From assembly GCA_015056205.1 (NCBI GenBank), contig SVGS01000002.1, forward strand, positions 62,001 through 126,000: DNA of 64,000 nucleotides, read 5' to 3'. The stretch's first letter is position 1. The number at the start of each line of letters is the position of its first letter. This DNA comes from Clostridiales bacterium. GTDB lineage: Bacteria > Bacillota > Clostridia > Christensenellales > Aristaeellaceae. The notes below the pieces were generated by a model. It had not been told where the DNA came from. It ran no database searches and saw only the letters and a list, made by a program, of their open reading frames with translations. This document shows, piece by piece, positions 1 through 64,000 of this stretch. A program made the translations under genes and the position numbers.

Positions 1-253
1 GCGCGGTCTTCGCGGAATACAGCGCCAGCCAGGCAGCCAGCTGGTCATCGCCGCAGGGATAGTAGTTCACCGTAATCCAGGGATACTGTTCCATGAACTT
101 GGCCAGGGTTGCCACCGTTTCATCATCCACGCCGGCCTGGGTGGAATAATAGGAAATGGTGACGGGTTCGTGCTCCGCCGTCTCGGCGAAAACAGTTGTG
201 ACCGACAGCAACAGGGCCAGTGCGGTCAGAATGGACAAGACCTTTCTGAACAT
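1..253 (-). CDS. Sugar ABC transporter substrate-binding protein, N-terminal part
   Basis: Only the first 84 codons lie in the window; the gene runs off the left edge. The start (MFRKVLS) sits 8 nt after an AGGAG ribosome site. Residues 1-23 form a signal peptide with a leucine/alanine core and a likely signal peptidase I site after VFA. The mature part opens with a strand (TISYYS) and a helix typical of lobe I of extracellular sugar-binding proteins. There is no lipobox cysteine, which is unusual for a monoderm binding protein but shared by the other binding proteins in this window. Ligand unknown; permease genes would be expected to the left. Confidence 0.7.
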   Translation of the reverse strand, partial: MFRKVLSILTALALLLSVTTVFAETAEHEPVTISYYSTQAGVDDETVATLAKFMEQYPWITVNYYPCGDDQLAAWLALYSAKTA

Positions 254-300
254 ATTCTTTTCTCCTTTCGCGGATGCTGTCCGCATCCCTTGTTAAGCGC

Positions 301-340
301 AGAATAGCACAGGCGTTTCCAAATGTCAAGCGTTTGACAT
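301..340 (-). promoter_or_regulatory. Promoter with overlapping palindromic operator
   Basis: On the minus strand TTGACA (324-329) and TATTCT (301-306) are 17 nt apart, about 50 nt before the binding-protein start. A perfect dyad, ATGTCAA-N4-TTGACAT (323-340), covers the -35 box, as expected for a repressor site. Upstream, two imperfect copies of an 18-nt element containing TGTCAAT lie at 393-410 and 425-441, 32 bp (three helical turns) apart. The regulator is not identifiable here. Confidence 0.5.
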
Positions 341-517
341 GCAAAAATTTTAAAATACAGAATATTTCCCTGTTCTTCCCGGATATTTGTTCAATCTGGT
401 GTCAATTTGGACAAATTCACTTTTAATTTGATGTCAATCGGTTGTCATTCGGAAGGTCCATTCGGGGTTCACCGCGCCGGATTTCATCCGCCGGTTCCGC
501 GGTTTGATTCGGCGCGT

Positions 518-1486
518 TCATTTTTCAAACGGATAAACCAGACCGATCTGCCTTCTGCATTCATCCAGGATTTCCATAACGTCCAGGGTGGCCCGGGGAG
601 GAATATATTCGCTTTCCTTTTTTCCCGCCCTGATTTCCCGTGCCGCCAGATCGAACTCGTTCAGCAGGGTGGTCCGCCCTTCAAACCGCTCAATCAGGCT
701 TCCGTCCTTTGCGGTCAGTTCCGCGCTGTCCGCGTAATGAAAATGATCCACAAAAATGTCCGCCTTCGTTCCCCTGATCCGTAACCATTCCCTGCCGGCG
801 TCATCGCAGATCGACAGCGCGATGCGGCATTTCAGTCCGTTCTGAAACACCAGCTCAATCTCATCGGAAAGGTCCACCCCGTTCACTGTTTTTCCGGAGC
901 ATTTTACACTGACGGGTTTTCCGAAAAGCCGGTACAGGTACGTCACAGGATATACGCCGGAATCGAGGATGGCTCCCCCGGCCAGGTTCGGATCCGTCAG
1001 CCTCGGAGCATAATTCAGCACATTCACCAGATAGTCCGTATCCACCTGCCGGATTTCTCCCGTCACGCCGCTTTCCACCCATTCCAGGACCTTCAGCGCG
1101 GCCGGCGCAAACCAGGTCCACATTCCCTCCACGATATATACTCCCTTTTTCCTTGCCAGCTCAAACAGTTCCCGGGTCTCGGAAGCCCTGACCGTAAACG
1201 GTTTCTCACACAGAACCGGTTTTCCCTGTTCAATCGCCTGCCGGACATAGGGATAGTGCTGCGGATGAGGCGTTACCACGTACACCGCGTCCGCATGATC
1301 CATGGCGGTTTTCGGGTCAGCATACGCTGTTCCGCCGTACGCCTCCGCAAACCGGACCGCGTTTTCAAACTTTCGGGAACAAACCGAAGAAACAGCATGC
1401 CGTCCTGAAGCGGTAATTTCTTCCGCCACCTGCTTTGCCAGCGTTCCCGTGCCGATAAAACACCATCTGAAAGGCCGGATCTCCAT
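518..1486 (-). CDS. Gfo/Idh/MocA-family NAD(P)-dependent oxidoreductase
   Basis: A 322-residue cytoplasmic dehydrogenase of the glucose-fructose oxidoreductase/inositol dehydrogenase family, expected to oxidise or reduce a sugar, polyol or related hydroxyl. The N-terminal Rossmann fold shows the dinucleotide loop GTGTLAKQ near residues 11-18 and the family motif CEKPF that carries the conserved lysine. The C-terminal alpha/beta domain follows. The start at 1486 (MEIRPF) is preferred over the in-frame ATG at 1510 because AAGGAGG lies between them at suitable spacing. It seems to be a lone gene on the minus strand, divergent from the secreted protein at 1711. Substrate cannot be told from sequence; three relatives lie at 27-32 kb. 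Confidence 0.85.
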   Translation of the reverse strand: MEIRPFRWCFIGTGTLAKQVAEEITASGRHAVSSVCSRKFENAVRFAEAYGGTAYADPKTAMDHADAVYVVTPHPQHYPYVRQAIEQGKPVLCEKPFTVRASETRELFELARKKGVYIVEGMWTWFAPAALKVLEWVESGVTGEIRQVDTDYLVNVLNYAPRLTDPNLAGGAILDSGVYPVTYLYRLFGKPVSVKCSGKTVNGVDLSDEIELVFQNGLKCRIALSICDDAGREWLRIRGTKADIFVDHFHYADSAELTAKDGSLIERFEGRTTLLNEFDLAAREIRAGKKESEYIPPRATLDVMEILDECRRQIGLVYPFEK

Positions 1487-1710
1487 ATTTTGCCCCATCC
1501 TCCTTCTCATGTTTTTTTCCTTCGTTGTTGTATACCTGTTTCAACAGCCGGAGAATAAAACCCTTTTTCCGGGAAGTTTTCCCCCGCGGAAAACGTTCTA
1601 TACATGAGATGGCGAATCGGCCGGAAAGGATCATGCCAGCCTTCGGCTGCGCTGCGTATCAACAGGCGCGGGCGGATCCCGCGGAAAAAACGAACGGAGG
1701 AAAAGAAACG

Positions 1711-2688
1711 ATGAAAAGAACAATATCCCTGCTCCTGGCCATAACGATGGTGCTGACCCTGAGCTTTGCGGCGGTGTCCCTGGCGGAAGCGTCTGTCCTG
1801 GACAGGCTGGGCGGAATGGAATGGTGCTTCTCCAGCGGAGCGGGCGGATGGTCCACGGATCTGTGGACCCAGGCTGACGGATCCTTCACGGGCGAGTACC
1901 ATGACAGCGAAATGGGGGAAACCGGGGAAGGATATCCGGATGGAACCATCTATGTCTGCCGTTTTTCCGGACAGATGAGCGTTGCCGCGCAGGTGGATGA
2001 AAAAACCTGGAAAATCCGGGTGGACAGGCTGACCCCGGATGAAGGCCAGGTTCCGGAAACGATTGAAGACGGCGTGCGCTACGTGACCGCGGACGCATAC
2101 GGTCTCAGCGAAGGTGATGAAATGATTCTGTACGCTCCGGGGACTCCCGTCAGCGTTCTTTCCGAGGAGATGCAGCTGTGGGCGCATGTGATGGATCAGG
2201 AAACGCCTCCGGCAGAGCTCGAAGACTGGTTCCTGATGAGCGAAAAGAATAACAGCGGTTTCGTCGGCTGGCAGCCGGCGGCAGCTTCCGCCAACCCCTG
2301 GGAGGATCTGACGGCGGAAGAGCTTGCCGCCCGGTCCGGCGTGAGCTTCAGGGTTCCGGAAGGCGCGAAAAACGCCGTCTACCGTTACATGAGCGGCGAC
2401 GGGCTCGCCGAGATGCAGTTCACGTTTGAAGGCGATGAATTCTGCGCAAGAACCCAGGCAGCCGCCGAACCTGCCGACATCTCCGGTATGTATTATTCCT
2501 GGACGCATGTGGAAGAGGTCAGCGTCTGCGGATTCCCGGGCACCATCTGCCAGGCGCAGGACGGCAAGGAATGGGTGGAACTGTGCCAGTGGCACGGGGA
2601 CGGGCGGCAGTATTCCCTGTCCGTGCGTACGCCGGATCCCGACGGCCTCGATCTGACCGCTCTGGCGGATCAGATTTTCGGAAAATAA
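1711..2688 (+). CDS. Secreted protein of unknown function
   Basis: 325 residues. Residues 1-26 are a clear signal peptide (MKRTIS, long hydrophobic core, cleavage near LAEA), so the protein is exported. The mature chain is acidic with many Trp, Tyr and Gly residues. It may have two parts: an N-terminal beta-rich region and a C-terminal stretch (about 200-325) with a paired pattern ending in LTALADQIFGK that recalls DUF4367-like secreted domains; that resemblance is weak. A GGAGG site 10 nt upstream fixes the start, and a strong terminator follows the stop codon, so it is monocistronic. I do not recognise a function. An imperfect dyad (1573-1598, GTTTTCC/GGAAAAC) lies upstream and could be an operator. 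Confidence 0.6.
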   Translation: MKRTISLLLAITMVLTLSFAAVSLAEASVLDRLGGMEWCFSSGAGGWSTDLWTQADGSFTGEYHDSEMGETGEGYPDGTIYVCRFSGQMSVAAQVDEKTWKIRVDRLTPDEGQVPETIEDGVRYVTADAYGLSEGDEMILYAPGTPVSVLSEEMQLWAHVMDQETPPAELEDWFLMSEKNNSGFVGWQPAAASANPWEDLTAEELAARSGVSFRVPEGAKNAVYRYMSGDGLAEMQFTFEGDEFCARTQAAAEPADISGMYYSWTHVEEVSVCGFPGTICQAQDGKEWVELCQWHGDGRQYSLSVRTPDPDGLDLTALADQIFGK

Positions 2689-2702
2689 GGGAACATACTG
2701 TT

Positions 2703-2732
2703 CAGGGGCAGGCCGCGGCCTGCCCCTGTTTT
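2703..2732 (+). terminator. Rho-independent terminator
   Basis: A 12-bp perfect stem (CAGGGGCAGGCC with its complement, 2703-2728) is followed by TTTT, 15 nt after the secreted-protein stop codon. It separates this gene from the convergent peptide synthetase. Confidence 0.85.
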
Positions 2733-2749
2733 ATGGTTTGATGGTTGTA

Positions 2750-5700
2750 TCATTCCGGAAGGCTGTCCTCCCGCCTGAGGATCATTCCTTCCAGATAGTC
2801 GCCGAAAATGGCTTTGGCGTCTTCGATCCGTTTTCTGTCAAACATTCCTTCCGCAAAGTCCACTTCCAGATCAAAGCCGTTATCGCCGTATTCATTTTCA
2901 ATGAGTTCAAACTCCAGCCGTGCCGGAGCCGCGTTGAACTCATTGTTCAGTTCAATCCTTTCGTTCTCCAGCTCGTCCAGTTCATCGGCGTTGATCTCCA
3001 GCTGCAGGTTGACTTCCATCCAGTCATTCACATAAGGCTGCAGGTTTTCACTCATGAGATCCCATCCGCAATGGGCAATATCCTCCGCCACCTGATTCTT
3101 CACGGACTTCAGCAGGTCCCTCATGGAGCTGATTTCCTCCATGCGGACCGCTGCCGGCATATTGCGGATCAGCATACCGACAACATTTTCCGCTTCCGGC
3201 GCAAGCCGGTTATTGAAGATCCAGTTGATCATGACATGCTGCTTTCCCGTCATCCGGGACAGGGTCAGAAGCCCCGCGGCGATCGCCATTACGGAATGGG
3301 AAACGCCCCAGTATTCCTCAGCCGCGCGAACCTGGTCCACGTCAAAGGCCAGGCGCCGGCTGGTACCGGCCTCGTTGAGATTCCGGCTGTCCGGATCGTC
3401 CGGCGGCAGCATGGTACACCAGTCTTCGTCCCCGTAGGTCTCCAGGAAATATTTCCGGTCCTTCCGCACCAGTCCCTGCCGCTCACGCTCCTCCTGCTCT
3501 TCCAGCATGGCAAAGAAATAGTCTTTTTTCATTTCCCGGCCGAAATAGGCGTTCACGATATCTCCAAGCAGAATGCCCAGGGAGCCGCCGTCCATCACCG
3601 CATGGTGCACATCCAGGAACAGATAGCAGCCCTTCCGGCCGCGGAACACGTTCACCTTGCACAGGCAGGTATTCAGAATCTGGCTGAAGGGCAGCAGCAG
3701 AATGTCCGCCAGCGCGTCTTCCGTTTCCGGAAGGATGTCCTTCACCTTCACCACCGGCAGGGATTCAGGACGGTACTGCATCTTCAGTTCACACTTCTCA
3801 TCAAAGAAGAACACCGTCGCCAGCGCCGGATGATTCCGCAGCGCCTTGTTTACCGCTTCACAAAGCCGGTCCGCGTCCGCGTCCTTAAAACGCGTCAGGA
3901 TATGCATCGTGCTCCACATGGTGCTTCCCGGCCGGAACAGCTGGTAGTCAATCACCTGGACCTGGAGGGGAGACGGATTGTGAGGCACAAGGCGCGCACG
4001 GGCGTCACGGGCATCCAGGCCCGAGCTGCCTTCCCGTTTTTTCAGTTCCCCGGCAATCGCTCCGGGGGTGTGCAGCCGGAATACATCCGCCGCGGTCAGG
4101 TTGTCCAGTTTAGCCCCGGCCATCACTTCCATGGCCTTCAGGGAATCGCCGCCCAGGTCAAAGAAATCGTCCAGCAATCCGATTTGATTGATGTCCAGCC
4201 TCAGCGTACGGGCAAAGGCGGCGCACAGCTTCTTTTCGGTTTCGGTTTCCGGCGGAACATACTTCGCCTTCAGATTCGACAGATCCGGCTCCGGCAGGGC
4301 TTTCCGGTCGATCTTTCCGTTGACGGTCATCGGCATTTCCGCCAGCTGCGTCAGCACGTTCGGCACCATGTATTCCGGCAGTTTCTCCTGCAGGAAGGAT
4401 TTCAGGGCCTCTTCCGGTATCTTCGTCCCGGCGGTATAGTATCCCGCCAGATATTCGGCGCCTCCGGTCTTCCGCACCATCGCCGCCCCGGCGGAAATGC
4501 CCGGGAATTCCGCAATGACGTTTTCAATCTCATCCAGTTCGATCCGGAAGCCCCTGAGCTTAATCTGGTTGTCCATTCTGCCGAAAATCCGGATTTCCCC
4601 GTCTTCGGTCCAGGCGGTCAGATCCCCGCTGTGATAAGCCCGCAGGCCGTCGTGCGTAAAGAACGCCGCCGCGCTCTTCTCCGGCAGGTTCACATATCCC
4701 CGGCCGACCTGATCCCCGCAGATAATCAGCTCGCCCTTCAGGCCGACCGGCAGCTCGTTTCCAAAAAGATCGGAAACACAGAACACCGTATTGGCCATGG
4801 GTTTTCCGATCGTCACCTGGTCGGCTCCGGTCATCAGGGAGGCAGAGCATCCCATGGTGCATTCCGTAGGCCCGTATACGTTCAGAATCACGCTGTCCTC
4901 CCGCAGCTCGCGCAGCCGGTCATACAGCCTGCGCGGGAAGGCTTCCGCGCCGATATCGAAGAAAGTGATCTGGCGCAGGGCTTCCCGGCTTTCGGGGATT
5001 TCGAGCAGGCTCATCAGATAGGTCGGCGTGCAGGTAATCCCGTTCACACCGGTTTCCCGCACCAGGCGGGCAAAAGCCGCCGGATCATGGATCTCGGTTT
5101 CCGTCGCGACAACCACGGTATTCCCGTTGCAGAGGGGAACAAACTCCTCCACCACCGATACATCAAAGGAGAAGGAGGCCAGCGCCAGATTGACCCGCCC
5201 CGGCGCGGCATAATGCATCATTTCAATGGATTTTTCATTCCGGTGCACATAGTTGGCGATATTCCGGTGTTCGATCAGGACGCCCTTGGGCCGCCCGGTG
5301 GATCCGGAGGTATAAATACAGTATGCCAGATCCTGCGGCGCGGACGGGAAGGACGGCGCCCCGTCAAACCGTTCGTCCGGGCATACCGTGTTCAGGTCCT
5401 CCGTCCCAAAGGCTTCCTCCAGCGTCAGGATCCGGTAACCGTTTTCTGACAGTCCGCGGCCTTCCCGCTGCCGTCCGGTGGTCAGCAGCAGCGGACAGGC
5501 TCCGTCCTGCATGCAGAAATCGATCCGGTCATCCGGGTAGTCCGGAATGAACGGCAGGAAGGCGGCGCCGGCCTTCAGCACAGCGTTCTCCGCGACGTAG
5601 CACCAGATATCCCGGTCGAAGAGAACGCCGATCAGCTGATCCTTTCCCGCTCCCCGGGAGACCAGTTCCCGGGCCAGCCGGCCGCTCAGCCGGTCCAGAT

Positions 5701-8700
5701 CCCGGAAGGAAAGCTGCCGGCCGTCCGCAATCACGGCAGGCTTGTCCGGATGCTCCAGCGCGCGGCGCCGGATTTGTTCATGAACAGGAACGAAATCCAT
5801 GGGAACCGCGGTATCGTTAAAGGCCTTCAGCTGCTTCCGGTCCTCCTCCGTCAGCAGGGAAACCTGGCTGATTCTTTCCGCGCTCATCAGGCTTTCCGCC
5901 GTGGTAAACAGATCCTGGGCAAAGCGCCTGACCCATTTCTCCGTGAACTTTTCGTTCCGGTATTCAATGGTCATATTATACAGGCCGTTCGTGGAGAAGA
6001 GCTGAATGGACATGCAGCCGGTCACCATACTCGTGTGGTAATGCTCCATGAACCACCGGTCGCCCTGAAGCGGCGCCGCGCACGGGTCCTCTTCCCCGCA
6101 TCCCATTTTGTCCGTAAACAGATCCCCCTGATAGATAAACTCCACATCCTCGTTCACGGGGCAGCATTTCAGCACTTCATCGAAGGAGAAAATATCATTG
6201 GACATGGTGGAGAAAATCTGCCGGCTGATCTCCCGGAGATACTCCCCGGTTTCCCTGTCCTCGCTGAGATTGCCGTAGACGGGAATCCGCTTGATCAGGG
6301 TGCCGATCGTGCCGTTCATCTCCGCCAGTGTTCTGCCGTTATAGACCGTCGAAAAGGAAACATGCCGGCTGTTCAGGTATTTTCCGAGCAACAGCGCCAT
6401 GGCTCCCATGAAAAAGCCGCTTTCGGAAATACGGGCTTTTTCGCAGAAGGCTTTGACCCGTTCCGCTTTCAGCGTTCCCGGTTCCCACCGGATGTTCCGG
6501 CTGACGCCGGGGGTCAGCGGTCCATTCAGATCGCCGCTCAGCGCGGGCACCTCTTCCGCTCCCCGGAACAGGTTCAGATAATATTCCTTCGCTCTGTCAT
6601 ACGCGCCGCTCTGAAGCAGTTTCTCCTCATACAGGGCCGCCTGCTGAATGGTACAGGCCTCCCCGGCCGGCGCCCGGCCGGACAGCACCCGGTTCAGTTC
6701 AGCGATAAACAGGCTGATCGCGGAAGCGTCAAAAAAGATCAGATGGGTTTTGATGATCAGATAACAGCGTTCCGGCGTTTTGTAAACGGCCGGATGGATC
6801 AGGATTTTCTCCATCATGGGAACCACAGGCATGAATTCCCGCATGAATTTCATTCGGTTTTCTTCCGTGCCCTCAAAGACCGGCACCTCGATCTTCGCTT
6901 CCGGCACCGGCACCATGCCCGGCATCCCGTTTTCATCCGTACGGATGATATATTTCAGGCCCGGATGCGCCTCCAGCGTCCGGCTGACAGCCTGAACCAG
7001 ATCCTCCGCGTGAACGCTCCGGTCCGCGCGAATCATATAGGGCAGCGTATAGGTCTCCCGCGTTCCGCCGGTCTGGCTCTCCAGATAGATACCCATCTGC
7101 GTCCGGGTCAGCGGATAGATTTCCCGGTTCATCCCGGGGATCGCTGCATCCTGTTTCGCGTCCAGGAAGGCCGCCAGTTCCCGGGGAGTGGAATGAGCCG
7201 AAACATCCCGGAAAGCCAGGGAAAAGCCGTCGCCTTTCAGCCGGCTGATCAGCACCGCGGCGCTCAGGGAGGTGCCGCCACAGTCAAAGAAATCCGCCGC
7301 CGCACTGACCTTCTTTAGATCCAGAGCCGCTTCAAAGGCCGCGCAGACTTTTTTCTCCGTCTCCGTCCCGGGAGCTTCATACTTCGCTTCATCCGTCCGG
7401 ATCTCCAGCGCCTTCAGCGCCGGATAATCCACCTTGTTCCGGTCGTTCCGGGGCATGCTGTCCAGATGGACGAAATACGCGGGCACCATATAATCCGGCA
7501 GGTAGGTCCCCGCGTACCGCTTCAGCGTCTCCGGGGAGATTTCTTCGCCGGTATAGTAGCAGCAGATCAGATCGCCCCCGTGAACACGGACATCCACGCT
7601 GGCCGCTTCATCGATTCCTTCCCTGCCCCGCATCACCTGATCGATCTCGCCCAGTTCCACCCGGTATCCCCGGATCTTGACCATCCGGTCCCGTCTTCCG
7701 TGGAAAATAAGGTTCCCGTTCTCATCCCAGGCCATCTGATCCCCGCTGTGATACAAGCGGGTGCCCGGTTCAAAGGGATTCTCCGTAAAGCGTTCCGCCG
7801 TCTCCCGGGGCATGTTATGGTATCCCAGAGCCAGCCACGGGCTTGAAATACAGAGTTCTCCGATCTCGCCGGGCCGGTCGATCCGGTTTCCCTCCTCATC
7901 CACCACGTAAACCTTCGTCCGGGCGGCCGGCTTTCCCAGGCACAGCGGGCCGCCTTTTCCGGCGGGGTTCAGCAGCACCGGCGGGCAGGCCTCGCTGGTA
8001 CCGTAGCCCTCCCATACACCGGGCTGCGCCTCTTCCTCCCCGTTATACTTTTCGCCCATCATCAGCACGTATTCCAGCGGCAGCGGCCCGTACAGTTTTT
8101 TCAGCACCGTGTACATCTGCGGCGGACAGTACATGCCGGTAATCTGCCGCTTCCGGAAAATGGTATGGATCAGGTCCGTATTCTTCCGCTCTTCCTCATT
8201 GGCCACATAGACGCTGCCGCCCGCGGCCAGCAGAGGCATGATATCCACCAGGCCGGCAATAAAGCTGAATCCGGCGATATGCAAAGAACGGGAATGTTCA
8301 TTCAGAGGGATCACACCGGAAAGCGTTTCCACGGAGCAGTTCAGCATCTCCTGCCGGTGAACGACGCCTTTCGGTTTTCCGGTCGAGCCGGAGGTGTAAA
8401 GAATGTAACCTTCCGCGTCCGGATCGGAAAGATCCAGGGTGATATCTTCCTCCGGCTCCTCCCCGCCGGGCTGAACGCTTTCCGGCAGCAGGGTCGGAAA
8501 ACCGGCGGCTTTTTCCGCCAGCGCGGCCGTCGTAAGGCACAAGGCGCAGCCCACATCCTCCAGAATGCTCTGCACCCGTTCCCGCGGATATTCCGCGTCC
8601 ACGGGCACAACGGCGCAGCCGGCGCGAAGCACCGCAAACTGGGACACGATGAAATCCTTCGTACGGGGCAGCAGCAGGGCGATTCTGGCCCGCCGGCCTT

Positions 8701-8851
8701 TTCCTCCGATCCGCTCCAGGATCCGCTCCGCCAGGAATGCGGACAGATGATTCATACGCCCGTAGGTCATCACACCCTGCAGATCCAGAACCGCGGCGGC
8801 ATCCGGACGGAGTTCAGCTTGCTTCAGAAACGCGTTTACGACAGTACTCAT
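2750..8851 (-). CDS. Nonribosomal peptide synthetase, A-T-C-A-T-C
   Basis: 2033 residues starting at MSTVVN, 8 nt after AGGAG; an earlier in-frame start would overlap the upstream gene. Domains: adenylation A1 (1-480; YTSGSTGKPKG at 152-162), carrier T1 (495-565; Ser528 in CGGTSL), condensation C1 (575-985), adenylation A2 (1020-1520; YTSGSTGRPKG at 1180-1190), carrier T2 (1535-1605; Ser1570 in LGGDSL), condensation C2 (1620-2030; HHAVMDG at 1749-1755). A2 keeps the Asp that anchors the substrate alpha-amino group (FDVSV, Asp1230); A1 has Ile198 there, so it may take a non-alpha-amino acid. C1 has HLIFFDA where HHxxxDG is expected and has lost the catalytic second His. There is no thioesterase or reductase, so C2 may release the product onto a soluble nucleophile (inference). 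It follows the MATE exporter in one transcript. No phosphopantetheinyl transferase is in the window. Confidence 0.95.
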   Translation of the reverse strand: MSTVVNAFLKQAELRPDAAAVLDLQGVMTYGRMNHLSAFLAERILERIGGKGRRARIALLLPRTKDFIVSQFAVLRAGCAVVPVDAEYPRERVQSILEDVGCALCLTTAALAEKAAGFPTLLPESVQPGGEEPEEDITLDLSDPDAEGYILYTSGSTGKPKGVVHRQEMLNCSVETLSGVIPLNEHSRSLHIAGFSFIAGLVDIMPLLAAGGSVYVANEEERKNTDLIHTIFRKRQITGMYCPPQMYTVLKKLYGPLPLEYVLMMGEKYNGEEEAQPGVWEGYGTSEACPPVLLNPAGKGGPLCLGKPAARTKVYVVDEEGNRIDRPGEIGELCISSPWLALGYHNMPRETAERFTENPFEPGTRLYHSGDQMAWDENGNLIFHGRRDRMVKIRGYRVELGEIDQVMRGREGIDEAASVDVRVHGGDLICCYYTGEEISPETLKRYAGTYLPDYMVPAYFVHLDSMPRNDRNKVDYPALKALEIRTDEAKYEAPGTETEKKVCAAFEAALDLKKVSAAADFFDCGGTSLSAAVLISRLKGDGFSLAFRDVSAHSTPRELAAFLDAKQDAAIPGMNREIYPLTRTQMGIYLESQTGGTRETYTLPYMIRADRSVHAEDLVQAVSRTLEAHPGLKYIIRTDENGMPGMVPVPEAKIEVPVFEGTEENRMKFMREFMPVVPMMEKILIHPAVYKTPERCYLIIKTHLIFFDASAISLFIAELNRVLSGRAPAGEACTIQQAALYEEKLLQSGAYDRAKEYYLNLFRGAEEVPALSGDLNGPLTPGVSRNIRWEPGTLKAERVKAFCEKARISESGFFMGAMALLLGKYLNSRHVSFSTVYNGRTLAEMNGTIGTLIKRIPVYGNLSEDRETGEYLREISRQIFSTMSNDIFSFDEVLKCCPVNEDVEFIYQGDLFTDKMGCGEEDPCAAPLQGDRWFMEHYHTSMVTGCMSIQLFSTNGLYNMTIEYRNEKFTEKWVRRFAQDLFTTAESLMSAERISQVSLLTEEDRKQLKAFNDTAVPMDFVPVHEQIRRRALEHPDKPAVIADGRQLSFRDLDRLSGRLARELVSRGAGKDQLIGVLFDRDIWCYVAENAVLKAGAAFLPFIPDYPDDRIDFCMQDGACPLLLTTGRQREGRGLSENGYRILTLEEAFGTEDLNTVCPDERFDGAPSFPSAPQDLAYCIYTSGSTGRPKGVLIEHRNIANYVHRNEKSIEMMHYAAPGRVNLALASFSFDVSVVEEFVPLCNGNTVVVATETEIHDPAAFARLVRETGVNGITCTPTYLMSLLEIPESREALRQITFFDIGAEAFPRRLYDRLRELREDSVILNVYGPTECTMGCSASLMTGADQVTIGKPMANTVFCVSDLFGNELPVGLKGELIICGDQVGRGYVNLPEKSAAAFFTHDGLRAYHSGDLTAWTEDGEIRIFGRMDNQIKLRGFRIELDEIENVIAEFPGISAGAAMVRKTGGAEYLAGYYTAGTKIPEEALKSFLQEKLPEYMVPNVLTQLAEMPMTVNGKIDRKALPEPDLSNLKAKYVPPETETEKKLCAAFARTLRLDINQIGLLDDFFDLGGDSLKAMEVMAGAKLDNLTAADVFRLHTPGAIAGELKKREGSSGLDARDARARLVPHNPSPLQVQVIDYQLFRPGSTMWSTMHILTRFKDADADRLCEAVNKALRNHPALATVFFFDEKCELKMQYRPESLPVVKVKDILPETEDALADILLLPFSQILNTCLCKVNVFRGRKGCYLFLDVHHAVMDGGSLGILLGDIVNAYFGREMKKDYFFAMLEEQEERERQGLVRKDRKYFLETYGDEDWCTMLPPDDPDSRNLNEAGTSRRLAFDVDQVRAAEEYWGVSHSVMAIAAGLLTLSRMTGKQHVMINWIFNNRLAPEAENVVGMLIRNMPAAVRMEEISSMRDLLKSVKNQVAEDIAHCGWDLMSENLQPYVNDWMEVNLQLEINADELDELENERIELNNEFNAAPARLEFELIENEYGDNGFDLEVDFAEGMFDRKRIEDAKAIFGDYLEGMILRREDSLPE

Positions 8852-8886
8852 TTCGTTCTCCTGTTCGTCCAAAGGGAGTAAAAGGC

Positions 8887-10260
8887 TCAGAGGCTGTCCG
8901 GATCCGGCGGCTCCGGAAGATATCCGCCAGCCGTCTTCCGCTTCCACCAGAGGAAGCAGATCACCGCGGCCGCCAACGCCAGGAGCTCCGCGCCCGTCGA
9001 GGACAGCCAGATGCCCGTGGCCGGTGAAGGCAGGATCGCGGGCAGCAGATAAACCATTGCCAGCGGACCCGCGACCCCTTTAACTAACGATATAATCAGG
9101 GAAGCCGTTCCCTGATTCAGGCCGGTAAAGTAGGAGGAACAATAGGTCGTTATTCCGCTGAACAGGAAGGAAACCGACACCAGCTTCAGGGCGTCAATGG
9201 ACAGGGAGATCAGCTCTTCGGTGTGTTTTCCGACAAAGAAGCGGGAAATCGGTTCCGCAAGGGTGAAGCACAGCGCGGTCATCAGCACGCCCAGAAGGCC
9301 CATCACGATCAGCCCGTTCCGGAGAAGGCTGTTCAGCTCTTTGACATTCTTTTCTCCCAGATGATACCCCACTACGGGAATGAGACTCATGCTGATCCCG
9401 TAGAACACAGCGATAAACAGTCCTCCCATATATTCGCTGACCGCGTACGCGCCGATTCCCGCGTCTCCCAGGTAATGCAGAATCCGCATATTGAAGATTA
9501 CGGATACAATGGCATAGGAAACGGCATCCACCATTTCCGAAGCCCCGTTGTACTGGACTTTTCCCAGGCCTTTCGTGAGGTTGCCTGTCCTGACAAACCG
9601 AAGGGGAGACTTCGGCCCGACAAAGAACACAAAGGGGATCACCGCGCTGACCAGCCAGGCCAGCCCCGTTGCCAGAGCAGCCCCCCGCATTCCCCAGCCG
9701 AACACGGCCACAAAAAGCCAGTCCATCAGGATATTCGCCGCGGCATTGGAGAGGGTCGTAATGAGTCCGAGCCCCGGCCGCTCCGCAGTGATCAGCAGCG
9801 GGTGAAAAGCCATGGAAAGTATCTGGAAGGGCATGAAAATGGCCAGGATCTGCCCATAAGTAATGCAGTCCGGGCGCAGATCATCCGACGCGCGCACCCA
9901 TCCCGTCAGCGTCGGAACCATGAAATACAGCAGGGCCGACAGCAGAACGCCGAGAACCGACAGCGTGATGATGACCCGGCTGAACAGCTGATTGGCCTGT
10001 TCCTTCCGGCCTTCTCCCAGCATTTTGGAGATCACAGCGCTGGCTCCGGTGCCGAACATCAGGCCCACATACATCACGATCAGCAGGACCGGAAAAATCA
10101 GGTTTTCGGCTTCGAACGCCTCGTCGCTGATATAGTTGGAGATAAAATATCCGTCCGCGATCTGATACGTGTTGTCCACGATCTGCATTCCGATACTCGG
10201 AAGAGAAAGCAGCAGAATCTTTGGGATAGTAAAATGCTCATTCAACTGGATATGTCTCAT
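8887..10260 (-). CDS. MATE-family multidrug/natural product exporter
   Basis: 457 residues with about 12 hydrophobic segments arranged as the two related halves of a MATE (DinF/NorM-like) antiporter. The first helix region (LLSLPSIGMQIVDNTYQIAD) and the second-half counterpart around residue 240 match the family pattern. These proteins export amphipathic compounds in exchange for Na+ or H+. It is the first gene of a two-gene operon: its stop is 35 nt before the peptide synthetase start, so the likely job is export of the peptide product or self-protection (inference from context). A good sigma-A-type promoter lies at 10331-10359. Confidence 0.9.
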   Translation of the reverse strand: MRHIQLNEHFTIPKILLLSLPSIGMQIVDNTYQIADGYFISNYISDEAFEAENLIFPVLLIVMYVGLMFGTGASAVISKMLGEGRKEQANQLFSRVIITLSVLGVLLSALLYFMVPTLTGWVRASDDLRPDCITYGQILAIFMPFQILSMAFHPLLITAERPGLGLITTLSNAAANILMDWLFVAVFGWGMRGAALATGLAWLVSAVIPFVFFVGPKSPLRFVRTGNLTKGLGKVQYNGASEMVDAVSYAIVSVIFNMRILHYLGDAGIGAYAVSEYMGGLFIAVFYGISMSLIPVVGYHLGEKNVKELNSLLRNGLIVMGLLGVLMTALCFTLAEPISRFFVGKHTEELISLSIDALKLVSVSFLFSGITTYCSSYFTGLNQGTASLIISLVKGVAGPLAMVYLLPAILPSPATGIWLSSTGAELLALAAAVICFLWWKRKTAGGYLPEPPDPDSL

Positions 10261-10299
10261 CGGATTTCCCTGTAAGCCCCCCGCTATGAAATCACCGCT

Positions 10300-10320
10300 C
10301 CGGCAGGCAGAACCTGCCGG
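10300..10320 (-). promoter_or_regulatory. Hairpin at the 5' end of the MATE-NRPS transcript
   Basis: A perfect 8-bp inverted repeat, CCGGCAGG-N5-CCTGCCGG, starts a few bases downstream of the expected transcription start. It could be a repressor operator just inside the transcript or a 5' stabilising stem. Confidence 0.5.
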
Positions 10321-10330
10321 GTAATTATAT

Positions 10331-10359
10331 ATTATACCATTATTTCCTCATTTCTGCAA
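10331..10359 (-). promoter_or_regulatory. Promoter of the MATE-NRPS operon
   Basis: Minus strand TTGCAG (10354-10359), 17-nt spacer, TATAAT (10331-10336). The start of transcription would be near 10324, giving a leader of about 65 nt before the MATE start codon. Confidence 0.7.
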
Positions 10360-10383
10360 ACAACGCGTTTGCGTGTAACCGCA

Positions 10384-10422
10384 GCTGAACCGCACGGCAG
10401 CTGCTGCTCCGTGCGGTTCAGC
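10384..10422. other. Strong 14-bp stem-loop between antiporter and MATE genes
   Basis: Perfect 14-bp arms (GCTGAACCGCACGG and its complement) with an 11-nt loop lie 37 nt after the antiporter stop. No U-tract follows on either strand, so it is not a textbook intrinsic terminator. It may still end the antiporter transcript or protect its 3' end. Confidence 0.6.
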
Positions 10423-10459
10423 GATGACAAATGCAGTTTGATTGAAGCAGTGTTGAATC

Positions 10460-11683
10460 TTATTTCGCCGGGCCTGTCCCGGGGGAAGCTGCCTTCCTGG
10501 CGGATCCGCTGTAAAGCTTTTTCAGGATGACCGGTGTGATCACGGAACTGACCAGAATCAGCAGGATCACCGCGGTGAAGAAATCAGCGGTGAGCAGGCC
10601 GACGGCCAGCCCTTTCTGCGCGGTGATCAGCGCGACCTCGCCGCGGGTCATCATGCCGGCGCCGATGCACAGGGACTCGTGCCTGTCAAAGCCCAGAAGC
10701 CTCGCGCATCCCCCGCACCCGATCACCTTGGCCGCCAGCGCGATCCCCACGAAGCAAATGCTGAAGAAGATCAGCCGTGTATCCATCGCCCCGAAAGTCG
10801 TTTTCAGGCCGATGCCCGCGAAGAAAACCGGCGCGAAGATCATGTAGGAGCTGATGTCGACCCGTTTCTCAATATAATCCCTGTCCGCCAGGTTGCAGAG
10901 GATCACCCCGGCCACATACGCGCCGGTGATATCCGCGATACCGAAGTATGTCTCCGCCAGATAGGCGAGCACGAAGCAATAGCAGAGGCTGATGATCGGA
11001 ATCCGGCGCTGGTGGCTGTACCGGCGGTCCAGCCACGCCATCCCCCTGTAGACCAGGAAACCCGTTCCAACAGCGCCCGCAAAGAACAGAACCACCTTCA
11101 GCAGAACCTCGCCGACATTGCCGGTATTCCCGGACGCGGCGCTGCCGCTCAGGCCGGTGACGACGGTCAGCACGATAATGCCGATCACATCGTCGATGAT
11201 CGCCGCGCTGACGATGGTGGTTCCCACCCGGTCGCTCAGTTTCCCGAGCTCCTTCAGCGCCGCAACCGTAATGCTCACGGAGGTGGCTGACATAATCGTC
11301 CCGATGAACAAGCCCCTGTTAAACCGGTCCGATCCGGGGGCGTCGAATCCGTAGAAGCACATGAACAGAAGCGTTCCGAGCACAACCGGCACCAGTACGC
11401 CCATGCAGGCGATCAGCGTGGCTTTCAGGCCGGATTTCTTCAGCTCCTGGATATTGGTTCCCAGTCCGGCCTCAAACATCAGCATAATCACGCCGATTTC
11501 GGAAACCTTGGACAGGAAATCCGATTCCTTCACAACCCCGAGAACCGCACTGCCGACAAGCAGTCCGGCCAGAATCTCCCCGACCACCTCGGGAATACCG
11601 ATCTTCTTACCGGCCGTGCCAAACAGCTTCGCGGCAAAAAGAATGATCGCAAGGTCCAGCAGATAGCGTATACCGTCATCCAT
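10460..11683 (-). CDS. CPA2-family cation/proton antiporter (KefB/NapA-like)
   Basis: 407 residues with about 12-13 membrane segments and no C-terminal RCK/TrkA domain. The early helix pair (GEILAGLLVGSAVLG) and the two adjacent aspartates in AIIDDVIGI, in the helix that carries transported ions in CPA2 antiporters, identify the family. It should exchange Na+ or K+ for H+ across the cytoplasmic membrane and so help pH or salt balance. An AAGGGGG ribosome site lies upstream. It has its own promoter (11716-11744) and is followed by a long hairpin, so it is probably a single-gene unit independent of the exporter/NRPS operon. Confidence 0.9.
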   Translation of the reverse strand: MDDGIRYLLDLAIILFAAKLFGTAGKKIGIPEVVGEILAGLLVGSAVLGVVKESDFLSKVSEIGVIMLMFEAGLGTNIQELKKSGLKATLIACMGVLVPVVLGTLLFMCFYGFDAPGSDRFNRGLFIGTIMSATSVSITVAALKELGKLSDRVGTTIVSAAIIDDVIGIIVLTVVTGLSGSAASGNTGNVGEVLLKVVLFFAGAVGTGFLVYRGMAWLDRRYSHQRRIPIISLCYCFVLAYLAETYFGIADITGAYVAGVILCNLADRDYIEKRVDISSYMIFAPVFFAGIGLKTTFGAMDTRLIFFSICFVGIALAAKVIGCGGCARLLGFDRHESLCIGAGMMTRGEVALITAQKGLAVGLLTADFFTAVILLILVSSVITPVILKKLYSGSARKAASPGTGPAK

Positions 11684-11715
11684 AGCAGGATGCCCCCTTC
11701 AGATTTATCCAGAGC

Positions 11716-11744
11716 ATCATACCAGAAAGCTTTCCGCTGTACAA
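11716..11744 (-). promoter_or_regulatory. Promoter of the antiporter gene
   Basis: Minus strand TTGTAC (11739-11744), 17-nt spacer, TATGAT (11716-11721), about 30 nt before the start codon. Confidence 0.65.
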
Positions 11745-11825
11745 GGCTTGTTGTTCAGCTTCCGCATTCTTTCCCGCGCTCACGGTACGGGTTCCTGTTT
11801 CAGTTCAGCTTCTTCTTTTCAGACG

Positions 11826-11880
11826 TTCCGTTTTTGTCCCATGATCAATGGCATATATAAGACACGGAACAAAAACCGGA
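11826..11880. repeat. Imperfect inverted repeat bracketing the AAA remnant start
   Basis: TTCCGTTTTTGTCCC (11826-11840) and the near-complement GGAACAAAAACCGGA (11866-11880) flank the first codons of the broken AAA gene, with a 25-nt loop. It lies at the left boundary of the A+T-richer island and could be a recombination scar or a hairpin. Confidence 0.4.
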
Positions 11881-12072
11881 GCTCCCAAAAGCATGAAAGA
11901 GAGTAGGAGGTCATTCTTCCCCCGGGGAATGCTGCTCCACGGAGCACCGGGGCTCGGCAAGACCCTGTTGGCAAACGCCTTGATCCGGGAATCCGGGCTG
12001 CAGGCTTTTACCATCCGAAAGAATACAGGAAAGGAAGACCTGCTAAGCGGTAAATATATCTTGTTCAGTTGA
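11848..12072 (+). pseudogene. Truncated AAA-family ATPase remnant
   Basis: Open frame of 74 codons whose middle is a recognisable AAA core start: RGMLLHGAPGLGKTLLANAL with an intact P-loop (GAPGLGKT), then ESGLQAF as in FtsH/Cdc48-like ATPases. Full AAA modules need about 200 residues with Walker B, sensor and arginine-finger parts. Here the frame stops soon after KNTGKEDLLSG, and nothing resembling the rest follows. I read it as the relic of a deleted gene rather than a functional peptide. No good ribosome site precedes it. It opens the A+T-richer segment that also holds the next two genes. Confidence 0.55.
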
Positions 12073-12100
12073 AATGATGGATATTTTCCGGTATGATAGA

Positions 12101-12134
12101 TGCCAGAGGTTGTAACGATGCCTGGCATACAACC
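12101..12134 (+). other. Two overlapping, mutually exclusive stems upstream of the phosphatase
   Basis: TGCCAG (12101-12106) pairs with CTGGCA (12122-12127), and GGTTGTA (12108-12114) pairs with TACAACC (12128-12134). Both cannot form freely at once. The element lies about 50 nt before the TTG start of the metallophosphoesterase, within its leader if transcription begins upstream. Confidence 0.35.
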
Positions 12135-12181
12135 GAAGAAGCTGCTATGAGCATGAGAATATTATTTCAGGGAGTAAAACG

Positions 12182-12889
12182 TTGATCTACGCAACCTCCG
12201 ATATTCATGGATATCCTCTGCATGACTTTTTCTGTCTTCTTGAAAAAGCACGGTTTGGAATTGATGATACCCTTTATATTCTCGGCGATGTCATCGACCG
12301 CAACGGAGATGGCGGCGTTGCCATGCTCCTCTGGATGATGAACCAGCCGAATGTGGAATTCATCCTGGGAAATCATGAAGCAATGCTGTTAAGCTGTTCC
12401 TTTCTGTTTGATGAAGTCACGGACGAGAGCATCGATCATCTGAACTTTCAGCAGATGCAGCTTCTTCTGCAGTGGATGCAGAATGGCTCGCAGCCTACAA
12501 TGGCAGCGCTTCGAAAATTGAAGCAAAACAGCCCGGAGGCAATGGCGGATCTTCTTGACTATCTCCGGGATGCACCGTTGTACGCTGCTGTAAGCGCCGG
12601 CGGAAGAGATTTCTTACTGGTTCATTCCGGGCTTCAGAATTTTTCCACTGAAAAGAAACTCTCTGACTATACACCGGACGAACTGCTCTGGAACCGGCCC
12701 TCTCCGGACGATCATTATTTCACCGATGTAATCACAGTTTTCGGACACACACCGACCGGATACATGTTTGGTGAAAAAGGGAAAATGTTTCGCTCAGACA
12801 CTTGGATCGATATTGATACAGGTGCATCCGGAGGAGGTTCTCCAATGCTGCTGCGGCTGGATGATCTGAAGGCATTTTACTGCGAATAG
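12182..12889 (+). CDS. Metallophosphoesterase (bacterial PPP-type Ser/Thr phosphatase-like)
   Basis: 235 residues starting at a TTG codon; AGGGAG lies 8 nt upstream and no better ATG fits. The dimetal site motifs are complete and in order: DIHG (Asp7, His9), GDVIDR (35-40), GNHE (63-66), then VHSG and FGHTPTG toward the C-terminus. The order and size match small bacterial PPP phosphatases (PrpA/PrpE/ApaH-like), which hydrolyse phosphoprotein or dinucleoside polyphosphate bonds. The radical SAM gene follows after 47 nt and is probably co-transcribed. Base composition is clearly lower in G+C than flanking genes (51 of 120 over 12181-12300), a sign of recent transfer. Confidence 0.85.
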   Translation: MIYATSDIHGYPLHDFFCLLEKARFGIDDTLYILGDVIDRNGDGGVAMLLWMMNQPNVEFILGNHEAMLLSCSFLFDEVTDESIDHLNFQQMQLLLQWMQNGSQPTMAALRKLKQNSPEAMADLLDYLRDAPLYAAVSAGGRDFLLVHSGLQNFSTEKKLSDYTPDELLWNRPSPDDHYFTDVITVFGHTPTGYMFGEKGKMFRSDTWIDIDTGASGGGSPMLLRLDDLKAFYCE

Positions 12890-12936
12890 CACATTTTCTG
12901 CTCAAAACGTTAAATTCCGGTTTGTGGAGTAAACGC

Positions 12937-13701
12937 ATGATGAATCCATATATAAAGAACTTGAAAAAGATCGAATTTATCGTGACAATGGCCTGTACGG
13001 GAAAGTGCAAACACTGCTCGGAAGGCGATCATATTGGCTTTACGGAGCACATCGACAAAGCGGTCGCGGCGGAAGCAGTACGAGAGATATGTTCTTGTTA
13101 CGGCATTTCCACCGTAATGACCTTCGGCGGGGAACCTCTGCTTTATCCCGAGACGGTCTGCGCTATCCATAAAACTGCAGCAGATCTCGGGGTCTCCAAA
13201 AGGCAGATCATCACAAACGGTTTTTTCTCAAGGGATCAGGACAGGATCAAAGCCGTCGTATCGAGCTTGGCCAACAGCGGAGTCAACGATCTTTTGTTGT
13301 CCGTGGACGCATTTCATCAGGAAACCATTCCTCTCGATCCAGTCATGTTTTTTGCCAAATGCGCCGCTGATGACGGGATTCCAATCAAACTGCAGCCTGC
13401 ATGGCTGATCAGCGCCGAAGATCAAAACCCATATAATGTGAAAACGAGGGAGATTATTCGGGAGTTTGACACTTTGCATATCCCGCTGAATCAGGGAAAT
13501 GTGATCTTTCCTTCAGGCAACGCGCTTAAATATCTTCGTGAATACTTCAATGAAAACGCCGCGCAGACTTCTCCTTATGAGGAGGACCCGGAGAATATCA
13601 AAACAATATCCTTCGGCGCAAACGGCGACGTTCTGAATGGAAATGTTTATCAAACGGATGTCCTTGAGATTATCAGAACATACCGTCCGTCATCCGGATA
13701 A
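12937..13701 (+). CDS. Radical SAM protein
   Basis: 254 residues from ATG 12937, placed by GGAGT about 7 nt upstream; an in-frame TTG at 12922 is less likely. The canonical CxxxCxxC cluster motif (Cys20, Cys24, Cys27; ACTGKCKHCSEG) binds the 4Fe-4S cluster that cleaves S-adenosylmethionine. FGGEPLL is the GGE SAM-binding motif, and IITNGFF and LSVDAFHQ follow as in the TIM-barrel family. There is no cysteine-rich SPASM extension, so no extra auxiliary cluster is evident. The C-terminus (SFGANGDVLNGNVYQTD) is family-like but does not define a substrate. With the phosphatase it forms a two-gene, low-G+C unit; a shared pathway is possible but not shown. Confidence 0.85.
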   Translation: MMNPYIKNLKKIEFIVTMACTGKCKHCSEGDHIGFTEHIDKAVAAEAVREICSCYGISTVMTFGGEPLLYPETVCAIHKTAADLGVSKRQIITNGFFSRDQDRIKAVVSSLANSGVNDLLLSVDAFHQETIPLDPVMFFAKCAADDGIPIKLQPAWLISAEDQNPYNVKTREIIREFDTLHIPLNQGNVIFPSGNALKYLREYFNENAAQTSPYEEDPENIKTISFGANGDVLNGNVYQTDVLEIIRTYRPSSG

Positions 13702-13771
13702 GTATGTTCCCCGGAGTCATAATATTGAAACCGGATATATTCATCAAAGGATCTGACTTTATCCAGGCTGT

Positions 13772-14758
13772 TCAGCCCAAAGCGGGAATGATGCGGCTCA
13801 GATCCCCGGCCGACGGCAGGCCACAGGCGCCCTCGGCGTGGAAGACCGCCCGAAGAATCGCTTCGCTGACCACCTCCGCGGACAACGCGCCGACCAGATC
13901 CTGATCCGCCCGGACAGAACCGACCGAGACCGCATAAATGCTGTCCCCGTCCGCCGAGGTATGCACCGGATGAATCGACCGGGCATAGCCGTCATGCGCC
14001 ATGCCGGCGATTTTGCACAGCTGCGTCTTGTCAAAGAAGGCGTTGGTGATCACAAAGGCAAGCGTCGTGTTTCCGGTAAACTTGTTCTCAGTAACCCGGG
14101 TGGATTGTTTCATATAATCCATGGTACTGCGCAGCGCCGTTCTTTCCCCGTTCAGCAGCCCGGCAACCTGTCGGCCCGTCTTCCAGTCATAGATATCCCC
14201 CAGCGCGTTGAGGGCGACGACCGCACCGATTTTCACCTCGCCCAGCTGAACGGCATAACTGCCGATCCCTGTCTTCATGGCCGTTTCCATACCGGCAATC
14301 TTCCCGACCGAGGCGCCGCACCCGGCGCCGTAATTGCCGTCCCGGTAATTCGGGGCTTCCATGGCGCGCTTCGCGGCTTCATAGCCCATGGCCGCGTCCG
14401 GCCGGATGGCCGGATTTCCTACCGAAAGATCATAGAGGTCCGCCTGCGCCACCAGAGGCACCCGGGCGAACCCCGTATCATATCCGATACCGTGCTCCTC
14501 CAGATATGCCATTACCCCGTCGGCGGCTCCCAGACCGTACGCGCTGCCGCCCGCCAGAACAATCGCGTGAATCTTCTGCATCGCCATCAGCGGGTTCAGC
14601 AGCTGGCTCTCACGGGAAGCAGGCCCTCCGCCGCGCACGTCGAGGCCGGCGCGCATGCCTTCCTCACAAATCAATACCGTACATCCGGTGGCAGCTGCTT
14701 TGTCTTCCGCCTGGCCGATCCGGACGGGCCCGATCTCTGTTACGGCGATTTCCTTCAT
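13772..14758 (-). CDS. P1-family (DmpA/S58-like) aminopeptidase
   Basis: 328 residues from MKEIAV, 9 nt after GGAGTG; the ATG 33 nt upstream lacks a good site. Glycine-rich segments near the N-terminus (LDVRGGGPASRE, LAGGSAYGL) and the precursor junction TGNTTLAFVITNA match the P1/DmpA peptidases. These N-terminal-nucleophile hydrolases cleave themselves and then remove N-terminal residues from peptides or beta-peptides. The likely nucleophile is Thr231, released by cleavage after Asn230; classic DmpA uses Ser. No signal peptide, so probably cytoplasmic. It stands alone on the minus strand, divergent from the aldo/keto reductase. Confidence 0.85.
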   Translation of the reverse strand: MKEIAVTEIGPVRIGQAEDKAAATGCTVLICEEGMRAGLDVRGGGPASRESQLLNPLMAMQKIHAIVLAGGSAYGLGAADGVMAYLEEHGIGYDTGFARVPLVAQADLYDLSVGNPAIRPDAAMGYEAAKRAMEAPNYRDGNYGAGCGASVGKIAGMETAMKTGIGSYAVQLGEVKIGAVVALNALGDIYDWKTGRQVAGLLNGERTALRSTMDYMKQSTRVTENKFTGNTTLAFVITNAFFDKTQLCKIAGMAHDGYARSIHPVHTSADGDSIYAVSVGSVRADQDLVGALSAEVVSEAILRAVFHAEGACGLPSAGDLSRIIPALG

Positions 14759-14900
14759 CCGGCGATTCACTCCTTCCGTTCCCGCTGTCATCCGGGTTCA
14801 CCCACAGAAGATTTCTCCGCTTCAGTTTTCAGCCTTGCCGTCACTTCGTTCGATACACACACTGTATCACACAAAGCGCCAAAAATCAATTCAGTCTCTC

Positions 14901-14931
14901 TTGACTTCGAGTAAACTTTAAGGTGTAGGAT
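14901..14931 (+). promoter_or_regulatory. MerR-type promoter with 19-bp spacer
   Basis: TTGACT (14901-14906) and TAGGAT (14926-14931) are 19 nt apart, too long for ordinary use. The spacer holds a centred dyad, CTTCGAGT-AA-ACTTTAAG (14905-14922). This is the architecture of MerR-family activation, in which the regulator untwists the spacer, and the half-sites resemble those of AdhR-like aldehyde/electrophile regulators. No MerR gene lies in the window. Confidence 0.6.
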
Positions 14932-14973
14932 TTTCCCGAACGCATATAACGTGATTGCAGAGGAGGGATAATC

Positions 14974-15825
14974 ATGAATTCTCAGAAGGATATGATTCAG
15001 CTGGCCAACGGCGTGGAAATGCCGTGTCTGGGTTTCGGAACCTGGCAGACCCCTGACGGGGAGACTGCGATCCGGTCTGTGCGCTGTGCGATTGACGCGG
15101 GATACACGCACATCGATACGGCACAGGCTTACGGAAATGAAGAAAGCGTCGGAAAGGCCATCCGCCTGAGCGGCGTTCCCCGAAAGGATCTGTTTATCAC
15201 AACGAAACTGTGGAATGCAAACCACACCTATGCCCTGACCATGAGCTCCTTCGAAGAATCCATGAATAAACTGGGGCTGGATTATCTGGATCTGTTTCTC
15301 ATTCACTGGCCCAATCCCCTCCCCTTCCGGGATCGCTGGCAGGAAGCAAACGCGGAAAGCTGGCGGGCCATGGAGGAACTGGTGGAGGCGGGACGCATTC
15401 GCGCGATCGGTATCAGCAATTTCTTCCCCCGGCATATTGAAGCGCTGCTTCAAACGGCCAGAATCGCTCCGCATGTGAACCAGATGCGGCTCTGCCCGGG
15501 TGATCCGCAGGAAGAAGTGGTTGCGTACTGCAGAGAACACCGGATGGTCCTTGAGGCGTACAGTCCTTTGGGAACAGGCCGTATCTTCAATGTCCCTGAA
15601 ATGCAGGCGCTCTCAGTCAAATACGGACGAAGCATTGCGCAGATCTGCATCCGCTGGAGCCTGCAGATGGGCTTTGTTCCGCTGCCCAAATCCGTTACCC
15701 CCTCCAGGATTCAGGAAAACCTGCGGGTGTTCGATTTTGAGCTGTCGGATGAAGATGTGAAGCTGATCGCCGGTCTGAAAGGCTGCGTCGGTTATGCCAG
15801 TGATCCGGATACCAGAACATTCTGA
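14974..15825 (+). CDS. Aldo/keto reductase
   Basis: 283 residues, NAD(P)H-dependent reductase with the (alpha/beta)8 barrel of the AKR superfamily. The catalytic tetrad is complete: Asp48 and Tyr53 (HIDTAQAYGNE), Lys78 (TTKLW), His111 (LIHWPNP). The later GISNF and LPKSVTPSRIQEN segments are the usual barrel and cofactor-phosphate motifs. It is closest in style to 2,5-diketo-gluconate reductase-like enzymes that reduce aldehydes and ketoses. AGGAGG precedes the start at good spacing. The MerR-type promoter suggests induction by aldehydes or electrophiles, so detoxification is a reasonable role (inference). Confidence 0.92.
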   Translation: MNSQKDMIQLANGVEMPCLGFGTWQTPDGETAIRSVRCAIDAGYTHIDTAQAYGNEESVGKAIRLSGVPRKDLFITTKLWNANHTYALTMSSFEESMNKLGLDYLDLFLIHWPNPLPFRDRWQEANAESWRAMEELVEAGRIRAIGISNFFPRHIEALLQTARIAPHVNQMRLCPGDPQEEVVAYCREHRMVLEAYSPLGTGRIFNVPEMQALSVKYGRSIAQICIRWSLQMGFVPLPKSVTPSRIQENLRVFDFELSDEDVKLIAGLKGCVGYASDPDTRTF

Positions 15826-15914
15826 CAGCTTTCCGCCGGGGCCGTCTTTCTCCTTCCGGCCCGGATTTCCTGAAGCTGGTCAAAGAGAGCGGGAAGCGAT
15901 TCCCGGAACAGCGC

Positions 15915-16664
15915 TTACTCAAACCCGCGGGATTTCAGGAACAGCCAGCTGCGGCGGAGACATTCAATGGGATCTTCCCCATGACAGTCGTCCTGTTCCA
16001 CCAGCATGTATCGCGTACCGCCGGCTTCCGCCTTCTCAAACACGCGGTCGAAATTGATGTTGCCTTCTCCCACCACCGCCATGGACCGCCCGTAGGCATA
16101 ATCCTTCAGATGGATACAGGGAATGCGCCCGGCCAGTTTTTCCAGCCACCAGGCGGGATCGCCGCCGCCGGCCTGCACCCAGAAGGTATCCAGCGTAAAG
16201 CCCATCTGTTCGGCCGGAATTTCCTCCGCCAGCCGGGCCAGGATCGGTTTGCCTTCCCGATGGATAAATTCCCGGTCATGATTATGATACATGAAATAGA
16301 GTCCCCGGTCGTGCAGGCCCCTGGCCACAGCCGGCCAGGTCGCCATGAATTTCTCATAGCTCATATCCTTTTCAGGATCAAACGCCCAGAACCCCAGGCC
16401 GACGTATTCACAGCCGAACACATGATGATCGGCTGCCACCTGATCCAGATCGTTCAGCAGGCGCGCCGCGGGCGTATGGGTCAGGACGCAGGACAGGCCG
16501 GTCCGTTCCAGCTGGCTTTTCAGCCATTCCGCGGGATACGGGCATGTGCCGGAAACCTGCACGGTCCGGTAGCCGATGTCGGCTACGCGGGTCAGGGTTT
16601 CCGCAAAATCCTCCAGGGTCTGACAGGTATTCCGGGTTGTGTAGAGCTGAGCACCGATTTGCAT
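15915..16664 (-). CDS. Sugar phosphate isomerase/epimerase (xylose isomerase-like TIM barrel)
   Basis: 249 residues from MQIGAQL, placed by AGGAAGG about 7 nt upstream. It matches the AP endonuclease 2/IolE-like TIM-barrel family: GAQLYTTRN at the N-terminus, HNHDREF and a TLDTFWVQAGG metal-binding stretch, IHLKDY near residue 190, and the late VEQDDC. These residues bind a divalent metal in family members, which isomerise or epimerise keto sugars and inosose derivatives. It starts 17 nt after the AraC stop codon, so both share one transcript. The context suggests it processes the monosaccharide freed by the divergent GH88/GH2 operon. Confidence 0.85.
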   Translation of the reverse strand: MQIGAQLYTTRNTCQTLEDFAETLTRVADIGYRTVQVSGTCPYPAEWLKSQLERTGLSCVLTHTPAARLLNDLDQVAADHHVFGCEYVGLGFWAFDPEKDMSYEKFMATWPAVARGLHDRGLYFMYHNHDREFIHREGKPILARLAEEIPAEQMGFTLDTFWVQAGGGDPAWWLEKLAGRIPCIHLKDYAYGRSMAVVGEGNINFDRVFEKAEAGGTRYMLVEQDDCHGEDPIECLRRSWLFLKSRGFE

Positions 16665-16681
16665 TTTCAATCCTTCCTTTC

Positions 16682-17653
16682 TCATTCCAGCGGGTCGTAT
16701 ACATTGTTCTCAAAACTGATATCCGGAAACTGATCCGTACTTCGGGAGCCGTATGCCTCCATGGCCGGTTCGGGATCGAAGGGGTATCCGATCCATTCGG
16801 TATCCGCGTTGCTTTTGTCATCCGCGGGGGAATGGCCCATATGCCGGAGATAAGCCCGGTAAAAGGTGGAATAATCACTGTAGCCGATGGCGGCCGCCGC
16901 TTCCGCCGCGGGAATACCGCTGCGAAGCAGCTTCCGTGCGTAGGAAAGACGCTGAAGTGTGATATATCCCATAGCTCCCGTATGAAAGTGGCGCTGAAAA
17001 AGATTGTTCAGCTGGGAGCGGGAGATATAAAACCGCTGGGAAAGCCGGTCCAGCGTAATGCGCTCGCTGGGATGGCGGCGGAGATAATCCAGGATTTCCG
17101 CCAGCTCGGGCGGATCCTTTTCCGCCGGGCGCGGCGCAGCCAGGCTGGCGTCCTTTGCGTTGATCAGATACAGGTGAATCAGCAGGGACTCCATCAGCGA
17201 AGAGGCCAGGATCTGTTCATTTTCCGGGCCGATGTCCAGGTCCGGCAGCGACAGGATGGCATTCAGCTTTTTGAGCACCGGAAACCGGTCGCATCCCTCC
17301 AGAAAGAAGGGAATAAAGCTGTTCCGTTTCCTCACGGAATCCAGGGTGGGAAGCAGGCGGAGCAGGAGCCCTTCCCGCTCCCCGGCAAAAATCCGGGAAG
17401 TAAAATGAAAGGTATACCGCTCATAGGTCTTCTCCGAAAGAACGCGGATCCCATGCAGCACGCCGGGAACCACCAGAATCAGCGTATGCGGGGAAAGAGC
17501 GTATTCCGTCCCGTCATACAGAAACCGCATGTCTCCGGAAACATAATAGTACAGTTCATAGCAGTCATGCTGATGAATCAGGAAATCCTGCGTAGCGGCA
17601 TTGCTCCGGTGATGGCTGAAATTGTAGCAGCTCGATACAAGGGATCCGGGCAT
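16682..17653 (-). CDS. AraC-family transcriptional regulator
   Basis: About 323 residues from MPGSLV. The frame is open further upstream to 17872, but that extension crosses the promoter and palindrome and is unlike the family; GTG at 17662 is another possible start. The N-terminal cupin-like sensor has the metal-pocket pattern HQHDCYELYYYVSG and the VVPGVLHG turn. The C-terminal AraC double helix-turn-helix (about 200-285) includes LSQRFYISRSQLNNLFQ and IGYSDYSTFYRAYLRH. It is divergent from the ABC-GH88-GH2 operon, whose promoter carries two direct repeats 21 bp apart, the classical AraC target, and probably activates that operon when its sugar ligand is present. Confidence 0.88.
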   Translation of the reverse strand: MPGSLVSSCYNFSHHRSNAATQDFLIHQHDCYELYYYVSGDMRFLYDGTEYALSPHTLILVVPGVLHGIRVLSEKTYERYTFHFTSRIFAGEREGLLLRLLPTLDSVRKRNSFIPFFLEGCDRFPVLKKLNAILSLPDLDIGPENEQILASSLMESLLIHLYLINAKDASLAAPRPAEKDPPELAEILDYLRRHPSERITLDRLSQRFYISRSQLNNLFQRHFHTGAMGYITLQRLSYARKLLRSGIPAAEAAAAIGYSDYSTFYRAYLRHMGHSPADDKSNADTEWIGYPFDPEPAMEAYGSRSTDQFPDISFENNVYDPLE

Positions 17654-17698
17654 TGTACTCACTCGGGCCGGCAGCCCGACACTCCTTTCGCGTATTTC

Positions 17699-17733
17699 AT
17701 TCTGTGAAGAGCTGTCACAGCTCTTCACAGAAT
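17699..17733. promoter_or_regulatory. Perfect 35-nt palindrome in the AraC leader
   Basis: 17-bp arms (ATTCTGTGAAGAGCTGT and its complement) surround a single central base. It sits between the AraC promoter and start codon. As RNA it could form a long hairpin that limits araC expression; as DNA it could be a dimer or tetramer operator. No U-tract follows, so a simple terminator is less likely. Confidence 0.7.
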
Positions 17734-17778
17734 CGTCCAAGCATTCCGGGCGCCGTACCGGCGCAAGGGTCATTGCAG

Positions 17779-17807
17779 ATTGTAGCACAGGATTGACCGA
17801 TTGTCGA
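17779..17807 (-). promoter_or_regulatory. Promoter of the AraC-isomerase transcript
   Basis: Minus strand TCGACA (17802-17807), 17-nt spacer, TACAAT (17779-17784). Transcription would begin near 17772, about 120 nt before the AraC start. Confidence 0.6.
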
Positions 17808-17863
17808 CACTGAAATTTGAAAAAGTAATTTCTGGTATGTATATGGTCATTTTTTCCATTATT

Positions 17864-17928
17864 CGTGGTCAATCAGCAATGTTCCGTGGTTAAAACGCAA
17901 TGGCTTTCCGGACGGATCCGAATATAAT
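17864..17928 (+). promoter_or_regulatory. AraC-type tandem boxes and promoter of the GH88/GH2 transport operon
   Basis: Two 18-nt direct repeats sharing CGTGGT-x-AA-xxx-GCAATG (17864-17881 and 17885-17902) start exactly 21 bp apart, two helical turns. The second overlaps the poor -35 region (near TGGCTT, 17901-17906), and a consensus TATAAT follows at 17923-17928. A good -10, weak -35 and abutting tandem sites are typical of AraC-dependent activation. A short hairpin (CGCCCT/AGGGCG, 17944-17965) lies in the leader before the AGGAGG site. These elements account for the 335-nt stretch without genes. Confidence 0.65.
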
Positions 17929-17988
17929 GAAAAGCAAATCAGGCGCCCTGCCCTATGGGAGGGCGACCAAAAAAGGAGGATATCGATC

Positions 17989-19626
17989 ATGAAAAAATGG
18001 CTGGCTCTTGTGCTGACACTCTGTCTCGTTCTGACAGCTGTGTCCGCATTCGCAACCGCGGACCTGCTGTCCCGGGAGGGCGTATACCCCCTGAACAGCG
18101 ACAAAACCATCACCTGGTATTCCCAGGACTCCCACAACGTCCATTCCGATTTTTCCGACTGGCATGAATCTCCCTTCCATGTCAACCTGAGCAAGCAGGT
18201 CGGCGTCAACATTGAATGGGTTCTGCCCACCACAGGCGCTGACGGCGGCGTATTCACCAACACGCTGCTTTCCGACGCCGGAACGAACATCGGCGCTCTG
18301 CCCAACATCATGGAAGCCTATTTTATGAACAACGCCAACCAGTATCTGGATGACGAAGTGATCTGGGATCTGACCCCCTATCTGGAAGAGTACGCTCCCG
18401 CCTACTGGGCATGGCTCCACTCCAACCCCGCCTATGACAAGGCGATGAAGACCGACGACGGCCGTTACTACGCTTTCGGCTTCTTCCGTGAAGACGGCGG
18501 CTGGAATGACTCTTACCAGGGCCCCGTGATCCGCAAAGACTGGCTGGAAGAGTGCGGTCTGGAAATCCCGAAGACCATCTCTGAATTTGAAAACGTCATC
18601 CGCGTTTTCAAGGAGAAATACAATGCGGTATTCACCTCCGCGTTCAGCCCCCGGTTCTACCAGATGGGTCTGTCCGGCGCTTTCGGCGCATACGGCAATG
18701 TGAATTCCGGCTACCTGTATGAAATCCGCGACGGCAAAGTGATCCTGGCCCAGGCCACGGATGAATACCGCGACTGGCTGCGCTGGTTTTCCCGGATCTT
18801 CAAAGAAAACCTGGTGGATACCGACCTGCAGACCGTGGATGATACCAACGTGCAGCAGAAAGTCGAAACCGGCCTGAGCGGCATCGCGATCACCTCCATG
18901 GGCCAGATGAACCTCTGGAACAACCACATGGAAGCTGCCGGAAACGGCCGCCCCTGGATCGGCATTCCCTACCCCACCAATGACAACGGCGAAATCTACT
19001 CCATCTTCGGCGGTTCCGGCATCGGATCCATCACCGGCGTCATCACCAAATCCGCTGACGAAGAAACCATGAAGCTGTGCCTGCAGGTGCTGGACTATGC
19101 CTACTCCAAAGAAGGCTTCCTGTTCTGGAACTACGGCATCGAAGGCGAATCCTGGCAGATGAGCGAAACGACCGGACTCCCGGCCTGGACGGATCTGGTC
19201 GCGAAGGATACCTCCAACGATCCCATGACCAAGTATAACGGCGCCACCTGGAGCGGCTCCTGCATCCAGGCCACCAACCTGCTGTACCTGAAGAACTCCC
19301 AGGCCTCCATCGACGCCAACGACGCCTGGTATTACCTGGGTATGGGACGCGACACGGATCAGCTGGACAAGATTCTGGAAGTCACCTCCGGCCATAAGTG
19401 GCCGACCGGCGTAACCTTCACCACCGAGGAATCCGATGAACTGGATCTGTACAACGCCAGCCTGGGCACTTACGTCGTCGAGCAGTGCACCTCCTTCCTC
19501 CTGGGCAACAAGGACGTGAATGACGACGCGCTCTGGAACGAATACATCAGCGGCCTGAGCCAGTACCACCTCGATCGTGTACTGGAGCTGCGCCAGAACT
19601 GCTATGATCGTTATCTGGCCCGCTAA
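17989..19626 (+). CDS. Extracellular oligosaccharide-binding protein (LplA-like)
   Basis: 545 residues; AGGAGG lies 9 nt upstream. Signal peptide about 1-23 (core LVLTLCLVLTAVS, cleavage after AFA); the Cys lies inside the hydrophobic core, not in a lipobox, so lipid attachment is not predicted. The long mature chain, rich in Trp and Tyr (WHESPF, YWAWLHSNPAY, WLRWFSRIF), is typical of LplA/YtcQ-type binding proteins for large or acidic oligosaccharides. It is the first gene of the operon, ahead of two permeases, GH88 and GH2. The ATPase is not encoded nearby; a shared MsmK-like ATPase elsewhere is usual for this transporter class. Confidence 0.9.
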   Translation: MKKWLALVLTLCLVLTAVSAFATADLLSREGVYPLNSDKTITWYSQDSHNVHSDFSDWHESPFHVNLSKQVGVNIEWVLPTTGADGGVFTNTLLSDAGTNIGALPNIMEAYFMNNANQYLDDEVIWDLTPYLEEYAPAYWAWLHSNPAYDKAMKTDDGRYYAFGFFREDGGWNDSYQGPVIRKDWLEECGLEIPKTISEFENVIRVFKEKYNAVFTSAFSPRFYQMGLSGAFGAYGNVNSGYLYEIRDGKVILAQATDEYRDWLRWFSRIFKENLVDTDLQTVDDTNVQQKVETGLSGIAITSMGQMNLWNNHMEAAGNGRPWIGIPYPTNDNGEIYSIFGGSGIGSITGVITKSADEETMKLCLQVLDYAYSKEGFLFWNYGIEGESWQMSETTGLPAWTDLVAKDTSNDPMTKYNGATWSGSCIQATNLLYLKNSQASIDANDAWYYLGMGRDTDQLDKILEVTSGHKWPTGVTFTTEESDELDLYNASLGTYVVEQCTSFLLGNKDVNDDALWNEYISGLSQYHLDRVLELRQNCYDRYLAR

Positions 19627-19668
19627 ACAGATTATTTCCGGGAAGGGCTGAAAAGCCTCCGGGCATAC

Positions 19669-19711
19669 AGGGAGCAGTGAAGAGAAGAACGCGGACTCTC
19701 CACTGCTCCCT
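19669..19711 (+). other. Intercistronic stem-loop after the binding-protein gene
   Basis: 11-bp perfect arms (AGGGAGCAGTG and complement) separated by 21 nt lie between the binding-protein stop and the permease start. Such stems often stabilise the abundant binding-protein mRNA and lower permease expression. Confidence 0.55.
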
Positions 19712-19743
19712 CTTTCCTGAAAGACGCAAAGGGGGATTTCCGA

Positions 19744-20709
19744 ATGGCCAAACAGACGGCAGTGATCAACGCCCACTACAGGCGCCTATCTCTGGGCAAA
19801 AAGATAACCCGGGACTTCAGCCACAATAAATACAAATACCTGATGATCCTGCCCGTGCTGGTTTATCTGGCGCTGTTCTGCTATAAACCCATGTACGGCA
19901 TACAGATCGCTTTCAGGAATTTCAAAGTGACCCGGGGCATTGAAAAAAGTCCCTGGGTCGGAATGTACTGGTTTGAACAGTTTTTCAACGATCCCTACTT
20001 CTGGCGCCTGCTCCGGAACACCTTCCTGATTTCCGGGCTCCAGATCGTGTTCGGATTCCCCGCGCCGATCGTCCTCGCGCTTATGCTCAACGAGGTACGG
20101 AACAACCGGTTCAAGCGCACCGTCCAGACCATCACCTACATGCCTTATTTTATCTCCCTGGTGGTGCTGTGCTCCCTGGTAAAAATCTACACCCAGCAGA
20201 ACGGCCTTGTGTCGGAGATTGTGGAATTCTTCGGCGGAACAAGGCAGAACTGGCTGCAGGATCCGAAATACTACCGGCTGATCTACATTGTTTCCGATAT
20301 CTGGCAGAGTATCGGCTGGAACTCCATTATTTACCTGGCTGCCCTGTCCGCCATTGATATGGAGCAGTACGAAGCCGCCCGCATCGACGGCGCCAACCGT
20401 TTTCAGCAGATGCTCCACGTAACCCTGCCCGGGATCCTGCCGACGATCGTCATTCTCTTTATTCTGCGGATGGGCTCCATTCTGAATGTAGGATATGAAA
20501 AAACGCTGCTCCTGTATCAGCCCACCACCTATGAGGTCGCGGATCTCTTCTCCACCTACACCTACCGCATCTCCCTCGGCGCCACCGCCGGGCAGCCGCA
20601 GTATTCCCTGTCCACCGCGGTGAGCCTGTTCAACACGATCGTGAACGTGGTCTTCCTGCTGCTCACCAACTTTCTCAGCCGCAGAACCACCGATTCCAGC
20701 CTGTTCTGA
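19744..20709 (+). CDS. ABC transporter permease, LplB type
   Basis: 321 residues with about six membrane helices. The cytoplasmic coupling (EAA) loop is clear at EAARIDGANRFQQMLHVTLP, which contacts the ATPase. The N-terminal stretch with LMILPVLVYLALFCYKPMYG and the following amphipathic region are typical of LplB permeases for complex glycans. It pairs with the YtcP-type permease 17 nt downstream to form the membrane channel for the sugar bound by the preceding protein. Starts at ATG after AAAGGGGG. Confidence 0.92.
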   Translation: MAKQTAVINAHYRRLSLGKKITRDFSHNKYKYLMILPVLVYLALFCYKPMYGIQIAFRNFKVTRGIEKSPWVGMYWFEQFFNDPYFWRLLRNTFLISGLQIVFGFPAPIVLALMLNEVRNNRFKRTVQTITYMPYFISLVVLCSLVKIYTQQNGLVSEIVEFFGGTRQNWLQDPKYYRLIYIVSDIWQSIGWNSIIYLAALSAIDMEQYEAARIDGANRFQQMLHVTLPGILPTIVILFILRMGSILNVGYEKTLLLYQPTTYEVADLFSTYTYRISLGATAGQPQYSLSTAVSLFNTIVNVVFLLLTNFLSRRTTDSSLF

Positions 20710-20726
20710 GAAAGGAGGAAAAGATC

Positions 20727-21638
20727 ATGACGTCCGTCCCGAAGCCGCAGATCAACAACCGCATCCGGGAATCCGCCGGCAGCAAAATCTTCAACGTGGT
20801 CAACGCCTTCCTGCTGATTTTTCTGTGCGTGCTGACACTGTACCCCATGTGGTACTGTCTGGTCGCTTCCTTTACATCGACAAGCTATCTGTCCGCGCAT
20901 CAGGGCATCATGCTGATTCCGCACCGGTTTACGACCAGCGCCTACAGCCTGGCCTTTACCCATCCCCTACTGCTGAGCGGATATAAAAATATCCTGATCA
21001 TCCTGCTGGTCAGCATGCCGATCAATATCCTGCTGACGCTGTTCACGGGTTATTTCCTGGCGTCAAAGAACGTCCTGCTGAAACCCGTGATCCAGTTCGT
21101 GATCATGTTCACCATGTTCTTTAACGGCGGAATGATCCCGATATATCTGAACATCCGGGATCTGGGGCTGTACAATACCCTCTGGGCCCTGATCCTGCCG
21201 GGGGCCATCAGCGTATACAACTGCATCATCTGCCGCACCGCGATCCAGGCGGTGCCGGACAGCCTGACGGAATCCGCATATCTGGACGGCGCCAGCGACC
21301 TGGTGATCGTCTTCCGGATCACGCTCCCGCTCATCATGCCCACCATTGCCGTGCTTCTGCTGTACTACGGCGTCGCCCACTGGAACGCCTGGTTTCCGGC
21401 CAGCATCTATCTGCAGGACAACAACAAGCTTCCGATCCAGAACATCATGCGCTCGATCCTCATCGCCAACTCGAACCTGCTGAACGCTTCCGGCAGCGAG
21501 ACGGACCGGGTGGATGATTTTGCCGAAACCATCAAGTATTCCACCATCATTCTGACAACCGTCCCCGTGCTGTGCATCTATCCCTTCCTGCAGCGGTATT
21601 TCGTCAAGGGTGTGATGATCGGCGCGGTGAAGGGTTAA
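20727..21638 (+). CDS. Carbohydrate ABC transporter permease, YtcP type
   Basis: 303 residues, about six membrane helices. The coupling loop reads ESAYLDGASDLVIVFRITLP, and the C-terminal FLQRYFVKGVMIGAVKG is the hallmark end of YtcP/AraQ-like permeases. AAGGAGG precedes the start. It is the second half of the heterodimeric channel with the LplB-type protein upstream. The GH88 gene begins 25 nt after its stop, which ties transport to uronic oligosaccharide cleavage. Confidence 0.92.
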   Translation: MTSVPKPQINNRIRESAGSKIFNVVNAFLLIFLCVLTLYPMWYCLVASFTSTSYLSAHQGIMLIPHRFTTSAYSLAFTHPLLLSGYKNILIILLVSMPINILLTLFTGYFLASKNVLLKPVIQFVIMFTMFFNGGMIPIYLNIRDLGLYNTLWALILPGAISVYNCIICRTAIQAVPDSLTESAYLDGASDLVIVFRITLPLIMPTIAVLLLYYGVAHWNAWFPASIYLQDNNKLPIQNIMRSILIANSNLLNASGSETDRVDDFAETIKYSTIILTTVPVLCIYPFLQRYFVKGVMIGAVKG

Positions 21639-21663
21639 TTCCGGCGAAAGGGAGAGAATGCCG

Positions 21664-22809
21664 ATGAACTTTGATATTGTACAGTCCTTCCGGGATCACG
21701 GATGGCTGAAGGAAACCGAACAGAAGCTGGACCGCAAAATGCGCTTCGCCGTCGGAAAAGCCCGGGAAGTATCCTGGATGCCCTACACCACGGAAAACGG
21801 CCGGTGGAAGGAAACCCGGATCGGCTGGTGGACCAACGGCTTCTGGCCCGCGAGCATGTGGCAGATGTACCGTATGACCGGCACGGAACTTTACCGGGAA
21901 GAAGCTCTCCGTGCGGAGAACATGCTGGATGAGGCTCTCCGGAATTTCAAAAATCTGAGTCACGATACCGGCTTCATGTGGCTGATTCATTCCGGCGTCC
22001 GCTACGCCCTGGAGAAAAGCCCGGAAAGCTTTGACCGTACGCTCTTCGCGGCGGAAATGCTGGCCGCCCGTTTCAATCCCAATGGATTCATCCGCGCCTG
22101 GAACGGCGAAGGCCGGGAGGGATGGGCGATCGTGGACTGCATGATGAACCTGCCCCTGCTCTACTGGGCATCGGAGGAAACGGGAGATCCCCGCTTCCGC
22201 CTGATCGCCATGGCGCACGCGGACACGACCCTCCGCCGCTTTGTCCGGCCGGACGGTTCCTGCAACCATATCGTGATTTTTGACCCGGAAACCGGGGAAT
22301 ACCTGGAGAATCCCGGCGGCCAGGGATATCAGTCCGGTTCCAGCTGGAGCCGCGGACAGAGCTGGGCGCTGTACGGTTTTGTCCTGTCCTTCCTGCATAC
22401 CGGAGAGCCGCGTTATCTGGAAGCCTCAAAGCGGGTCGCGGATTATTTCATCAGCGAAATCACGGAAGACTGGATTCCCCGCTGCGACTTCCGCCAGCCG
22501 GAAGAGCCTGCGCTGAAGGACAACGCGGCCGGCAATATCGCCGCCTGCGGCCTGCTGGAGCTGGCCGGAGCGCTGCCGGAAACGGAGGGAAGGGGTTATT
22601 TCGAGGCCGCTGTCCGGATTCTGCAGGCGCAGGAAGCCTCGGACGCGAACTGGGCAGCGGATGATCCCGCCGTGTTCACCCGCTGCACCTCCGCCTGGCA
22701 TGACATCCCCGGGCGGCATATGACCATGACCTACGGAGATTACTTCTTTATCGAAGCCATCCGCAAACTGCAGGGGGACCGGCTCCTGTTCTGGTACCCG
22801 AACCGCTGA
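21664..22809 (+). CDS. GH88-type unsaturated glucuronyl hydrolase
   Basis: 381 residues from ATG 21664, 9 nt after GGGAG (an ATG 6 nt earlier is too close). Six-hairpin (alpha/alpha)6 barrel enzyme. The two family aspartates are present: Asp101 in HDTGFM and Asp158 in AIVDCMMNLPLLYW, with WWTNGFWPAS near residue 55 and SWSRGQSWALYG near 225. GH88 enzymes hydrate the double bond of unsaturated uronic residues left by polysaccharide lyases, freeing the neighbouring sugar. With no signal peptide it acts in the cytoplasm after import. Related GH105 enzymes act on rhamnogalacturonan disaccharides, so the exact substrate is open. Confidence 0.88.
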   Translation: MNFDIVQSFRDHGWLKETEQKLDRKMRFAVGKAREVSWMPYTTENGRWKETRIGWWTNGFWPASMWQMYRMTGTELYREEALRAENMLDEALRNFKNLSHDTGFMWLIHSGVRYALEKSPESFDRTLFAAEMLAARFNPNGFIRAWNGEGREGWAIVDCMMNLPLLYWASEETGDPRFRLIAMAHADTTLRRFVRPDGSCNHIVIFDPETGEYLENPGGQGYQSGSSWSRGQSWALYGFVLSFLHTGEPRYLEASKRVADYFISEITEDWIPRCDFRQPEEPALKDNAAGNIAACGLLELAGALPETEGRGYFEAAVRILQAQEASDANWAADDPAVFTRCTSAWHDIPGRHMTMTYGDYFFIEAIRKLQGDRLLFWYPNR

Positions 22810-22823
22810 AGGAGGCAGGAAAA

Positions 22824-25139
22824 ATGCGTCAGATTACCGAGCTGAAAGATCACTGGCTGTTCGCGCGCGGCTGCGGGGATCCCTCCCGGATTCCGGAAGA
22901 AAGCGTCCCGGTCACCCTGCCCCACACCTGGAACGCGGTGGACGGGCATGACGGTCACGATATCGCCGTCCCGGCGAAAGACTGGTCCCGCGGAGACCTG
23001 AAGGGAGCCCCGGCGGAGCATTATGCCCGGGAAAGCTGCTGGTACTTCCGTCCCTTCGTTCCGCCGGAGCAGCCCCTTCCCGGCGGAAGGGTGTACGTGG
23101 AGATTCCCGCGGCGGGCCTGCAGGCCGTTATCTATGTCAACGGCCGGAAAGCCGCGGAGCATGAAGGAGGCTTCTCCGCTTTCCGCGCGGAGATCACGGA
23201 CCTGTGCGGGGCCGGGGAAAACCTGCTGGCCATAAATGTCAGCAATGAATACCGGAGCCATGTTTATCCCCAGCACGCGGACTTTACCTTCTACGGAGGA
23301 CTGTACCGGGGCGTCCGGCTGATCAGCGTGCCGGCGGTTCACTTTGATCTGGATGATTACGGCGGACCCGGAATCACAGTGAACGCGCGTCCGGAAAAGA
23401 ACTGCGCTGTTTTTGACCTGCAGGCGCGGGTCACCGGCGCGGAAAATAACTATACGGTACTATGGACCGTGCTGGATCCGGATGGCCGGGAGGCTGCAGG
23501 CGGGCTGCGCCCTTCCGGACATCCGGCGCTGAGCCTGACCGTGCCGGATGCCCGGCTGTGGAGTCCGGACTCCCCGGCACTCTACACGGTTCTGGCGCAG
23601 CTGATCCGCCGGAACGAAGTCGTGGACGAGGTATCCCTGCGGACCGGCGTCCGCTCCTTTGCCTGCACGCCGGACGGCGGCTTCTTCCTGAACGGGCAGT
23701 CCCTGCCGCTGCGCGGTGTCTGCCGCCATCAGGACCGGCTGTACGAAGGAAACGCCCTCACCCGGGAGGAGCACCGGGAGGACGCCCGGCTGATCAAGAA
23801 ACTCGGCGCCAACGCCATCCGCCTGGCTCACTACCAGCATTCCCAGGATTTCTACGACGCCTGTGACGAGCTGGGCTTCGTTGTCTGGGCGGAAATACCC
23901 TTTATCACCATTATGAACGAAGATCCCGCGGCGCATGAAAACTGCCGCTCGCAGATGAGGGAGCTGATCATTCAGAACGCCCATCATCCCTGCATCTGCT
24001 TCTGGGGACTTTCCAATGAAGTCACGCTGGGCGGCGATCTGACCGATCAGCTGGTGAAGAATCACAGGGACCTGGAAAAGCTGGTCAAATCCCTGGATCC
24101 GACCCGCCTGACCACCCTGGCCCATGTTTCCAATACTCCGGAGGACTGCGGCCTGCACGGCATCACGGACGTGGAGGCATACAACCATTACTTCGGCTGG
24201 TACGGCGGCAGCATGGAGCAAAACGAAGCCTGGCTGGACCGGTACCACGCGGCGCATCCGGACCGCTGTCTTGCCGTCTCCGAGTACGGAGCGGAAGGCA
24301 TTCTGACCTATCATTCCCGGAATCCGGAGGTCAAGGACTACTCCGAAGATTACCAGACGCTCTATCACGAGCACATGGCGGCTGTTTTCATGAACCGTCC
24401 GTGGATCTGGGGCAGCTTCGTGTGGAACATGTTTGATTTCGGAGCGGCCGCCCGAAACGAGGGCGGTGTCGCCGGGCGGAACAACAAGGGCCTCATGACC
24501 CTGGACCGGAAGATCAAAAAGGACAGTTATTACATTTACCAGGCATACTGGACCAGGGAGCCCATGGTCCATCTCTGCGGCAGAAGATATGCCCAGCGGG
24601 CGGGAGAGACCACGGAGATCCGGGTCTACTCCAACCAGCCTGTGGTCCGCCTGACCCTGAACGGAGAGCCCGCGGGCGAAAAAGCGGGAGAAAAGGTCTT
24701 TGTCTTCACGGTTTCCCTGCGGGAAGGCCTGAATACCCTGACCGCCTTCGCCGGAGCCGTATCGGATACCATCGTTCTGGAACGGGTGGAAAAAGAACCT
24801 GAGATCTATACCCTGCCCTCGGTAAAGCTTCGCCGCCGGATGCGGGAGGAGCTGCTGGCCGGTATTCCCCCGGAAGCCCTGGAGGGACCGCTGGCAGCGC
24901 CGGAAGGATACTGGTCCGTGAAGGAACGGATCAGCGTCCTGGCCGCCGAAGAAAAGACCCGCCCCATTCTGGAGCAGGCCGTCTTCCTGGCTTTCCGCCT
25001 CGGTGAATACGCGAAAACAGATGTGGAAAGCATGCTCAGCCGTTTTCCGGACATGCCTCTGGGCGATCTGGAAACCCTCAAGGCGGACAGCCGGCTGCTG
25101 CACGCGATCAACTGGAAACTGAATCAGATCCTGAGATAG
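22824..25139 (+). CDS. GH2 family beta-glycosidase
   Basis: 771 residues, cytoplasmic. Domain order: jelly-roll sugar-binding domain (1-190), immunoglobulin-like domain (190-290), TIM barrel (290-590), C-terminal beta region. Acid/base Glu399 lies in GLSNEV and nucleophile Glu487 in SEYGAEG. The barrel entry LRGVCRHQD is also typical. Family members are beta-galactosidases, beta-glucuronidases or beta-mannosidases; the sequence alone does not decide which. AAGGAGG lies just upstream, 14 nt after the GH88 stop. It would remove a beta-linked residue from the imported oligosaccharide alongside GH88. Last gene of the operon; it ends 1 nt from the convergent acyltransferase gene with no obvious terminator between. 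Confidence 0.92.
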   Translation: MRQITELKDHWLFARGCGDPSRIPEESVPVTLPHTWNAVDGHDGHDIAVPAKDWSRGDLKGAPAEHYARESCWYFRPFVPPEQPLPGGRVYVEIPAAGLQAVIYVNGRKAAEHEGGFSAFRAEITDLCGAGENLLAINVSNEYRSHVYPQHADFTFYGGLYRGVRLISVPAVHFDLDDYGGPGITVNARPEKNCAVFDLQARVTGAENNYTVLWTVLDPDGREAAGGLRPSGHPALSLTVPDARLWSPDSPALYTVLAQLIRRNEVVDEVSLRTGVRSFACTPDGGFFLNGQSLPLRGVCRHQDRLYEGNALTREEHREDARLIKKLGANAIRLAHYQHSQDFYDACDELGFVVWAEIPFITIMNEDPAAHENCRSQMRELIIQNAHHPCICFWGLSNEVTLGGDLTDQLVKNHRDLEKLVKSLDPTRLTTLAHVSNTPEDCGLHGITDVEAYNHYFGWYGGSMEQNEAWLDRYHAAHPDRCLAVSEYGAEGILTYHSRNPEVKDYSEDYQTLYHEHMAAVFMNRPWIWGSFVWNMFDFGAAARNEGGVAGRNNKGLMTLDRKIKKDSYYIYQAYWTREPMVHLCGRRYAQRAGETTEIRVYSNQPVVRLTLNGEPAGEKAGEKVFVFTVSLREGLNTLTAFAGAVSDTIVLERVEKEPEIYTLPSVKLRRRMREELLAGIPPEALEGPLAAPEGYWSVKERISVLAAEEKTRPILEQAVFLAFRLGEYAKTDVESMLSRFPDMPLGDLETLKADSRLLHAINWKLNQILR

Positions 25140-25140
25140 C

Positions 25141-26445
25141 TCAGACCATCCCTTCCCGCCAGCAGGTCAGCGGAAGGGTGAAAGAGTTCACAGGGGTTCG
25201 CTGAACGGGCAGGCCGAAATCCCTGATCACCTGCTCCAGTGCGTCGGCCAGCGCGGACACATCGCTGCAGGCCAGCATGGCCAGGAGGAACTCTCCGTTA
25301 TGCTCAATGATGTTCATGTGCAGGGTTTTGCCGACGGCCGGCTTGCAAAGGAAGCGCACGCCCGTGATCTGATCGGAATAGGCGGTTCTGTGCATGGATC
25401 CGATATAATCGATATAGAAGGTGTCATGGGTGATCGTGGTGAATCCGGCCGGCTTTTTCAGCTCTTCCGTGTAATCAGTGGCTTCCTCCATGCGTTTCCG
25501 GTAGGTGCCCCCGATCATGTTATAGATTGAGCGGAAAATGTCCCGATTCATCTGCTGTTTCATCAGTCCGCGGAGCTGCGCAGCCCGCTGCGCAAAAGGA
25601 AGCGCGTCCATCGGCGTTCCCCTGACGGGCAGCATGATGCGGTTGGAGCAGTTTTTGAAGGTTTCTTCGCATCCCAGCATGCGCCGGATGGAGATCGGCA
25701 TGAGGGCCATGACCGGTTTGTCCGCGTCCGGATGCAGGCGCAGGATCGCCTCTCCCACCAGCATGGAAAGCATGGGAGCGGGAGACGTACCGTTTTCCTT
25801 CACGAAGCGCATGAACACTTCGGAAGGCAGGCGGAAACCGTATTCCAGCACCTCCCCGGCCGGATTGGGGATGATTTCCGGCAGGTGGTAAGCCTCGGGC
25901 ATCTGTTTCCTTTCCGGCATGGTGAAATCCGGGGAAACCTGATACTGCCGGGCGCAGGCATCCACGGTCTCCGCTTCCGCCGCCCGGGTGCTGTCGGCGC
26001 GGATGCCGGCCGCGTCGTATTCCTTTCCGTCCTTCATGCAGTAATAATGGTACAGCACCGACTCCAGAAACGCGTAGATGCCCTGGCCGTCGCAGAAGCC
26101 ATGGAACATGGAAAACCAGGTCCTGTTCCCGTCCCAGGTCAGGTCCAGCATATGATAATTGGTTTCGCTGCCGCCCACGGGACGGGGACCCGCATAACGA
26201 GCCGCTTCCATGGGCAGCGGGTTCTCCGCGTAATATACGGCGCCGTGCTCAATTACAAATGTATCCGACAGGTAAGGCATCCGGCGGACCGTCCTCTCCA
26301 GGGCTTTCTGCAAAAGGCCGCCGTCGATTTCCTCGCGATGGGTCACCTCCACGGTGTAGACGGGAATTTCCGCCGGCAGATAGACATAGGGGGTGCTGGA
26401 TAAGGCCAGTTCCTTTTTCTGAAAATCCGGACGTTTGCCTGTCAT
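25141..26445 (-). CDS. Stand-alone condensation-superfamily acyltransferase-like protein
   Basis: 434 residues from MTGKRPD, about 8 nt after GAGGAG. It has the two-lobed chloramphenicol-acetyltransferase-like fold shared by NRPS condensation domains, alcohol acetyltransferases and WS/DGAT enzymes. The active-site motif is FHGFCDG (about residues 138-144), retaining the catalytic His and DG of HHxxxDG. The first His is replaced by Phe, as in non-NRPS members. There are no carrier or adenylation domains. It probably moves an acyl or aminoacyl group to an alcohol or amine, possibly even the product of the NRPS at 2.7-8.9 kb, but nothing beyond fold similarity supports that. It has its own promoter with notable upstream repeats. 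Confidence 0.75.
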   Translation of the reverse strand: MTGKRPDFQKKELALSSTPYVYLPAEIPVYTVEVTHREEIDGGLLQKALERTVRRMPYLSDTFVIEHGAVYYAENPLPMEAARYAGPRPVGGSETNYHMLDLTWDGNRTWFSMFHGFCDGQGIYAFLESVLYHYYCMKDGKEYDAAGIRADSTRAAEAETVDACARQYQVSPDFTMPERKQMPEAYHLPEIIPNPAGEVLEYGFRLPSEVFMRFVKENGTSPAPMLSMLVGEAILRLHPDADKPVMALMPISIRRMLGCEETFKNCSNRIMLPVRGTPMDALPFAQRAAQLRGLMKQQMNRDIFRSIYNMIGGTYRKRMEEATDYTEELKKPAGFTTITHDTFYIDYIGSMHRTAYSDQITGVRFLCKPAVGKTLHMNIIEHNGEFLLAMLACSDVSALADALEQVIRDFGLPVQRTPVNSFTLPLTCWREGMV

Positions 26446-26530
26446 GTTGATTTCTCCTCTCTCATTCCTGTGAATCAGACCGCACAGCAGGTCTGCCGTT
26501 CTTTTCACAGTCTGCGGCAATACAGAAAAT

Positions 26531-26574
26531 TCGCCTTTTGAGGGTTATTTCCCTTTTTCCTTGCCAAAAGGCGA
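26531..26574 (-). promoter_or_regulatory. Hairpin at the transcript start of the acyltransferase
   Basis: 10-bp perfect arms, TCGCCTTTTG and CAAAAGGCGA, with a 24-nt loop that holds a smaller AGGG/CCCT stem. On the minus strand it begins within a few bases of the predicted transcription start, so it is the first structure in the leader. Confidence 0.5.
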
Positions 26575-26583
26575 TGTAATCCT

Positions 26584-26612
26584 ATTATGCAGTCTTCGGC
26601 AAAGGATGTCAA
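26584..26612 (-). promoter_or_regulatory. Promoter of the acyltransferase gene
   Basis: Minus strand TTGACA (26607-26612), 17-nt spacer, CATAAT (26584-26589). The leader is about 130 nt. Confidence 0.75.
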
Positions 26613-26613
26613 T

Positions 26614-26645
26614 TCATTTTATGGGAAAGAGAAGTCATTTTATGG
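26614..26645 (-). promoter_or_regulatory. Exact 11-nt direct repeats with 21-bp period next to the -35
   Basis: CCATAAAATGA occurs twice on the minus strand (26635-26645 and 26614-26624), 21 bp apart, and the proximal copy ends one base from TTGACA. Spacing of two helical turns is typical of AraC or LytTR-type activator sites. Confidence 0.6.
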
Positions 26646-26684
26646 AAAAAGGAGCCGGAATGATTCCTGTCCCGTTTCGGCGCG

Positions 26685-27113
26685 TCATTTGCTCAGCGCA
26701 TCCTTCACCGCGTCCACATAGTAGGAAACGGCAATCGTCGCGCCGGTCACTCCGTCCACGTCATGGCCGGATTCATCCAGGGCCAGCGCAGCCACGTCAT
26801 TGGCCGTCGCCCAGTCCTCAAAGGACACAACCTGTTCCCACCATTCCTTCCCGATGGAGCTGAGCTTTTTGACGCCGTAATTGTCGAACTGTTCCTTGCT
26901 GCTCAGGCCTCCGTCCGGGCGCACGGTATCGATCAGTATTTTGAAGATCTTACCGTCCCGGTAAATCACATTGGCCACCGTGATTCCCCAGGTCTCGTCG
27001 TAGGATACGCCGGTCTTTACCGTATAGCCGCCGTCAGCGGCCGGATCCGCCAGGGCTGAAACACAGGTGAGCAAGAGAAGCAGCGCCAGCAGCAGTGCAG
27101 AGATTCTTTTCAT
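26685..27113 (-). CDS. Secreted FMN-binding domain protein
   Basis: 142 residues. Signal peptide about 1-22 (LLLALLLLLTCVSALA). The mature part is a single small domain ending in DVDGVTGATI. Asp120-x-x-Thr-Gly-Ala-Thr126 fits the flavinylation motif Dxx(S/T)GA(T/S), in which the last Thr receives FMN from an ApbE transferase. Such extracytoplasmic flavoproteins carry electrons in RNF, NQR or extracellular reductase systems. No ApbE or redox partner lies nearby, so its partner is unknown. GGAAGG lies upstream. It is separated from the Gfo/Idh operon by a terminator and is probably an independent gene. Confidence 0.7.
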   Translation of the reverse strand: MKRISALLLALLLLLTCVSALADPAADGGYTVKTGVSYDETWGITVANVIYRDGKIFKILIDTVRPDGGLSSKEQFDNYGVKKLSSIGKEWWEQVVSFEDWATANDVAALALDESGHDVDGVTGATIAVSYYVDAVKDALSK

Positions 27114-27200
27114 TTCAGATTCCTTCCTTTCTTTTCTCCGTATCGGATCCCGGATTTCCTGTCCATGCCGGGAACCGTTCCGTCCGTTCCCGGGCAGTCA

Positions 27201-27241
27201 GAAACCGAAAAGCCGCCGAAGCGGCCTTTGTTTTCGGTTTC
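27201..27241 (-). terminator. Terminator of the Gfo/Idh operon
   Basis: Minus strand GCCGC-TTCG-GCGGC core with a UUCG tetraloop (27212-27225), extended by outer arms GAAACCGAAAA/TTTTCGGTTTC, with U-rich flanks. It follows the last Gfo/Idh gene by 5 nt and may work in both directions. Confidence 0.75.
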
Positions 27242-27245
27242 TTGT

Positions 27246-28418
27246 TTATTCAAGCCGGCTGCCTGTGCCGTGATGACTGGTTTCATAGGTGATATCACCG
27301 GTTTTCACGATCCGGGACGACGCGATCCTCCGGTCCAGTTCCCGGTCGAACCGGTCCGCGGAAACCGGAATCGCCAGCCTTTCTCCAGTCCATCCGGAAA
27401 GATGGATGGCATTGGACAGTTCAATCGCCCGGAGTCCGTCCTTCGCTTCGGCAATCAGCGGTTCTCCCCGCAGCAGGTGCGCCGCAAACGCGTTGATCAC
27501 CCCCGCGTGCTGGGGGTTCTCCCCGTCGGTTTCCAGGATGTATTCCTTTGCTTCCGTTCTGAACCAGGGATCGTCGCTGGAGAAGCAGACCTCCCGCTCA
27601 TTTTCTTTCAGCTCCCAGATCCGGACTTCTCCGTTCTCGCACACGGCTTTCCCGCGTTCACAGTCAATCTCCAGCCGGTTTGTGCCGGGAAGATCCCCCG
27701 TCGACGCGATGAAAACGCCCGTCGCTCCGCCCGGAAATTCCAGACAGGCTGTTACGTCGTCCTCCACCTCGATATGGTGCCATTTGCCTTCATAGCATCT
27801 CGCGGTCACCGCGTCGGGCATTCCGCACAGCCAGATCAGCAGGTCCAGCTGATGCGGACACTGGTTCAGCAGCACGCCGCCGCCTTCCCCGGCCCAGGTG
27901 GCCCGCCAGGAGCCGGAATCATAGTACCGCTGGGTCCGGTACCAGTCGGTAATGATCCAGCAGACCCGCTTCATGGCGCCCAGGCGGCCGCTTTGAAGGA
28001 GATCCTTCAGCGCGCGGTAAATGCAGTTCGTTCGCTGGTTGAACATAAAGGTCAGCGTTCTTCCGGTGCGCTCAGCGGTTTCCAGCATCCGTTCCGCCTG
28101 GGACGTCCGGACCGCCGCCGGCTTTTCGCACAGCACATCCAGCCCGTTCTCCATCGCCAGAATGCTGATCTCCTCGTGCTGATAATGCGGTACGGCGATC
28201 AGCACCGCCTCGCATACGCCGCTGCGGATCAGGTCGCTTCCCTCCGCGAAGATCCGGACCGTATCCGGAAGATTGTTCTCTGCCCAGTCACGGCGTTCCC
28301 TTCGCCGGTCCGCCACAGCCGCCAGGATGATCTCCGGACATTTCCCGTCCAGAATCAGCCGGCAGTGCTCCGACCCCATGTTGCCGATTCCGATAATTCC
28401 CAGACGAACCTTTTTCAT
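27246..28418 (-). CDS. Gfo/Idh/MocA-family oxidoreductase
   Basis: 390 residues from MKKVRLG; AAGAAGG lies upstream, and the open frame continuing upstream looks non-coding. The Rossmann loop GIGNMGSEH at residues 10-18 and CEKPAAV mark NAD(P) binding. GGGVLLNQCPHQLDLLIW, with its conserved His, belongs to the substrate domain. It is the last gene of the locus-two operon, about 100 nt after the hydrolase stop. With the two relatives upstream it suggests stepwise oxidation/reduction of an unusual sugar or inositol, as in scyllo-inositol or 1,5-anhydro-sugar pathways. The specific substrate is not readable. Confidence 0.88.
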   Translation of the reverse strand: MKKVRLGIIGIGNMGSEHCRLILDGKCPEIILAAVADRRRERRDWAENNLPDTVRIFAEGSDLIRSGVCEAVLIAVPHYQHEEISILAMENGLDVLCEKPAAVRTSQAERMLETAERTGRTLTFMFNQRTNCIYRALKDLLQSGRLGAMKRVCWIITDWYRTQRYYDSGSWRATWAGEGGGVLLNQCPHQLDLLIWLCGMPDAVTARCYEGKWHHIEVEDDVTACLEFPGGATGVFIASTGDLPGTNRLEIDCERGKAVCENGEVRIWELKENEREVCFSSDDPWFRTEAKEYILETDGENPQHAGVINAFAAHLLRGEPLIAEAKDGLRAIELSNAIHLSGWTGERLAIPVSADRFDRELDRRIASSRIVKTGDITYETSHHGTGSRLE

Positions 28419-28522
28419 GCTTCTGCCTTCTTGTCTGTTTTCGCTTCCGGTTTCCGTCTTCCGGCGCAGCCCGCCGGGTTTTCCGCGGCGTTCCGCCCTT
28501 CCGGACGCTTCCGTCCGCCGTT

Positions 28523-29713
28523 TCATTCCCCGGCGGATTCCAGGCGAATTCCCGCGGAAGTTCCCTCCGTAAAACCGGTCAGTTCCCTGCCGGTTTCCGC
28601 GGGAACCAGATATTTCTGCTTCCCGTCCTCATTCCTGAGGAACCGGTCAAAGAAAGCGGTCACAAAGTGATTATTGGCGTCATTCAGCCTTCTGGTGTCC
28701 CATACCGGATCCGACCAGCGCTTAAAGATCTCCCACGGCATGGAAGCTGCCTCCGGCGGCGCAGGGTTATTGGCAACGTTATGCCCGCAGCCCTCGTAGC
28801 TGACAAAGAAGCGCCGGGAGTTGACCGCTTCCTTCCAGAACTGATGCACCTGTTCATAGTATACAACATGATCCGCGGTTCCGCAAAACCAGATTGTCGG
28901 AATCTTCAGGTTTTTCGCGCCGGCAGTTTCCAGGAAGAAGGTGGCCGGCGCGAACAGCGCCGCGGCCCGTACCGCCCGGAGGCCCTGCCATCCGGGTTCT
29001 TCCGTCAGTTCATCCGCAGCCTCGCCGAACTGTTTCCGCAGATCCGCTTTCAAGCCGGCCCCGATCGTACGCAGCGTGCCGTATCCGCCCATGGAAAACC
29101 CGAGCACGCCGACGTTGTCCGGCTGCAGCAGGCCTTTCAGGAATCCTTCGCTGTTCAGGCGGGGGAATTCCGAAATCACAAGGCGCTGATCCATGGAGCG
29201 GTGCGCCAGGGCGCTCTCCAGGGAATATTGCTTCAGGAAATCCTCATAGGTATTGTCTGTATGTCCGACTGAAAAAACCACATATCCCTTGCCCGAGAGG
29301 TTTTCCGCCAGGTTGCTGAGCAGAAAACGGGAACCCGGGTAACCATGGGAAATCAGGATGATGGGCCGTGCGCCCGCTTCCGGATCGGGCGCGGCATCCC
29401 GGAAAGCCCTGCCGGTCATCTGAAACGGCGTCAGGTTTTCCAGATCCGCCCTTCCCATATGATCCGTATAGACCGCCGGAAGCTTGTTTCCGGAGAGCGC
29501 CGCGGGATACCAGACCTCCGCCTTCAGCCTCCGTTCTCCCCGGGCAAAGCGTCCGTTCTGTTTTCCGGCCGTAAACTGCGGCCTGTCGGGAAAGACCATT
29601 TCAATGGTTCTGACGCCGGCGGCTGTCCCGCCGCGCGCCGCAAGCTCCGGCGCTCCCGGCAGCGGATCTCCGATGAGGCTTCCCATCGGATTCCGGTTTT
29701 CTGGCTGATTCAT
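28523..29713 (-). CDS. Alpha/beta hydrolase (PAF-acetylhydrolase/dienelactone hydrolase-like)
   Basis: 396 residues, no signal peptide. The fold is shown by the oxyanion loop ILISHGYPGSR, nucleophile elbow GFSMGGYG (Ser), GTADHVVYY (likely acid Asp) and CGHNVANN (catalytic His). The long N-terminal part with EVWYPA is typical of the platelet-activating factor acetylhydrolase-like group, which removes short acyl groups from esters. GGAAGGGAT lies upstream. It sits between Gfo/Idh genes in a sugar import operon, so it may remove acetyl, feruloyl or lactone groups from the imported sugar (inference). Confidence 0.82.
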   Translation of the reverse strand: MNQPENRNPMGSLIGDPLPGAPELAARGGTAAGVRTIEMVFPDRPQFTAGKQNGRFARGERRLKAEVWYPAALSGNKLPAVYTDHMGRADLENLTPFQMTGRAFRDAAPDPEAGARPIILISHGYPGSRFLLSNLAENLSGKGYVVFSVGHTDNTYEDFLKQYSLESALAHRSMDQRLVISEFPRLNSEGFLKGLLQPDNVGVLGFSMGGYGTLRTIGAGLKADLRKQFGEAADELTEEPGWQGLRAVRAAALFAPATFFLETAGAKNLKIPTIWFCGTADHVVYYEQVHQFWKEAVNSRRFFVSYEGCGHNVANNPAPPEAASMPWEIFKRWSDPVWDTRRLNDANNHFVTAFFDRFLRNEDGKQKYLVPAETGRELTGFTEGTSAGIRLESAGE

Positions 29714-29728
29714 GATTTTATCCCTTCC

Positions 29729-30832
29729 TCATTTCCGGCCCGGTACGTCCGGCGTCAGATCCACGGCCTTTTCCTGCGCCTGCAGGCAGAGTTCGGCCGC
29801 CTTGAAAGCGTGATCCTGCGTCATGGCTTCTTCCGTGCGGTTCAGGCAGTCCAGAATCAGTTTCCCGAAGAAGGGATATCCGGTCACGCCCGTCGCGTCC
29901 ACATATTTCTCGCCGCTGCCGTTCACCAGATAGACATGGTTTCCGCCTTCCTTTTCACGGGCGAGATCGATATACTTCCGGATTTCGATGAAACCTTCGG
30001 TTCCCAGAATCAGGGTCCTGCCGTCCCCCCAGGTCCTCAGCCCGCTGGGCGTAAACCAGTCAACCCTGAAATAGTTCGTCGTTCCGTTGGCCCCGGTAAT
30101 CGCGCAGTCCCCGAAGTCGTCCAGCTCCGGATGGGCCGCGTTCGCGTAATTGGCGATACGGCTGGAGGTCACTCTGGCATCCTTTTCCCCGGCAAAGAAC
30201 AGATACTGTTCAATCTGATGGCTTCCGATATCGCACAGAATCCCGCCGTATTTTTCCTTGACGAAGAACCAGTCCGGACGGTTGGGCGCGCCGAGGCGGT
30301 GCGGGCCGACGCCCATCACCTGGACCACCTTGCCGATTTCTCCGGCTTCCACCATATAGCCGGCCAGAATCGCGCCCTCCACATGCAGCCGCTCGGAGTA
30401 ATACACCATATATTTCTTTCCGGTCTTCCGCACGGTTTCCTTCGCCCGGTCCAGCTGGGCCATCGTCGTAAAGGGCGCCTTGTCGGTAAAATAATCCTTT
30501 CCGTGTTCCATGACCTTCACGCCGAACGGTCCGCGCTCGGAAGTGACAGCGGCCGCGGCGACCATCATGGTTTCCGGATCCTGCAGGATCTGATCCTCGC
30601 TCTCCGCGGGGGCCGCCTGCGGATACAGTTTAAGGAAATGGGCAACCTTCTCGGGGTCCGGATCCCAGACATATTTCAGCGTCGCGCCGGCCTCCGTCAG
30701 CGCGTTGCACATGCCATAGATATGTCCGTGATCCAGCCGCGCCGCCGAGAATACGAATTCTCCCGGTTTTACAACCGCCTTCTTCTCTCCTACCGGAGCA
30801 TAATTCATTCCATCCGCAGCATTCAGTTTCAT
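29729..30832 (-). CDS. Gfo/Idh/MocA-family oxidoreductase (divergent)
   Basis: 367 residues from MKLNAAD, 9 nt after AAGGAGG. The N-terminus carries about 25 residues before the first strand (FVFSAARLDHGHIYGM), and the Rossmann glycine loop is less typical than in its neighbours. The lysine motif appears as TDKAPF instead of EKP. The C-terminal domain is clear (CDIGSHQIEQYLFFAGE; WFTPSGLRTWGDGRTL). It belongs to the large group of Gfo/Idh paralogues found in sugar clusters of gut Firmicutes. It lies 46 nt after the preceding Gfo/Idh gene and 15 nt before the hydrolase, in one operon. Confidence 0.82.
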   Translation of the reverse strand: MKLNAADGMNYAPVGEKKAVVKPGEFVFSAARLDHGHIYGMCNALTEAGATLKYVWDPDPEKVAHFLKLYPQAAPAESEDQILQDPETMMVAAAAVTSERGPFGVKVMEHGKDYFTDKAPFTTMAQLDRAKETVRKTGKKYMVYYSERLHVEGAILAGYMVEAGEIGKVVQVMGVGPHRLGAPNRPDWFFVKEKYGGILCDIGSHQIEQYLFFAGEKDARVTSSRIANYANAAHPELDDFGDCAITGANGTTNYFRVDWFTPSGLRTWGDGRTLILGTEGFIEIRKYIDLAREKEGGNHVYLVNGSGEKYVDATGVTGYPFFGKLILDCLNRTEEAMTQDHAFKAAELCLQAQEKAVDLTPDVPGRK

Positions 30833-30878
30833 CCCGGTGTACCTCCTTATCCTTCCCTGTCCGGGCCGTCTTCCGGCA

Positions 30879-32039
30879 TTATTTCTTTTCTCCGTAGTCG
30901 CTGCCGACCGTAATATCGGTTCCGCCGAGTTCGATTTCCGATTTTGTCTTTTCATAAAAATGCGGAACCGCTTTCATGATGCCTTCCACCGTATAAAAGG
31001 GATCGTCCGGAGAGAAGGGCAGTTCCACCGCCGCCCGGGTTGCTCCGGCCTTGTAAATGGCGGTGATCAGTTCGATCGTCCGTCTTCCGTCCTCCGCCGT
31101 AATCGCCACGTCCGTGTCATTTTCCACGGCGGACAGCACATTTTCAAGCTGACCGTCATGTCCGGTCCAGGGCAGCTCGGGCAGGCTGTCCGCAAAATCG
31201 CTAATCTCCTTTTCCAGCGCTTCGTTCCGTTCCGGGAAACCGTTGCTCTTGGAGACGGACGCGCTGACGGAGAAGGGAGCGGCCAGCTTGGCTTTTTCGC
31301 ACTGGAAGGTCAGCGTCTGTTCCTCTCCGTGATCCACGACGGACGCGGTCAGGGACGCCAGAGCGCCGGGGTACTCCAGAATGGAAATAGAAAGATCCTC
31401 GACCTCGGCATTGTCGTGGGCGGTATTGGCCAGCACGCTGGTCACGCGCTTCGGCAGGCCCATCATCCAGCCCAGCATATCGATATGATGCACGGCATGA
31501 TTCAGCGTGCATCCGCCGCCTTCCTTCTCCCAGGTGCCGCGCCACCAGAGATCATAATAGCAATGGCCGCGCCACCAGAGGGAATTGATGGTCGCGTGGC
31601 GCACCGGACCGGCAAGGCCGGAATCCAGCAGCGCCTTCAGATCCCGGATCGGCTTCCGGAAACGGTTCTGAGCGATAATGGAAAGCTTGACACCCGTTTC
31701 GTTCCGGGTACGGATCATTTCGTCACATTCAGCCAGCGACGGCGCCATGGGCTTCTCGCAAACGACGTTCCTCCCCGCCTTCATCGCGTTGATGGAAATT
31801 TCCGCGTGCACGTAGGGCGGTGTGCAGACGTCGATGATGTCAATATCCTCTCGGTTCAGCACATCGTGGTGATCCAAATAGACATCGCAGTCAAGCCCGT
31901 ACTTCTCCTTCACCTTCTGCGCTTTGCCGGGAATGATATCCACCAGCGCGGCGATGCGAACCCGATCCGGGAAAAGAAGCCACGCAGGAATATGCAAGTT
32001 GGAGATATTTCCCGTTCCGATAATCGCAACCTGTATCAT
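30879..32039 (-). CDS. Gfo/Idh/MocA-family oxidoreductase
   Basis: 386 residues. The start MIQVAIIGTGNISNLH gives an immediate nucleotide-binding loop. CEKPMAP near residue 94 holds the conserved Lys, and GGGCTLNHAVHHIDMLGW (about 174-191) holds the catalytic His. The long C-terminal region with its last strand pair and the ending VGSDYGEKK are family-like. It is the first enzyme gene after the binding protein of locus two, separated from it by a G+C-rich stem-loop. Likely substrate: a sugar or cyclitol imported by the adjacent ABC transporter. Confidence 0.9.
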   Translation of the reverse strand: MIQVAIIGTGNISNLHIPAWLLFPDRVRIAALVDIIPGKAQKVKEKYGLDCDVYLDHHDVLNREDIDIIDVCTPPYVHAEISINAMKAGRNVVCEKPMAPSLAECDEMIRTRNETGVKLSIIAQNRFRKPIRDLKALLDSGLAGPVRHATINSLWWRGHCYYDLWWRGTWEKEGGGCTLNHAVHHIDMLGWMMGLPKRVTSVLANTAHDNAEVEDLSISILEYPGALASLTASVVDHGEEQTLTFQCEKAKLAAPFSVSASVSKSNGFPERNEALEKEISDFADSLPELPWTGHDGQLENVLSAVENDTDVAITAEDGRRTIELITAIYKAGATRAAVELPFSPDDPFYTVEGIMKAVPHFYEKTKSEIELGGTDITVGSDYGEKK

Positions 32040-32118
32040 ACATTCTTTCCTTTCCGTTTCATTTCAGTCCTCCCGGAACACGGCCGGGCGGTGATTCCGT
32101 TTTTTCTTTTTTGAAAGC

Positions 32119-32145
32119 GGGCGCCGCGCTTACGGCGCGGCGCCC
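32119..32145 (-). other. Intercistronic G+C-rich stem-loop after the binding-protein gene
   Basis: 11-bp perfect arms (GGGCGCCGCGC and complement) with a 5-nt loop, 49 nt after the binding-protein stop. In the direction of transcription it is followed by an A-rich rather than U-rich stretch, so it looks like an mRNA stabiliser or pause site more than a terminator. Confidence 0.6.
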
Positions 32146-32193
32146 TTCAGGGTACCATCCGGTCAGCCGGTTTTCATTCTGCCGGCAGGGAGA

Positions 32194-33762
32194 TTACTGC
32201 GGATGCGCGGCATCCCACGCAGCGTACTTTTCTTCCATCACGGCCTGACCGCCCATGTTCATATACTCCTGGAGCATTTCCTTGTAGATCGCGCTGCACT
32301 CTTCCGCGGACGCGGCCATCGTGCACTTGGTCAGGATTTCCTGCTCATAGGAAGCCAGGGTGGTGCTGTACTTGGAATTGTTCTCCAGCGGCACGTCGAA
32401 GTGGAAGCCGCCGAGGATCGCGTCACGGTTGCCGACGGTGTACTCTTCCTCGAAGAGGTCCGCATAGCCCTGATAGGACAGCGCCTGCGCCTTCATGGTC
32501 TTCTCGGGAGTATCCAGCCACTGGCCGTTCACGAGCAGCGTGTAGTCGATGTTCTGCATGGAATTGTAAACCATGTCATGATGCGCTTCGTCCACATCCT
32601 TCACGACCGGGATGCCGTCCGCGTTCAGGTCGGAGGTGATACCGTCGATACCGTTCTGGAGGAAGTAAATGGTGTCATACTGGGTCAGCCAGTCGAGGTA
32701 CATGATCGCGGCTTCCGGATGCTGGGAATACACGGGGATGAAGTTCAGCAGACCGGCCGCGGAATACACGGGATGATAGTACTTGGTCGGATCGGTCACG
32801 GATTCGAAGCAGTCCGCGGAACGCAGCATGGCTCCGGAATCATAGGCCTGCAGGGAAGACAGGATGCCGGGGGACACACGGATCGGATGATCGTAGTTTC
32901 CGGTGTAGCCGCCGGCCTTGCCGGAGGTCACTTCCGCCCACAGCGCTTCGTCGTTGTTCAGCGCGAAGTCCGGAGAAACCAGGCCTTCACGGTACATGGC
33001 GTTCAGGAAGAGCAGGTAATCTTCATAGCCGTCATGGGCCACGGTGGGCTCACAGGCAAGCGTACGGGTACTCAGATCCTTGAAGAAGGACCACATCAGC
33101 TGCAGCTGATACCGCAGATCCTTGCCCAGGGCATAGGGGATGCAGCCGCCTTCAACGTTGCCGGGGTTCTGGTCACGGAACGCGCGCAGGGTATCCAGGA
33201 ATTCTTCCTTCGTGGTGGGCATCTGACGGTTCAGTTTCTCGATCCAGTCGGAGCGGAGGAACATACCCATCCAGGCCACGACCACGCGGCGGGCGGGAAT
33301 CGCGTACTGGCCGCCTGCGAATCTGCCGAATTCCAGCACTTCGTCGCCCAGGAACTTCTTCAGGTTCTGGCCGTACTGGTCAATCAGGCCGCTCACTTCA
33401 ATGATACCGCCCTGATTCACGTAGTCGGTCACGATGGACTCGTTGTAGGTGAAGCAGATGTCGGGGCAGGACGCTTCGTCCATCATCAGGGTCGCCAGCT
33501 TGGATTCTTCTTCGGAACGCGGGATGACCACCCACTCGATTTTGATGTTGCGGGGATCGCCGAAGTTCTCCTGAATCCACTTGGACCAGTAGTTGTCATC
33601 CACGGCCGTGCCGCCGGTGTTGCCGCGGTCAAACACGGAGACCTTCAGGGTGACGGGTTCGTCATAGCGGAACACTTCTGCGGTTTCCGCCGCCGCGGGG
33701 ACGATGCTGACCATCGAAATCAGCAGCGCCAGCGCCAGGATCAGGGACCATACCTTCTTCAT
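32194..33762 (-). CDS. Extracellular oligosaccharide-binding protein (LplA/YtcQ-like)
   Basis: 522 residues; AAAGGAGG lies upstream. Signal peptide 1-25 (LILALALLISMVSIV, cleavage after AAA) and no lipobox Cys. The mature protein opens with a beta strand (VTLKVSVFD) and has lobe motifs (CPDICFTYNESIV, YAIPARRVVVAW) of family 1 solute-binding proteins that use YtcP/LplB permeases. Both permease genes are directly upstream in the same operon. The following Gfo/Idh enzymes and hydrolase suggest the ligand is a modified sugar or cyclitol glycoside rather than a plain hexose (inference). Confidence 0.9.
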   Translation of the reverse strand: MKKVWSLILALALLISMVSIVPAAAETAEVFRYDEPVTLKVSVFDRGNTGGTAVDDNYWSKWIQENFGDPRNIKIEWVVIPRSEEESKLATLMMDEASCPDICFTYNESIVTDYVNQGGIIEVSGLIDQYGQNLKKFLGDEVLEFGRFAGGQYAIPARRVVVAWMGMFLRSDWIEKLNRQMPTTKEEFLDTLRAFRDQNPGNVEGGCIPYALGKDLRYQLQLMWSFFKDLSTRTLACEPTVAHDGYEDYLLFLNAMYREGLVSPDFALNNDEALWAEVTSGKAGGYTGNYDHPIRVSPGILSSLQAYDSGAMLRSADCFESVTDPTKYYHPVYSAAGLLNFIPVYSQHPEAAIMYLDWLTQYDTIYFLQNGIDGITSDLNADGIPVVKDVDEAHHDMVYNSMQNIDYTLLVNGQWLDTPEKTMKAQALSYQGYADLFEEEYTVGNRDAILGGFHFDVPLENNSKYSTTLASYEQEILTKCTMAASAEECSAIYKEMLQEYMNMGGQAVMEEKYAAWDAAHPQ

Positions 33763-33820
33763 GGGAAAACCTCCTTTATGGGTTTTATTTAACCGGAATC
33801 ATTCCGGCTCAAACCGGGTT

Positions 33821-34723
33821 TTACTCCTTCACCGCGCCGATCATCACGCCCTGCACGAAGTATTTCTGCAGGAACGGATAGACGATCAGAATCGGGACGG
33901 TGGAGAAGACAACCGCCGCGCACTGGATGGTTTCCGCCAGCACGGCGTTCTTTCCGCCCTCCACCATGCTTACATCGGAGGAGGAGGAAGCGAAGACCAC
34001 CTGATACAGTTTCATCTGCAGGGTGAATTTCTTCGAGGAGTTAATATAGTAACGGACGTCCGCGTAATTATTCCAGCGGGCCACGGCATAGAACAGCGCG
34101 ATCGTCGCCAGCGAGGCGGTGGACAGCGGCAGAATGATCCGGATCAGAATCTGCAGATCGTTGCAGCCGTCCAGCTTCGCGCTTTCCTCCAGGGAGGTGG
34201 GAATCGACTCGAAGAAATTGCGGAGAATAATCGTATTGTATGTACTGGTCAGAATCGGCAGCACCAGGGACCAGGGGCTGTCAATCAGGCCCATCTGCTT
34301 GACCCAGAGGAAGTTGGCGATCGTTCCGCCGGTGAAATACATCGGGATCAGCACGACGACCATCAGCACCTTCCGCCCCGGCAGGTAATGCCGGCTGAGC
34401 GGATAGGCCAGCAGAATCGTGGAAACCATGGCCAGCGCGGTATAGACCAGCGTCCACAGGACGGAGAACCACATCGACTGGATCATCGTCGGATCATTGA
34501 ACACGGAGGCGTAGGCGCTGAAATCGATATCCTTCGGCAGCAGATACACCTTGCCGACCACCACCGGCGCGCGGCCGGAAATGGACTTGGCGATCACGTG
34601 AATCACCGGCAGGATGCACAGGAGCACAAAGAGGGTCAGGATGACGTTAAAAACGATTTCCGAGCCGAGGTAGCGCCGGCCTTTCGCCGTGCCGGGTTTT
34701 TTCGGTACAGCAGGGTTACTCAA
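33821..34723 (-). CDS. Carbohydrate ABC transporter permease, YtcP type
   Basis: 300 residues starting at TTG (34723), whose bases overlap the TGA stop of the upstream permease (TTGA), with a purine-rich GAGAGGGGGGA site before it. About six helices; coupling loop ESAKLDGCNDLQILIRIILP; family end FLQKYFVQGVMIGAVKE. It is translationally coupled to its partner. Both permeases belong to the import operon controlled from the divergent AraC region. Confidence 0.92.
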   Translation of the reverse strand: MSNPAVPKKPGTAKGRRYLGSEIVFNVILTLFVLLCILPVIHVIAKSISGRAPVVVGKVYLLPKDIDFSAYASVFNDPTMIQSMWFSVLWTLVYTALAMVSTILLAYPLSRHYLPGRKVLMVVVLIPMYFTGGTIANFLWVKQMGLIDSPWSLVLPILTSTYNTIILRNFFESIPTSLEESAKLDGCNDLQILIRIILPLSTASLATIALFYAVARWNNYADVRYYINSSKKFTLQMKLYQVVFASSSSDVSMVEGGKNAVLAETIQCAAVVFSTVPILIVYPFLQKYFVQGVMIGAVKE

Positions 34724-35664
34724 AACAGTCCCCCCTCTCCCATTTTCCGCGTCGCGAAGTTCGCGGCAATCACGAAGCTCATGTTCACCACGGAACCGAA
34801 GATATCCACGGCGGTGGCGAAGGGATACTGACGGTTCAGGATGCCGCGGTCATACACAAAGGTGGAAATCACGTCCGCCGAGTTGGTAACCATTTTGTTC
34901 ATCATCACGTACGGCCGTTCGAATCCGATTCCCACCATCTGGCCCAGCCGGAGGATCAGCATGATCACGATGGTCGGCATAATGCAGGGCAGGGTCACGT
35001 ACCAGATCCGGCGGAGACGACCGCAGCCGTCCACCTCCGCGGCCTCATACAGTTCGGTATTGACGCCGGAGATCGCGGCCAGGTAGATGATCGTTCCCCA
35101 GCCGGCGCTCTGCCAGATACCGGTCACCACATACATGATCACCCAGTTTCCCTCGTCCATCAGGAAGTTCACGGGCTGCCCGCCCATCTGGGTAATCAGG
35201 CTGTTGATCGGACCCGCGGATCCGAAGATCTTGGCTACCAGGGATCCGATGATCACCCAGGACAGAAAGTGCGGCAGATACATCAGCGTCTGATAGACTC
35301 TCTTGACCCGGATGGAGCGCATCTCATAAACCATGATGGCCAGGATGATCGGGATCGGGAAACCGAACAGCAGGTCCAGCAGGTTCAGCTTGACCGTGTT
35401 CCATACCGCGGTCCAGAATTTCGAGCTCTCAAAAACCTCCCCGAAGTATTTGAAGACCGGCTGCGCCCAGGGGCTTCCGGCAATCCCCTTGAACACGCTG
35501 AAATCCTTGAACGCCACCTGCAGTCCTGTCAGCGGAGCATACCGGAACAGAAAATACTGCGTTAACGGAATGATCAGCATCAGGTAGAGCCATTTGTAGG
35601 TTTTGATGGCTTTGAAAAAGCCCATGCGTTTGTACCTGACCTGCTTTACCCCGGCTTTCTGCAT
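34720..35664 (-). CDS. ABC transporter permease, LplB type
   Basis: 314 residues from MQKAGVK, just after AGGAGG; an in-frame ATG 39 nt upstream lacks a site. Six helices; WLYLMLIIPLTQYFLFRYAP at the first helix and coupling loop EAAEVDGCGRLRRIWYVTLP. The stop codon overlaps the next permease start. It is the first gene of locus two. A convincing -35/-10 pair was not found in the 240-nt divergent region; a TATAAT about 160 nt upstream has a poor -35 (ATTCCC), which would fit activator dependence. Confidence 0.92.
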   Translation of the reverse strand: MQKAGVKQVRYKRMGFFKAIKTYKWLYLMLIIPLTQYFLFRYAPLTGLQVAFKDFSVFKGIAGSPWAQPVFKYFGEVFESSKFWTAVWNTVKLNLLDLLFGFPIPIILAIMVYEMRSIRVKRVYQTLMYLPHFLSWVIIGSLVAKIFGSAGPINSLITQMGGQPVNFLMDEGNWVIMYVVTGIWQSAGWGTIIYLAAISGVNTELYEAAEVDGCGRLRRIWYVTLPCIMPTIVIMLILRLGQMVGIGFERPYVMMNKMVTNSADVISTFVYDRGILNRQYPFATAVDIFGSVVNMSFVIAANFATRKMGEGGLF

Positions 35665-35854
35665 GCTTGCCTCCTCCTGTTCATTCTTCTCATCCCGGCT
35701 CAAAAAAGTGAAATAAACCCGCTTTCTCTCATTCCCCCCGGGATCGTCTTTTCCTCCGCATTTATGCTTTATTCAGGGCTTTACATTTATAATCTGGTCA
35801 ATATTCGCCATTATATTACATGAAGGGTACAGGGAATACAATTGTCCAAATTGC

Positions 35855-35883
35855 TTGAATTATTGCGAAAGTTGCGGTAAGAT
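35855..35883 (+). promoter_or_regulatory. Promoter of the second AraC-family gene
   Basis: TTGAAT (35855-35860), 17-nt spacer, TAAGAT (35878-35883), giving a leader of about 17 nt that contains the GGAGG site. Confidence 0.6.
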
Positions 35884-35906
35884 GATCACCAACCGGAGGG
35901 ATCATC

Positions 35907-36803
35907 ATGAACAGACGATACCGCAATGAGACAAATGACCTGCATGACGGAGCGGAGTACCACTGCAGGCACGGGATGGACAGCGACTGGAGCATCGGTC
36001 CGCTCCATATGCATCCCCATTATGAATTCTATTTGTTTGTACAGGGAAAGGCCCAGATTCTGATCGAAGATGAAAGCTTCGACGCGCAGCCGATGGATCT
36101 GTTTATTTATCCGCCCGGCGTGCTGCACCGCGCCCTGATCCGGGATCACTCCGTTCCCTATGAACGGGCCTACTGCTACATCACCCGGAAGGCGCTCTCC
36201 GATATGTCGGACGATCGTTTCCCGATGCTGCAGATTCTGGAATCCGCCATCAGCCGCGGCGATTATTCCTATCATGTGGGCGACGACAGCGCCGGCAGTT
36301 TTCTCCGCCTTGTGGATGAATGGATCCGGGACGCTTCTTCCGACGATCCCTTCTCCCGTTCGATGAACCGCTGCCGCATCAACATGATTTCCCTGATCAC
36401 CTGCAAAATCGTCCAGCGCAAGGATGTCATTACCCCCCGTCCGCCGGACCGAATGAGCAATATCATCCGCTACATCAATGACCACCTGCTCGAACCGCTG
36501 TCCCTGGAAAGCCTTTCGGAACAGTTTTATCTGAGCAAGTACACCCTGCTTCACGATTTCAAGAGTTACGCGAACATTTCCGTGCATCAGTTCATCCTCC
36601 AAAAGCGCATTCTTTATGCTCAGGAACTGATGCGGAACGGTATCAAGCCGGGGGACGCCGCCAGGCAGAGCGGCTTTGCGGATTACGCCGGTTTTTACCG
36701 GGCTTTTATCCGGTATAATGCCGTGACGCCACAGGCATATTATGACGGTGCGCGCCTGCAGACCGACGCGGACGGGCAGCCCGCGTTTGTTTCCGCGCGC
36801 TGA
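35907..36803 (+). CDS. AraC-family transcriptional regulator
   Basis: 298 residues. N-terminal cupin sensor with the HMHPHYEFYLFVQG metal/sugar pocket and YPPGVLHRA turn; C-terminal double helix-turn-helix (about 195-285) with LSEQFYLSKYTLLHDF and SGFADYAGFYRAFIRY. It is divergent from the LplB/YtcP/binding-protein/Gfo-Idh operon and presumably controls it in response to the imported sugar. The convergent DUF4965 gene ends 25 nt downstream, with no strong terminator between. Confidence 0.9.
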   Translation: MNRRYRNETNDLHDGAEYHCRHGMDSDWSIGPLHMHPHYEFYLFVQGKAQILIEDESFDAQPMDLFIYPPGVLHRALIRDHSVPYERAYCYITRKALSDMSDDRFPMLQILESAISRGDYSYHVGDDSAGSFLRLVDEWIRDASSDDPFSRSMNRCRINMISLITCKIVQRKDVITPRPPDRMSNIIRYINDHLLEPLSLESLSEQFYLSKYTLLHDFKSYANISVHQFILQKRILYAQELMRNGIKPGDAARQSGFADYAGFYRAFIRYNAVTPQAYYDGARLQTDADGQPAFVSAR

Positions 36804-36828
36804 ACCCATCTGCAGGAACAGCCCGGTT

Positions 36829-38730
36829 TCACTTCTCCGGCCGCAGCATCGGCGCGAATACGCCGCCCTGCACGCTGCGGGCAATAAAATGCACATACCG
36901 GCCCGTCTTCGTATCGTACCAGTCGGAGAAAGGTACGCGCGTGGCGGTTTCACGCAGATAGCGCGCCACAGGCGCCAGCAGGGCGCAGCGCTGCTCCCTG
37001 TCATCCGCCATCGCGGCTGTCCAGCAGATCCAGTCGGACTTGGTGTAGTCGGCCCGGGAATCCAGCGGCAGCCCGTAGCGATTGCAGCGCGGAAGATAAC
37101 TTGCAATCTCCGCCTCATAGAAGCTGTCCGGCAAAAGCCGCAGATCCAGCACCTTATCCCACAGAAGATTGTACTTCTGGCTCCAGCCGGTCCCGTCCAG
37201 CGACAGGGGCGTATTTCCCCCACCGCCGATGCGGTTCATCAGCCGGTCCGCCATCGCTTTCGCCTTCTCCTGCCAGGACGCGTCGCCGGTCAGCAGGCCG
37301 TAGCAGGCCACGCCCACAACGGCCTTGCAGGCCAGGTTCACATTATGCGCCAGATGACCGGCAAAGTCGTCGGTGCAGAGCTGCTCGCCGGGATCCTCGC
37401 CCCAGGCCAGCAGATACCGGACCCACTTGTCCAGCGTGGCGCGGTGGGCCTGAGCCAGCTCCGCGCCGGCGCCGAAGCGCTGCGCCGCGGCCAGCATGAT
37501 CAGCATATTGCCGCATTCCTCCACCGGCATCTGATAGCGGGGGTCGTACACCTCGCTGTCCGCGGGATACAGATAGTAGGGCGGATGAACCAGGCCGTTC
37601 GCGCAGCTCCTGCGCGCGGCGTACACCTGGCCGGTGGCGATGGGATAGCGGCCGATGTCGTGGGGCGCAAAATCGTACTTCCATACAGGCATCTCCGCGA
37701 AATCCAGAATGCCGCGGCACAGGGCGTTGACCAGCTCCGGCGCGTAGCGCAGGTACAGCGGGACGGAAGGATAGCTGACGTCCGCCGTACCGATGCAGCC
37801 GTTGCTGTCGTTCTCCTTGGAGAGCAGTGCCATCTCCCCTTTCGGCGTGGCGATCAGCTTGTGGGCCGCGATCGTGTGACGCCAGGAGGCGGCGCAAATC
37901 TGCGCGTAGTCTTCATCCGCGGCCGCCAGGGCATCCTGCCTCACCCGCTCGTCCCACCGGCGGCAGCGGTCGAGCAGCCGGTCGAACTCTTTTTCTGCCA
38001 GGCCGATGGCATCGGTAATCTGCGCGCCGTTGCGGCAGTACCAGGCCTTGCACAGCGTACCGAAGTAATTGACGGAGGCAATATCGTCATAGGCGATCAC
38101 CGCGCGCAGCTCCAGGCTGCCGCTCAGCTGCCCCTGCCAGACAAATCCGAGGCCTCCTTCATCGGGGGCGGCCGTTCCGGTCTGCACGCACAGGTACAGA
38201 TAGCCCCAGTCGATGGTAATATGGTCGCCGGAATGGCTGAGCGGCTTCTGCACGCGCTGGCCCAGGATGGCCGTGGACCAGCCGCCCAGCGTGAAGGCAT
38301 CGGCATACATCTCCGGCCTTGCGGAACCGTCATAGCACAGCGCGTCCGGCAGATGCAGGTTCACACGGACATCGTGAGCCCGGCCGTCGGAAGCCGTCAG
38401 CGCAAACTTTACCAGCGTGACCGGCATGCTCATCACATCGGGGTCATCCGGGAAGGCCGGCGAGGCGAAAGTTACGTTCAGCTCCACGCCGTTCAGCCGG
38501 GTCATGGCCATGGTCCGGGTCGCCGTGACCTGCTGGCTGAGAATACAGCTGCCAAAGTCATTCTTCCCCAGGAAGCGGACCGTCTGTCCGTCCACCGTCA
38601 GATGGGCGGTCACGGGCTTGCTGTCGCCGCACCAATGGATCGTATCGGCTTCATCCAGCCTGTCGGCCGGCGACCAGACAGAGAGATAGGGGTCGGAAAC
38701 AATCAGCGGAACAGCAGGCAGGCGGTCCAT
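36829..38730 (-). CDS. DUF4965/glutaminase A-like six-hairpin protein
   Basis: 633 residues, no signal peptide. N-terminal beta-sandwich (DUF5127/DUF4964-like; PLIVSDPYLSVWSPAD), then an (alpha/alpha)6 region with the DUF4965 hallmarks DSNGCIGTADVSYPS, LCTDDFAGHLAHNVNLA, DWICWTAAM and PFSDWYDTKTGRY. Fungal homologues are called glutaminase A, but bacterial members sit in glycan clusters and are likely glycosidases. Here the neighbours are a fucosidase (divergent) and sugar import genes, so a glycan role seems more likely than glutamine hydrolysis. GGAGG precedes the start. Its own promoter lies at 38839-38867. Confidence 0.85.
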   Translation of the reverse strand: MDRLPAVPLIVSDPYLSVWSPADRLDEADTIHWCGDSKPVTAHLTVDGQTVRFLGKNDFGSCILSQQVTATRTMAMTRLNGVELNVTFASPAFPDDPDVMSMPVTLVKFALTASDGRAHDVRVNLHLPDALCYDGSARPEMYADAFTLGGWSTAILGQRVQKPLSHSGDHITIDWGYLYLCVQTGTAAPDEGGLGFVWQGQLSGSLELRAVIAYDDIASVNYFGTLCKAWYCRNGAQITDAIGLAEKEFDRLLDRCRRWDERVRQDALAAADEDYAQICAASWRHTIAAHKLIATPKGEMALLSKENDSNGCIGTADVSYPSVPLYLRYAPELVNALCRGILDFAEMPVWKYDFAPHDIGRYPIATGQVYAARRSCANGLVHPPYYLYPADSEVYDPRYQMPVEECGNMLIMLAAAQRFGAGAELAQAHRATLDKWVRYLLAWGEDPGEQLCTDDFAGHLAHNVNLACKAVVGVACYGLLTGDASWQEKAKAMADRLMNRIGGGGNTPLSLDGTGWSQKYNLLWDKVLDLRLLPDSFYEAEIASYLPRCNRYGLPLDSRADYTKSDWICWTAAMADDREQRCALLAPVARYLRETATRVPFSDWYDTKTGRYVHFIARSVQGGVFAPMLRPEK

Positions 38731-38838
38731 AAATCATCCTCCAATTCAGCTTTCGCTGTCTCAGCCGGCGCGGCAAAATCTCCGCAGTGCCGGTCGGGCA
38801 GGGTCTTTTTACTATATTCTCCTTCTTCGGGACGTTCC

Positions 38839-38867
38839 ATTCTATCATGTAATAATATAATCAACAA
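38839..38867 (-). promoter_or_regulatory. Promoter of the DUF4965 gene
   Basis: Minus strand TTGTTG (38862-38867), 17-nt spacer, TAGAAT (38839-38844), in an A+T-rich patch of the 334-nt divergent spacer. Confidence 0.5.
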
Positions 38868-38934
38868 GAGACTTTCGGCAGGAAAGAGATATTTGTCTGT
38901 CAGGGCGAAAGACGCGCTGTCTTTTTTCCTGATA

Positions 38935-38967
38935 TTGACAGTTCCGCGGAGTGATCGCTATAATCAC
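38935..38967 (+). promoter_or_regulatory. Promoter of the fucosidase gene with dyad over the -10
   Basis: TTGACA (38935-38940), 18-nt spacer, TATAAT (38959-38964): both boxes are perfect. GTGAT (38951-38955) and ATCAC (38963-38967) form a dyad across the -10, a plausible repressor operator. The rest of the spacer shows only a small AAAGAC/GTCTTT hairpin near 38908-38924. Confidence 0.75.
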
Positions 38968-39064
38968 GCTGCATTCTGTCGGTCATCGATCCGTCCGGCC
39001 ATGGCGGAAATGAACGAGAGCTGCCCGGAATCCGTCATCCTGCAATCACACGGAGAAAAGCAAA

Positions 39065-40459
39065 ATGAATGATTCAGAACTGATCCGCGTCGTACCCTCC
39101 GCCAGACAGCTGGCCCTGCAGAAAATGGAATTCTACGCCTTTGTGCATTTCACTGTCAATACTTTCACGGACCGGGAGTGGGGAGACGGAACGGAGGATC
39201 CGGCCGTTTTCAATCCGACCGGACTGAATCCCGATCAGTGGGTGGACAGTATCCGCGAAGCGGGTATGAAAGGGTTGATCCTGACCTGCAAGCACCATGA
39301 CGGTTTCTGCCTGTGGCCCAGTCGCTATACGGAGCATTCCGTGAAAAACAGCCCCTGCGGGAAGGACGTGGTAAAGGAAACCGCGGACGCCTGCCGCCGC
39401 GGCGGAATCCGCTTCGGCGTCTATCTTTCCCCGTGGGACCGCAATCAGCCGCTGTACGGGACCGGCAAACCCTATGACGATTATTTCGTGAATCAGCTGA
39501 CGGAACTGCTGACCGGATACGGGGACATTTTCAGCGTCTGGTTTGACGGCGCCTGCGGAGAAGGCCCGAACGGAAAGAAACAGATCTATGACTGGGAAAG
39601 ATATTACCGGGTGATCCGCGAACTGCAGCCGGGCGCGTGTATTCATGTTTGCGGTCCCGATATCCGCTGGTGCGGCAACGAAGCGGGGAAAACGCGGCCT
39701 TCCGAGTGGAGCGTTGTTCCCCGAAGAACCATGGACACGGAGAAAATTGCCTCCCTCAGCCAGCAGAAGGATGATCTGTCTTTCCGGCTTCGCCCGATCC
39801 GGGCCCAGGATCTGGATCTCGGAAGCCGTGAGATTCTGAAAAATGAAACGGATCTGATCTGGTATCCGGCCGAAGTGAATACTTCCATTCGCCCGGGCTG
39901 GTTCTGGCACGAATCGGAAAACAGCCAGGTCAAGCCGCTGGACCGGCTGATTCAGATCTATCTCAACAGCGTGGGAGGAAACGCGACCTTCCTTCTGAAT
40001 ATCCCGCCGGACCGCAGGGGCCTGTTTCATGAAAAGGACGTGGAACGGCTGCGGGAATTCGGCGATTTTCTGCGGAACAGCTTCCGGAAGAATCTGCTGG
40101 AGGAGGCGGAGCGGATTTCCGCGCCGGATTCCGAAGAAGACCATGGGATCAGCTGCCTTGTCCCGGAAGATGATCAGTATTATTTCCCTCTCTCCGGCCT
40201 GCCGGAAATCCGCGTATCCTGGAACAGCCCGCAGCGGATCACCTACGCGGTGATCCGGGAACATCTGCCGCTGAGCCAGCGGATTGAGCAGTTTGAAATT
40301 TGGGCCGACCGGAACGGAAGTCCGGAATGCCTGTACCGCGGAACAACGGTGGGAAACAAACGGATTGTCCGGCTGGAAAACTGCCTGACATCCTCCGTTC
40401 TTCTGCGCATTACGGATGCCCGGGGAACGCCGGCCATCGAACAGATTGCGTTTTACTGA
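39065..40459 (+). CDS. GH29 alpha-L-fucosidase
   Basis: 464 residues, no signal peptide. The TIM barrel has ILTCKHHDGFCLWPS (substrate-binding His pair), YLSPWDRN, and the nucleophile Asp161 in SVWFDGACGEG. Family GH29 hydrolyses alpha-linked L-fucose from glycans with retention. GGNATFLLNIPPD is the usual barrel end, followed by a C-terminal beta-sandwich (about 350-464). Intracellular location implies that it acts on imported fucosyl oligosaccharides. It is preceded by a consensus promoter and followed by an intrinsic terminator, so it is a single-gene unit. Confidence 0.92.
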   Translation: MNDSELIRVVPSARQLALQKMEFYAFVHFTVNTFTDREWGDGTEDPAVFNPTGLNPDQWVDSIREAGMKGLILTCKHHDGFCLWPSRYTEHSVKNSPCGKDVVKETADACRRGGIRFGVYLSPWDRNQPLYGTGKPYDDYFVNQLTELLTGYGDIFSVWFDGACGEGPNGKKQIYDWERYYRVIRELQPGACIHVCGPDIRWCGNEAGKTRPSEWSVVPRRTMDTEKIASLSQQKDDLSFRLRPIRAQDLDLGSREILKNETDLIWYPAEVNTSIRPGWFWHESENSQVKPLDRLIQIYLNSVGGNATFLLNIPPDRRGLFHEKDVERLREFGDFLRNSFRKNLLEEAERISAPDSEEDHGISCLVPEDDQYYFPLSGLPEIRVSWNSPQRITYAVIREHLPLSQRIEQFEIWADRNGSPECLYRGTTVGNKRIVRLENCLTSSVLLRITDARGTPAIEQIAFY

Positions 40460-40463
40460 TTGG

Positions 40464-40491
40464 AAAAAGCTGCCGGGCAGGCAGCTTTTTT
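40464..40491 (+). terminator. Rho-independent terminator of the fucosidase gene
   Basis: AAAAAGCTGCC (40464-40474), 5-nt loop, GGCAGCTTTTTT: an 11-bp stem running into T6. The A-tract on the other side could also let it serve the convergent gene. Confidence 0.9.
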
Positions 40492-40597
40492 CAGTATACG
40501 GATCTTTCATTCCGCTTCCGGAGACGGAGAATTCCCTCTTTCCGCCGCTGCTTCAGCGCGTCGCGGGCCGCTTTTCGGCAGGGAAGCAGTTTCCCGT

Positions 40598-41569
40598 TTA
40601 CCGGTTATCCGGCACGTCTTTCCAGTCATGCCGTTTCATGCGGTCGTATTCCTCTTCCGTAATCGTCAGGATGGTACCGTGCTTAAAGCCGTAGGGAAAG
40701 GAAAATGCCGCGTCGCTCCGCACAAAGGCGCCGCTTTTCAGGCTCGGGGCCACAAAGGGCACGTATCCCTGTCCCGCGCCTCTGACGCCGTAATAATCCA
40801 CAAACAGGCACCATCTTCCGTCCGCCGTCTTCACCGCGGTGGGCGCTTCATATTTGCCGCTCTGCACCGCGCCCATGTGCTCCGGCCGGTCAAAGGCTTC
40901 AATCCGCGTCCAGGGGCCGGTCACATGCTCTCCCTGCAGCAGGATCACCCGCTCCGGATCCTTTTCGCTTTTGACAAACAAATAGTATTTCCCGTCTTCC
41001 TCATACAGGGCTGAATCGATGCATCCGCACCCTTCCTTGCGGTAAAGCAGGGCCGGCTCCGTATAGGTTCTGAAATCCTTTGTCCGGCTGTAATAAATCG
41101 CCATCGGGCCGTAACCGTTCTCCGCGCCGCAATAGGAATAGTGCAGCACGTAATCCTCCCGCTTCGGATCAAACAGGATATCCGGAGCCCAGATGCAGCC
41201 TGTTTTTTCATTTCCGATGGGAATCATATCCTCTTCGGACCAGTGCACCAGGTCGTCGGACTCCCAGTGAGCCAGGTCATGACTGCCATGGCGTCTGATG
41301 TTCTCCCACGAATGCTGATATTTTCCGCGCATTCCGTAGCTCAGGCTCAGATCCGTCGCGAAAATGTGGAACCGGCCGTTCTCCCGGCTCCGGATGACGG
41401 TCATGTCCCGCACGCCGTGATCCCCGTAGTACGCCCAGAGAACCGGGCATCCGTCATTCAGCGCCTCCCAGCGGAAGCCGTCCCGGCTGAGCCCGAAATA
41501 GACCTGTTCCCCCTCCGGGGAGGTCGTTTCCCGAAAATGCACAAAAAGATAGCAACTCACCGCTTTCAT
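40598..41569 (-). CDS. GH43-like five-bladed beta-propeller glycosidase
   Basis: 323 residues from ATG 41569, whose ATGA overlaps the stop of the small upstream gene; AGGAAGG is close before it, and a GTG 9 nt further is a possible alternative. Propeller blades carry the GH43-style acidic positions: GVRDMTVIRS, IWAPDILFDPKREDYVLHYS, CIDSALYEEDGKYYLFVKS and YEAPTAVK. The family removes arabinose, xylose or galactose from side chains. No signal peptide, hence cytoplasmic. Fold assignment is good; the exact family (GH43, GH117 or GH32-like) is less sure because the catalytic triad cannot be placed with certainty by eye. Confidence 0.72.
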   Translation of the reverse strand: MKAVSCYLFVHFRETTSPEGEQVYFGLSRDGFRWEALNDGCPVLWAYYGDHGVRDMTVIRSRENGRFHIFATDLSLSYGMRGKYQHSWENIRRHGSHDLAHWESDDLVHWSEEDMIPIGNEKTGCIWAPDILFDPKREDYVLHYSYCGAENGYGPMAIYYSRTKDFRTYTEPALLYRKEGCGCIDSALYEEDGKYYLFVKSEKDPERVILLQGEHVTGPWTRIEAFDRPEHMGAVQSGKYEAPTAVKTADGRWCLFVDYYGVRGAGQGYVPFVAPSLKSGAFVRSDAAFSFPYGFKHGTILTITEEEYDRMKRHDWKDVPDNR

Positions 41570-41847
41570 CCTTCCTTCTGCTTTTTCAGATACTCCGCCA
41601 TGCACTCCCCGATCACTTTTTCAGTTTCCTCCTGCGGAACGCTGAACTGATGCAGGGTAAACGGCATCACCTTCAGGGCCGTCTCTCTCACAGAGTTTTC
41701 CTCATTCCAGACCGAATCGTCGCATTTCTTAAATTCGTCGTCCAGTACCGTTAAAAAAAGAGGCATGCGGAACAGCTTCACATACCGAATGACCGTCTCA
41801 TTCTCCGCCACCGCCTCCAGAAACTGTTGTCTTCCCTTCGCGCTCAT
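41566..41847 (-). CDS. Small hypothetical protein
   Basis: 93 residues, mixed charge, mostly helical by composition, without a signal peptide or recognised motif. GGGGAGG stands upstream, and its TGA overlaps the ATG of the GH43-like gene, so the two are translationally coupled. That overlap is the best evidence that it is real. Function unknown; a regulatory or accessory role for the glycosidase is only a guess. Confidence 0.55.
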   Translation of the reverse strand: MSAKGRQQFLEAVAENETVIRYVKLFRMPLFLTVLDDEFKKCDDSVWNEENSVRETALKVMPFTLHQFSVPQEETEKVIGECMAEYLKKQKEG

Positions 41848-41892
41848 GTTGATTCAGACCTCCCCTGTCGTTTTTTTGCATGTTTTTTCAAA

Positions 41893-41928
41893 GCCGGCGG
41901 ACTCAAACCCGGAAATCCTCCCGCCGGC
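41893..41928 (-). other. Stem-loop between the XRE regulator and the small gene
   Basis: 8-bp perfect arms GCCGGCGG/CCGCCGGC with a 20-nt loop. On the minus strand only TTT follows the stem, so termination is at best partial. Confidence 0.4.
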
Positions 41929-41960
41929 CCTCCCGGATCCGTCCGCGCCCCGCGGCGCCG

Positions 41961-42512
41961 CTATTCGTTTTCGGGAAAGAGGATCCCGATGGTCAGCTGT
42001 CCCCCCAGCGCCCTGGCGATTCTTTCCAGCGTGGAAACAGCCGGATTCGCTAAGCCCCGCTCGATTCTGGAGATATCCGCCTGATCGATCCCCGTAGCGG
42101 CTGAAAGCTGCTTCTGTGACATGCCGCTCCGCGACCGTGCGGCTGCGACCGCGGCCGCGGCCGCCGCTGAGGCAGGCGCGCCCGAAGCGGATTCCGCTGA
42201 AACGGAAGCGCCCGGGGCGGATCCCTTCCCGGCCGGCGCCGCCGCCCGGCGGGCCGCGGGTTTCTTTTTATGGGGCGTTTCCCCATCCTCATAGATTATC
42301 TCGGTTTCCAGATCCAGCTCGTCATTCCAGATGATGCCGTAATCACCCATGAGCGTACCGGAAAGAAAGAGTTCACGATCCTCCAGTTCCCGCAGCTGCG
42401 GATACCTGTCAAAAAGCACGGCGATGTCGTAACGCCTGACTCTGCCGTCCTGGAACGTGACCTCAAGGACGGTTCCCTCCAGGAATTTCAGACCGGTTGC
42501 CTTGTGCTGCAT
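41961..42512 (-). CDS. DUF2442-XRE fusion transcriptional regulator
   Basis: 183 residues from MQHKATG; GGAGGGG lies 6 nt upstream. N-terminal DUF2442 domain (about 10-80; LEVTFQDGRVRRYDIAVLF, LSGTLMGDYGIIWNDELDL), then a long Ala/Ser/Gly/Pro linker (about 85-125), and an XRE/HigA-like helix-turn-helix (SQKQLSAATGIDQADISRIERG, 130-183). DUF2442 is usually a small partner in toxin-antitoxin-like pairs, here joined to the DNA-binding part. It is divergent from the CARF/HEPN-type gene and could control that promoter (inference). The low-complexity linker is unusual. Confidence 0.8.
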   Translation of the reverse strand: MQHKATGLKFLEGTVLEVTFQDGRVRRYDIAVLFDRYPQLRELEDRELFLSGTLMGDYGIIWNDELDLETEIIYEDGETPHKKKPAARRAAAPAGKGSAPGASVSAESASGAPASAAAAAAVAAARSRSGMSQKQLSAATGIDQADISRIERGLANPAVSTLERIARALGGQLTIGILFPENE

Positions 42513-42666
42513 ATTCCACCCCTCCATGATCGATGCGTTTCCGTATGCGGCGGATTGCGTTCCTGTGATTTTCATGGTTGAATATTATTATCCGGTTTCA
42601 GTCCCTGATCTGTCAACTGCTTTTTTCAGTCCGGAGCCGCGATGATCCCGGAAAAGAAACGCGGTC

Positions 42667-42695
42667 TTGCATCGCATTTCGTTTTCCCGTATAAT
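42667..42695 (+). promoter_or_regulatory. Promoter of the CARF/HEPN-type gene
   Basis: TTGCAT (42667-42672), 17-nt spacer, TATAAT (42690-42695), leader about 70 nt. Confidence 0.7.
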
Positions 42696-42771
42696 GAACA
42701 GCAGGAAAACCCGATCTTTTCGTTTATCAACCGCGGCTGCGTCTGAAACTAATACAGGAGGATTGATCACA

Positions 42772-44634
42772 ATGTCCCGGAATATTCTTTTGACATCTCT
42801 GAGCGCGGCGCAAAGCACTCCGCCGGTGCGCTATTTCTCCCTGCGGAATGAATTCGGTTTCGATTACTGTGACGCGCTTCTGGATGCGGAAGCCAGCATC
42901 AAATCCATGCTGGCCCGGTATCAGATCGATGATATTTTCATCTTCGGCGGGGACGGCTCCTTTCACGAAGGCGAGGATCTGAAAACCTTCCCTCTCCAGC
43001 ACGGAAGAACCCTTTATTCCGCAGACAGCTCTTCCCTTTCCACCTTCGGCCTGCTTCAGACCCGGATCGCCCAGTATGCCGACGAACTGACCCCGGCTCC
43101 GGAAGCGGAAGACGGCCTTCCGTCCCGGGAAACGCAGGAGAGGCTGATTCGCTTTATCCATGATTTCCAGGAAGGAGACGACGAACTGAAGGGCAAAAAA
43201 TTCAACCGGCTCTTTGATGCCCTCGCTCAGAACGGCGAGGCCTATGGCCGTTTCCGGGATGCGCTCTCCGAAAAGTTCCCGGAGATGAGCGACCCCTCCG
43301 GTTCCTGCGCGAAATGGATTAAAAGTTATCTTTATTCGGAACTGAAGCCTTCCGGCAAGCTTGAGCTGCTGCCGGTAAACGAAGGAACCAGCCTCTGCCT
43401 GATTTCGGAGCAGGAGATGATCGAAGGCGGAAACTGGGTTAAAAGCATGATGGCGATGCAGGATACCATTCTCCAGAACGACGAGGATTTCAACCTGTAT
43501 GTTTCGCTGAACAGCGACGACGCCTCGGATACCTTCATCGTCATGACCATCCTGGATCTCCTGGTTTCCAGGCCGGGAAAACAGGTCCGGCTGAAAAAGA
43601 TTTTCACCGTACGCGGCTCAGCGACGAATCTCGCCGGAAGCATCCGCGACGACACGGACGGCTTCGGGGTTACGGAGCTAACCCATGCGATCCACGCCTT
43701 CCTGAATTACGGCAAGGCGGATATGATCGTGAAGCTCTGGGAAGAGAGCGGAGTACACAATGAAAGCATTGCCGGCATGATCTATGCCATGCGCCATGTG
43801 GATGTCGGGCTTTCCATGTGCAATCTGTCGGAAATGGAACAGGGAATTCTCCGTCTGCGCCAGCTGCTCAGGGATGAAAAGCTCTGGCGGGATTTCGGCA
43901 ACAGCGGCATGCTCTTCAGCGTAATTGCGGAAAACATTCTGGAAGACTATGGGCCGCTTCTGCAGGGCGACGGGGATATTCCTTTCATCGATCTGGTGAA
44001 ATGGGCTTACCGGCACCAGTTTTATCAGCAGACCCTGACGCTGATCGAGTCCAAGGCTCCGGATTCGCTGGTTCAGTCCGGGATCTTCTATTACTGCAAT
44101 GACGAAAATCAGGTGGAGGAGGTCACCCGGCAGTTCGCGCAGCGGCGGCTGGAACTGAGGCCCCAGGAATTCTTTAAAATGGATGAGATCGATCACTATT
44201 TCATCAAGGCCTGTGACCGCGCTGCCGTCCGGGCCCGGGGAATCCGCAGCACGGATTCGCAGCGTGCGTACGCCGATCTGAGAACGCAGTCCCTCGATGG
44301 CACGGATTCCACGATGATCCAGGGCTACACCGTCTGCGATCATGTTGAAACGCTGAACAATGCCCTGTACGCGTATTACCATATCGGCGAAATGCGCAAC
44401 AAAATCAGTCACGCGGATGCTGATGCAATGAACGAGAACCGGCTGATCGTATCGGAAAGCGATGAAAGCTCCGCCCTCGTCAGGATGAAGGAGAGCATCG
44501 ATTTCTTCATCGCCAGCTATGAGAAAGCGATGGCAGAGGTGCAGGGCAAAAATCCGAATGTCATCCTCATCTCCTCCGCCGAGGTTCGGACAGCCGCGGA
44601 CCACATGAAGTTTGCCACCCGCAGGAACGGATGA
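42772..44634 (+). CDS. CARF/HEPN-type protein related to TM1812/Csx1 (no CRISPR array nearby)
   Basis: 620 residues from MSRNILL; AGGAGG lies 10 nt upstream. The N-terminal part starts with a Rossmann-like strand (NILLTSLSAA) and has IDDIFIFGGDGS near 52-63. A second core follows (FNLYVSLNSDDASDTFIVMT, about 240-259; KIFTV, then a helix ending LNYGKAD), as in the CARF domains of TM1812/Csx1 proteins that sense cyclic oligoadenylate. The C-terminal helical region contains GEMRNKISHAD with Arg542-x4-His547, the HEPN ribonuclease motif. By family logic it would be a ligand-activated RNase. No cas gene or repeat array is in the window. The assignment rests on motif and layout, so alternatives such as another two-domain stress protein remain. 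Confidence 0.65.
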   Translation: MSRNILLTSLSAAQSTPPVRYFSLRNEFGFDYCDALLDAEASIKSMLARYQIDDIFIFGGDGSFHEGEDLKTFPLQHGRTLYSADSSSLSTFGLLQTRIAQYADELTPAPEAEDGLPSRETQERLIRFIHDFQEGDDELKGKKFNRLFDALAQNGEAYGRFRDALSEKFPEMSDPSGSCAKWIKSYLYSELKPSGKLELLPVNEGTSLCLISEQEMIEGGNWVKSMMAMQDTILQNDEDFNLYVSLNSDDASDTFIVMTILDLLVSRPGKQVRLKKIFTVRGSATNLAGSIRDDTDGFGVTELTHAIHAFLNYGKADMIVKLWEESGVHNESIAGMIYAMRHVDVGLSMCNLSEMEQGILRLRQLLRDEKLWRDFGNSGMLFSVIAENILEDYGPLLQGDGDIPFIDLVKWAYRHQFYQQTLTLIESKAPDSLVQSGIFYYCNDENQVEEVTRQFAQRRLELRPQEFFKMDEIDHYFIKACDRAAVRARGIRSTDSQRAYADLRTQSLDGTDSTMIQGYTVCDHVETLNNALYAYYHIGEMRNKISHADADAMNENRLIVSESDESSALVRMKESIDFFIASYEKAMAEVQGKNPNVILISSAEVRTAADHMKFATRRNG

Positions 44635-44637
44635 TTC

Positions 44638-44665
44638 CACGAAATTCAGGACACGAAATTCAGGA
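44638..44665 (+). repeat. 14-bp perfect tandem duplication before the SH3-like gene
   Basis: CACGAAATTCAGGA occurs twice in direct tandem just after the CARF/HEPN stop. The second copy supplies the first bases of the AGGAAAGG ribosome site of the next gene. Confidence 0.8.
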
Positions 44666-44679
44666 AAGGATGAATGATT

Positions 44680-45351
44680 ATGAAAAAAGCAATTTGTCTC
44701 CTTCTTTCACTTCTGATGCTGATGGGCTGTGTGACCGGCCTGGCCGAAAGCACAAAGGAAGAGCCGCTGTTCCTGATCATCCGGGAAGGGAAAACGGCGA
44801 AGGTGTTTCAGGCCCCGGGCGACGGGCAGGCGATCGACACACTGAAAGCCGGGCAGTTCTGCGGCCTGATCGAGGAAACCACGAGCGGCGGTTCCGCCTG
44901 GTATTATGTGTTCTACCTGAGCAGCGATAAAAAAGGCTGCCTGGGATATATCGCGGCCGGCGACGCGGAAAAGCTGAGCGAGGACGACGTGGCGGCGCTG
45001 CTGGCGGACCCGGACAAGGCCGACAGCCTGCTCGATCTGATCTCCGCCCTGCTTGATTCGGAAGAGGAACAGACCGCCGGATCCAATCAGTCCGGCGGCA
45101 GCGGCCGCCGGGCGAAGATCCGGAAGGGGCTGCAGATGCTGAAAACCGCGGCGCAGAAAGTGCTTCAGTCGAAGGCCGTGGAACGCCTGCGGAACCGGGT
45201 CGGCGGCGGCAAGATCGTGGACAGGGTGAAGAACCGGATCAGCAACCTCAAAGAAAAGGTGAAGAACCTGTCGAAGAATGAAAAGGTTCAGAATCTCACA
45301 AAGGATGTTCTTGACGCGATCGTCAAGGACCTGCTGTCGGAGACCAACTGA
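44680..45351 (+). CDS. Secreted or lipid-anchored SH3-like protein with basic helical tail
   Basis: 223 residues from ATG 44680 (an ATG 6 nt earlier is too near AGGAAAGG). The signal peptide ends LLMLMGCVTGLA; LMGC could be a lipobox, or cleavage could follow GLA. Residues about 30-95 resemble a bacterial SH3 domain (AKVFQAPGDGQAIDTLKAGQF, GYIAAGDAEKL), commonly a cell-wall binding module. Residues 130-223 are strongly basic and helical (LRNRVGGGKIVDRVKNRI, LKEKVKNLSK), perhaps coiled coil. It heads a three-gene run of exported proteins. Function unknown. Confidence 0.65.
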   Translation: MKKAICLLLSLLMLMGCVTGLAESTKEEPLFLIIREGKTAKVFQAPGDGQAIDTLKAGQFCGLIEETTSGGSAWYYVFYLSSDKKGCLGYIAAGDAEKLSEDDVAALLADPDKADSLLDLISALLDSEEEQTAGSNQSGGSGRRAKIRKGLQMLKTAAQKVLQSKAVERLRNRVGGGKIVDRVKNRISNLKEKVKNLSKNEKVQNLTKDVLDAIVKDLLSETN

Positions 45352-45404
45352 CAGGGCCGGAATTCATGATTCGTTGTTAATACACTGAAAGGGCTTTAAA
45401 CATA

Positions 45405-47741
45405 ATGCCTTCAGACATTCTCCGCAAGAGGATCATCAGTTTTCTGGTGATTCTCCTGCTTGTTTTCGGATGGGTCTGCGGTGCGGCGGCGGCCGGGAAA
45501 AGCACCCTGACCCGGCAGTACGGCGAGTATCTGTTTACCAAGGTTTCCAACCCGTCCACGGGGTCCGGAAAGCCCGACGGAATCAACACGAACGACGTCA
45601 CCGGCTTTCCGGCGAACCGGCTGAACAGTTACGCCTGGGCGGTCGCCTCCCGCGGGGATTATATCTATATCGGAACCAACCGTACCCTTTTCGGCTCCGC
45701 GCTCAACGCCGTCACCGAGCTGGTGCAGAAGGAGAACGCGGGCATTTCCCCCGGGCAGGTCGGAAATGCCGTCCGGCTTCTTTCCGGCGGGGACGTACCG
45801 GTCAATCTGGCGGATCAGGACTACATTCCCCAGATTATCCGCTTTGACGTCCGGCGTGGCAGAACCAAGGTGATTTTCCGGCCGGGAACCGCGCCGGGCA
45901 AAGACGGCCGCCTGTATTATACCGACCGGGACGGTAAACTCATTCCGGACTCGGATGTATCCTCCGAGGCGGCATCCTTCCGTTCGGTAATCGAGTATAA
46001 GGGCAACCTGTATTTCGGTTCCATCGGCTCCAGTATGCTTCAGCTCATCCGGATCGATGCGCAGGATCACGCGGAGGTCGTGTATCAGTCCCTCGGCCGG
46101 GCCAGCAGTCTGCGGGCCTGCGCCGTCCATGACCCCGGAGACGGAGAACAGCTCTTTTTCGGAGGCCAGGACGGAAATTACCTGCCGTGGCAGCAATATC
46201 AGAAAAGCCATCCGAACGAGCGGGCGCCTCAGCCGATCGTCATCCGCAGCCTCGACCCCGAAACGGCGGGAACGGATCATGAGGACTGGAGCAGCATCGT
46301 TGCGGATTTCAGGGACTTCGGAAAGTATTCCTTTTCCACCGTCTATATCTCCGGCGGCGGCAATGTCTGGGATCTGTGCAGTTACAACGGCCGGCTGTAC
46401 CTGGTTCTCGCCTGCGACGGCGGATGGGCTCTGTTCCGGGGGGAAAAGGGCGGCAGCTCCCCGAATTCCTTCGGCTGGACATGGACGGAAATCGTGGGCG
46501 ACAACGGCCGCTATCCCCTGGCGATGGACAGCCGGATCGCCGGGCTGAACCTGCAGTACGCCCGGGATTACGGCTGCAGCAATTACGCGGCCGCTCTCAC
46601 CGGCACGGGGCTCCTGGAATCCGCCGCGACCCCGTATGTCTACAACGGGAAAATGTATCTTGGGTCCTTTGATAACGCCACCTGCATTCAAAGCCAGACG
46701 GTCATCAAAACGCTGGTCAGCTTCAGGGCCCTGAAAAACGCGAAGGAAAACGGAGCCGCCGGGCCGACGCTGACCCAGATTTACGCCCCGATCTATGAAG
46801 TGCTTTCCCACCCGCAGCATATCTGGGTGATGGACCGGGACGAAAGCATTCAGGCGGTGAACAGCGCAAACGCGCTGCTGAACGGCACGACGAACGATTA
46901 TGTATGGCGTTTTATCGAGCATGAGGGAAAGCTGTATACCGGAACCTTTGACGCCTCGACCGCATATATTTACTTCCTGAATCCCCTGTTCCTGACACGG
47001 ATGCTGTCGAATATGCGGAACGGCGGAAACCGCATTCCGGTCAATCTGGAAAAATCTCTGGACGGAATCTTTGCGGGAGAACTGCGTGATCTGCTGGAGG
47101 AGCTGCCGGAGCTGTCGCAGTCGGGTCTGCTGCAGGCCGGCGATTCCCGCACGAGGGTCCGTAAAGCCGCCGTGGCCGCTTCGGAAGCGTTTGACAGTCT
47201 CTGGAAGAACGGGGATGTACTGGAGAAGCTGCTGGAAAAAATGAAAGTGCTGAAAACCAGCCTGGGCGGCATCCGGGCCTCTGATCTGCCCTGGATTCCG
47301 AAGGAAGCCGGAAACATGATCGACTGGCTCGTCCGCTTTGCCGATCCCGAAGGACTGGAATACTGGATCAAAGCGCGGAAGCTTGCCACGCAGGCTGAAA
47401 CCGGTTTTGATATACTGGTTACGGACGACGGCGTCAACTGGCAAAAAATCACCGGCGACGGACTCAGGGACCGCTACAACTACGGCGCAAGAACCTTTAC
47501 GATCTTCAACGGAGAGCTTTACGTGGGAACGGCGAATCCCTACTACGGCGCCCAGCTGTGGAAGCTGCGCAATGTCACCGCCCCCCTGCCGGTTCCCAAA
47601 ACCGGCGACAGCGGGAACCCCTTCCTGTGGGCAGGGCTTCTCCTGCTGGGCCTGCTGGGACTGGCCGCGGCGGGCCGGATGAACCGGTCCCGCAGACATA
47701 TCCGGAAGAAAGCGGAACAGGAGGAGGAGAAAAAAACATGA
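45405..47741 (+). CDS. Large wall-anchored propeller-like surface protein
   Basis: 778 residues. N-terminal signal peptide (about 1-30; LVILLLVFGWVCGAAAAG). The C-terminus carries a sortase-type signal, VPKTGDSG followed by a hydrophobic helix (WAGLLLLGLLGLAAAG) and a basic tail, a variant of LPXTG. The ectodomain has recurrent short strands ending in YIGTN, LYFGSIG, MYLGSF, LYTGTF and LYVGTA, which suggests a beta-propeller of about seven blades, interrupted by a helical insert (about 550-650). Role unknown; adhesion or glycan binding is plausible. The ribosome site (AAAGGG) is weak and distant, so the start is less certain. Its TGA overlaps the next ATG. Confidence 0.7.
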   Translation: MPSDILRKRIISFLVILLLVFGWVCGAAAAGKSTLTRQYGEYLFTKVSNPSTGSGKPDGINTNDVTGFPANRLNSYAWAVASRGDYIYIGTNRTLFGSALNAVTELVQKENAGISPGQVGNAVRLLSGGDVPVNLADQDYIPQIIRFDVRRGRTKVIFRPGTAPGKDGRLYYTDRDGKLIPDSDVSSEAASFRSVIEYKGNLYFGSIGSSMLQLIRIDAQDHAEVVYQSLGRASSLRACAVHDPGDGEQLFFGGQDGNYLPWQQYQKSHPNERAPQPIVIRSLDPETAGTDHEDWSSIVADFRDFGKYSFSTVYISGGGNVWDLCSYNGRLYLVLACDGGWALFRGEKGGSSPNSFGWTWTEIVGDNGRYPLAMDSRIAGLNLQYARDYGCSNYAAALTGTGLLESAATPYVYNGKMYLGSFDNATCIQSQTVIKTLVSFRALKNAKENGAAGPTLTQIYAPIYEVLSHPQHIWVMDRDESIQAVNSANALLNGTTNDYVWRFIEHEGKLYTGTFDASTAYIYFLNPLFLTRMLSNMRNGGNRIPVNLEKSLDGIFAGELRDLLEELPELSQSGLLQAGDSRTRVRKAAVAASEAFDSLWKNGDVLEKLLEKMKVLKTSLGGIRASDLPWIPKEAGNMIDWLVRFADPEGLEYWIKARKLATQAETGFDILVTDDGVNWQKITGDGLRDRYNYGARTFTIFNGELYVGTANPYYGAQLWKLRNVTAPLPVPKTGDSGNPFLWAGLLLLGLLGLAAAGRMNRSRRHIRKKAEQEEEKKT

Positions 47742-49081
47742 AAAAAAGAGGAATTGCCTGGCTTCTGGCTCTGATGATGATTCTGCCGCTGTGCGCGCAG
47801 GCGGAATCGGGCTGGACCTGCCCGAACTGCGGTCAGACCGGGAACACGGGAAACTTCTGTCCCAACTGTGCCGCGGCGAAGCCGGACGGGGAATGGACCT
47901 GTCCGAACTGCGGCCAGGCGGGAAACACGGGGAATTACTGCAGCAACTGCGCCGCCCCGCGGGACGGCGGATCCGCCGCGGCGCCGGCAGCAGCTGCCCC
48001 GGCAGCGGATCCGACCCTGGAACAGATTCCGGGAGAAACGGAACGGGTTAAGGCAATCCCCACCGCCGTCAGCGCGTCCAGCTTCATCAGCAACAAGAGT
48101 AATCCCGGCCTCTGGAACCCGACCAACGCGGCGGACGGAAACGAAACCACCTGCTGGCAGTTTTCAGCGAAAAAGGGGCTGAAGGGCAAGTCCTGGCTCC
48201 GGCTGGATTACGACTATGGCGCCGTCGTGGACGAGATCTGGTTCAAGAACGGCTTCTGGGCGGTGAACGATAAGGGCAAGGATCAGTATCCGATCAACGC
48301 CCGTCTGAAAGCGGTCAAGGTGGAATTCCTGTATGCGGGAGAATCGAAGTTCCGCGATCCGGCCAGTCTCACTCTGGCGGACGAAAGCCGGAACGGATGG
48401 CAGCAGTTCTCCGTCGGTCATCATGAGAACGTGGTGCAGGTCCGCGTGGCCGTGGTCTCGGTCTATAAGGGAAGCTCCTTCCCGAACGATGTCTGTCTTT
48501 CCGAAGTGATGATGGTTCGTCACGCGTCCGCGGCATCGGCCATGAGCCCGCAGGGAAATCAGGCGGCGGTGGTCTATGAAAGCCGGCCGGACATCACCGG
48601 CGTCGGGCTGCTGGACAAAATCGCGACCCGCAGCGGCCCCGGAACAAATTTTGAAGAACCCGGAACCTTCTTCCCGAACACCTGGAAGACCGAAACGGTG
48701 CTGGTGATGAAAAAGAGCTTCGCCAACGGCGTCTGGTGGGTCCAGGTCGATTTCCGGAACGGGTCCAAGGGCCACTACCGGGTATGGACCGGCGCCAAGC
48801 GGGTGGATGTGGATCTGAACCGGGTGCCGGAAGACCGATGGAGCTCCGAGTGCGACATCACTCCCACGAACGATGTACGGCTCGGGCCGGGCGGGGACTA
48901 CGCAAAATCGGCATATCCCATCACCCGCTACGCGGTCGGAAACATCTTTGCGCAGGAAAACGGATACGTGGATGTGGAATACTGGTACGAGGACGACGGC
49001 TACGACGGATCCCACCGGGTGTGGATTCCGGCGGACTGCGTGTTCAATCTCTGGAACGGGGATCATTCCGGAGAAACATAA
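47738..49081 (+). CDS. Secreted zinc-ribbon/discoidin-like/SH3 protein
   Basis: 447 residues; ATG overlaps the previous stop, with GAGGAGG upstream. Signal peptide 1-22. Two tandem zinc ribbons follow directly (WTCPNCGQTGNTGNFCPNC, about 26-44, and a near copy at 53-71), a motif normally cytoplasmic. An Ala/Pro linker leads to a discoidin-like (NADase-type glycan-binding) domain at about 105-260 (NPTNAADGNETTCWQFSAK, SWLRLDYDYGAVVDEIWF). Two SH3-like modules end the protein (LLDKIATRSGPGTNFEEPG, NDVRLGPGGDYAKSAYP). The parts suggest wall or glycan binding. Coupled translation suggests it works with the wall-anchored protein upstream. Confidence 0.75.
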   Translation: MKKRGIAWLLALMMILPLCAQAESGWTCPNCGQTGNTGNFCPNCAAAKPDGEWTCPNCGQAGNTGNYCSNCAAPRDGGSAAAPAAAAPAADPTLEQIPGETERVKAIPTAVSASSFISNKSNPGLWNPTNAADGNETTCWQFSAKKGLKGKSWLRLDYDYGAVVDEIWFKNGFWAVNDKGKDQYPINARLKAVKVEFLYAGESKFRDPASLTLADESRNGWQQFSVGHHENVVQVRVAVVSVYKGSSFPNDVCLSEVMMVRHASAASAMSPQGNQAAVVYESRPDITGVGLLDKIATRSGPGTNFEEPGTFFPNTWKTETVLVMKKSFANGVWWVQVDFRNGSKGHYRVWTGAKRVDVDLNRVPEDRWSSECDITPTNDVRLGPGGDYAKSAYPITRYAVGNIFAQENGYVDVEYWYEDDGYDGSHRVWIPADCVFNLWNGDHSGET

Positions 49082-49113
49082 AAAAACGGGCACACAAAAA
49101 AAGCGCGCCGCCG

Positions 49114-49151
49114 AAAAAAACTCCGGCCGGAATGTCCGGCCGGAGTTTTTT
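49114..49151. terminator. Bidirectional intrinsic terminator
   Basis: 11-bp stem CTCCGGCCGGA (49121-49131) with its complement (49135-49145), 3-nt loop, A7 before and T6 after. It serves both the zinc-ribbon gene (plus) and the convergent small secreted gene (minus). Confidence 0.9.
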
Positions 49152-49159
49152 AATCCGGA

Positions 49160-49636
49160 TTATGCTTCGGGATGCATCAGGAACAGGTTAAGGTCGGTCA
49201 CATTTCCGCCTTCACCGGGGAAGAAAACGGACAGGAGGATGTTGCCGTCTTCCAGCAGACAAACGGAGAAATCGCGACCCTTCTCGTCCTTGCCATGCAG
49301 CTCGCCCGCTTCGAAGGTATAGGGCATTTCAATCGTGCGGAACTCGCCTTCCCCGTCCTCAATATCCTGGGTGATCTTCCCTTCGGTAATCACATAGGGC
49401 ATGAAGTTGAAGTCATAGGCATCGAACAGCTTCGACTCGTCGACATATTCCGTGCCGGCAAAGCCAGCCTTCAGCACCCACTGGCCCTGGAACGCCTTTT
49501 CATCCACCGTCGTTTTTTCGTCTTCAACCACCATCTGCGGCATGCTTTCAAAAGTGGGGGGCTCGGTATCCGCCAGCGCGGCGCAGGCCGTGAACAGCAG
49601 GCAAAGGGCCATCAGAATCGCAAACATTTTTTTCAT
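49160..49636 (-). CDS. Small secreted protein of unknown function
   Basis: 158 residues. Signal peptide about 1-22 (MKKMFAILMALCLLFTACAALA); TAC is not a strict lipobox. The mature part is acidic with an early QGQWVLKAGFAG and later strands (PYVITEGKITQDI, FSVCLLEDGNILLSVFF), suggesting a single lipocalin-like or small beta-barrel domain. Similar small exported proteins are common in Clostridia, but I recognise no function. A possible promoter is TGCCAT-N17-TATGAT on the minus strand about 110 nt upstream. It shares a terminator with the gene on the other side. Confidence 0.6.
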   Translation of the reverse strand: MKKMFAILMALCLLFTACAALADTEPPTFESMPQMVVEDEKTTVDEKAFQGQWVLKAGFAGTEYVDESKLFDAYDFNFMPYVITEGKITQDIEDGEGEFRTIEMPYTFEAGELHGKDEKGRDFSVCLLEDGNILLSVFFPGEGGNVTDLNLFLMHPEA

Positions 49637-49802
49637 GACTCAGTCATCCTTTCTCAATCTTCTGTTCAAACCGGACGGCCTCTGTTTCCCAAGGCGCCGT
49701 CTTTTTTCCGTCCGGGTGGTTTTTCATCACGGACACCAGATCATACGTCCGTTCCGGAGCACATGGCACCGGATCGGAAAAAATAAGTTTGAATATGTTT
49801 GA

Positions 49803-49823
49803 ATAAAAGGCAGGCTTCCCGCC
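49803..49823 (-). terminator. Terminator of the methionine-type operon or Rrf2 gene
   Basis: Minus strand GGCGGG-AAG-CCTGCC (one G-U pair) followed by TTTTATT, 11 nt after the Rrf2 stop codon. Confidence 0.55.
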
Positions 49824-49833
49824 GGAACGGGGA

Positions 49834-50274
49834 CTAAATCACATAATCATCCCATTCTTCCCGGAGCTGTTCACGGCACTCCGTCAGAAATTCGGAGAAC
49901 ATTTTGTTTTCGGCAAAATCGATCATGGAGCGGTTCATTTTCCGCCACAGGCAGACATTGACCGCGTCCCGCAGCGTTCCGCCGTTATTCTCCGTCCGCG
50001 TGTCCTCCAGAATGCTGTTATCCAGGGCGTCCAGGATCTCGGACATCCGGATGCCCTCCGCCGGCCGAGCCAGCGCATACCCGCCCCGCAGACCTTTCTG
50101 CGCCCGGATCATCCCCGCCTGTTTCAGATGGGTCAGGATCTGTTCCAGATACTTCTGCGAAACGCCCTGACGCTCAGCGATATCCGGCGCCGAAACGCTG
50201 GATCCGTTTTCGGAATGCAGCGCGATATCGGTCAGCGCAAGCACTCCGTATTCAACTCTTGTGGAAAACTTCAT
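49834..50274 (-). CDS. Rrf2-family transcriptional regulator (CymR-like)
   Basis: 146 residues. The winged helix-turn-helix is typical: MKFSTRVEYGVLALTDIALH, VSQKYLEQILTHLKQAGMI, and the wing RAQKGLRGGYALARPA. Only one cysteine (VNVCLW) lies in the region where IscR/NsrR have three, so it should not bind an Fe-S cluster. That fits CymR-type regulators of cysteine/methionine metabolism. It lies 97 nt after the M20 peptidase, at the end of the MetN/I/Q gene run, and may repress that run by sensing sulfur amino acid status (inference). Confidence 0.88.
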   Translation of the reverse strand: MKFSTRVEYGVLALTDIALHSENGSSVSAPDIAERQGVSQKYLEQILTHLKQAGMIRAQKGLRGGYALARPAEGIRMSEILDALDNSILEDTRTENNGGTLRDAVNVCLWRKMNRSMIDFAENKMFSEFLTECREQLREEWDDYVI

Positions 50275-50321
50275 GGCGGCCGCCTTTCTGCTGTTCTTTC
50301 AGCGTTTCTCCCTAACCCGTC

Positions 50322-50341
50322 CCGCCGGCTTCCGCCGGCGG
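50322..50341 (-). other. Short G+C-rich stem between the peptidase and Rrf2 genes
   Basis: CCGCCGG (50322-50328) and CCGGCGG (50335-50341) with a 6-nt loop, no U-tract. It could be partial termination or an intercistronic stabiliser. Confidence 0.35.
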
Positions 50342-50371
50342 ACTCCGCCTTTCTGCAGCCGGAACGCCCGG

Positions 50372-51577
50372 CTAAACGCCCACCGCACGGTCCTGCTCCA
50401 CGACCGCCCGGGCGTGATCCTCCCTGATCCTGTTCAGCAGCTCCGGCGACTCGATCAGATCAAGTGCTGTCAGCGCCAGCACCTTCGCGCCCAGCGCGAC
50501 GGAGCGCAGGCCGGTCTCGGCTTTGCAGGCTTCCCGCTTCTCGATCGTATGGCCGGCCACCGGCACGTCGCTGATCCGGATCATCGGCTGAATCGTCGGA
50601 ATCACCTGGGAAACATTGCCCACGTCAGAGGATCCCAGCGGCACATTCATCTCTTCATAGCTTTCACCCAGGGAAAGCAGATTCTTCAGATACACCTCGT
50701 CAAAGGAGGGGGTCGGAACCACATTGTCAATCAGATTGCGCTGGGTCGGTTCCAGCAGGCCCTCGCAGCCGGTCTGGAGCGCCGCGCCCTCCGTAATCCG
50801 CTTCAGCTTCTCAATCACATCCATCATCCGGTTCACCGTCGCCGCGCGCACGTAGAACCGGGCTTCGGTGTCATCCGGGATAATATTCGGCGCGTCGCCC
50901 CCGCGGGTCACAATCCCGTGAATCCGCACGTCCCGGGGCAGCTGCTGGCGCAGCAGCCCGATGGCGTTGAAGACGAGAATCAGCGCGTCCAGGGCGTTAA
51001 TCCCCTCATGGGGCGCGGAGGAAGCATGGGAAGCCTTTCCCTTAAACGCGATCCGGATCGGCGCGCAGGCAATCTCCGCGTGCGTCAGCTCGTGATGATC
51101 GGATCCCGGATGCACGCACAGCGCCGCGTCCACATCCTTAAAAAAGCCTTCGCGGACAAAGCTTCCCTTCGCGCTGCCGTTCTCCCCGCCTTCCTCGCCG
51201 GGGGTGCCGTAAACGCGGATTTCTCCGCCGGTTTCCTCAATCACCTGCTTCAGCGAAGCGCCGGCCAGCAGGGAGGTGGGCCCGAACAGGTTATGGCCGC
51301 AGCCGTGCCCCAGCCCGGGCAGCGCGTCATATTCCGCCAGGAACACCAGCACCGGTCCGGGTTTCTTCGCCCTGTAGACCCCCGTGAAGCCCGTGGGGTG
51401 GCCGGCAACGTCCACGGTGACGTCAAAACCCTCCGCCTTCAGCTGCGCCGACAGCGTTTTGCAGGCGAAAAACTCATGATTGCTTGTTTCCGGCCGGGCG
51501 TGAAGATCCAGCGCGATCCGGCGGTAGAGGGGATACTGTTGATCCGCGTAATCCAGGATCTTTTCGCGAAGCGTCAT
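50372..51577 (-). CDS. M20-family amidohydrolase/peptidase
   Basis: 401 residues from ATG 51577, which overlaps the MetI stop (ATGA) and follows GGGAGG. Metal-binding motifs of the M20D group are present: LAEYDALPGLGHGCGHN, TPGEEGGENG (catalytic Glu) and later His residues in CVHPGSDHH and VAGHTIEKREA. These enzymes hydrolyse N-acyl or dipeptide amide bonds (for example N-acetyl-amino acids, aminobenzoyl-glutamate or small peptides). Coupling to a methionine-type importer suggests that the imported compound is an N-acylated or peptide-bound sulfur amino acid, freed here (inference). Confidence 0.9.
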   Translation of the reverse strand: MTLREKILDYADQQYPLYRRIALDLHARPETSNHEFFACKTLSAQLKAEGFDVTVDVAGHPTGFTGVYRAKKPGPVLVFLAEYDALPGLGHGCGHNLFGPTSLLAGASLKQVIEETGGEIRVYGTPGEEGGENGSAKGSFVREGFFKDVDAALCVHPGSDHHELTHAEIACAPIRIAFKGKASHASSAPHEGINALDALILVFNAIGLLRQQLPRDVRIHGIVTRGGDAPNIIPDDTEARFYVRAATVNRMMDVIEKLKRITEGAALQTGCEGLLEPTQRNLIDNVVPTPSFDEVYLKNLLSLGESYEEMNVPLGSSDVGNVSQVIPTIQPMIRISDVPVAGHTIEKREACKAETGLRSVALGAKVLALTALDLIESPELLNRIREDHARAVVEQDRAVGV

Positions 51578-52305
51578 ACCTGTCCTCCCTTTTCTTTTAC
51601 GGAATGCCGGCGGGGAAACAGCCCGCGGTTCGTGGTTCTGCGGGAAAGGCCGTTCCCCAGGCTCTGCAGCACAAAGGTCACGATCAGCAGCACAATCACG
51701 CACACATTCACAATATCCGGATGGTTCTGATTCTGGCCGTAATTGATGGCGAAGGAGCCGATGCCCCCCGCTCCGACCGCGCCGGCCATGGTGGTCAGTC
51801 CGATCAGGCTGATCGCGGTGACCGTCGTCACCCGGATCAGATCCGGAACCGCCTCCCGGAGATAAACCCGGAAGATCAGCCCCGCCGTTCCGCTGCCCAT
51901 GCTCCGCGCGGCCTCCACCTTTCCCGGATCCACGCCGGAAAGGGCCACCTCGACCTGACGGCTGTAAAAGGGAACCGTGCCGAACACCAGCGGCAGAATC
52001 GCGCCTTTCACATTGATCGCCGTGCCGACCACCGCCCGGGTCAGGGGAATCAGGAAAATCAGCAGGATAATAAACGGAACGGAGCGGAATACGTTGATGA
52101 TCAGATTCGTCGTCTGGTACACCGCGGGCTTCGGCGCGATTCCATCCTTTTTCGTGATCACCAGCAGGATTCCCAGCATCAGGCCGATCACTCCGGCGAT
52201 CAGGCCGGCTTTCCAGAACATCTCCGCCGTGGCCAGACAGCTTTTATAAAACTTGTCACGATACAGATACAGATTCGGCGTGAGCTGCTGCATCAGTTCC
52301 TCCAT
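51574..52305 (-). CDS. metI: Methionine-type ABC transporter permease MetI (copy 1)
   Basis: 243 residues, five to six membrane helices. The EAA coupling loop reads KVEAARSMGSGTAGLIFRVYL, and the VGAGGIGSFAINYGQNQNHPD end is characteristic of MetI. Its start lies about 50 nt inside the metN reading frame, an unusually long overlap; a later in-frame Met at residue 29 would remove the first helix and is unlikely. It forms a homodimeric channel with the adjacent MetN ATPase. Confidence 0.92.
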   Translation of the reverse strand: MEELMQQLTPNLYLYRDKFYKSCLATAEMFWKAGLIAGVIGLMLGILLVITKKDGIAPKPAVYQTTNLIINVFRSVPFIILLIFLIPLTRAVVGTAINVKGAILPLVFGTVPFYSRQVEVALSGVDPGKVEAARSMGSGTAGLIFRVYLREAVPDLIRVTTVTAISLIGLTTMAGAVGAGGIGSFAINYGQNQNHPDIVNVCVIVLLIVTFVLQSLGNGLSRRTTNRGLFPRRHSVKEKGGQV

Positions 52306-53368
52306 CCCTGATCACCTCCGCGCTTACATGATTCTGCCGCAGGAACGCCAGTCCCTTGTCGACATTTTCCCGTTCCCCGCTGATAATCCCGGCCATCCCG
52401 CCCACCGGATTACCGTGAAGGTATTCCGAATTCGCCAGGATAATATTCAGATCAAAGCCGTATTTCCGGGCGGCCGTCGTCAGCAGATGCTCGCCGACGC
52501 AGTCCTTCTGAAACATCAGGCGGACCAGCATCTCGCCCGGCTTCACCCGGACCAGCTCCGCGTTTTCCTCCAGCAGCTTGTCCAGTTTGCCCAGCAGCGA
52601 GGAGGTGGAAACAAACTTCCGGGTGATTTCCTTCTGCGGATCCGCGAAAACATCGTATACGGTTCCTTCTTCGACCACCCGGCCGTTCTCCATCACCGCC
52701 ACCCGGTCGGCAATGCTTTTGATCACCGCCATTTCATGCGTGATGAGCACAATCGTCACGCCCAGCTGCCGGTTGACCGCCTGCAGCAGGGACAGAATCG
52801 CTTCCGTCGCTTCCGGATCCAGCGCGCTGGTCGCCTCGTCTGACAGCAGAATCCGGGGCTCCGCGGCCAGAGCCCGCGCAATGGCGACGCGCTGCTTCTG
52901 GCCGCCGGAAAGCTGGGACGGATAAACGTCGGTCTTGTCCTCCAGCCCGACCAGCGCCAGCAGTTCGCTTACCCGCTGCTCAATCTGCTTCCGGCTCCTG
53001 CCGGTATGCTGCAGCGGATAGGCGACGTTTTCAAACACCGTACACCGGTCCAGCAGATTAAAATGCTGGAAGATCATGCCGATGCCCCTGCGCATGTTAT
53101 TCTGCTCCCGGGCCGACATTCCCTTTCCGTTCAGATACGGCTTTCCGTTTCTGAAAACAATCTCACCGACGCCCTCGATTTGAATGCTTCCCGAATCCGG
53201 TGTTTCCAGCAGGTTGAGGCAGCGCACCAGGGTCGATTTTCCGGCGCCGGACGATCCGATCACCCCGTAAATCACGCCGTCGTCTATCGTCAGGGACACA
53301 TCCCGGACGGCTTCCACGTCGCCGCTTTTGAGGCGAAAAGTCTTGTTCAGCTCCCGAATCTCAATCAT
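52256..53368 (-). CDS. metN: Methionine-type ABC transporter ATPase MetN (copy 1)
   Basis: 370 residues. Walker A GSSGAGKST (Lys44), signature LSGGQKQR, Walker B ILLSDEATSALD and switch HEMAV are all intact. The C-terminal part (about 280-355) is the NIL regulatory domain, which binds methionine in MetN and gives feedback inhibition of transport. The insert between Walker A and Q-loop (GVGEIVFRNGKPYLNGKGM) is slightly long. It follows the permuted MetQ by 34 nt and overlaps MetI. Confidence 0.95.
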   Translation of the reverse strand: MIEIRELNKTFRLKSGDVEAVRDVSLTIDDGVIYGVIGSSGAGKSTLVRCLNLLETPDSGSIQIEGVGEIVFRNGKPYLNGKGMSAREQNNMRRGIGMIFQHFNLLDRCTVFENVAYPLQHTGRSRKQIEQRVSELLALVGLEDKTDVYPSQLSGGQKQRVAIARALAAEPRILLSDEATSALDPEATEAILSLLQAVNRQLGVTIVLITHEMAVIKSIADRVAVMENGRVVEEGTVYDVFADPQKEITRKFVSTSSLLGKLDKLLEENAELVRVKPGEMLVRLMFQKDCVGEHLLTTAARKYGFDLNIILANSEYLHGNPVGGMAGIISGERENVDKGLAFLRQNHVSAEVIRDGGTDAAAHAESVSVS

Positions 53369-53402
53369 GGTGCGCTCCTCCCCTGCCCGGCCGGTTTCCG
53401 GG

Positions 53403-54314
53403 TTACTGTTCCTTTTTCCCCGCGGCTTCCTTCAGCGCGTCCAGCGAATCATACTTCCGGGAATACAGCGTCAGCGGAGCAATCAGGGTATCGCCGATGA
53501 CGGTCAGGTCATAACCGTTGGCGGACGCGTCGTTGTTCAGATAGGCTTTATGCTGGAAAGCGTTCAGGTCGATCTCTCCGGAGTTCAGCGCCTCGTTGGG
53601 CAGATTGTAGGCGTCAAATTCCACCAGCTCGATGTAGATGCCCGCGTTCTCCTCGTCCAGCACCTTCTGGACCGCCTTCCACTGATCGTTGTTCGCGCCG
53701 CATACACCGACCGTCACCACCGTCTTGCCTTCCCGGTCGGAAGCATAGGCAACGATCTCCTTCGCTTCCTCGGGAGTCAGCCTGATCGCGCTGTCATAGG
53801 CAAAGGCCGGATAGAAGGCTTCTTCGTAGTTCACCAGCAGGAACTCCGCGACCAGCTGCGTCTGATAGGCGGCGACAACCTTCTGATAGGTTTCGTTTGC
53901 GGCGTCCGCGGTGCGGGCCACGATGATGTTCACATAGGGGTTGTCTCCGTTCTCGCTCTGCTTTTCAATGATCAGGCCGTCCCGGGAGGGAATCAGGTTG
54001 TTCGGAATCGCGTAGGTGCCGTTAATCGTGGAGGCTCCGAAATCCCCGAGTGTGGAGGGCAGGGTGTTGGCCTGCACCGGAACGACCTCGACATCATACA
54101 GGTAGCCGGTGATATCCGCCAGCTCGGGGGTATATCCCGCTTCCGGTTTCACCGTGATCAGTCCGGCCGTCTCCAGCAGCTTGATGCCTCTGGACAGGTT
54201 GGTTCCGTCATCCGGAATGCCGATCTGCAGCGTCTCGGCGGAAGCGGCAGCCAGTCCGGCGGCCAGAACCAGGGAAAGAACCAGGGAAAGAATCTTCTTC
54301 GCGGTATTTTTCAT
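53403..54314 (-). CDS. MetQ/NlpA-family binding protein with circularly permuted lobes
   Basis: 303 residues from ATG 54314, 8 nt after AGGAG. Signal peptide 1-26, cleaved after ASA, no lipobox. The mature chain begins with what is normally the second MetQ lobe: LQIGIPDDGTNLSRGIKLL (29-47), then STINGTYAIPNN (95-106) and NPYVNIIVAR (125-134). The normal first lobe follows: TVVTVGVCGANND (198-210), NSGEIDLNAFQHKAYL (244-259), and the chain stops after YDSLDALKEAAGKKEQ, exactly where a canonical MetQ crosses into the IPND lobe. The canonical paralogue next door (54351-55193) has the two lobes in the usual order. Both lobes are complete, so this is rearrangement and not truncation. Ligand is presumably methionine or a relative, but permutation may change specificity. 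Confidence 0.85.
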   Translation of the reverse strand: MKNTAKKILSLVLSLVLAAGLAAASAETLQIGIPDDGTNLSRGIKLLETAGLITVKPEAGYTPELADITGYLYDVEVVPVQANTLPSTLGDFGASTINGTYAIPNNLIPSRDGLIIEKQSENGDNPYVNIIVARTADAANETYQKVVAAYQTQLVAEFLLVNYEEAFYPAFAYDSAIRLTPEEAKEIVAYASDREGKTVVTVGVCGANNDQWKAVQKVLDEENAGIYIELVEFDAYNLPNEALNSGEIDLNAFQHKAYLNNDASANGYDLTVIGDTLIAPLTLYSRKYDSLDALKEAAGKKEQ

Positions 54315-54350
54315 TTTCTTTATCTCCTTTTTCGTTTTCATTCAGTTCGT

Positions 54351-55193
54351 TTACTTCAGTTCGTCCGGAATCCACCACAGGCCCTTCCAGGCGCCGTCCG
54401 CGGCGTTTTCCTTCTCCAGATAGGCCTTGAATTCATCGGAATGATACGCGTCGACGATCGCCTGCGCCCAGTCCGTATGCGCGTTTTCCGCCTTGACCAC
54501 CACCTGCAGGATCAGGTGGGGCAGAATGTCTTCCTGAGCCAGCGCCCTGTACTTCTCGTTCACGCCGGCGTTATAGACCACGGAACCGGTGATAACCACA
54601 TAGTCATAATCCGAAATGGCGGCGGGAATGGTCAGGCTCTTCTGCTCGATCAGCTGCAGGTTGTAGGGATTCTCAATCACGTCGTCCACGCTGACTTTGG
54701 AGATTTCAACGGAGTCGTCGAGTTTGATCCAGCCGATTTTCTGGAGAATCGCCAGGCAGCGCGCGGTATTGGCGGCGTCGTTCGGGATCGCGACCGTGAA
54801 GCCTTCCTTCACTTCGTCCAGCGATTCATGATTGGCGGAGTAAATCGCCGCGGCCACCGTGGGAATCACGCTGATCGGCACCAGGTCGCCGCCGTTATTG
54901 GCGTTGAAGTTCTCCGCGTAGGCGGTATGCTGTTCCACGTTCACATCCACTTCGCCGGCCTGCAGAATCTGGTCCGCAACCAGCAGCTCGGAGGTTTCGA
55001 CCACTTCGGCCTGATAGCCCTTCGCTTCCAGGATCGGGATAATCGCGGCTTCAAACAGTTCGGTGTAAGGTCCCTGGGACTTGGAATACTTAATCAGCTT
55101 CTTGTCGGTTTTGATAATTTCCGTCTCCTCGGCGAAGGCGGCCGCCGCCAGCAGCAGGGACAGCGTCAGAAGAATGGCAACGATCTTTTTCAT
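54351..55193 (-). CDS. metQ: Methionine-type binding protein MetQ/NlpA (canonical order)
   Basis: 280 residues from MKKIVAI, about 9 nt after GGAAGG. Signal peptide 1-21 (AAAAFAEE) without a lipobox Cys. First lobe IKYSKSQGPYTELFEAA and QAGEVDVNVEQHTAYAENF; hinge NHESLDEVKEGFTVAIPNDAANTARCL; second lobe DYVVITGSVVYNAGV. This is the normal MetQ order. The ligand-pocket sequences differ somewhat from classical MetQ (SVVYNAG instead of NGNYA), so the ligand may be a methionine analogue or dipeptide. It lies after metN2-metI2, completing transporter set 2. Confidence 0.9.
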   Translation of the reverse strand: MKKIVAILLTLSLLLAAAAFAEETEIIKTDKKLIKYSKSQGPYTELFEAAIIPILEAKGYQAEVVETSELLVADQILQAGEVDVNVEQHTAYAENFNANNGGDLVPISVIPTVAAAIYSANHESLDEVKEGFTVAIPNDAANTARCLAILQKIGWIKLDDSVEISKVSVDDVIENPYNLQLIEQKSLTIPAAISDYDYVVITGSVVYNAGVNEKYRALAQEDILPHLILQVVVKAENAHTDWAQAIVDAYHSDEFKAYLEKENAADGAWKGLWWIPDELK

Positions 55194-55369
55194 AGGATAA
55201 AACCTTCCTTTCATCTCTTTGATCTCTTTCGTATCCTGCAAATCCTGCATTTTGACCCGTTATCGGTCTGAACAGTTCTCCGTTCCGGTCCGGGACATGC
55301 GCATTCGGTCTCTCGCCCGTCCGTTGTGGCGACATCGACCGGACCACCGGATCCTTCGGATTTCTTTGC

Positions 55370-56059
55370 TCATCTGTGTGCCCTCAGCTTTCTTGATATG
55401 GCGCCTCCGAGAAACTGAATCAGCTGCACGAAGATCACCAGAATCACAACCGTCAGAATCATCAGCGGGGTGTTCATCTTTTCGTATCCGTAGGTCAGCG
55501 TCAGGTCCCCGACGCCGCCTCCGCCCACATAGCCGGCCATGGCCGAGGCTCCCAGAAGGCCGATGGCCCCGGTCGTCAGGGCGAGCACCATGCTGCCCAG
55601 CGTCTCCGGCATCAGGAAATACCGGATAATCTGTAACGTATTGGCTCCCATCGCCTGCGCCGCCTCAATGATCCCGGGCGAGCATTCCAGCAGGCTGTTC
55701 TCCAGCAGCCGGGCAAGATACGGGCTGATGTAGAGAACCAGCGGCACCAGCGCCGCGGTGGATCCGATGGTGGTTCCCATGATCAGCCGGGTCAGCGGCA
55801 TGATGGTGACCAGCAGAATCACAAAGGGAACCGACCGGATCACATTGACATACGTATTCACGACCGCGTACAGGATCCGCGCCGCCTTCCCCTGGACCAC
55901 TCCGTTCTTCCGGGTCAGAACCAGCACCAGCGCCAGAATCAGGCCGATGAAGGTGCCGATCAGCAGACCCCATCCGACCATGTACAGCGACTGCTGGCAG
56001 CTGGTCAGCAGGCGGCTCCATTTGATCCCGAAGATCTTGCTGTTCAGAAAATCGTTCAT
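55370..56059 (-). CDS. metI: Methionine-type ABC transporter permease MetI (copy 2)
   Basis: 229 residues, five to six helices. N-terminal SCQQSLYMVGWGLLIGTFIG, coupling loop GIIEAAQAMGANTLQIIRYFL, and late VGGGGVGDLTLTYGYEKMN mark MetI. Start and metN2 stop share ATGA, giving coupled translation. A 176-nt gap separates it from metQ and contains CCGG-rich complementary segments but no clear terminator. Confidence 0.92.
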   Translation of the reverse strand: MNDFLNSKIFGIKWSRLLTSCQQSLYMVGWGLLIGTFIGLILALVLVLTRKNGVVQGKAARILYAVVNTYVNVIRSVPFVILLVTIMPLTRLIMGTTIGSTAALVPLVLYISPYLARLLENSLLECSPGIIEAAQAMGANTLQIIRYFLMPETLGSMVLALTTGAIGLLGASAMAGYVGGGGVGDLTLTYGYEKMNTPLMILTVVILVIFVQLIQFLGGAISRKLRAHR

Positions 56060-57132
56060 CCTTCATTTCCTTTCCCGGCCGGTATCTCCGTAATGGTCCG
56101 GCTGTTCCAGTCAATGAACAGCCGCTGCCTCAGCGCGCCGGAAGCGTCAATGTACCGCTCCGCCTCCCCGATCGTTTCCGTATCCCCGATCAGCTGAAGA
56201 ATGAAAACGCTCATCATGCTTCCCTGCATCTGGGAAATGTTCGCGCCGATGATGTTGACCTCCAGCCCGGCCCTCCGGCACAGGTTCGCGATCACCGGTT
56301 CATTGACGGAATCCCCGATAAATTTCAGCTGTTCCAGCCTGTAGTGCCGGTTTTCCGCCCGGATCGTGTCATAGAAGGTCTCGGGAACCTGATCGTTGAT
56401 GACGGTGCGCACAAACCGCTTCGTCACGTCCTCTTTCGGCTGCCCGAAAACCGCCAGCACCGTCCCCTCCTCCACAACGCGGCCCTGCTCCATCACGGCG
56501 ACCCTGTCGCAGATCAGCTGAATCACCTGCATTTGATGGGTGATCAGCAGAATGGTGATGCCCATCTCCTGATTGACCCGCTTCAGCAGCTTCAGGATGG
56601 ATTCCGTCGTCTGCGGATCCAGCGCGCTTGTTGCCTCGTCGCACAGCAGGATCTCCGGGCTGGTGGCCAGCGCCCTCGCAATCCCGACCCGCTGCTTCTG
56701 TCCGCCGGAAAGCTGGCTGACGTAGGCGTTCCGCTTGTCCGAAAGCTCCACGAATTCGAGGACCTCCGCCACGCGCTTTTCAATTTCCGCCGCGCTTCGG
56801 TGCTCGAGGATCAGCGGAATCGCGACATTGTGGTATACCGTCTTTCCTTCCAGGAGATTGAACTGCTGAAACACCATCCCGATCTTTCTGCGCAGGGCGG
56901 AAAGGGACTTCCCTTTCAGGCTGTCCAGCCGCTGCCCGGCAACTTCCACCGTTCCCTGATCCGGCGTCTCAAGCCGGTTGACCAGCCGGATCAGGGTGGA
57001 TTTCCCCGCGCCGGAGAAGCCGACGATGCCGTAGATCTCGCCTTTACGGACATGAATGCTCACATCCCGCAGCGCGTGAACCTCCGTCTTCTTCCCGCGG
57101 AAGGTTTTTGTTGCATGTTCAATCCTGATCAT
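56056..57132 (-). CDS. metN: Methionine-type ABC transporter ATPase MetN (copy 2)
   Basis: 358 residues from MIRIEHA after GGAGGACC; upstream in-frame codons overlap the promoter. Walker A GFSGAGKST (Lys44), LSGGQKQR, ILLCDEATSALD and THQMQV are present; C-terminal NIL domain about 270-345 (QLKFIGDSVNEPVIANLCR, VNIIGANISQMQGS). First gene of the long operon (metN-metI-metQ-permuted metQ-metN-metI-M20). The two ATPases differ throughout, so this is an old duplication or two independent sets. Confidence 0.95.
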   Translation of the reverse strand: MIRIEHATKTFRGKKTEVHALRDVSIHVRKGEIYGIVGFSGAGKSTLIRLVNRLETPDQGTVEVAGQRLDSLKGKSLSALRRKIGMVFQQFNLLEGKTVYHNVAIPLILEHRSAAEIEKRVAEVLEFVELSDKRNAYVSQLSGGQKQRVGIARALATSPEILLCDEATSALDPQTTESILKLLKRVNQEMGITILLITHQMQVIQLICDRVAVMEQGRVVEEGTVLAVFGQPKEDVTKRFVRTVINDQVPETFYDTIRAENRHYRLEQLKFIGDSVNEPVIANLCRRAGLEVNIIGANISQMQGSMMSVFILQLIGDTETIGEAERYIDASGALRQRLFIDWNSRTITEIPAGKGNEG

Positions 57133-57207
57133 GTCCGGTCCTCCACCTGCGTTCCCCTGCCTGCCGCTTTTCAGCCGGCGTCCGGCTTCATCGGGAAGCA
57201 TGGCGGA

Positions 57208-57236
57208 ATCATACCACCATTCACCTACTATGTCAA
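57208..57236 (-). promoter_or_regulatory. Promoter of the methionine-type operon
   Basis: Minus strand TTGACA (57231-57236), 17-nt spacer, TATGAT (57208-57213). The leader is only about 70 nt, too short for a SAM-I riboswitch or T-box, so control is probably by a protein such as the Rrf2 regulator. Confidence 0.8.
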
Positions 57237-57304
57237 TATGTTTTATGTATTTAGATTGTATTCAGCCCGCGGACCGCCGCGCGCGTTTTCCTTTTCCGGT
57301 TTTC

Positions 57305-57832
57305 TTATTTCTGACAGATCGCCCCGTCATAATTATCGCGGACCTGGAAGAGCAGTTCAATCACTCCGGGAAAATAAGGAACGAAGGCGTGATCCTTCTC
57401 CATCGCCCGGATCTCCTCCAGATCCGCCCATCTGGCTTCAGAGACTTCAGAGGCCTGAAGCGTCAGGGAACTGATTTCCACATCGGCTGTCACCGCGTAA
57501 AAATCATCAAAACCGCGCTCATAATTGATGGTGAAATGGGGGCGGACATCCCGGAGATTCAGACAGAGTCCGAGCTCCTCCAGCGTCTCTCTTTCCGCGG
57601 CCTGCCAGCTTTCTTCTCCGGCCATCGCGCTTCCCCCGGAACTGAGATCCCATAAATCCGGCCACGCGCGTTTCGCGTGGCAGCGTTTCTGAATCAGCAT
57701 CTCGCCCCGGCTGTTGAAGATCCCGGTATGGACGATCAGATGATACTTCTCATTTCCCCAGGATTGCTCCCGCACAATCGTTCTCCCGGTTTTCTGCCGG
57801 TTCACATCGTATACGTCCCAGATTTCGGGCAT
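57305..57832 (-). CDS. NUDIX hydrolase (IPP isomerase-like group)
   Basis: 175 residues from MPEIWDV; AGGAAG lies upstream. The full Nudix box spans 67-89: Gly67-x5-Glu73-x7-ArgGlu-x2-GluGlu-x-Gly-Leu (GSAMAGEESWQAAERETLEE...). The N-terminal EIWDVYDVNRQKTGR and KRCHAKRAWPDLWDLSSGG are typical of the YfcD/IDI-like group, which hydrolyses nucleoside diphosphate-linked compounds or isomerises isopentenyl diphosphate. The specific substrate is unknown. It is the last of three leftward genes (sensor, membrane protein, NUDIX) with about 100 nt before it. Confidence 0.9.
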   Translation of the reverse strand: MPEIWDVYDVNRQKTGRTIVREQSWGNEKYHLIVHTGIFNSRGEMLIQKRCHAKRAWPDLWDLSSGGSAMAGEESWQAAERETLEELGLCLNLRDVRPHFTINYERGFDDFYAVTADVEISSLTLQASEVSEARWADLEEIRAMEKDHAFVPYFPGVIELLFQVRDNYDGAICQK

Positions 57833-57936
57833 ATCGGTTCTTCCTTTCTTCATCGGCGCCGGAAGGGAGCAGGCGAAAACAGGCCGCCCCGTTTCCGCCG
57901 CGCCTCTCCTGCCCGGTATCCCGTGCGTCAGCAGGG

Positions 57937-58899
57937 TCATCCGGAGACATGATTCATCACATATTCCCGGACAAACGGCATGATTTCCGCCGGAGCGTAG
58001 ATCCTGCTTTTCCGCACTTTTCCTGAGATTTCCAGATATGTTCCCTGATCCTGTACGCTCAGAATCCGCTCCCAGGGAAAATAGATCCGCGATTTTCCCT
58101 GGCCGATGCTCAGCCCGTCTTCCCGGATTTCATGGTACTGTTTCCGGCTGTACTCGGAGCGGACGACCAGCTGGCTGATGCCCCAGCCGATCCCCATCAG
58201 AATCGCGTCCGTCAGCACGATGATCCAGAGAATTTCCATTGCGTTTTCCATCAGCGCCATGATGATCCCGATCAGCAGAATGCAGGCGGCGATGATTCCC
58301 ATGATTTTCATCACCAGCCCCGCATTCTGCCGGAGATAATCCTCGTCCACCGTTCCGATCCACCAGTAGCCTCCCTTTTCCAGCCGGTGAAGCGGCTCCG
58401 GTATCTGCTCCGCTTCCTCCGCTTTTTCAGGCGGAGCCTTCCCGCCGGTCCGCGCGTCCTCCTGTTCCTTCATGGACCGGGCCCGTCCCGTCAGCCAGGC
58501 GGCCGCCAGCAGGATGCCTCCGCCGATGGCCATGTACAGTCCGATCTTCCGCAGCGTCAGATCCGGAACCGCGACCACGCTTCCGAACGGATTCCGGCCT
58601 ACCTCCAGTTCCATGTCCACCCTGGGCGGAGTCCATGGGTTCCGGTAGGTAACGTCGACCTTCGCGTCGACGGTCTTTCCGTCCTGCTCAAAGCGGACCC
58701 CCAGCGTTCGGTGATAAGTGGTATACGCGCTTCCGTGGCTTGGATGATGCTTCCGGGTGGACACCGGCCCCACAGTGGTGACGGTCGCCCTGATCACGGG
58801 CTGCGTACAGCTGTAAATAAAGCCCCAGAGTCCGAAAACAAAGAGAAACAAACCCAGAATCCACGGAAGAAATCTCCGGAAGCCGCCCTTTTCTTTCAT
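57937..58899 (-). CDS. Membrane protein, DUF3592-like with PH-like C-terminus
   Basis: 320 residues from MKEKGGF after GAGG, 32 nt past the sensor stop. One N-terminal helix (ILGLFLFVFGLWGFIYS), an extracytoplasmic beta domain with RATVTTVGPVSTRKHH and VRFEQDGKTVDAKV typical of DUF3592, a second helix (IGLYMAIGGGILLAAAWLTG), an acidic cytoplasmic loop, then a helical hairpin (MGIIAACILLIGIIMA, ILWIIVLTDAILMGIGW). The C-terminal part (YFPWERILSVQDQGTYLEISG) resembles YcxB/PH-like domains. Role unknown; it may partner the upstream sensor because they are adjacent and co-directional. Confidence 0.65.
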   Translation of the reverse strand: MKEKGGFRRFLPWILGLFLFVFGLWGFIYSCTQPVIRATVTTVGPVSTRKHHPSHGSAYTTYHRTLGVRFEQDGKTVDAKVDVTYRNPWTPPRVDMELEVGRNPFGSVVAVPDLTLRKIGLYMAIGGGILLAAAWLTGRARSMKEQEDARTGGKAPPEKAEEAEQIPEPLHRLEKGGYWWIGTVDEDYLRQNAGLVMKIMGIIAACILLIGIIMALMENAMEILWIIVLTDAILMGIGWGISQLVVRSEYSRKQYHEIREDGLSIGQGKSRIYFPWERILSVQDQGTYLEISGKVRKSRIYAPAEIMPFVREYVMNHVSG

Positions 58900-58931
58900 G
58901 CGTTTTTCCTCGCCGGGTTTCCGCAGTCCGC

Positions 58932-61900
58932 TCAGGCCTTCCGGTCGGCGGGGCCGTTGTATTTCAGGCACAGCATAGTGATATCGTCAAACTGCTCCGC
59001 GTCCGCCACAAAGGCGTCGATCCCGTGCATGACGTTCGAAAGCACCTCTTCCGGCTCCGCTCCGGGGTTGACGTTCAGAGCGTCGATCATACGTTCGCTG
59101 CCGAACAGCTCGTTTTGCGCGCTGGTGGCTTCCGCCACGCCGTCCGTATAGACGAACAGGCTGTCGCCGGGGTTGAGCTCAAAGCTGTGCTCCCTGAACC
59201 GCATGCCTCCCATGGTAGCGACGGCCGGCGAATGCCGGTAGACCTGAAGTTCATACGCCCCGTCCGCTCTGCGCAGCGCGGGATGCTCGTGACCGGCATT
59301 CGCGGCAACGCCCTTGCCCGTGCTGATCTCCAGCACAGCCGCCCACACGGTAACGAACAGCTCGGCCTCATTGCTCTCGCACAGCTGTTCGTTGGCGTTC
59401 TCCAGCGCTTTGGCGGGGCTCTCGCCGTTCTGCAGGTGCGCCCTGATCAGCGCCCGTGAAACCATCATAAACAGCGCGGCGGGTACACCCTTGCCGGAGA
59501 CATCAGCCATGACCAGGCCGAGGTGATCGTCGTCGATCAGGAAGAAATCGTAGAAGTCGCCGCCTACCTCCTTGGCGGGCTTCATGCTGGCGTAAATGTC
59601 AAATTCGCCGCGGCCCGGGAAGGCCGGGAAGGTATGGGGCAGCATGGACGCCTGAATATTCGTCGCCAGCTGCAGCTCATTCTCGATCCGCTCCCGTCTG
59701 GCCTCCTCGCGGTGCTTGGCTTCCAGCGCGCTCATCTTTCTGCGTACGTACAGGCGTACCAGAAGAGCGATCAAAACCGCTGCCGCGAGCCCCGCCAGGA
59801 TATAGAACCATACCTGCTCGTAGAACGCCTTTTCCTTGATGATCAGTACGGATACTTCCCTGTCGCCCCGGCCCAGGGAGTCCTTCAGCTGCATCGTGTA
59901 ATGATACGTGCCGCCGCGCAGGTTGGTGTAGCCCACGGGCACCATATCGCTGCGGTTGACCGTCGTTCCGCTGCGCTCAAAGCCGTCCAGCCTGAAGCTG
60001 ACCTGAGGATCGCTCAGCGAGTAGTTGAACACATAGCTGTAAACGGTCAGCTTCTGCGTATCCGAAGGGATGACGAACGCGCCGTCCGCGTTGGGGTAAA
60101 GCATCCGGCCGTCCACTTCCACAAACGGAACCGTCGCCTTCAGTTCATCGACGTTCTCAAAGGGCTGTTCTATGTTGACCTTGCAGATGCCGGTGGTTCC
60201 GGCGATGTACAGGTCGCCATCCGGAGTCAGATCACTGTAGGAATTCGCCGTGGTGATGCAGGGCAGGCCGTTGGCGATGCTGTAGTACACGGGGTTGATC
60301 TCCCCGTTGGCAATCAGTTCCTCCGCCGGCGTCACATAAATACCGTTGCTTGAGAGGACCCACATATCGCCCTTGCTGTTTTCAAAGAGATCGAAGTTGT
60401 TGCTGTAGGGGAACTTCTGAACCGTCGTCACCTGATAGTCCGGCGTCATATAGGCAATGGCGTTGCTGGTGACAATCCAGATCAGGTCCCGCTTCGGATC
60501 GCGCTTGAGGCGCATCACGATATCGGAGGGAAGCCCGTCCTCGACATTGATATTCCGCACGCCGGTTTCATTGATGATATAGATCCCGCCGCCGTTCGAG
60601 CCGAGGACGATATCGCCGTTCGTTCCCTCCTCGACGGTCAGGCTCTCGGTATTGACGATGCCGTCCGCTTCGCCGTAGGAGGCGATAATCCGGTCTCCGT
60701 CAATCACGTTCACGCCGCCCGTGAGCGCTACAAGGATCGTGCCGTCCCTGCGTTCGCTGACAGCACGCAAACTGTTGGCCAGGGGCCCGTCGCCCTGGGG
60801 GATCACGGTCAGTTCGCCTTTCTCATAGCGCAGCAGCCCGAACTTCCGCCAGGTGGAAATCCACAGGCGGTCCCGGCTGTCGCGGATAACGGAACGAATC
60901 CTGCAGCCGTCGAGCAGGGCGATCAGATCGTCCGCTTCCGCGTCCTCCCCGGTATTCGTCACGGCTTTCGTCAGCGGCAGGCTGGAAACCGGTCCGTTTT
61001 CACCGATGACGATCAGCCCGTTGTCTGTCGCGACGAACAGCTTTCCTTCGCACATACAGGTGGAATTCACCACGCGCTTCTGCAGGCCGTAGCGCTCGAA
61101 CAGGTCGGAGAACGGATTGGGCACCACCTTCATGACGCCCTGGCGTGTGGAGGTAAACCAGAGGTTGCCCAGATAGTCCCTCATCACATGGCCTATGGAA
61201 TTGTTCATCGGCAGGCCTTCCAGGACATGGAGGCCGTCTTCCCCCAGCACGCCGATGCCGTTGGAGGAGCAGATCCACACCTTGCCGTCGATATATTCCA
61301 TCTGCTGCACGGAGCTCAGCGGCTGTATGTCGATCTTTTCCAGGTCCGTAAGGGTTTCCCCGTAGGAAGCGTGATAGAACCCAAAATCGCCGCCCTCAAA
61401 CCAGAGGCTGCCCGGCTTCGTCGGATCCGGAAGCATGGTCGCCACGCCCTGTACAGGGCTCTCGTCCGCACGGAGGAAGCTGATCAGCTTCCCGTCCCGG
61501 ATCTTCATCAGATCCCCGAAATTGGTCACACCGTAGATGATCCCGTCGCTGCCCATCCGCAGGTCGCGCATGTTCGCCTCGGCGATGGCTTCCTCCTCCA
61601 TCATCCGCAGGTTTCCCTCCGGATCGATCGTCACGATGCCGCAGGTCGTCGCGACATAGACCGTGCCGTTCTGATCTCCCGTAATGGCGCGGGTGTGCGC
61701 CGACTTCATGCCGTCCAGCTTTCCCCACTTTCGCAGCTCGCCCCGCTCCATCACCGCGACCCCGTTATCGTTCGTTCCGATCCACAGGCGGTCCCGGTTG
61801 TCCACAAACAGGCATTTGATGCTGGTGATGCCGCTGGTGGAATCCATACGCACAAAGGTATTGCCGTCGTAGCGGATCAGTCCGCCATAGCTGCCGATCC

Positions 61901-62132
61901 AGATGAATCCTTCCGAGGTCTGTACGATCGCGTTGGCCTCGGATGTAGGCAGCCCGTTGGTGTTGTCATACAGGACCGCGGAGAAATTTTCGGGCTGGCC
62001 GACGGGATCCACGGTGGCCACCCCGTCCGGGCTCCCATCCGCGCCGGCCGTGCCCATATTCAGCAGAATCGCGAGTACCAGGAGCAGATGCAGAAAGCAA
62101 ATCCGCCTTCTGAGCTGCGTCTTCTTTTTCAC
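58932..62132 (-). CDS. Membrane sensor: two-component-type propeller, Y_Y_Y domain and SpoIIE/PP2C phosphatase
   Basis: 1066 residues starting at GTG after GGGAGG. Signal/anchor helix (12-30), then about 14 Reg_prop repeats forming two seven-bladed propellers (recurrent GFIWIGSYGG, RLWIGTNDNG, NLWFTSTRQG), a Y_Y_Y immunoglobulin-like domain (about 680-760), a transmembrane helix (about 774-796), a short coiled linker and a cytoplasmic RsbU/SpoIIE phosphatase (about 830-1060). Metal-binding aspartates are in place: Asp859 (GGDFYD), Asp877 (ADVSGKG), Asp997 (TDGV), Asp1049/1050 (FDDI). The ectodomain is of the kind found in Bacteroides hybrid sugar sensors, but here it is tied to a Ser/Thr phosphatase that would act on an anti-sigma antagonist (inference). 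No STAS protein is adjacent. Confidence 0.9.
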   Translation of the reverse strand: MKKKTQLRRRICFLHLLLVLAILLNMGTAGADGSPDGVATVDPVGQPENFSAVLYDNTNGLPTSEANAIVQTSEGFIWIGSYGGLIRYDGNTFVRMDSTSGITSIKCLFVDNRDRLWIGTNDNGVAVMERGELRKWGKLDGMKSAHTRAITGDQNGTVYVATTCGIVTIDPEGNLRMMEEEAIAEANMRDLRMGSDGIIYGVTNFGDLMKIRDGKLISFLRADESPVQGVATMLPDPTKPGSLWFEGGDFGFYHASYGETLTDLEKIDIQPLSSVQQMEYIDGKVWICSSNGIGVLGEDGLHVLEGLPMNNSIGHVMRDYLGNLWFTSTRQGVMKVVPNPFSDLFERYGLQKRVVNSTCMCEGKLFVATDNGLIVIGENGPVSSLPLTKAVTNTGEDAEADDLIALLDGCRIRSVIRDSRDRLWISTWRKFGLLRYEKGELTVIPQGDGPLANSLRAVSERRDGTILVALTGGVNVIDGDRIIASYGEADGIVNTESLTVEEGTNGDIVLGSNGGGIYIINETGVRNINVEDGLPSDIVMRLKRDPKRDLIWIVTSNAIAYMTPDYQVTTVQKFPYSNNFDLFENSKGDMWVLSSNGIYVTPAEELIANGEINPVYYSIANGLPCITTANSYSDLTPDGDLYIAGTTGICKVNIEQPFENVDELKATVPFVEVDGRMLYPNADGAFVIPSDTQKLTVYSYVFNYSLSDPQVSFRLDGFERSGTTVNRSDMVPVGYTNLRGGTYHYTMQLKDSLGRGDREVSVLIIKEKAFYEQVWFYILAGLAAAVLIALLVRLYVRRKMSALEAKHREEARRERIENELQLATNIQASMLPHTFPAFPGRGEFDIYASMKPAKEVGGDFYDFFLIDDDHLGLVMADVSGKGVPAALFMMVSRALIRAHLQNGESPAKALENANEQLCESNEAELFVTVWAAVLEISTGKGVAANAGHEHPALRRADGAYELQVYRHSPAVATMGGMRFREHSFELNPGDSLFVYTDGVAEATSAQNELFGSERMIDALNVNPGAEPEEVLSNVMHGIDAFVADAEQFDDITMLCLKYNGPADRKA

Positions 62133-62201
62133 AGTGAATCTTACCTCCCGTTTTGGACAGTATCTGTATTTTTTTAGGATCCTTTCCCGAGTTATCAGAT
62201 C

Positions 62202-62259
62202 ATTTTAACACGAAACAGGCCGGTTCTGCAACCGCAGCCGCGCCGCGGCTGTAAACCGG
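62202..62259 (-). promoter_or_regulatory. Candidate sensor promoter overlapped by a long hairpin
   Basis: Minus strand TTGCAG (62226-62231), 18-nt spacer, TAAAAT (62202-62207). CCGGTT (62220-62225) pairs with AACCGG (62254-62259), and inside it CAGCCGC (62235-62241) pairs with GCGGCTG (62245-62251), covering the -35. This is the main structure in the 312-nt divergent spacer; nothing else clear was seen there. Confidence 0.4.
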
Positions 62260-62444
62260 TTTGCTTCTTGCCCCGGCGTCCATTCTGTGGTATGCTGTAT
62301 ATCGGTTTTTCACTTCAGTTTTACTTGTTCAGAAAGCATTCCGGCAAACCCGGAAAGCCGTCAGTCCGATCCGCCCCGCAGGCTGAAAGCCCCGGCGGCT
62401 CTCCGGCTGATGACCGCCGGAGAATCAGAGAAAAGCATAAGAAG

Positions 62445-64000
62445 ATGACAAGGATGATCAAAAACGATTCCACAGCGGAGAGCGCCGGCCGGAAAATCTT
62501 CCGGATCGGCCTGGTGACCTGCGCCTCCAATTTTGAAAGGCATCAGATCATGATCCAGGCGTTCCATCAGGTGCTGAAGAAAAAAGGCCCCTACGCACTC
62601 TATGTGATCACCAATTACGGGATCTATTACGGAGATCATTTCTCCTGGCGGGGCGAAGCCGCGGATTATTCCCTGCTGGATCATATTCAGCTGGACGGAT
62701 GCATTCTGGAGTCCAATCTCGCCAGCGAACGGATGACCGGTCAGCTTGCGGAACGGCTGCGGAAAAGGCGGATCCCCGTCATCGCCATGAACCTGAACAT
62801 CGATGGCGTGCCTTCCGTGAACCTGAAGCTGGCGCAGGCTGGACGGCAGCTGATGAAGCATCTGCTGGAGGACCGCCGGTGCGAACGGATTGATCTGGTG
62901 GTCAGTCCGGGACACAACGTGATCTTCCGGGATATGCTGGAAATGTACCGTGAAGAGCTGGAGGCGCACGGCCTTCCCTACGACCCCGAACGGATTCGGG
63001 AAACCACCGTTTCCGTTCAGAACGGAAGAAGGATGCTGAACCGCATCATCGAAGCGGATCCGGCCCCCGGCCTCCGGGCCGTAATCTGCGTCCATGACGT
63101 CTGCGCCATCGGCGTATCTCTCGAAGCGGAGGCGCTGGGCATCCGGATTCCCGAAGACCTGCTGGTCTGTTCCCTGAATTACAGCCAGAACAGCATGATT
63201 TTCCGCCCGGATATCACCGGCGTGGACCGGGCGGACCGGACGGCGGTCAGCCTCGCGTGCGATCTGATGGAAAAGATGATTTCCGGCGAGGCCGTTCCCC
63301 CGGTCAGCCATTATGAAGGGATTCTTCGCTACGGCGCCAGCACCGGCTGCGAAATCGACGAGGTCGCCGCGGAACGTCAGCGGCAGGCGCTTCAGCATCA
63401 GGCCGTCAACAAGATTGAAATGGGCGGCCAGGTCAGCCGCATGATGCAGTTCAATGACGATCTGGAGAAAGCGGAATCTCTCGGGGACTGGGCGCAGAGC
63501 ATGTATGACACGCTGCAGGATATCGGATGCCGGGGAGTTTACTGCTGTCTGAACCACGACGATCTGCCCTATATTGAAAGCAATCAGGAGGATCGCAAAA
63601 CGGAGGATTCTCCGGATTATGACAGCCGGATGACCGTCGTCACGGGCTTCTCGCAGCGGACCGGCGAAATCCGGAACCTGGACTTTCCTCTGGAAGAGCT
63701 GGTCCCGATTCAACCCGCCCCCGGGGATCAGTTTCTGGTTCTTCCGATCCACCACGCGGCCAGAAGCTATGGCTATATGGTGTATCTGAATGATGATCTG
63801 CCGATTGCGCGCTACGTTTTCCGCATTTTCCAGGAAAGCCTCGGCAGCAGCCTGGACAATCTGCATAAAAAGATGATGCTGAAGGGCAATATCCGGGAGC
63901 TGGACCGCCTGCATATGGAAGATCAGATGACCGGTCTTTACAACCGCTTTGCCCTCAACCGTTTCGCGCCGGAATATATCCGGGAAGGGGCCTATACGAC
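62445..64000 (+). CDS. LacI-like periplasmic-binding-fold sensor with GGDEF domain, truncated by the window edge
   Basis: 518 codons are visible; the frame continues past the right edge. The start at 62445 is tentative (weak AGAG-type site; ATG 62454 is also possible, and a TTG at 62325 would add a low-complexity stretch). Residues about 20-310 are a LacI/Peripla_BP_3-like ligand domain (IGLVTCASNFERHQI, LDGCILESN, AVICVHDVCAIGVSLEAEALG) but without the LacI helix-turn-helix or a signal peptide, hence cytoplasmic. A middle domain (about 320-480) resembles a GAF module. At the edge DQMTGLYNRF marks the beginning of a GGDEF diguanylate cyclase. It probably links a small ligand to c-di-GMP level (inference). 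Divergent from the SpoIIE sensor. Confidence 0.8.
   Translation, partial: MTRMIKNDSTAESAGRKIFRIGLVTCASNFERHQIMIQAFHQVLKKKGPYALYVITNYGIYYGDHFSWRGEAADYSLLDHIQLDGCILESNLASERMTGQLAERLRKRRIPVIAMNLNIDGVPSVNLKLAQAGRQLMKHLLEDRRCERIDLVVSPGHNVIFRDMLEMYREELEAHGLPYDPERIRETTVSVQNGRRMLNRIIEADPAPGLRAVICVHDVCAIGVSLEAEALGIRIPEDLLVCSLNYSQNSMIFRPDITGVDRADRTAVSLACDLMEKMISGEAVPPVSHYEGILRYGASTGCEIDEVAAERQRQALQHQAVNKIEMGGQVSRMMQFNDDLEKAESLGDWAQSMYDTLQDIGCRGVYCCLNHDDLPYIESNQEDRKTEDSPDYDSRMTVVTGFSQRTGEIRNLDFPLEELVPIQPAPGDQFLVLPIHHAARSYGYMVYLNDDLPIARYVFRIFQESLGSSLDNLHKKMMLKGNIRELDRLHMEDQMTGLYNRFALNRFAPEYIREGAYT

Follow-up and report, generated by a model that had tools for sequence, protein, structure and literature searches.

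The methionine contacts of Neisseria MetQ are given as R156, N213, N238, Y81, F98, H100 and Y103, of which three bind the amino and carboxyl groups of the ligand and four pack round its thioether (PMC6739813). In the same bacterium, MetNI is reported to reach full stimulation only with MetQ that is lipidated (PMC8416018). The closest precedent for a permuted protein of this kind that was found in the literature searched is TpMglB-2 (Tp0684) of Treponema pallidum, described as a circularly permuted glucose-binding protein of 'Type Ic / Cluster Bc' (PMC4990184).

Here we describe a gene, P0001, within a stretch of 64,000 nucleotides from a Clostridiales bacterium (the window, i.e. all the DNA that was analysed). 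We consider, at a probability of roughly 0.87, that P0001 encodes a natural circular permutant of MetQ (NlpA family) that was opened at the hinge, and that the same permutation arose at least twice and probably a third time.

Lobe order in P0001 and its relatives

The gene and its parts are laid out as follows:

53403..54314, minus strand: circularly permuted metQ (P0001), with PF03180 in reversed order; 303 aa
54234..54314, minus strand: Sec-type signal peptide of P0001 without a lipobox cysteine, ending ...AAASA/ET (by eye and by lipobox pattern scans)
53802..54230, minus strand: lobe 2 of P0001 (usual C-terminal half), placed first; contacts R51, N107 and N138 (312-aa numbering)
53721..53801, minus strand: 27-residue linker of P0001, between what were the C-terminus (...YPAF) and the mature N-terminus (TVVTVGV...)
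53421..53720, minus strand: lobe 1 of P0001 (usual N-terminal half), placed second; contacts Y245, F262, H264 and Y267

The longest open reading frame begins at an upstream ATG (54341) and comprises 312 aa, but the start at 54314 is preferred because an AAGGAG motif was seen by eye upstream of it, at 54324-54329. The gap to the canonical neighbour P0002 is 36 nt from this start (9 nt from the upstream ATG), and the place, start and spacing of the gene thus agree with those given in the earlier note.

Lipoprotein_9 (PF03180, NlpA/MetQ) was the sole Pfam family that matched P0001 at E up to 1. It gave a total of 197 bits (cut-off 27) in two stretches that are not colinear with the profile: positions 99-236 come first (aa 39-180) and positions 1-98 second. 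The same was seen with a canonical HMM built from 155 canonical-order proteins, against which native P0001 matched at 100-237 and then at 2-99 (131.5 and 106.8 bits) and the protein rotated in silico matched in one stretch from 2 to 237 (246 bits); the permuted proteins L016, L109 and L117 showed the same native and rotated behaviour. Since the stretches are reversed and the rotated protein matches end to end, both lobes are complete and the break lies exactly at the inter-lobe crossover, as had been proposed. Lobe 1 of P0001 stops at the hinge motif SLDALKE, and the canonical hinge, which reads SLDEL-K(D/E)G-xIAVPND, is the site of the break. The present termini are SLDALKEAAGKKEQ at the C-terminal end and ETLQIGIPDD at the mature start, and the YPAF and TVVTVGV that flank the linker are recognisable by eye when compared with canonical L106. 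In terms of the usual protein, the 27-residue linker would thus join the old ends, and the new ends would have been opened at the hinge, where SLDELK(DG) meets the strand xIAVPND; lobe 2 is now preceded by a signal peptide.

P0001 scores below the cut-offs of the NCBIfam MetQ models TIGR00363 (152.2 vs 228.85) and NF008285 (170.4 vs 374). Full-length family models can miss permuted MetQs, and divergence also contributes, as the canonical neighbour P0002 likewise stays below both cut-offs. Permuted MetQs probably already stand in the databases under MetQ or NlpA names.

The lobe order was then determined with lobe-specific HMMs on the ORFs of 240 loci, some of which overlap, so that the ORFs are not all distinct genes. 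Of the 267 ORFs, 149 had the order 1-2, 117 the order 2-1 and one a single lobe. Chance is excluded as the source of the reversed order, because 117 ORFs read 2-1 and 149 read 1-2 under the same test. The natural circular permutation put forward in the earlier note is therefore supported by the reversed and complete PF03180 match, the rotation test, the homologues and the lobe-wise trees given below.

The homologue search that the note had proposed yielded permuted MetQs in many genomes, within the family of the window and beyond. In the searches of genus, family, order, class and phylum, and of the order of Slackia, the permuted order was read from the match span, and the lobe test was applied to the fetched loci. 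Within the genus, 42 of the 45 genomes match P0001 and 41 of the 45 do so colinearly, hence in permuted order (match spans); G012 has canonical-order matches only. Clade A (the clade labels were taken from hand lists) comprises in this genus the window's genome and seven others, with 66-96% identity to P0001 and with the copy of G022 split over two contigs, and clade B, at about 27-35% identity to P0001, occurs in most of the genomes. A profile of the relatives (A1, built from 19 permuted proteins) matched over most of its length and without order-breaking stops in 52 of 150 family genomes. At E <= 1e-45 the corresponding numbers of genomes were 14 of 297 (order), 19 of 391 (class) and 3 of 398 (phylum), and these three counts are lower bounds, as permuted genes weaker than E 1e-45 are missed; the window's genome is included in all four. 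The named carriers among the best 80 of 580 relatives included Slackia faecicanis DSM 17537 (Actinomycetota; L109) and Oscillibacter sp. ER4 (L117), together with bins assigned to Merdimonas, Lachnospiraceae (several) and Treponema. In the order of Slackia, 15 of 247 genomes gave a permuted match of nearly full length, where 15 such loci were confirmed by the lobe test (15 of the 30 fetched loci are 2-1, L259 among them being the L109 gene again); one more match, in G1312 (36%), was recognised from its span. Two permuted-type matches were observed in G1282 of that order (C77:137-979 and C22:22725-23510). Permuted MetQs are widespread: many Clostridia, members of the order of Slackia and a Treponema bin possess them. 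P0001 is no isolated case, as such proteins are common and probably of several origins.

Near-colinear rows from G574, G1043, G1175 and G138 were rejected as permuted, as their matches cross stop codons and contain no 2-1 ORF; canonical ORFs were found in L083 (G574), L174 (G1043) and L062 (G138). The two canonical metQ ORFs of L083, matched across a stop codon, stand in the tandem arrangement that permutation by duplication needs.

Operon setting and methionine contacts

The minus strand of the window carries, in this order, metN1, metI1, the canonical metQ (P0002), the permuted metQ (P0001), metN2, metI2 and an M20 amidohydrolase gene:

56056..57201, minus strand: metN1, ATPase with NIL domain, first set (profile matches)
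55370..56059, minus strand: metI1, permease of the first transporter set (profile matches)
54351..55250, minus strand: P0002, canonical-order NlpA-family protein with the diverged pocket RTLLEHY; start probably at 55193 (by eye)
52256..53368, minus strand: metN2, the gene that immediately follows P0001; ATPase with NIL domain (TIGR02314 367.3 bits, below the cut-off of 499.7)
51574..52305, minus strand: metI2, permease (NF008049 168.5 bits, below the cut-off of 212)
50372..51703, minus strand: M20-type amidohydrolase (TIGR01891 203 bits, above the cut-off)

These look like two importer sets side by side, the second of which is headed by P0001, and the locus of P0001 has the make-up of a MetNIQ importer: a metN with NIL domain and a metI in the operon. 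P0002 matches PF03180 once, in normal order (6-228). It lacks most of the methionine contacts (RTLLEHY vs RNNYFHY), a variant common to nine canonical rows, and because of this loss its importer probably takes a substrate other than methionine. A search for RNA control (riboswitches and the like) gave no matching Rfam family in the window, and in 13 further loci the only Rfam matches were three tRNAs, all in L109. Elsewhere in the window, the protein encoded at 58932-62132 (1066 aa) resembles, by eye, a sensor rich in repeats whose C-terminal domain is phosphatase-like.

All seven contact positions of Neisseria MetQ, as given in PMC6739813, are kept in P0001, as R51, N107, N138, Y245, F262, H264 and Y267. 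The three that bind the amino and carboxyl groups are on lobe 2 and the four that pack round the thioether on lobe 1. N138 was aligned with E. coli N229, which is equated with Neisseria N238 in that source, and the other six were assigned by motif and spacing, the spacing in lobe 1 being 17, 2 and 3 residues as in Neisseria. In clade A, 22 of 26 rows read RNNYFHY here, and the remaining four comprise two with RNNYCTY, one with RNNYFHF and one that misses a letter. The same combination stands in 77 of the 78 rows of clade B (the 78th is cut short), in all 15 permuted rows of the Slackia order and in 92 of the 142 rows with canonical order. The protein would fold as the usual two-lobed clamp, bind methionine or a close derivative and hand its ligand to MetN2-MetI2.

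A variant of this concerns the substrate, which might be a methionine derivative or conjugate that is cut by the neighbouring M20 amidohydrolase. Such a gene follows metI2 in the window, and M20-like genes also lie near several other permuted genes of clade A, namely L094, L255, L257, L256/L093 (a single record) and, as a weak match of 42 bits, L251. Still, the conservation of all seven contact positions speaks against it, as does the absence of an M20 match in the examined stretches of clades B and C and in the clade-A loci L095, L096 and L258, and we regard a derivative of this kind as unlikely.

Various signs point to a functional gene. Of 37 loci, two of which (L093 and L256) come from one record, 36 have genes like metN and metI, called by similarity to those of the window, next to the permuted gene; in the exception, L101, the gene is near a contig end. 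In 14 of 17 genomes, chosen among the carriers of a permuted gene, the permuted protein is the only member of the NlpA family (PF03180), and these 14 include G001, G031 and G833, each listed as one contig; G029, G032 and G033 have both permuted and canonical family members. Likewise, the whole genomes of Slackia faecicanis (L109), the Treponema bin L126 and the Fournierella bin L118 gave the permuted gene and no other above the cut-off, and Oscillibacter ER4 has a canonical gene besides. Judged by its conservation and context, the permuted metQ looks like a working gene.

Origins of the permuted order

The recurrence of the permuted order can be read in two ways: i) the permutation arose at least twice, in clades A and B; or ii) a single permutation gave all permuted MetQs, and recombination with canonical proteins or convergence scattered clades A, B and C, which we consider improbable. 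Both were weighed on trees for which lobe 1 and lobe 2 were aligned separately and then joined in canonical order. In the first tree, of 112 rows (thinned from 263, with three short rows dropped), clade A with P0001 (support 100/100) and clade B (99/99) are placed among different canonical proteins, and in a quick tree the canonical L106 (from an Oscillospiraceae bin) adjoins clade A. The AU tests were all post hoc, run after the trees had been seen, and their outcome varies with the rows. Two of them leave room for a single event: joining all permuted rows of the first set in one clade lowered lnL by 75.4 and was not rejected (p-AU 0.0705), nor was the union of clades B and C in a hand-picked set of 86 rows with canonical proteins from the order of Slackia (40 log units lower, p-AU 0.062). 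Against it, the union of A and B was rejected in that same set (lnL 119.9 lower, p-AU 0.001) and was borderline in a set of 93 rows (59 log units lower, p-AU 0.043). The 93 rows derive from a set of 95, made by removing 24 long or odd rows and adding 7 after the first tree had been seen. The tree of the 95 rows, which include two very long ones, gave clade B a support of 59/58 with the bootstrap unsettled, and these two (both among the 7 added) were left out of the 93. Clade C, from the order of Slackia, is compatible with being one clade (p 0.556) and is split in the free tree of 86 rows.

The lobes taken singly also count against a single event, as each sets A and B near different canonical proteins. 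By tree distance the canonical proteins nearest to P0001 are L106, L113 and L105 for lobe 1 and L100, L106 and L113 for lobe 2, and clade-B L117 is nearest to others. The identities per lobe (lobe 1/lobe 2) run in the same direction: P0001 shares 65%/47% with canonical L106 vs 28-29%/32% with clade B (L016, L117), and the permuted L264 shares 83%/68% with canonical L276 and 56%/61% with clade B. Clade-B loci have the gene order Q-N-I, and L109 and L118 have N-I-Q; both orders occur in clade A. The linkers differ too, although their lengths (27-29 in A; median 22, range 8-28, in B; 17-20 in C; 17 in L118) are comparable enough to be cited for a common origin, together with the break at the same hinge in all clades. 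A shared break point is nevertheless to be expected, the hinge being the obvious place. On the strength of the AU tests of A with B, the lobe-wise trees, the identities and the gene order, at least two origins of the same permutation, in clades A and B, would be the best-supported reading, and clade C may represent a third.

Each permutant would likely have arisen when tandem copies were fused in frame and the outer halves were then lost. The duplication and trimming of a tandem metQ pair suggested in the earlier note stays plausible in this respect, but a fused 1-2-1-2 intermediate was absent from the 267 classified ORFs. The further suggestion that the neighbouring metQ is a remnant of the parent pair did not hold: P0002 was rejected as the parent of P0001, with which it shares only 30%/18% (lobe 1/lobe 2), far from the values for L106. 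That lobes from two different metQ genes were fused in a new order is very improbable: two metQ genes do adjoin in the window, but both lobes of P0001 are nearest to the same few canonical proteins (L106, L113, L105, L100) and P0002 is far from either. An assembly artefact or pseudogene can practically be dismissed, since, although many carriers are metagenome bins, the order recurs in tens of genomes, including the one-contig G001, G031 and G833 and the strains Slackia faecicanis DSM 17537 and Oscillibacter sp. ER4, with conserved contact positions.

Membrane tether and comparison with known systems

In the permuted protein the exported N-terminus would lie at the hinge and no longer where lobe 1 begins, and the membrane tether would therefore sit at the hinge in those permutants that are lipidated. 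By the pattern scan, the signal peptide of P0001 does not end in a lipobox cysteine; the scan found one in 3 of 26 clade-A rows, 34 of 78 clade-B rows, 14 of 15 clade-C rows, L118 (1 of 1) and 75 of 157 canonical rows. Between the lipid cysteine and the first strand the median was 6 residues in the 34 rows of clade B and likewise in the 14 of clade C, compared with 15 residues in the 75 canonical rows, and the three clade-A rows with a lipobox gave 9, 16 and 56. The shorter tether in the permuted clades B and C is a hint, as the rows are related and the statistics ignore kinship. Loss of the lipoprotein machinery was rejected as the cause of the missing lipobox in P0001, since the genome has three matches to the LGT family that exceed the cut-off. 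In view of these matches and of the role reported for lipidated MetQ in Neisseria, the missing lipobox counts against reading P0001 as a working MetQ. The N-termini of the permuted L052, L056 and L057 look by eye like a transmembrane anchor and not like a cleaved or lipidated signal peptide.

An extended reading would make MetQ a recurrent permutant: the hinge would have been opened at least three times (A, B and C, and possibly more with L118 and a split C), the permuted form would have taken the place of the canonical form as sole MetQ of whole genomes, and the gain would be a repositioned, shorter tether at the hinge. We see the chances of this as evenly balanced.

To our knowledge, most natural circular permutations are old and known from a single occurrence, which makes it hard to test how they came about and what they gained. 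In the present case one bacterial order contains both permuted and canonical MetQs, with identities per lobe of up to 83%/68% among the pairs compared (L264 and L276). Such close pairs, the probable repeated origins at the same hinge and the known methionine chemistry would allow direct tests of what a permutation does to folding, to opening and closing, to tethering and to docking onto the transporter. The case looks like a repeated natural experiment within one importer family.

P0001 resembles the described members of the MetQ/NlpA family (E. coli 4yah and 6cvl; Neisseria 3ir1 and 6oja) in both lobes, in the positions of the methionine contacts and in an operon with metN and metI. It differs from them in that its lobes are reversed, its ends are at the hinge, a linker lies between the old ends and a lipobox is lacking. 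The permuted order was absent from the 22 PDB sequences that match P0001, each of which matches canonical L155 in one colinear stretch. No description of a natural permuted MetQ was found in the literature searched, which comprises few of the subscription papers, and the remark in the earlier note that none was known agrees with this.

What TpMglB-2 (PMC4990184) has in common with P0001 is a natural circular permutation in a ligand-binding protein whose two-lobed fold is like those of ABC transporters; for P0001 this fold and the ligand binding are predicted. TpMglB-2 has a Type I/Cluster B fold in which strands of one lobe were moved and a fourth crossover was added (PMC4990184); judged by sequence only, P0001 falls outside this group, as only Lipoprotein_9 matches it. 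Compared with that precedent, in P0001 whole lobes are exchanged at the hinge, the protein belongs to another family and the event appears to recur.
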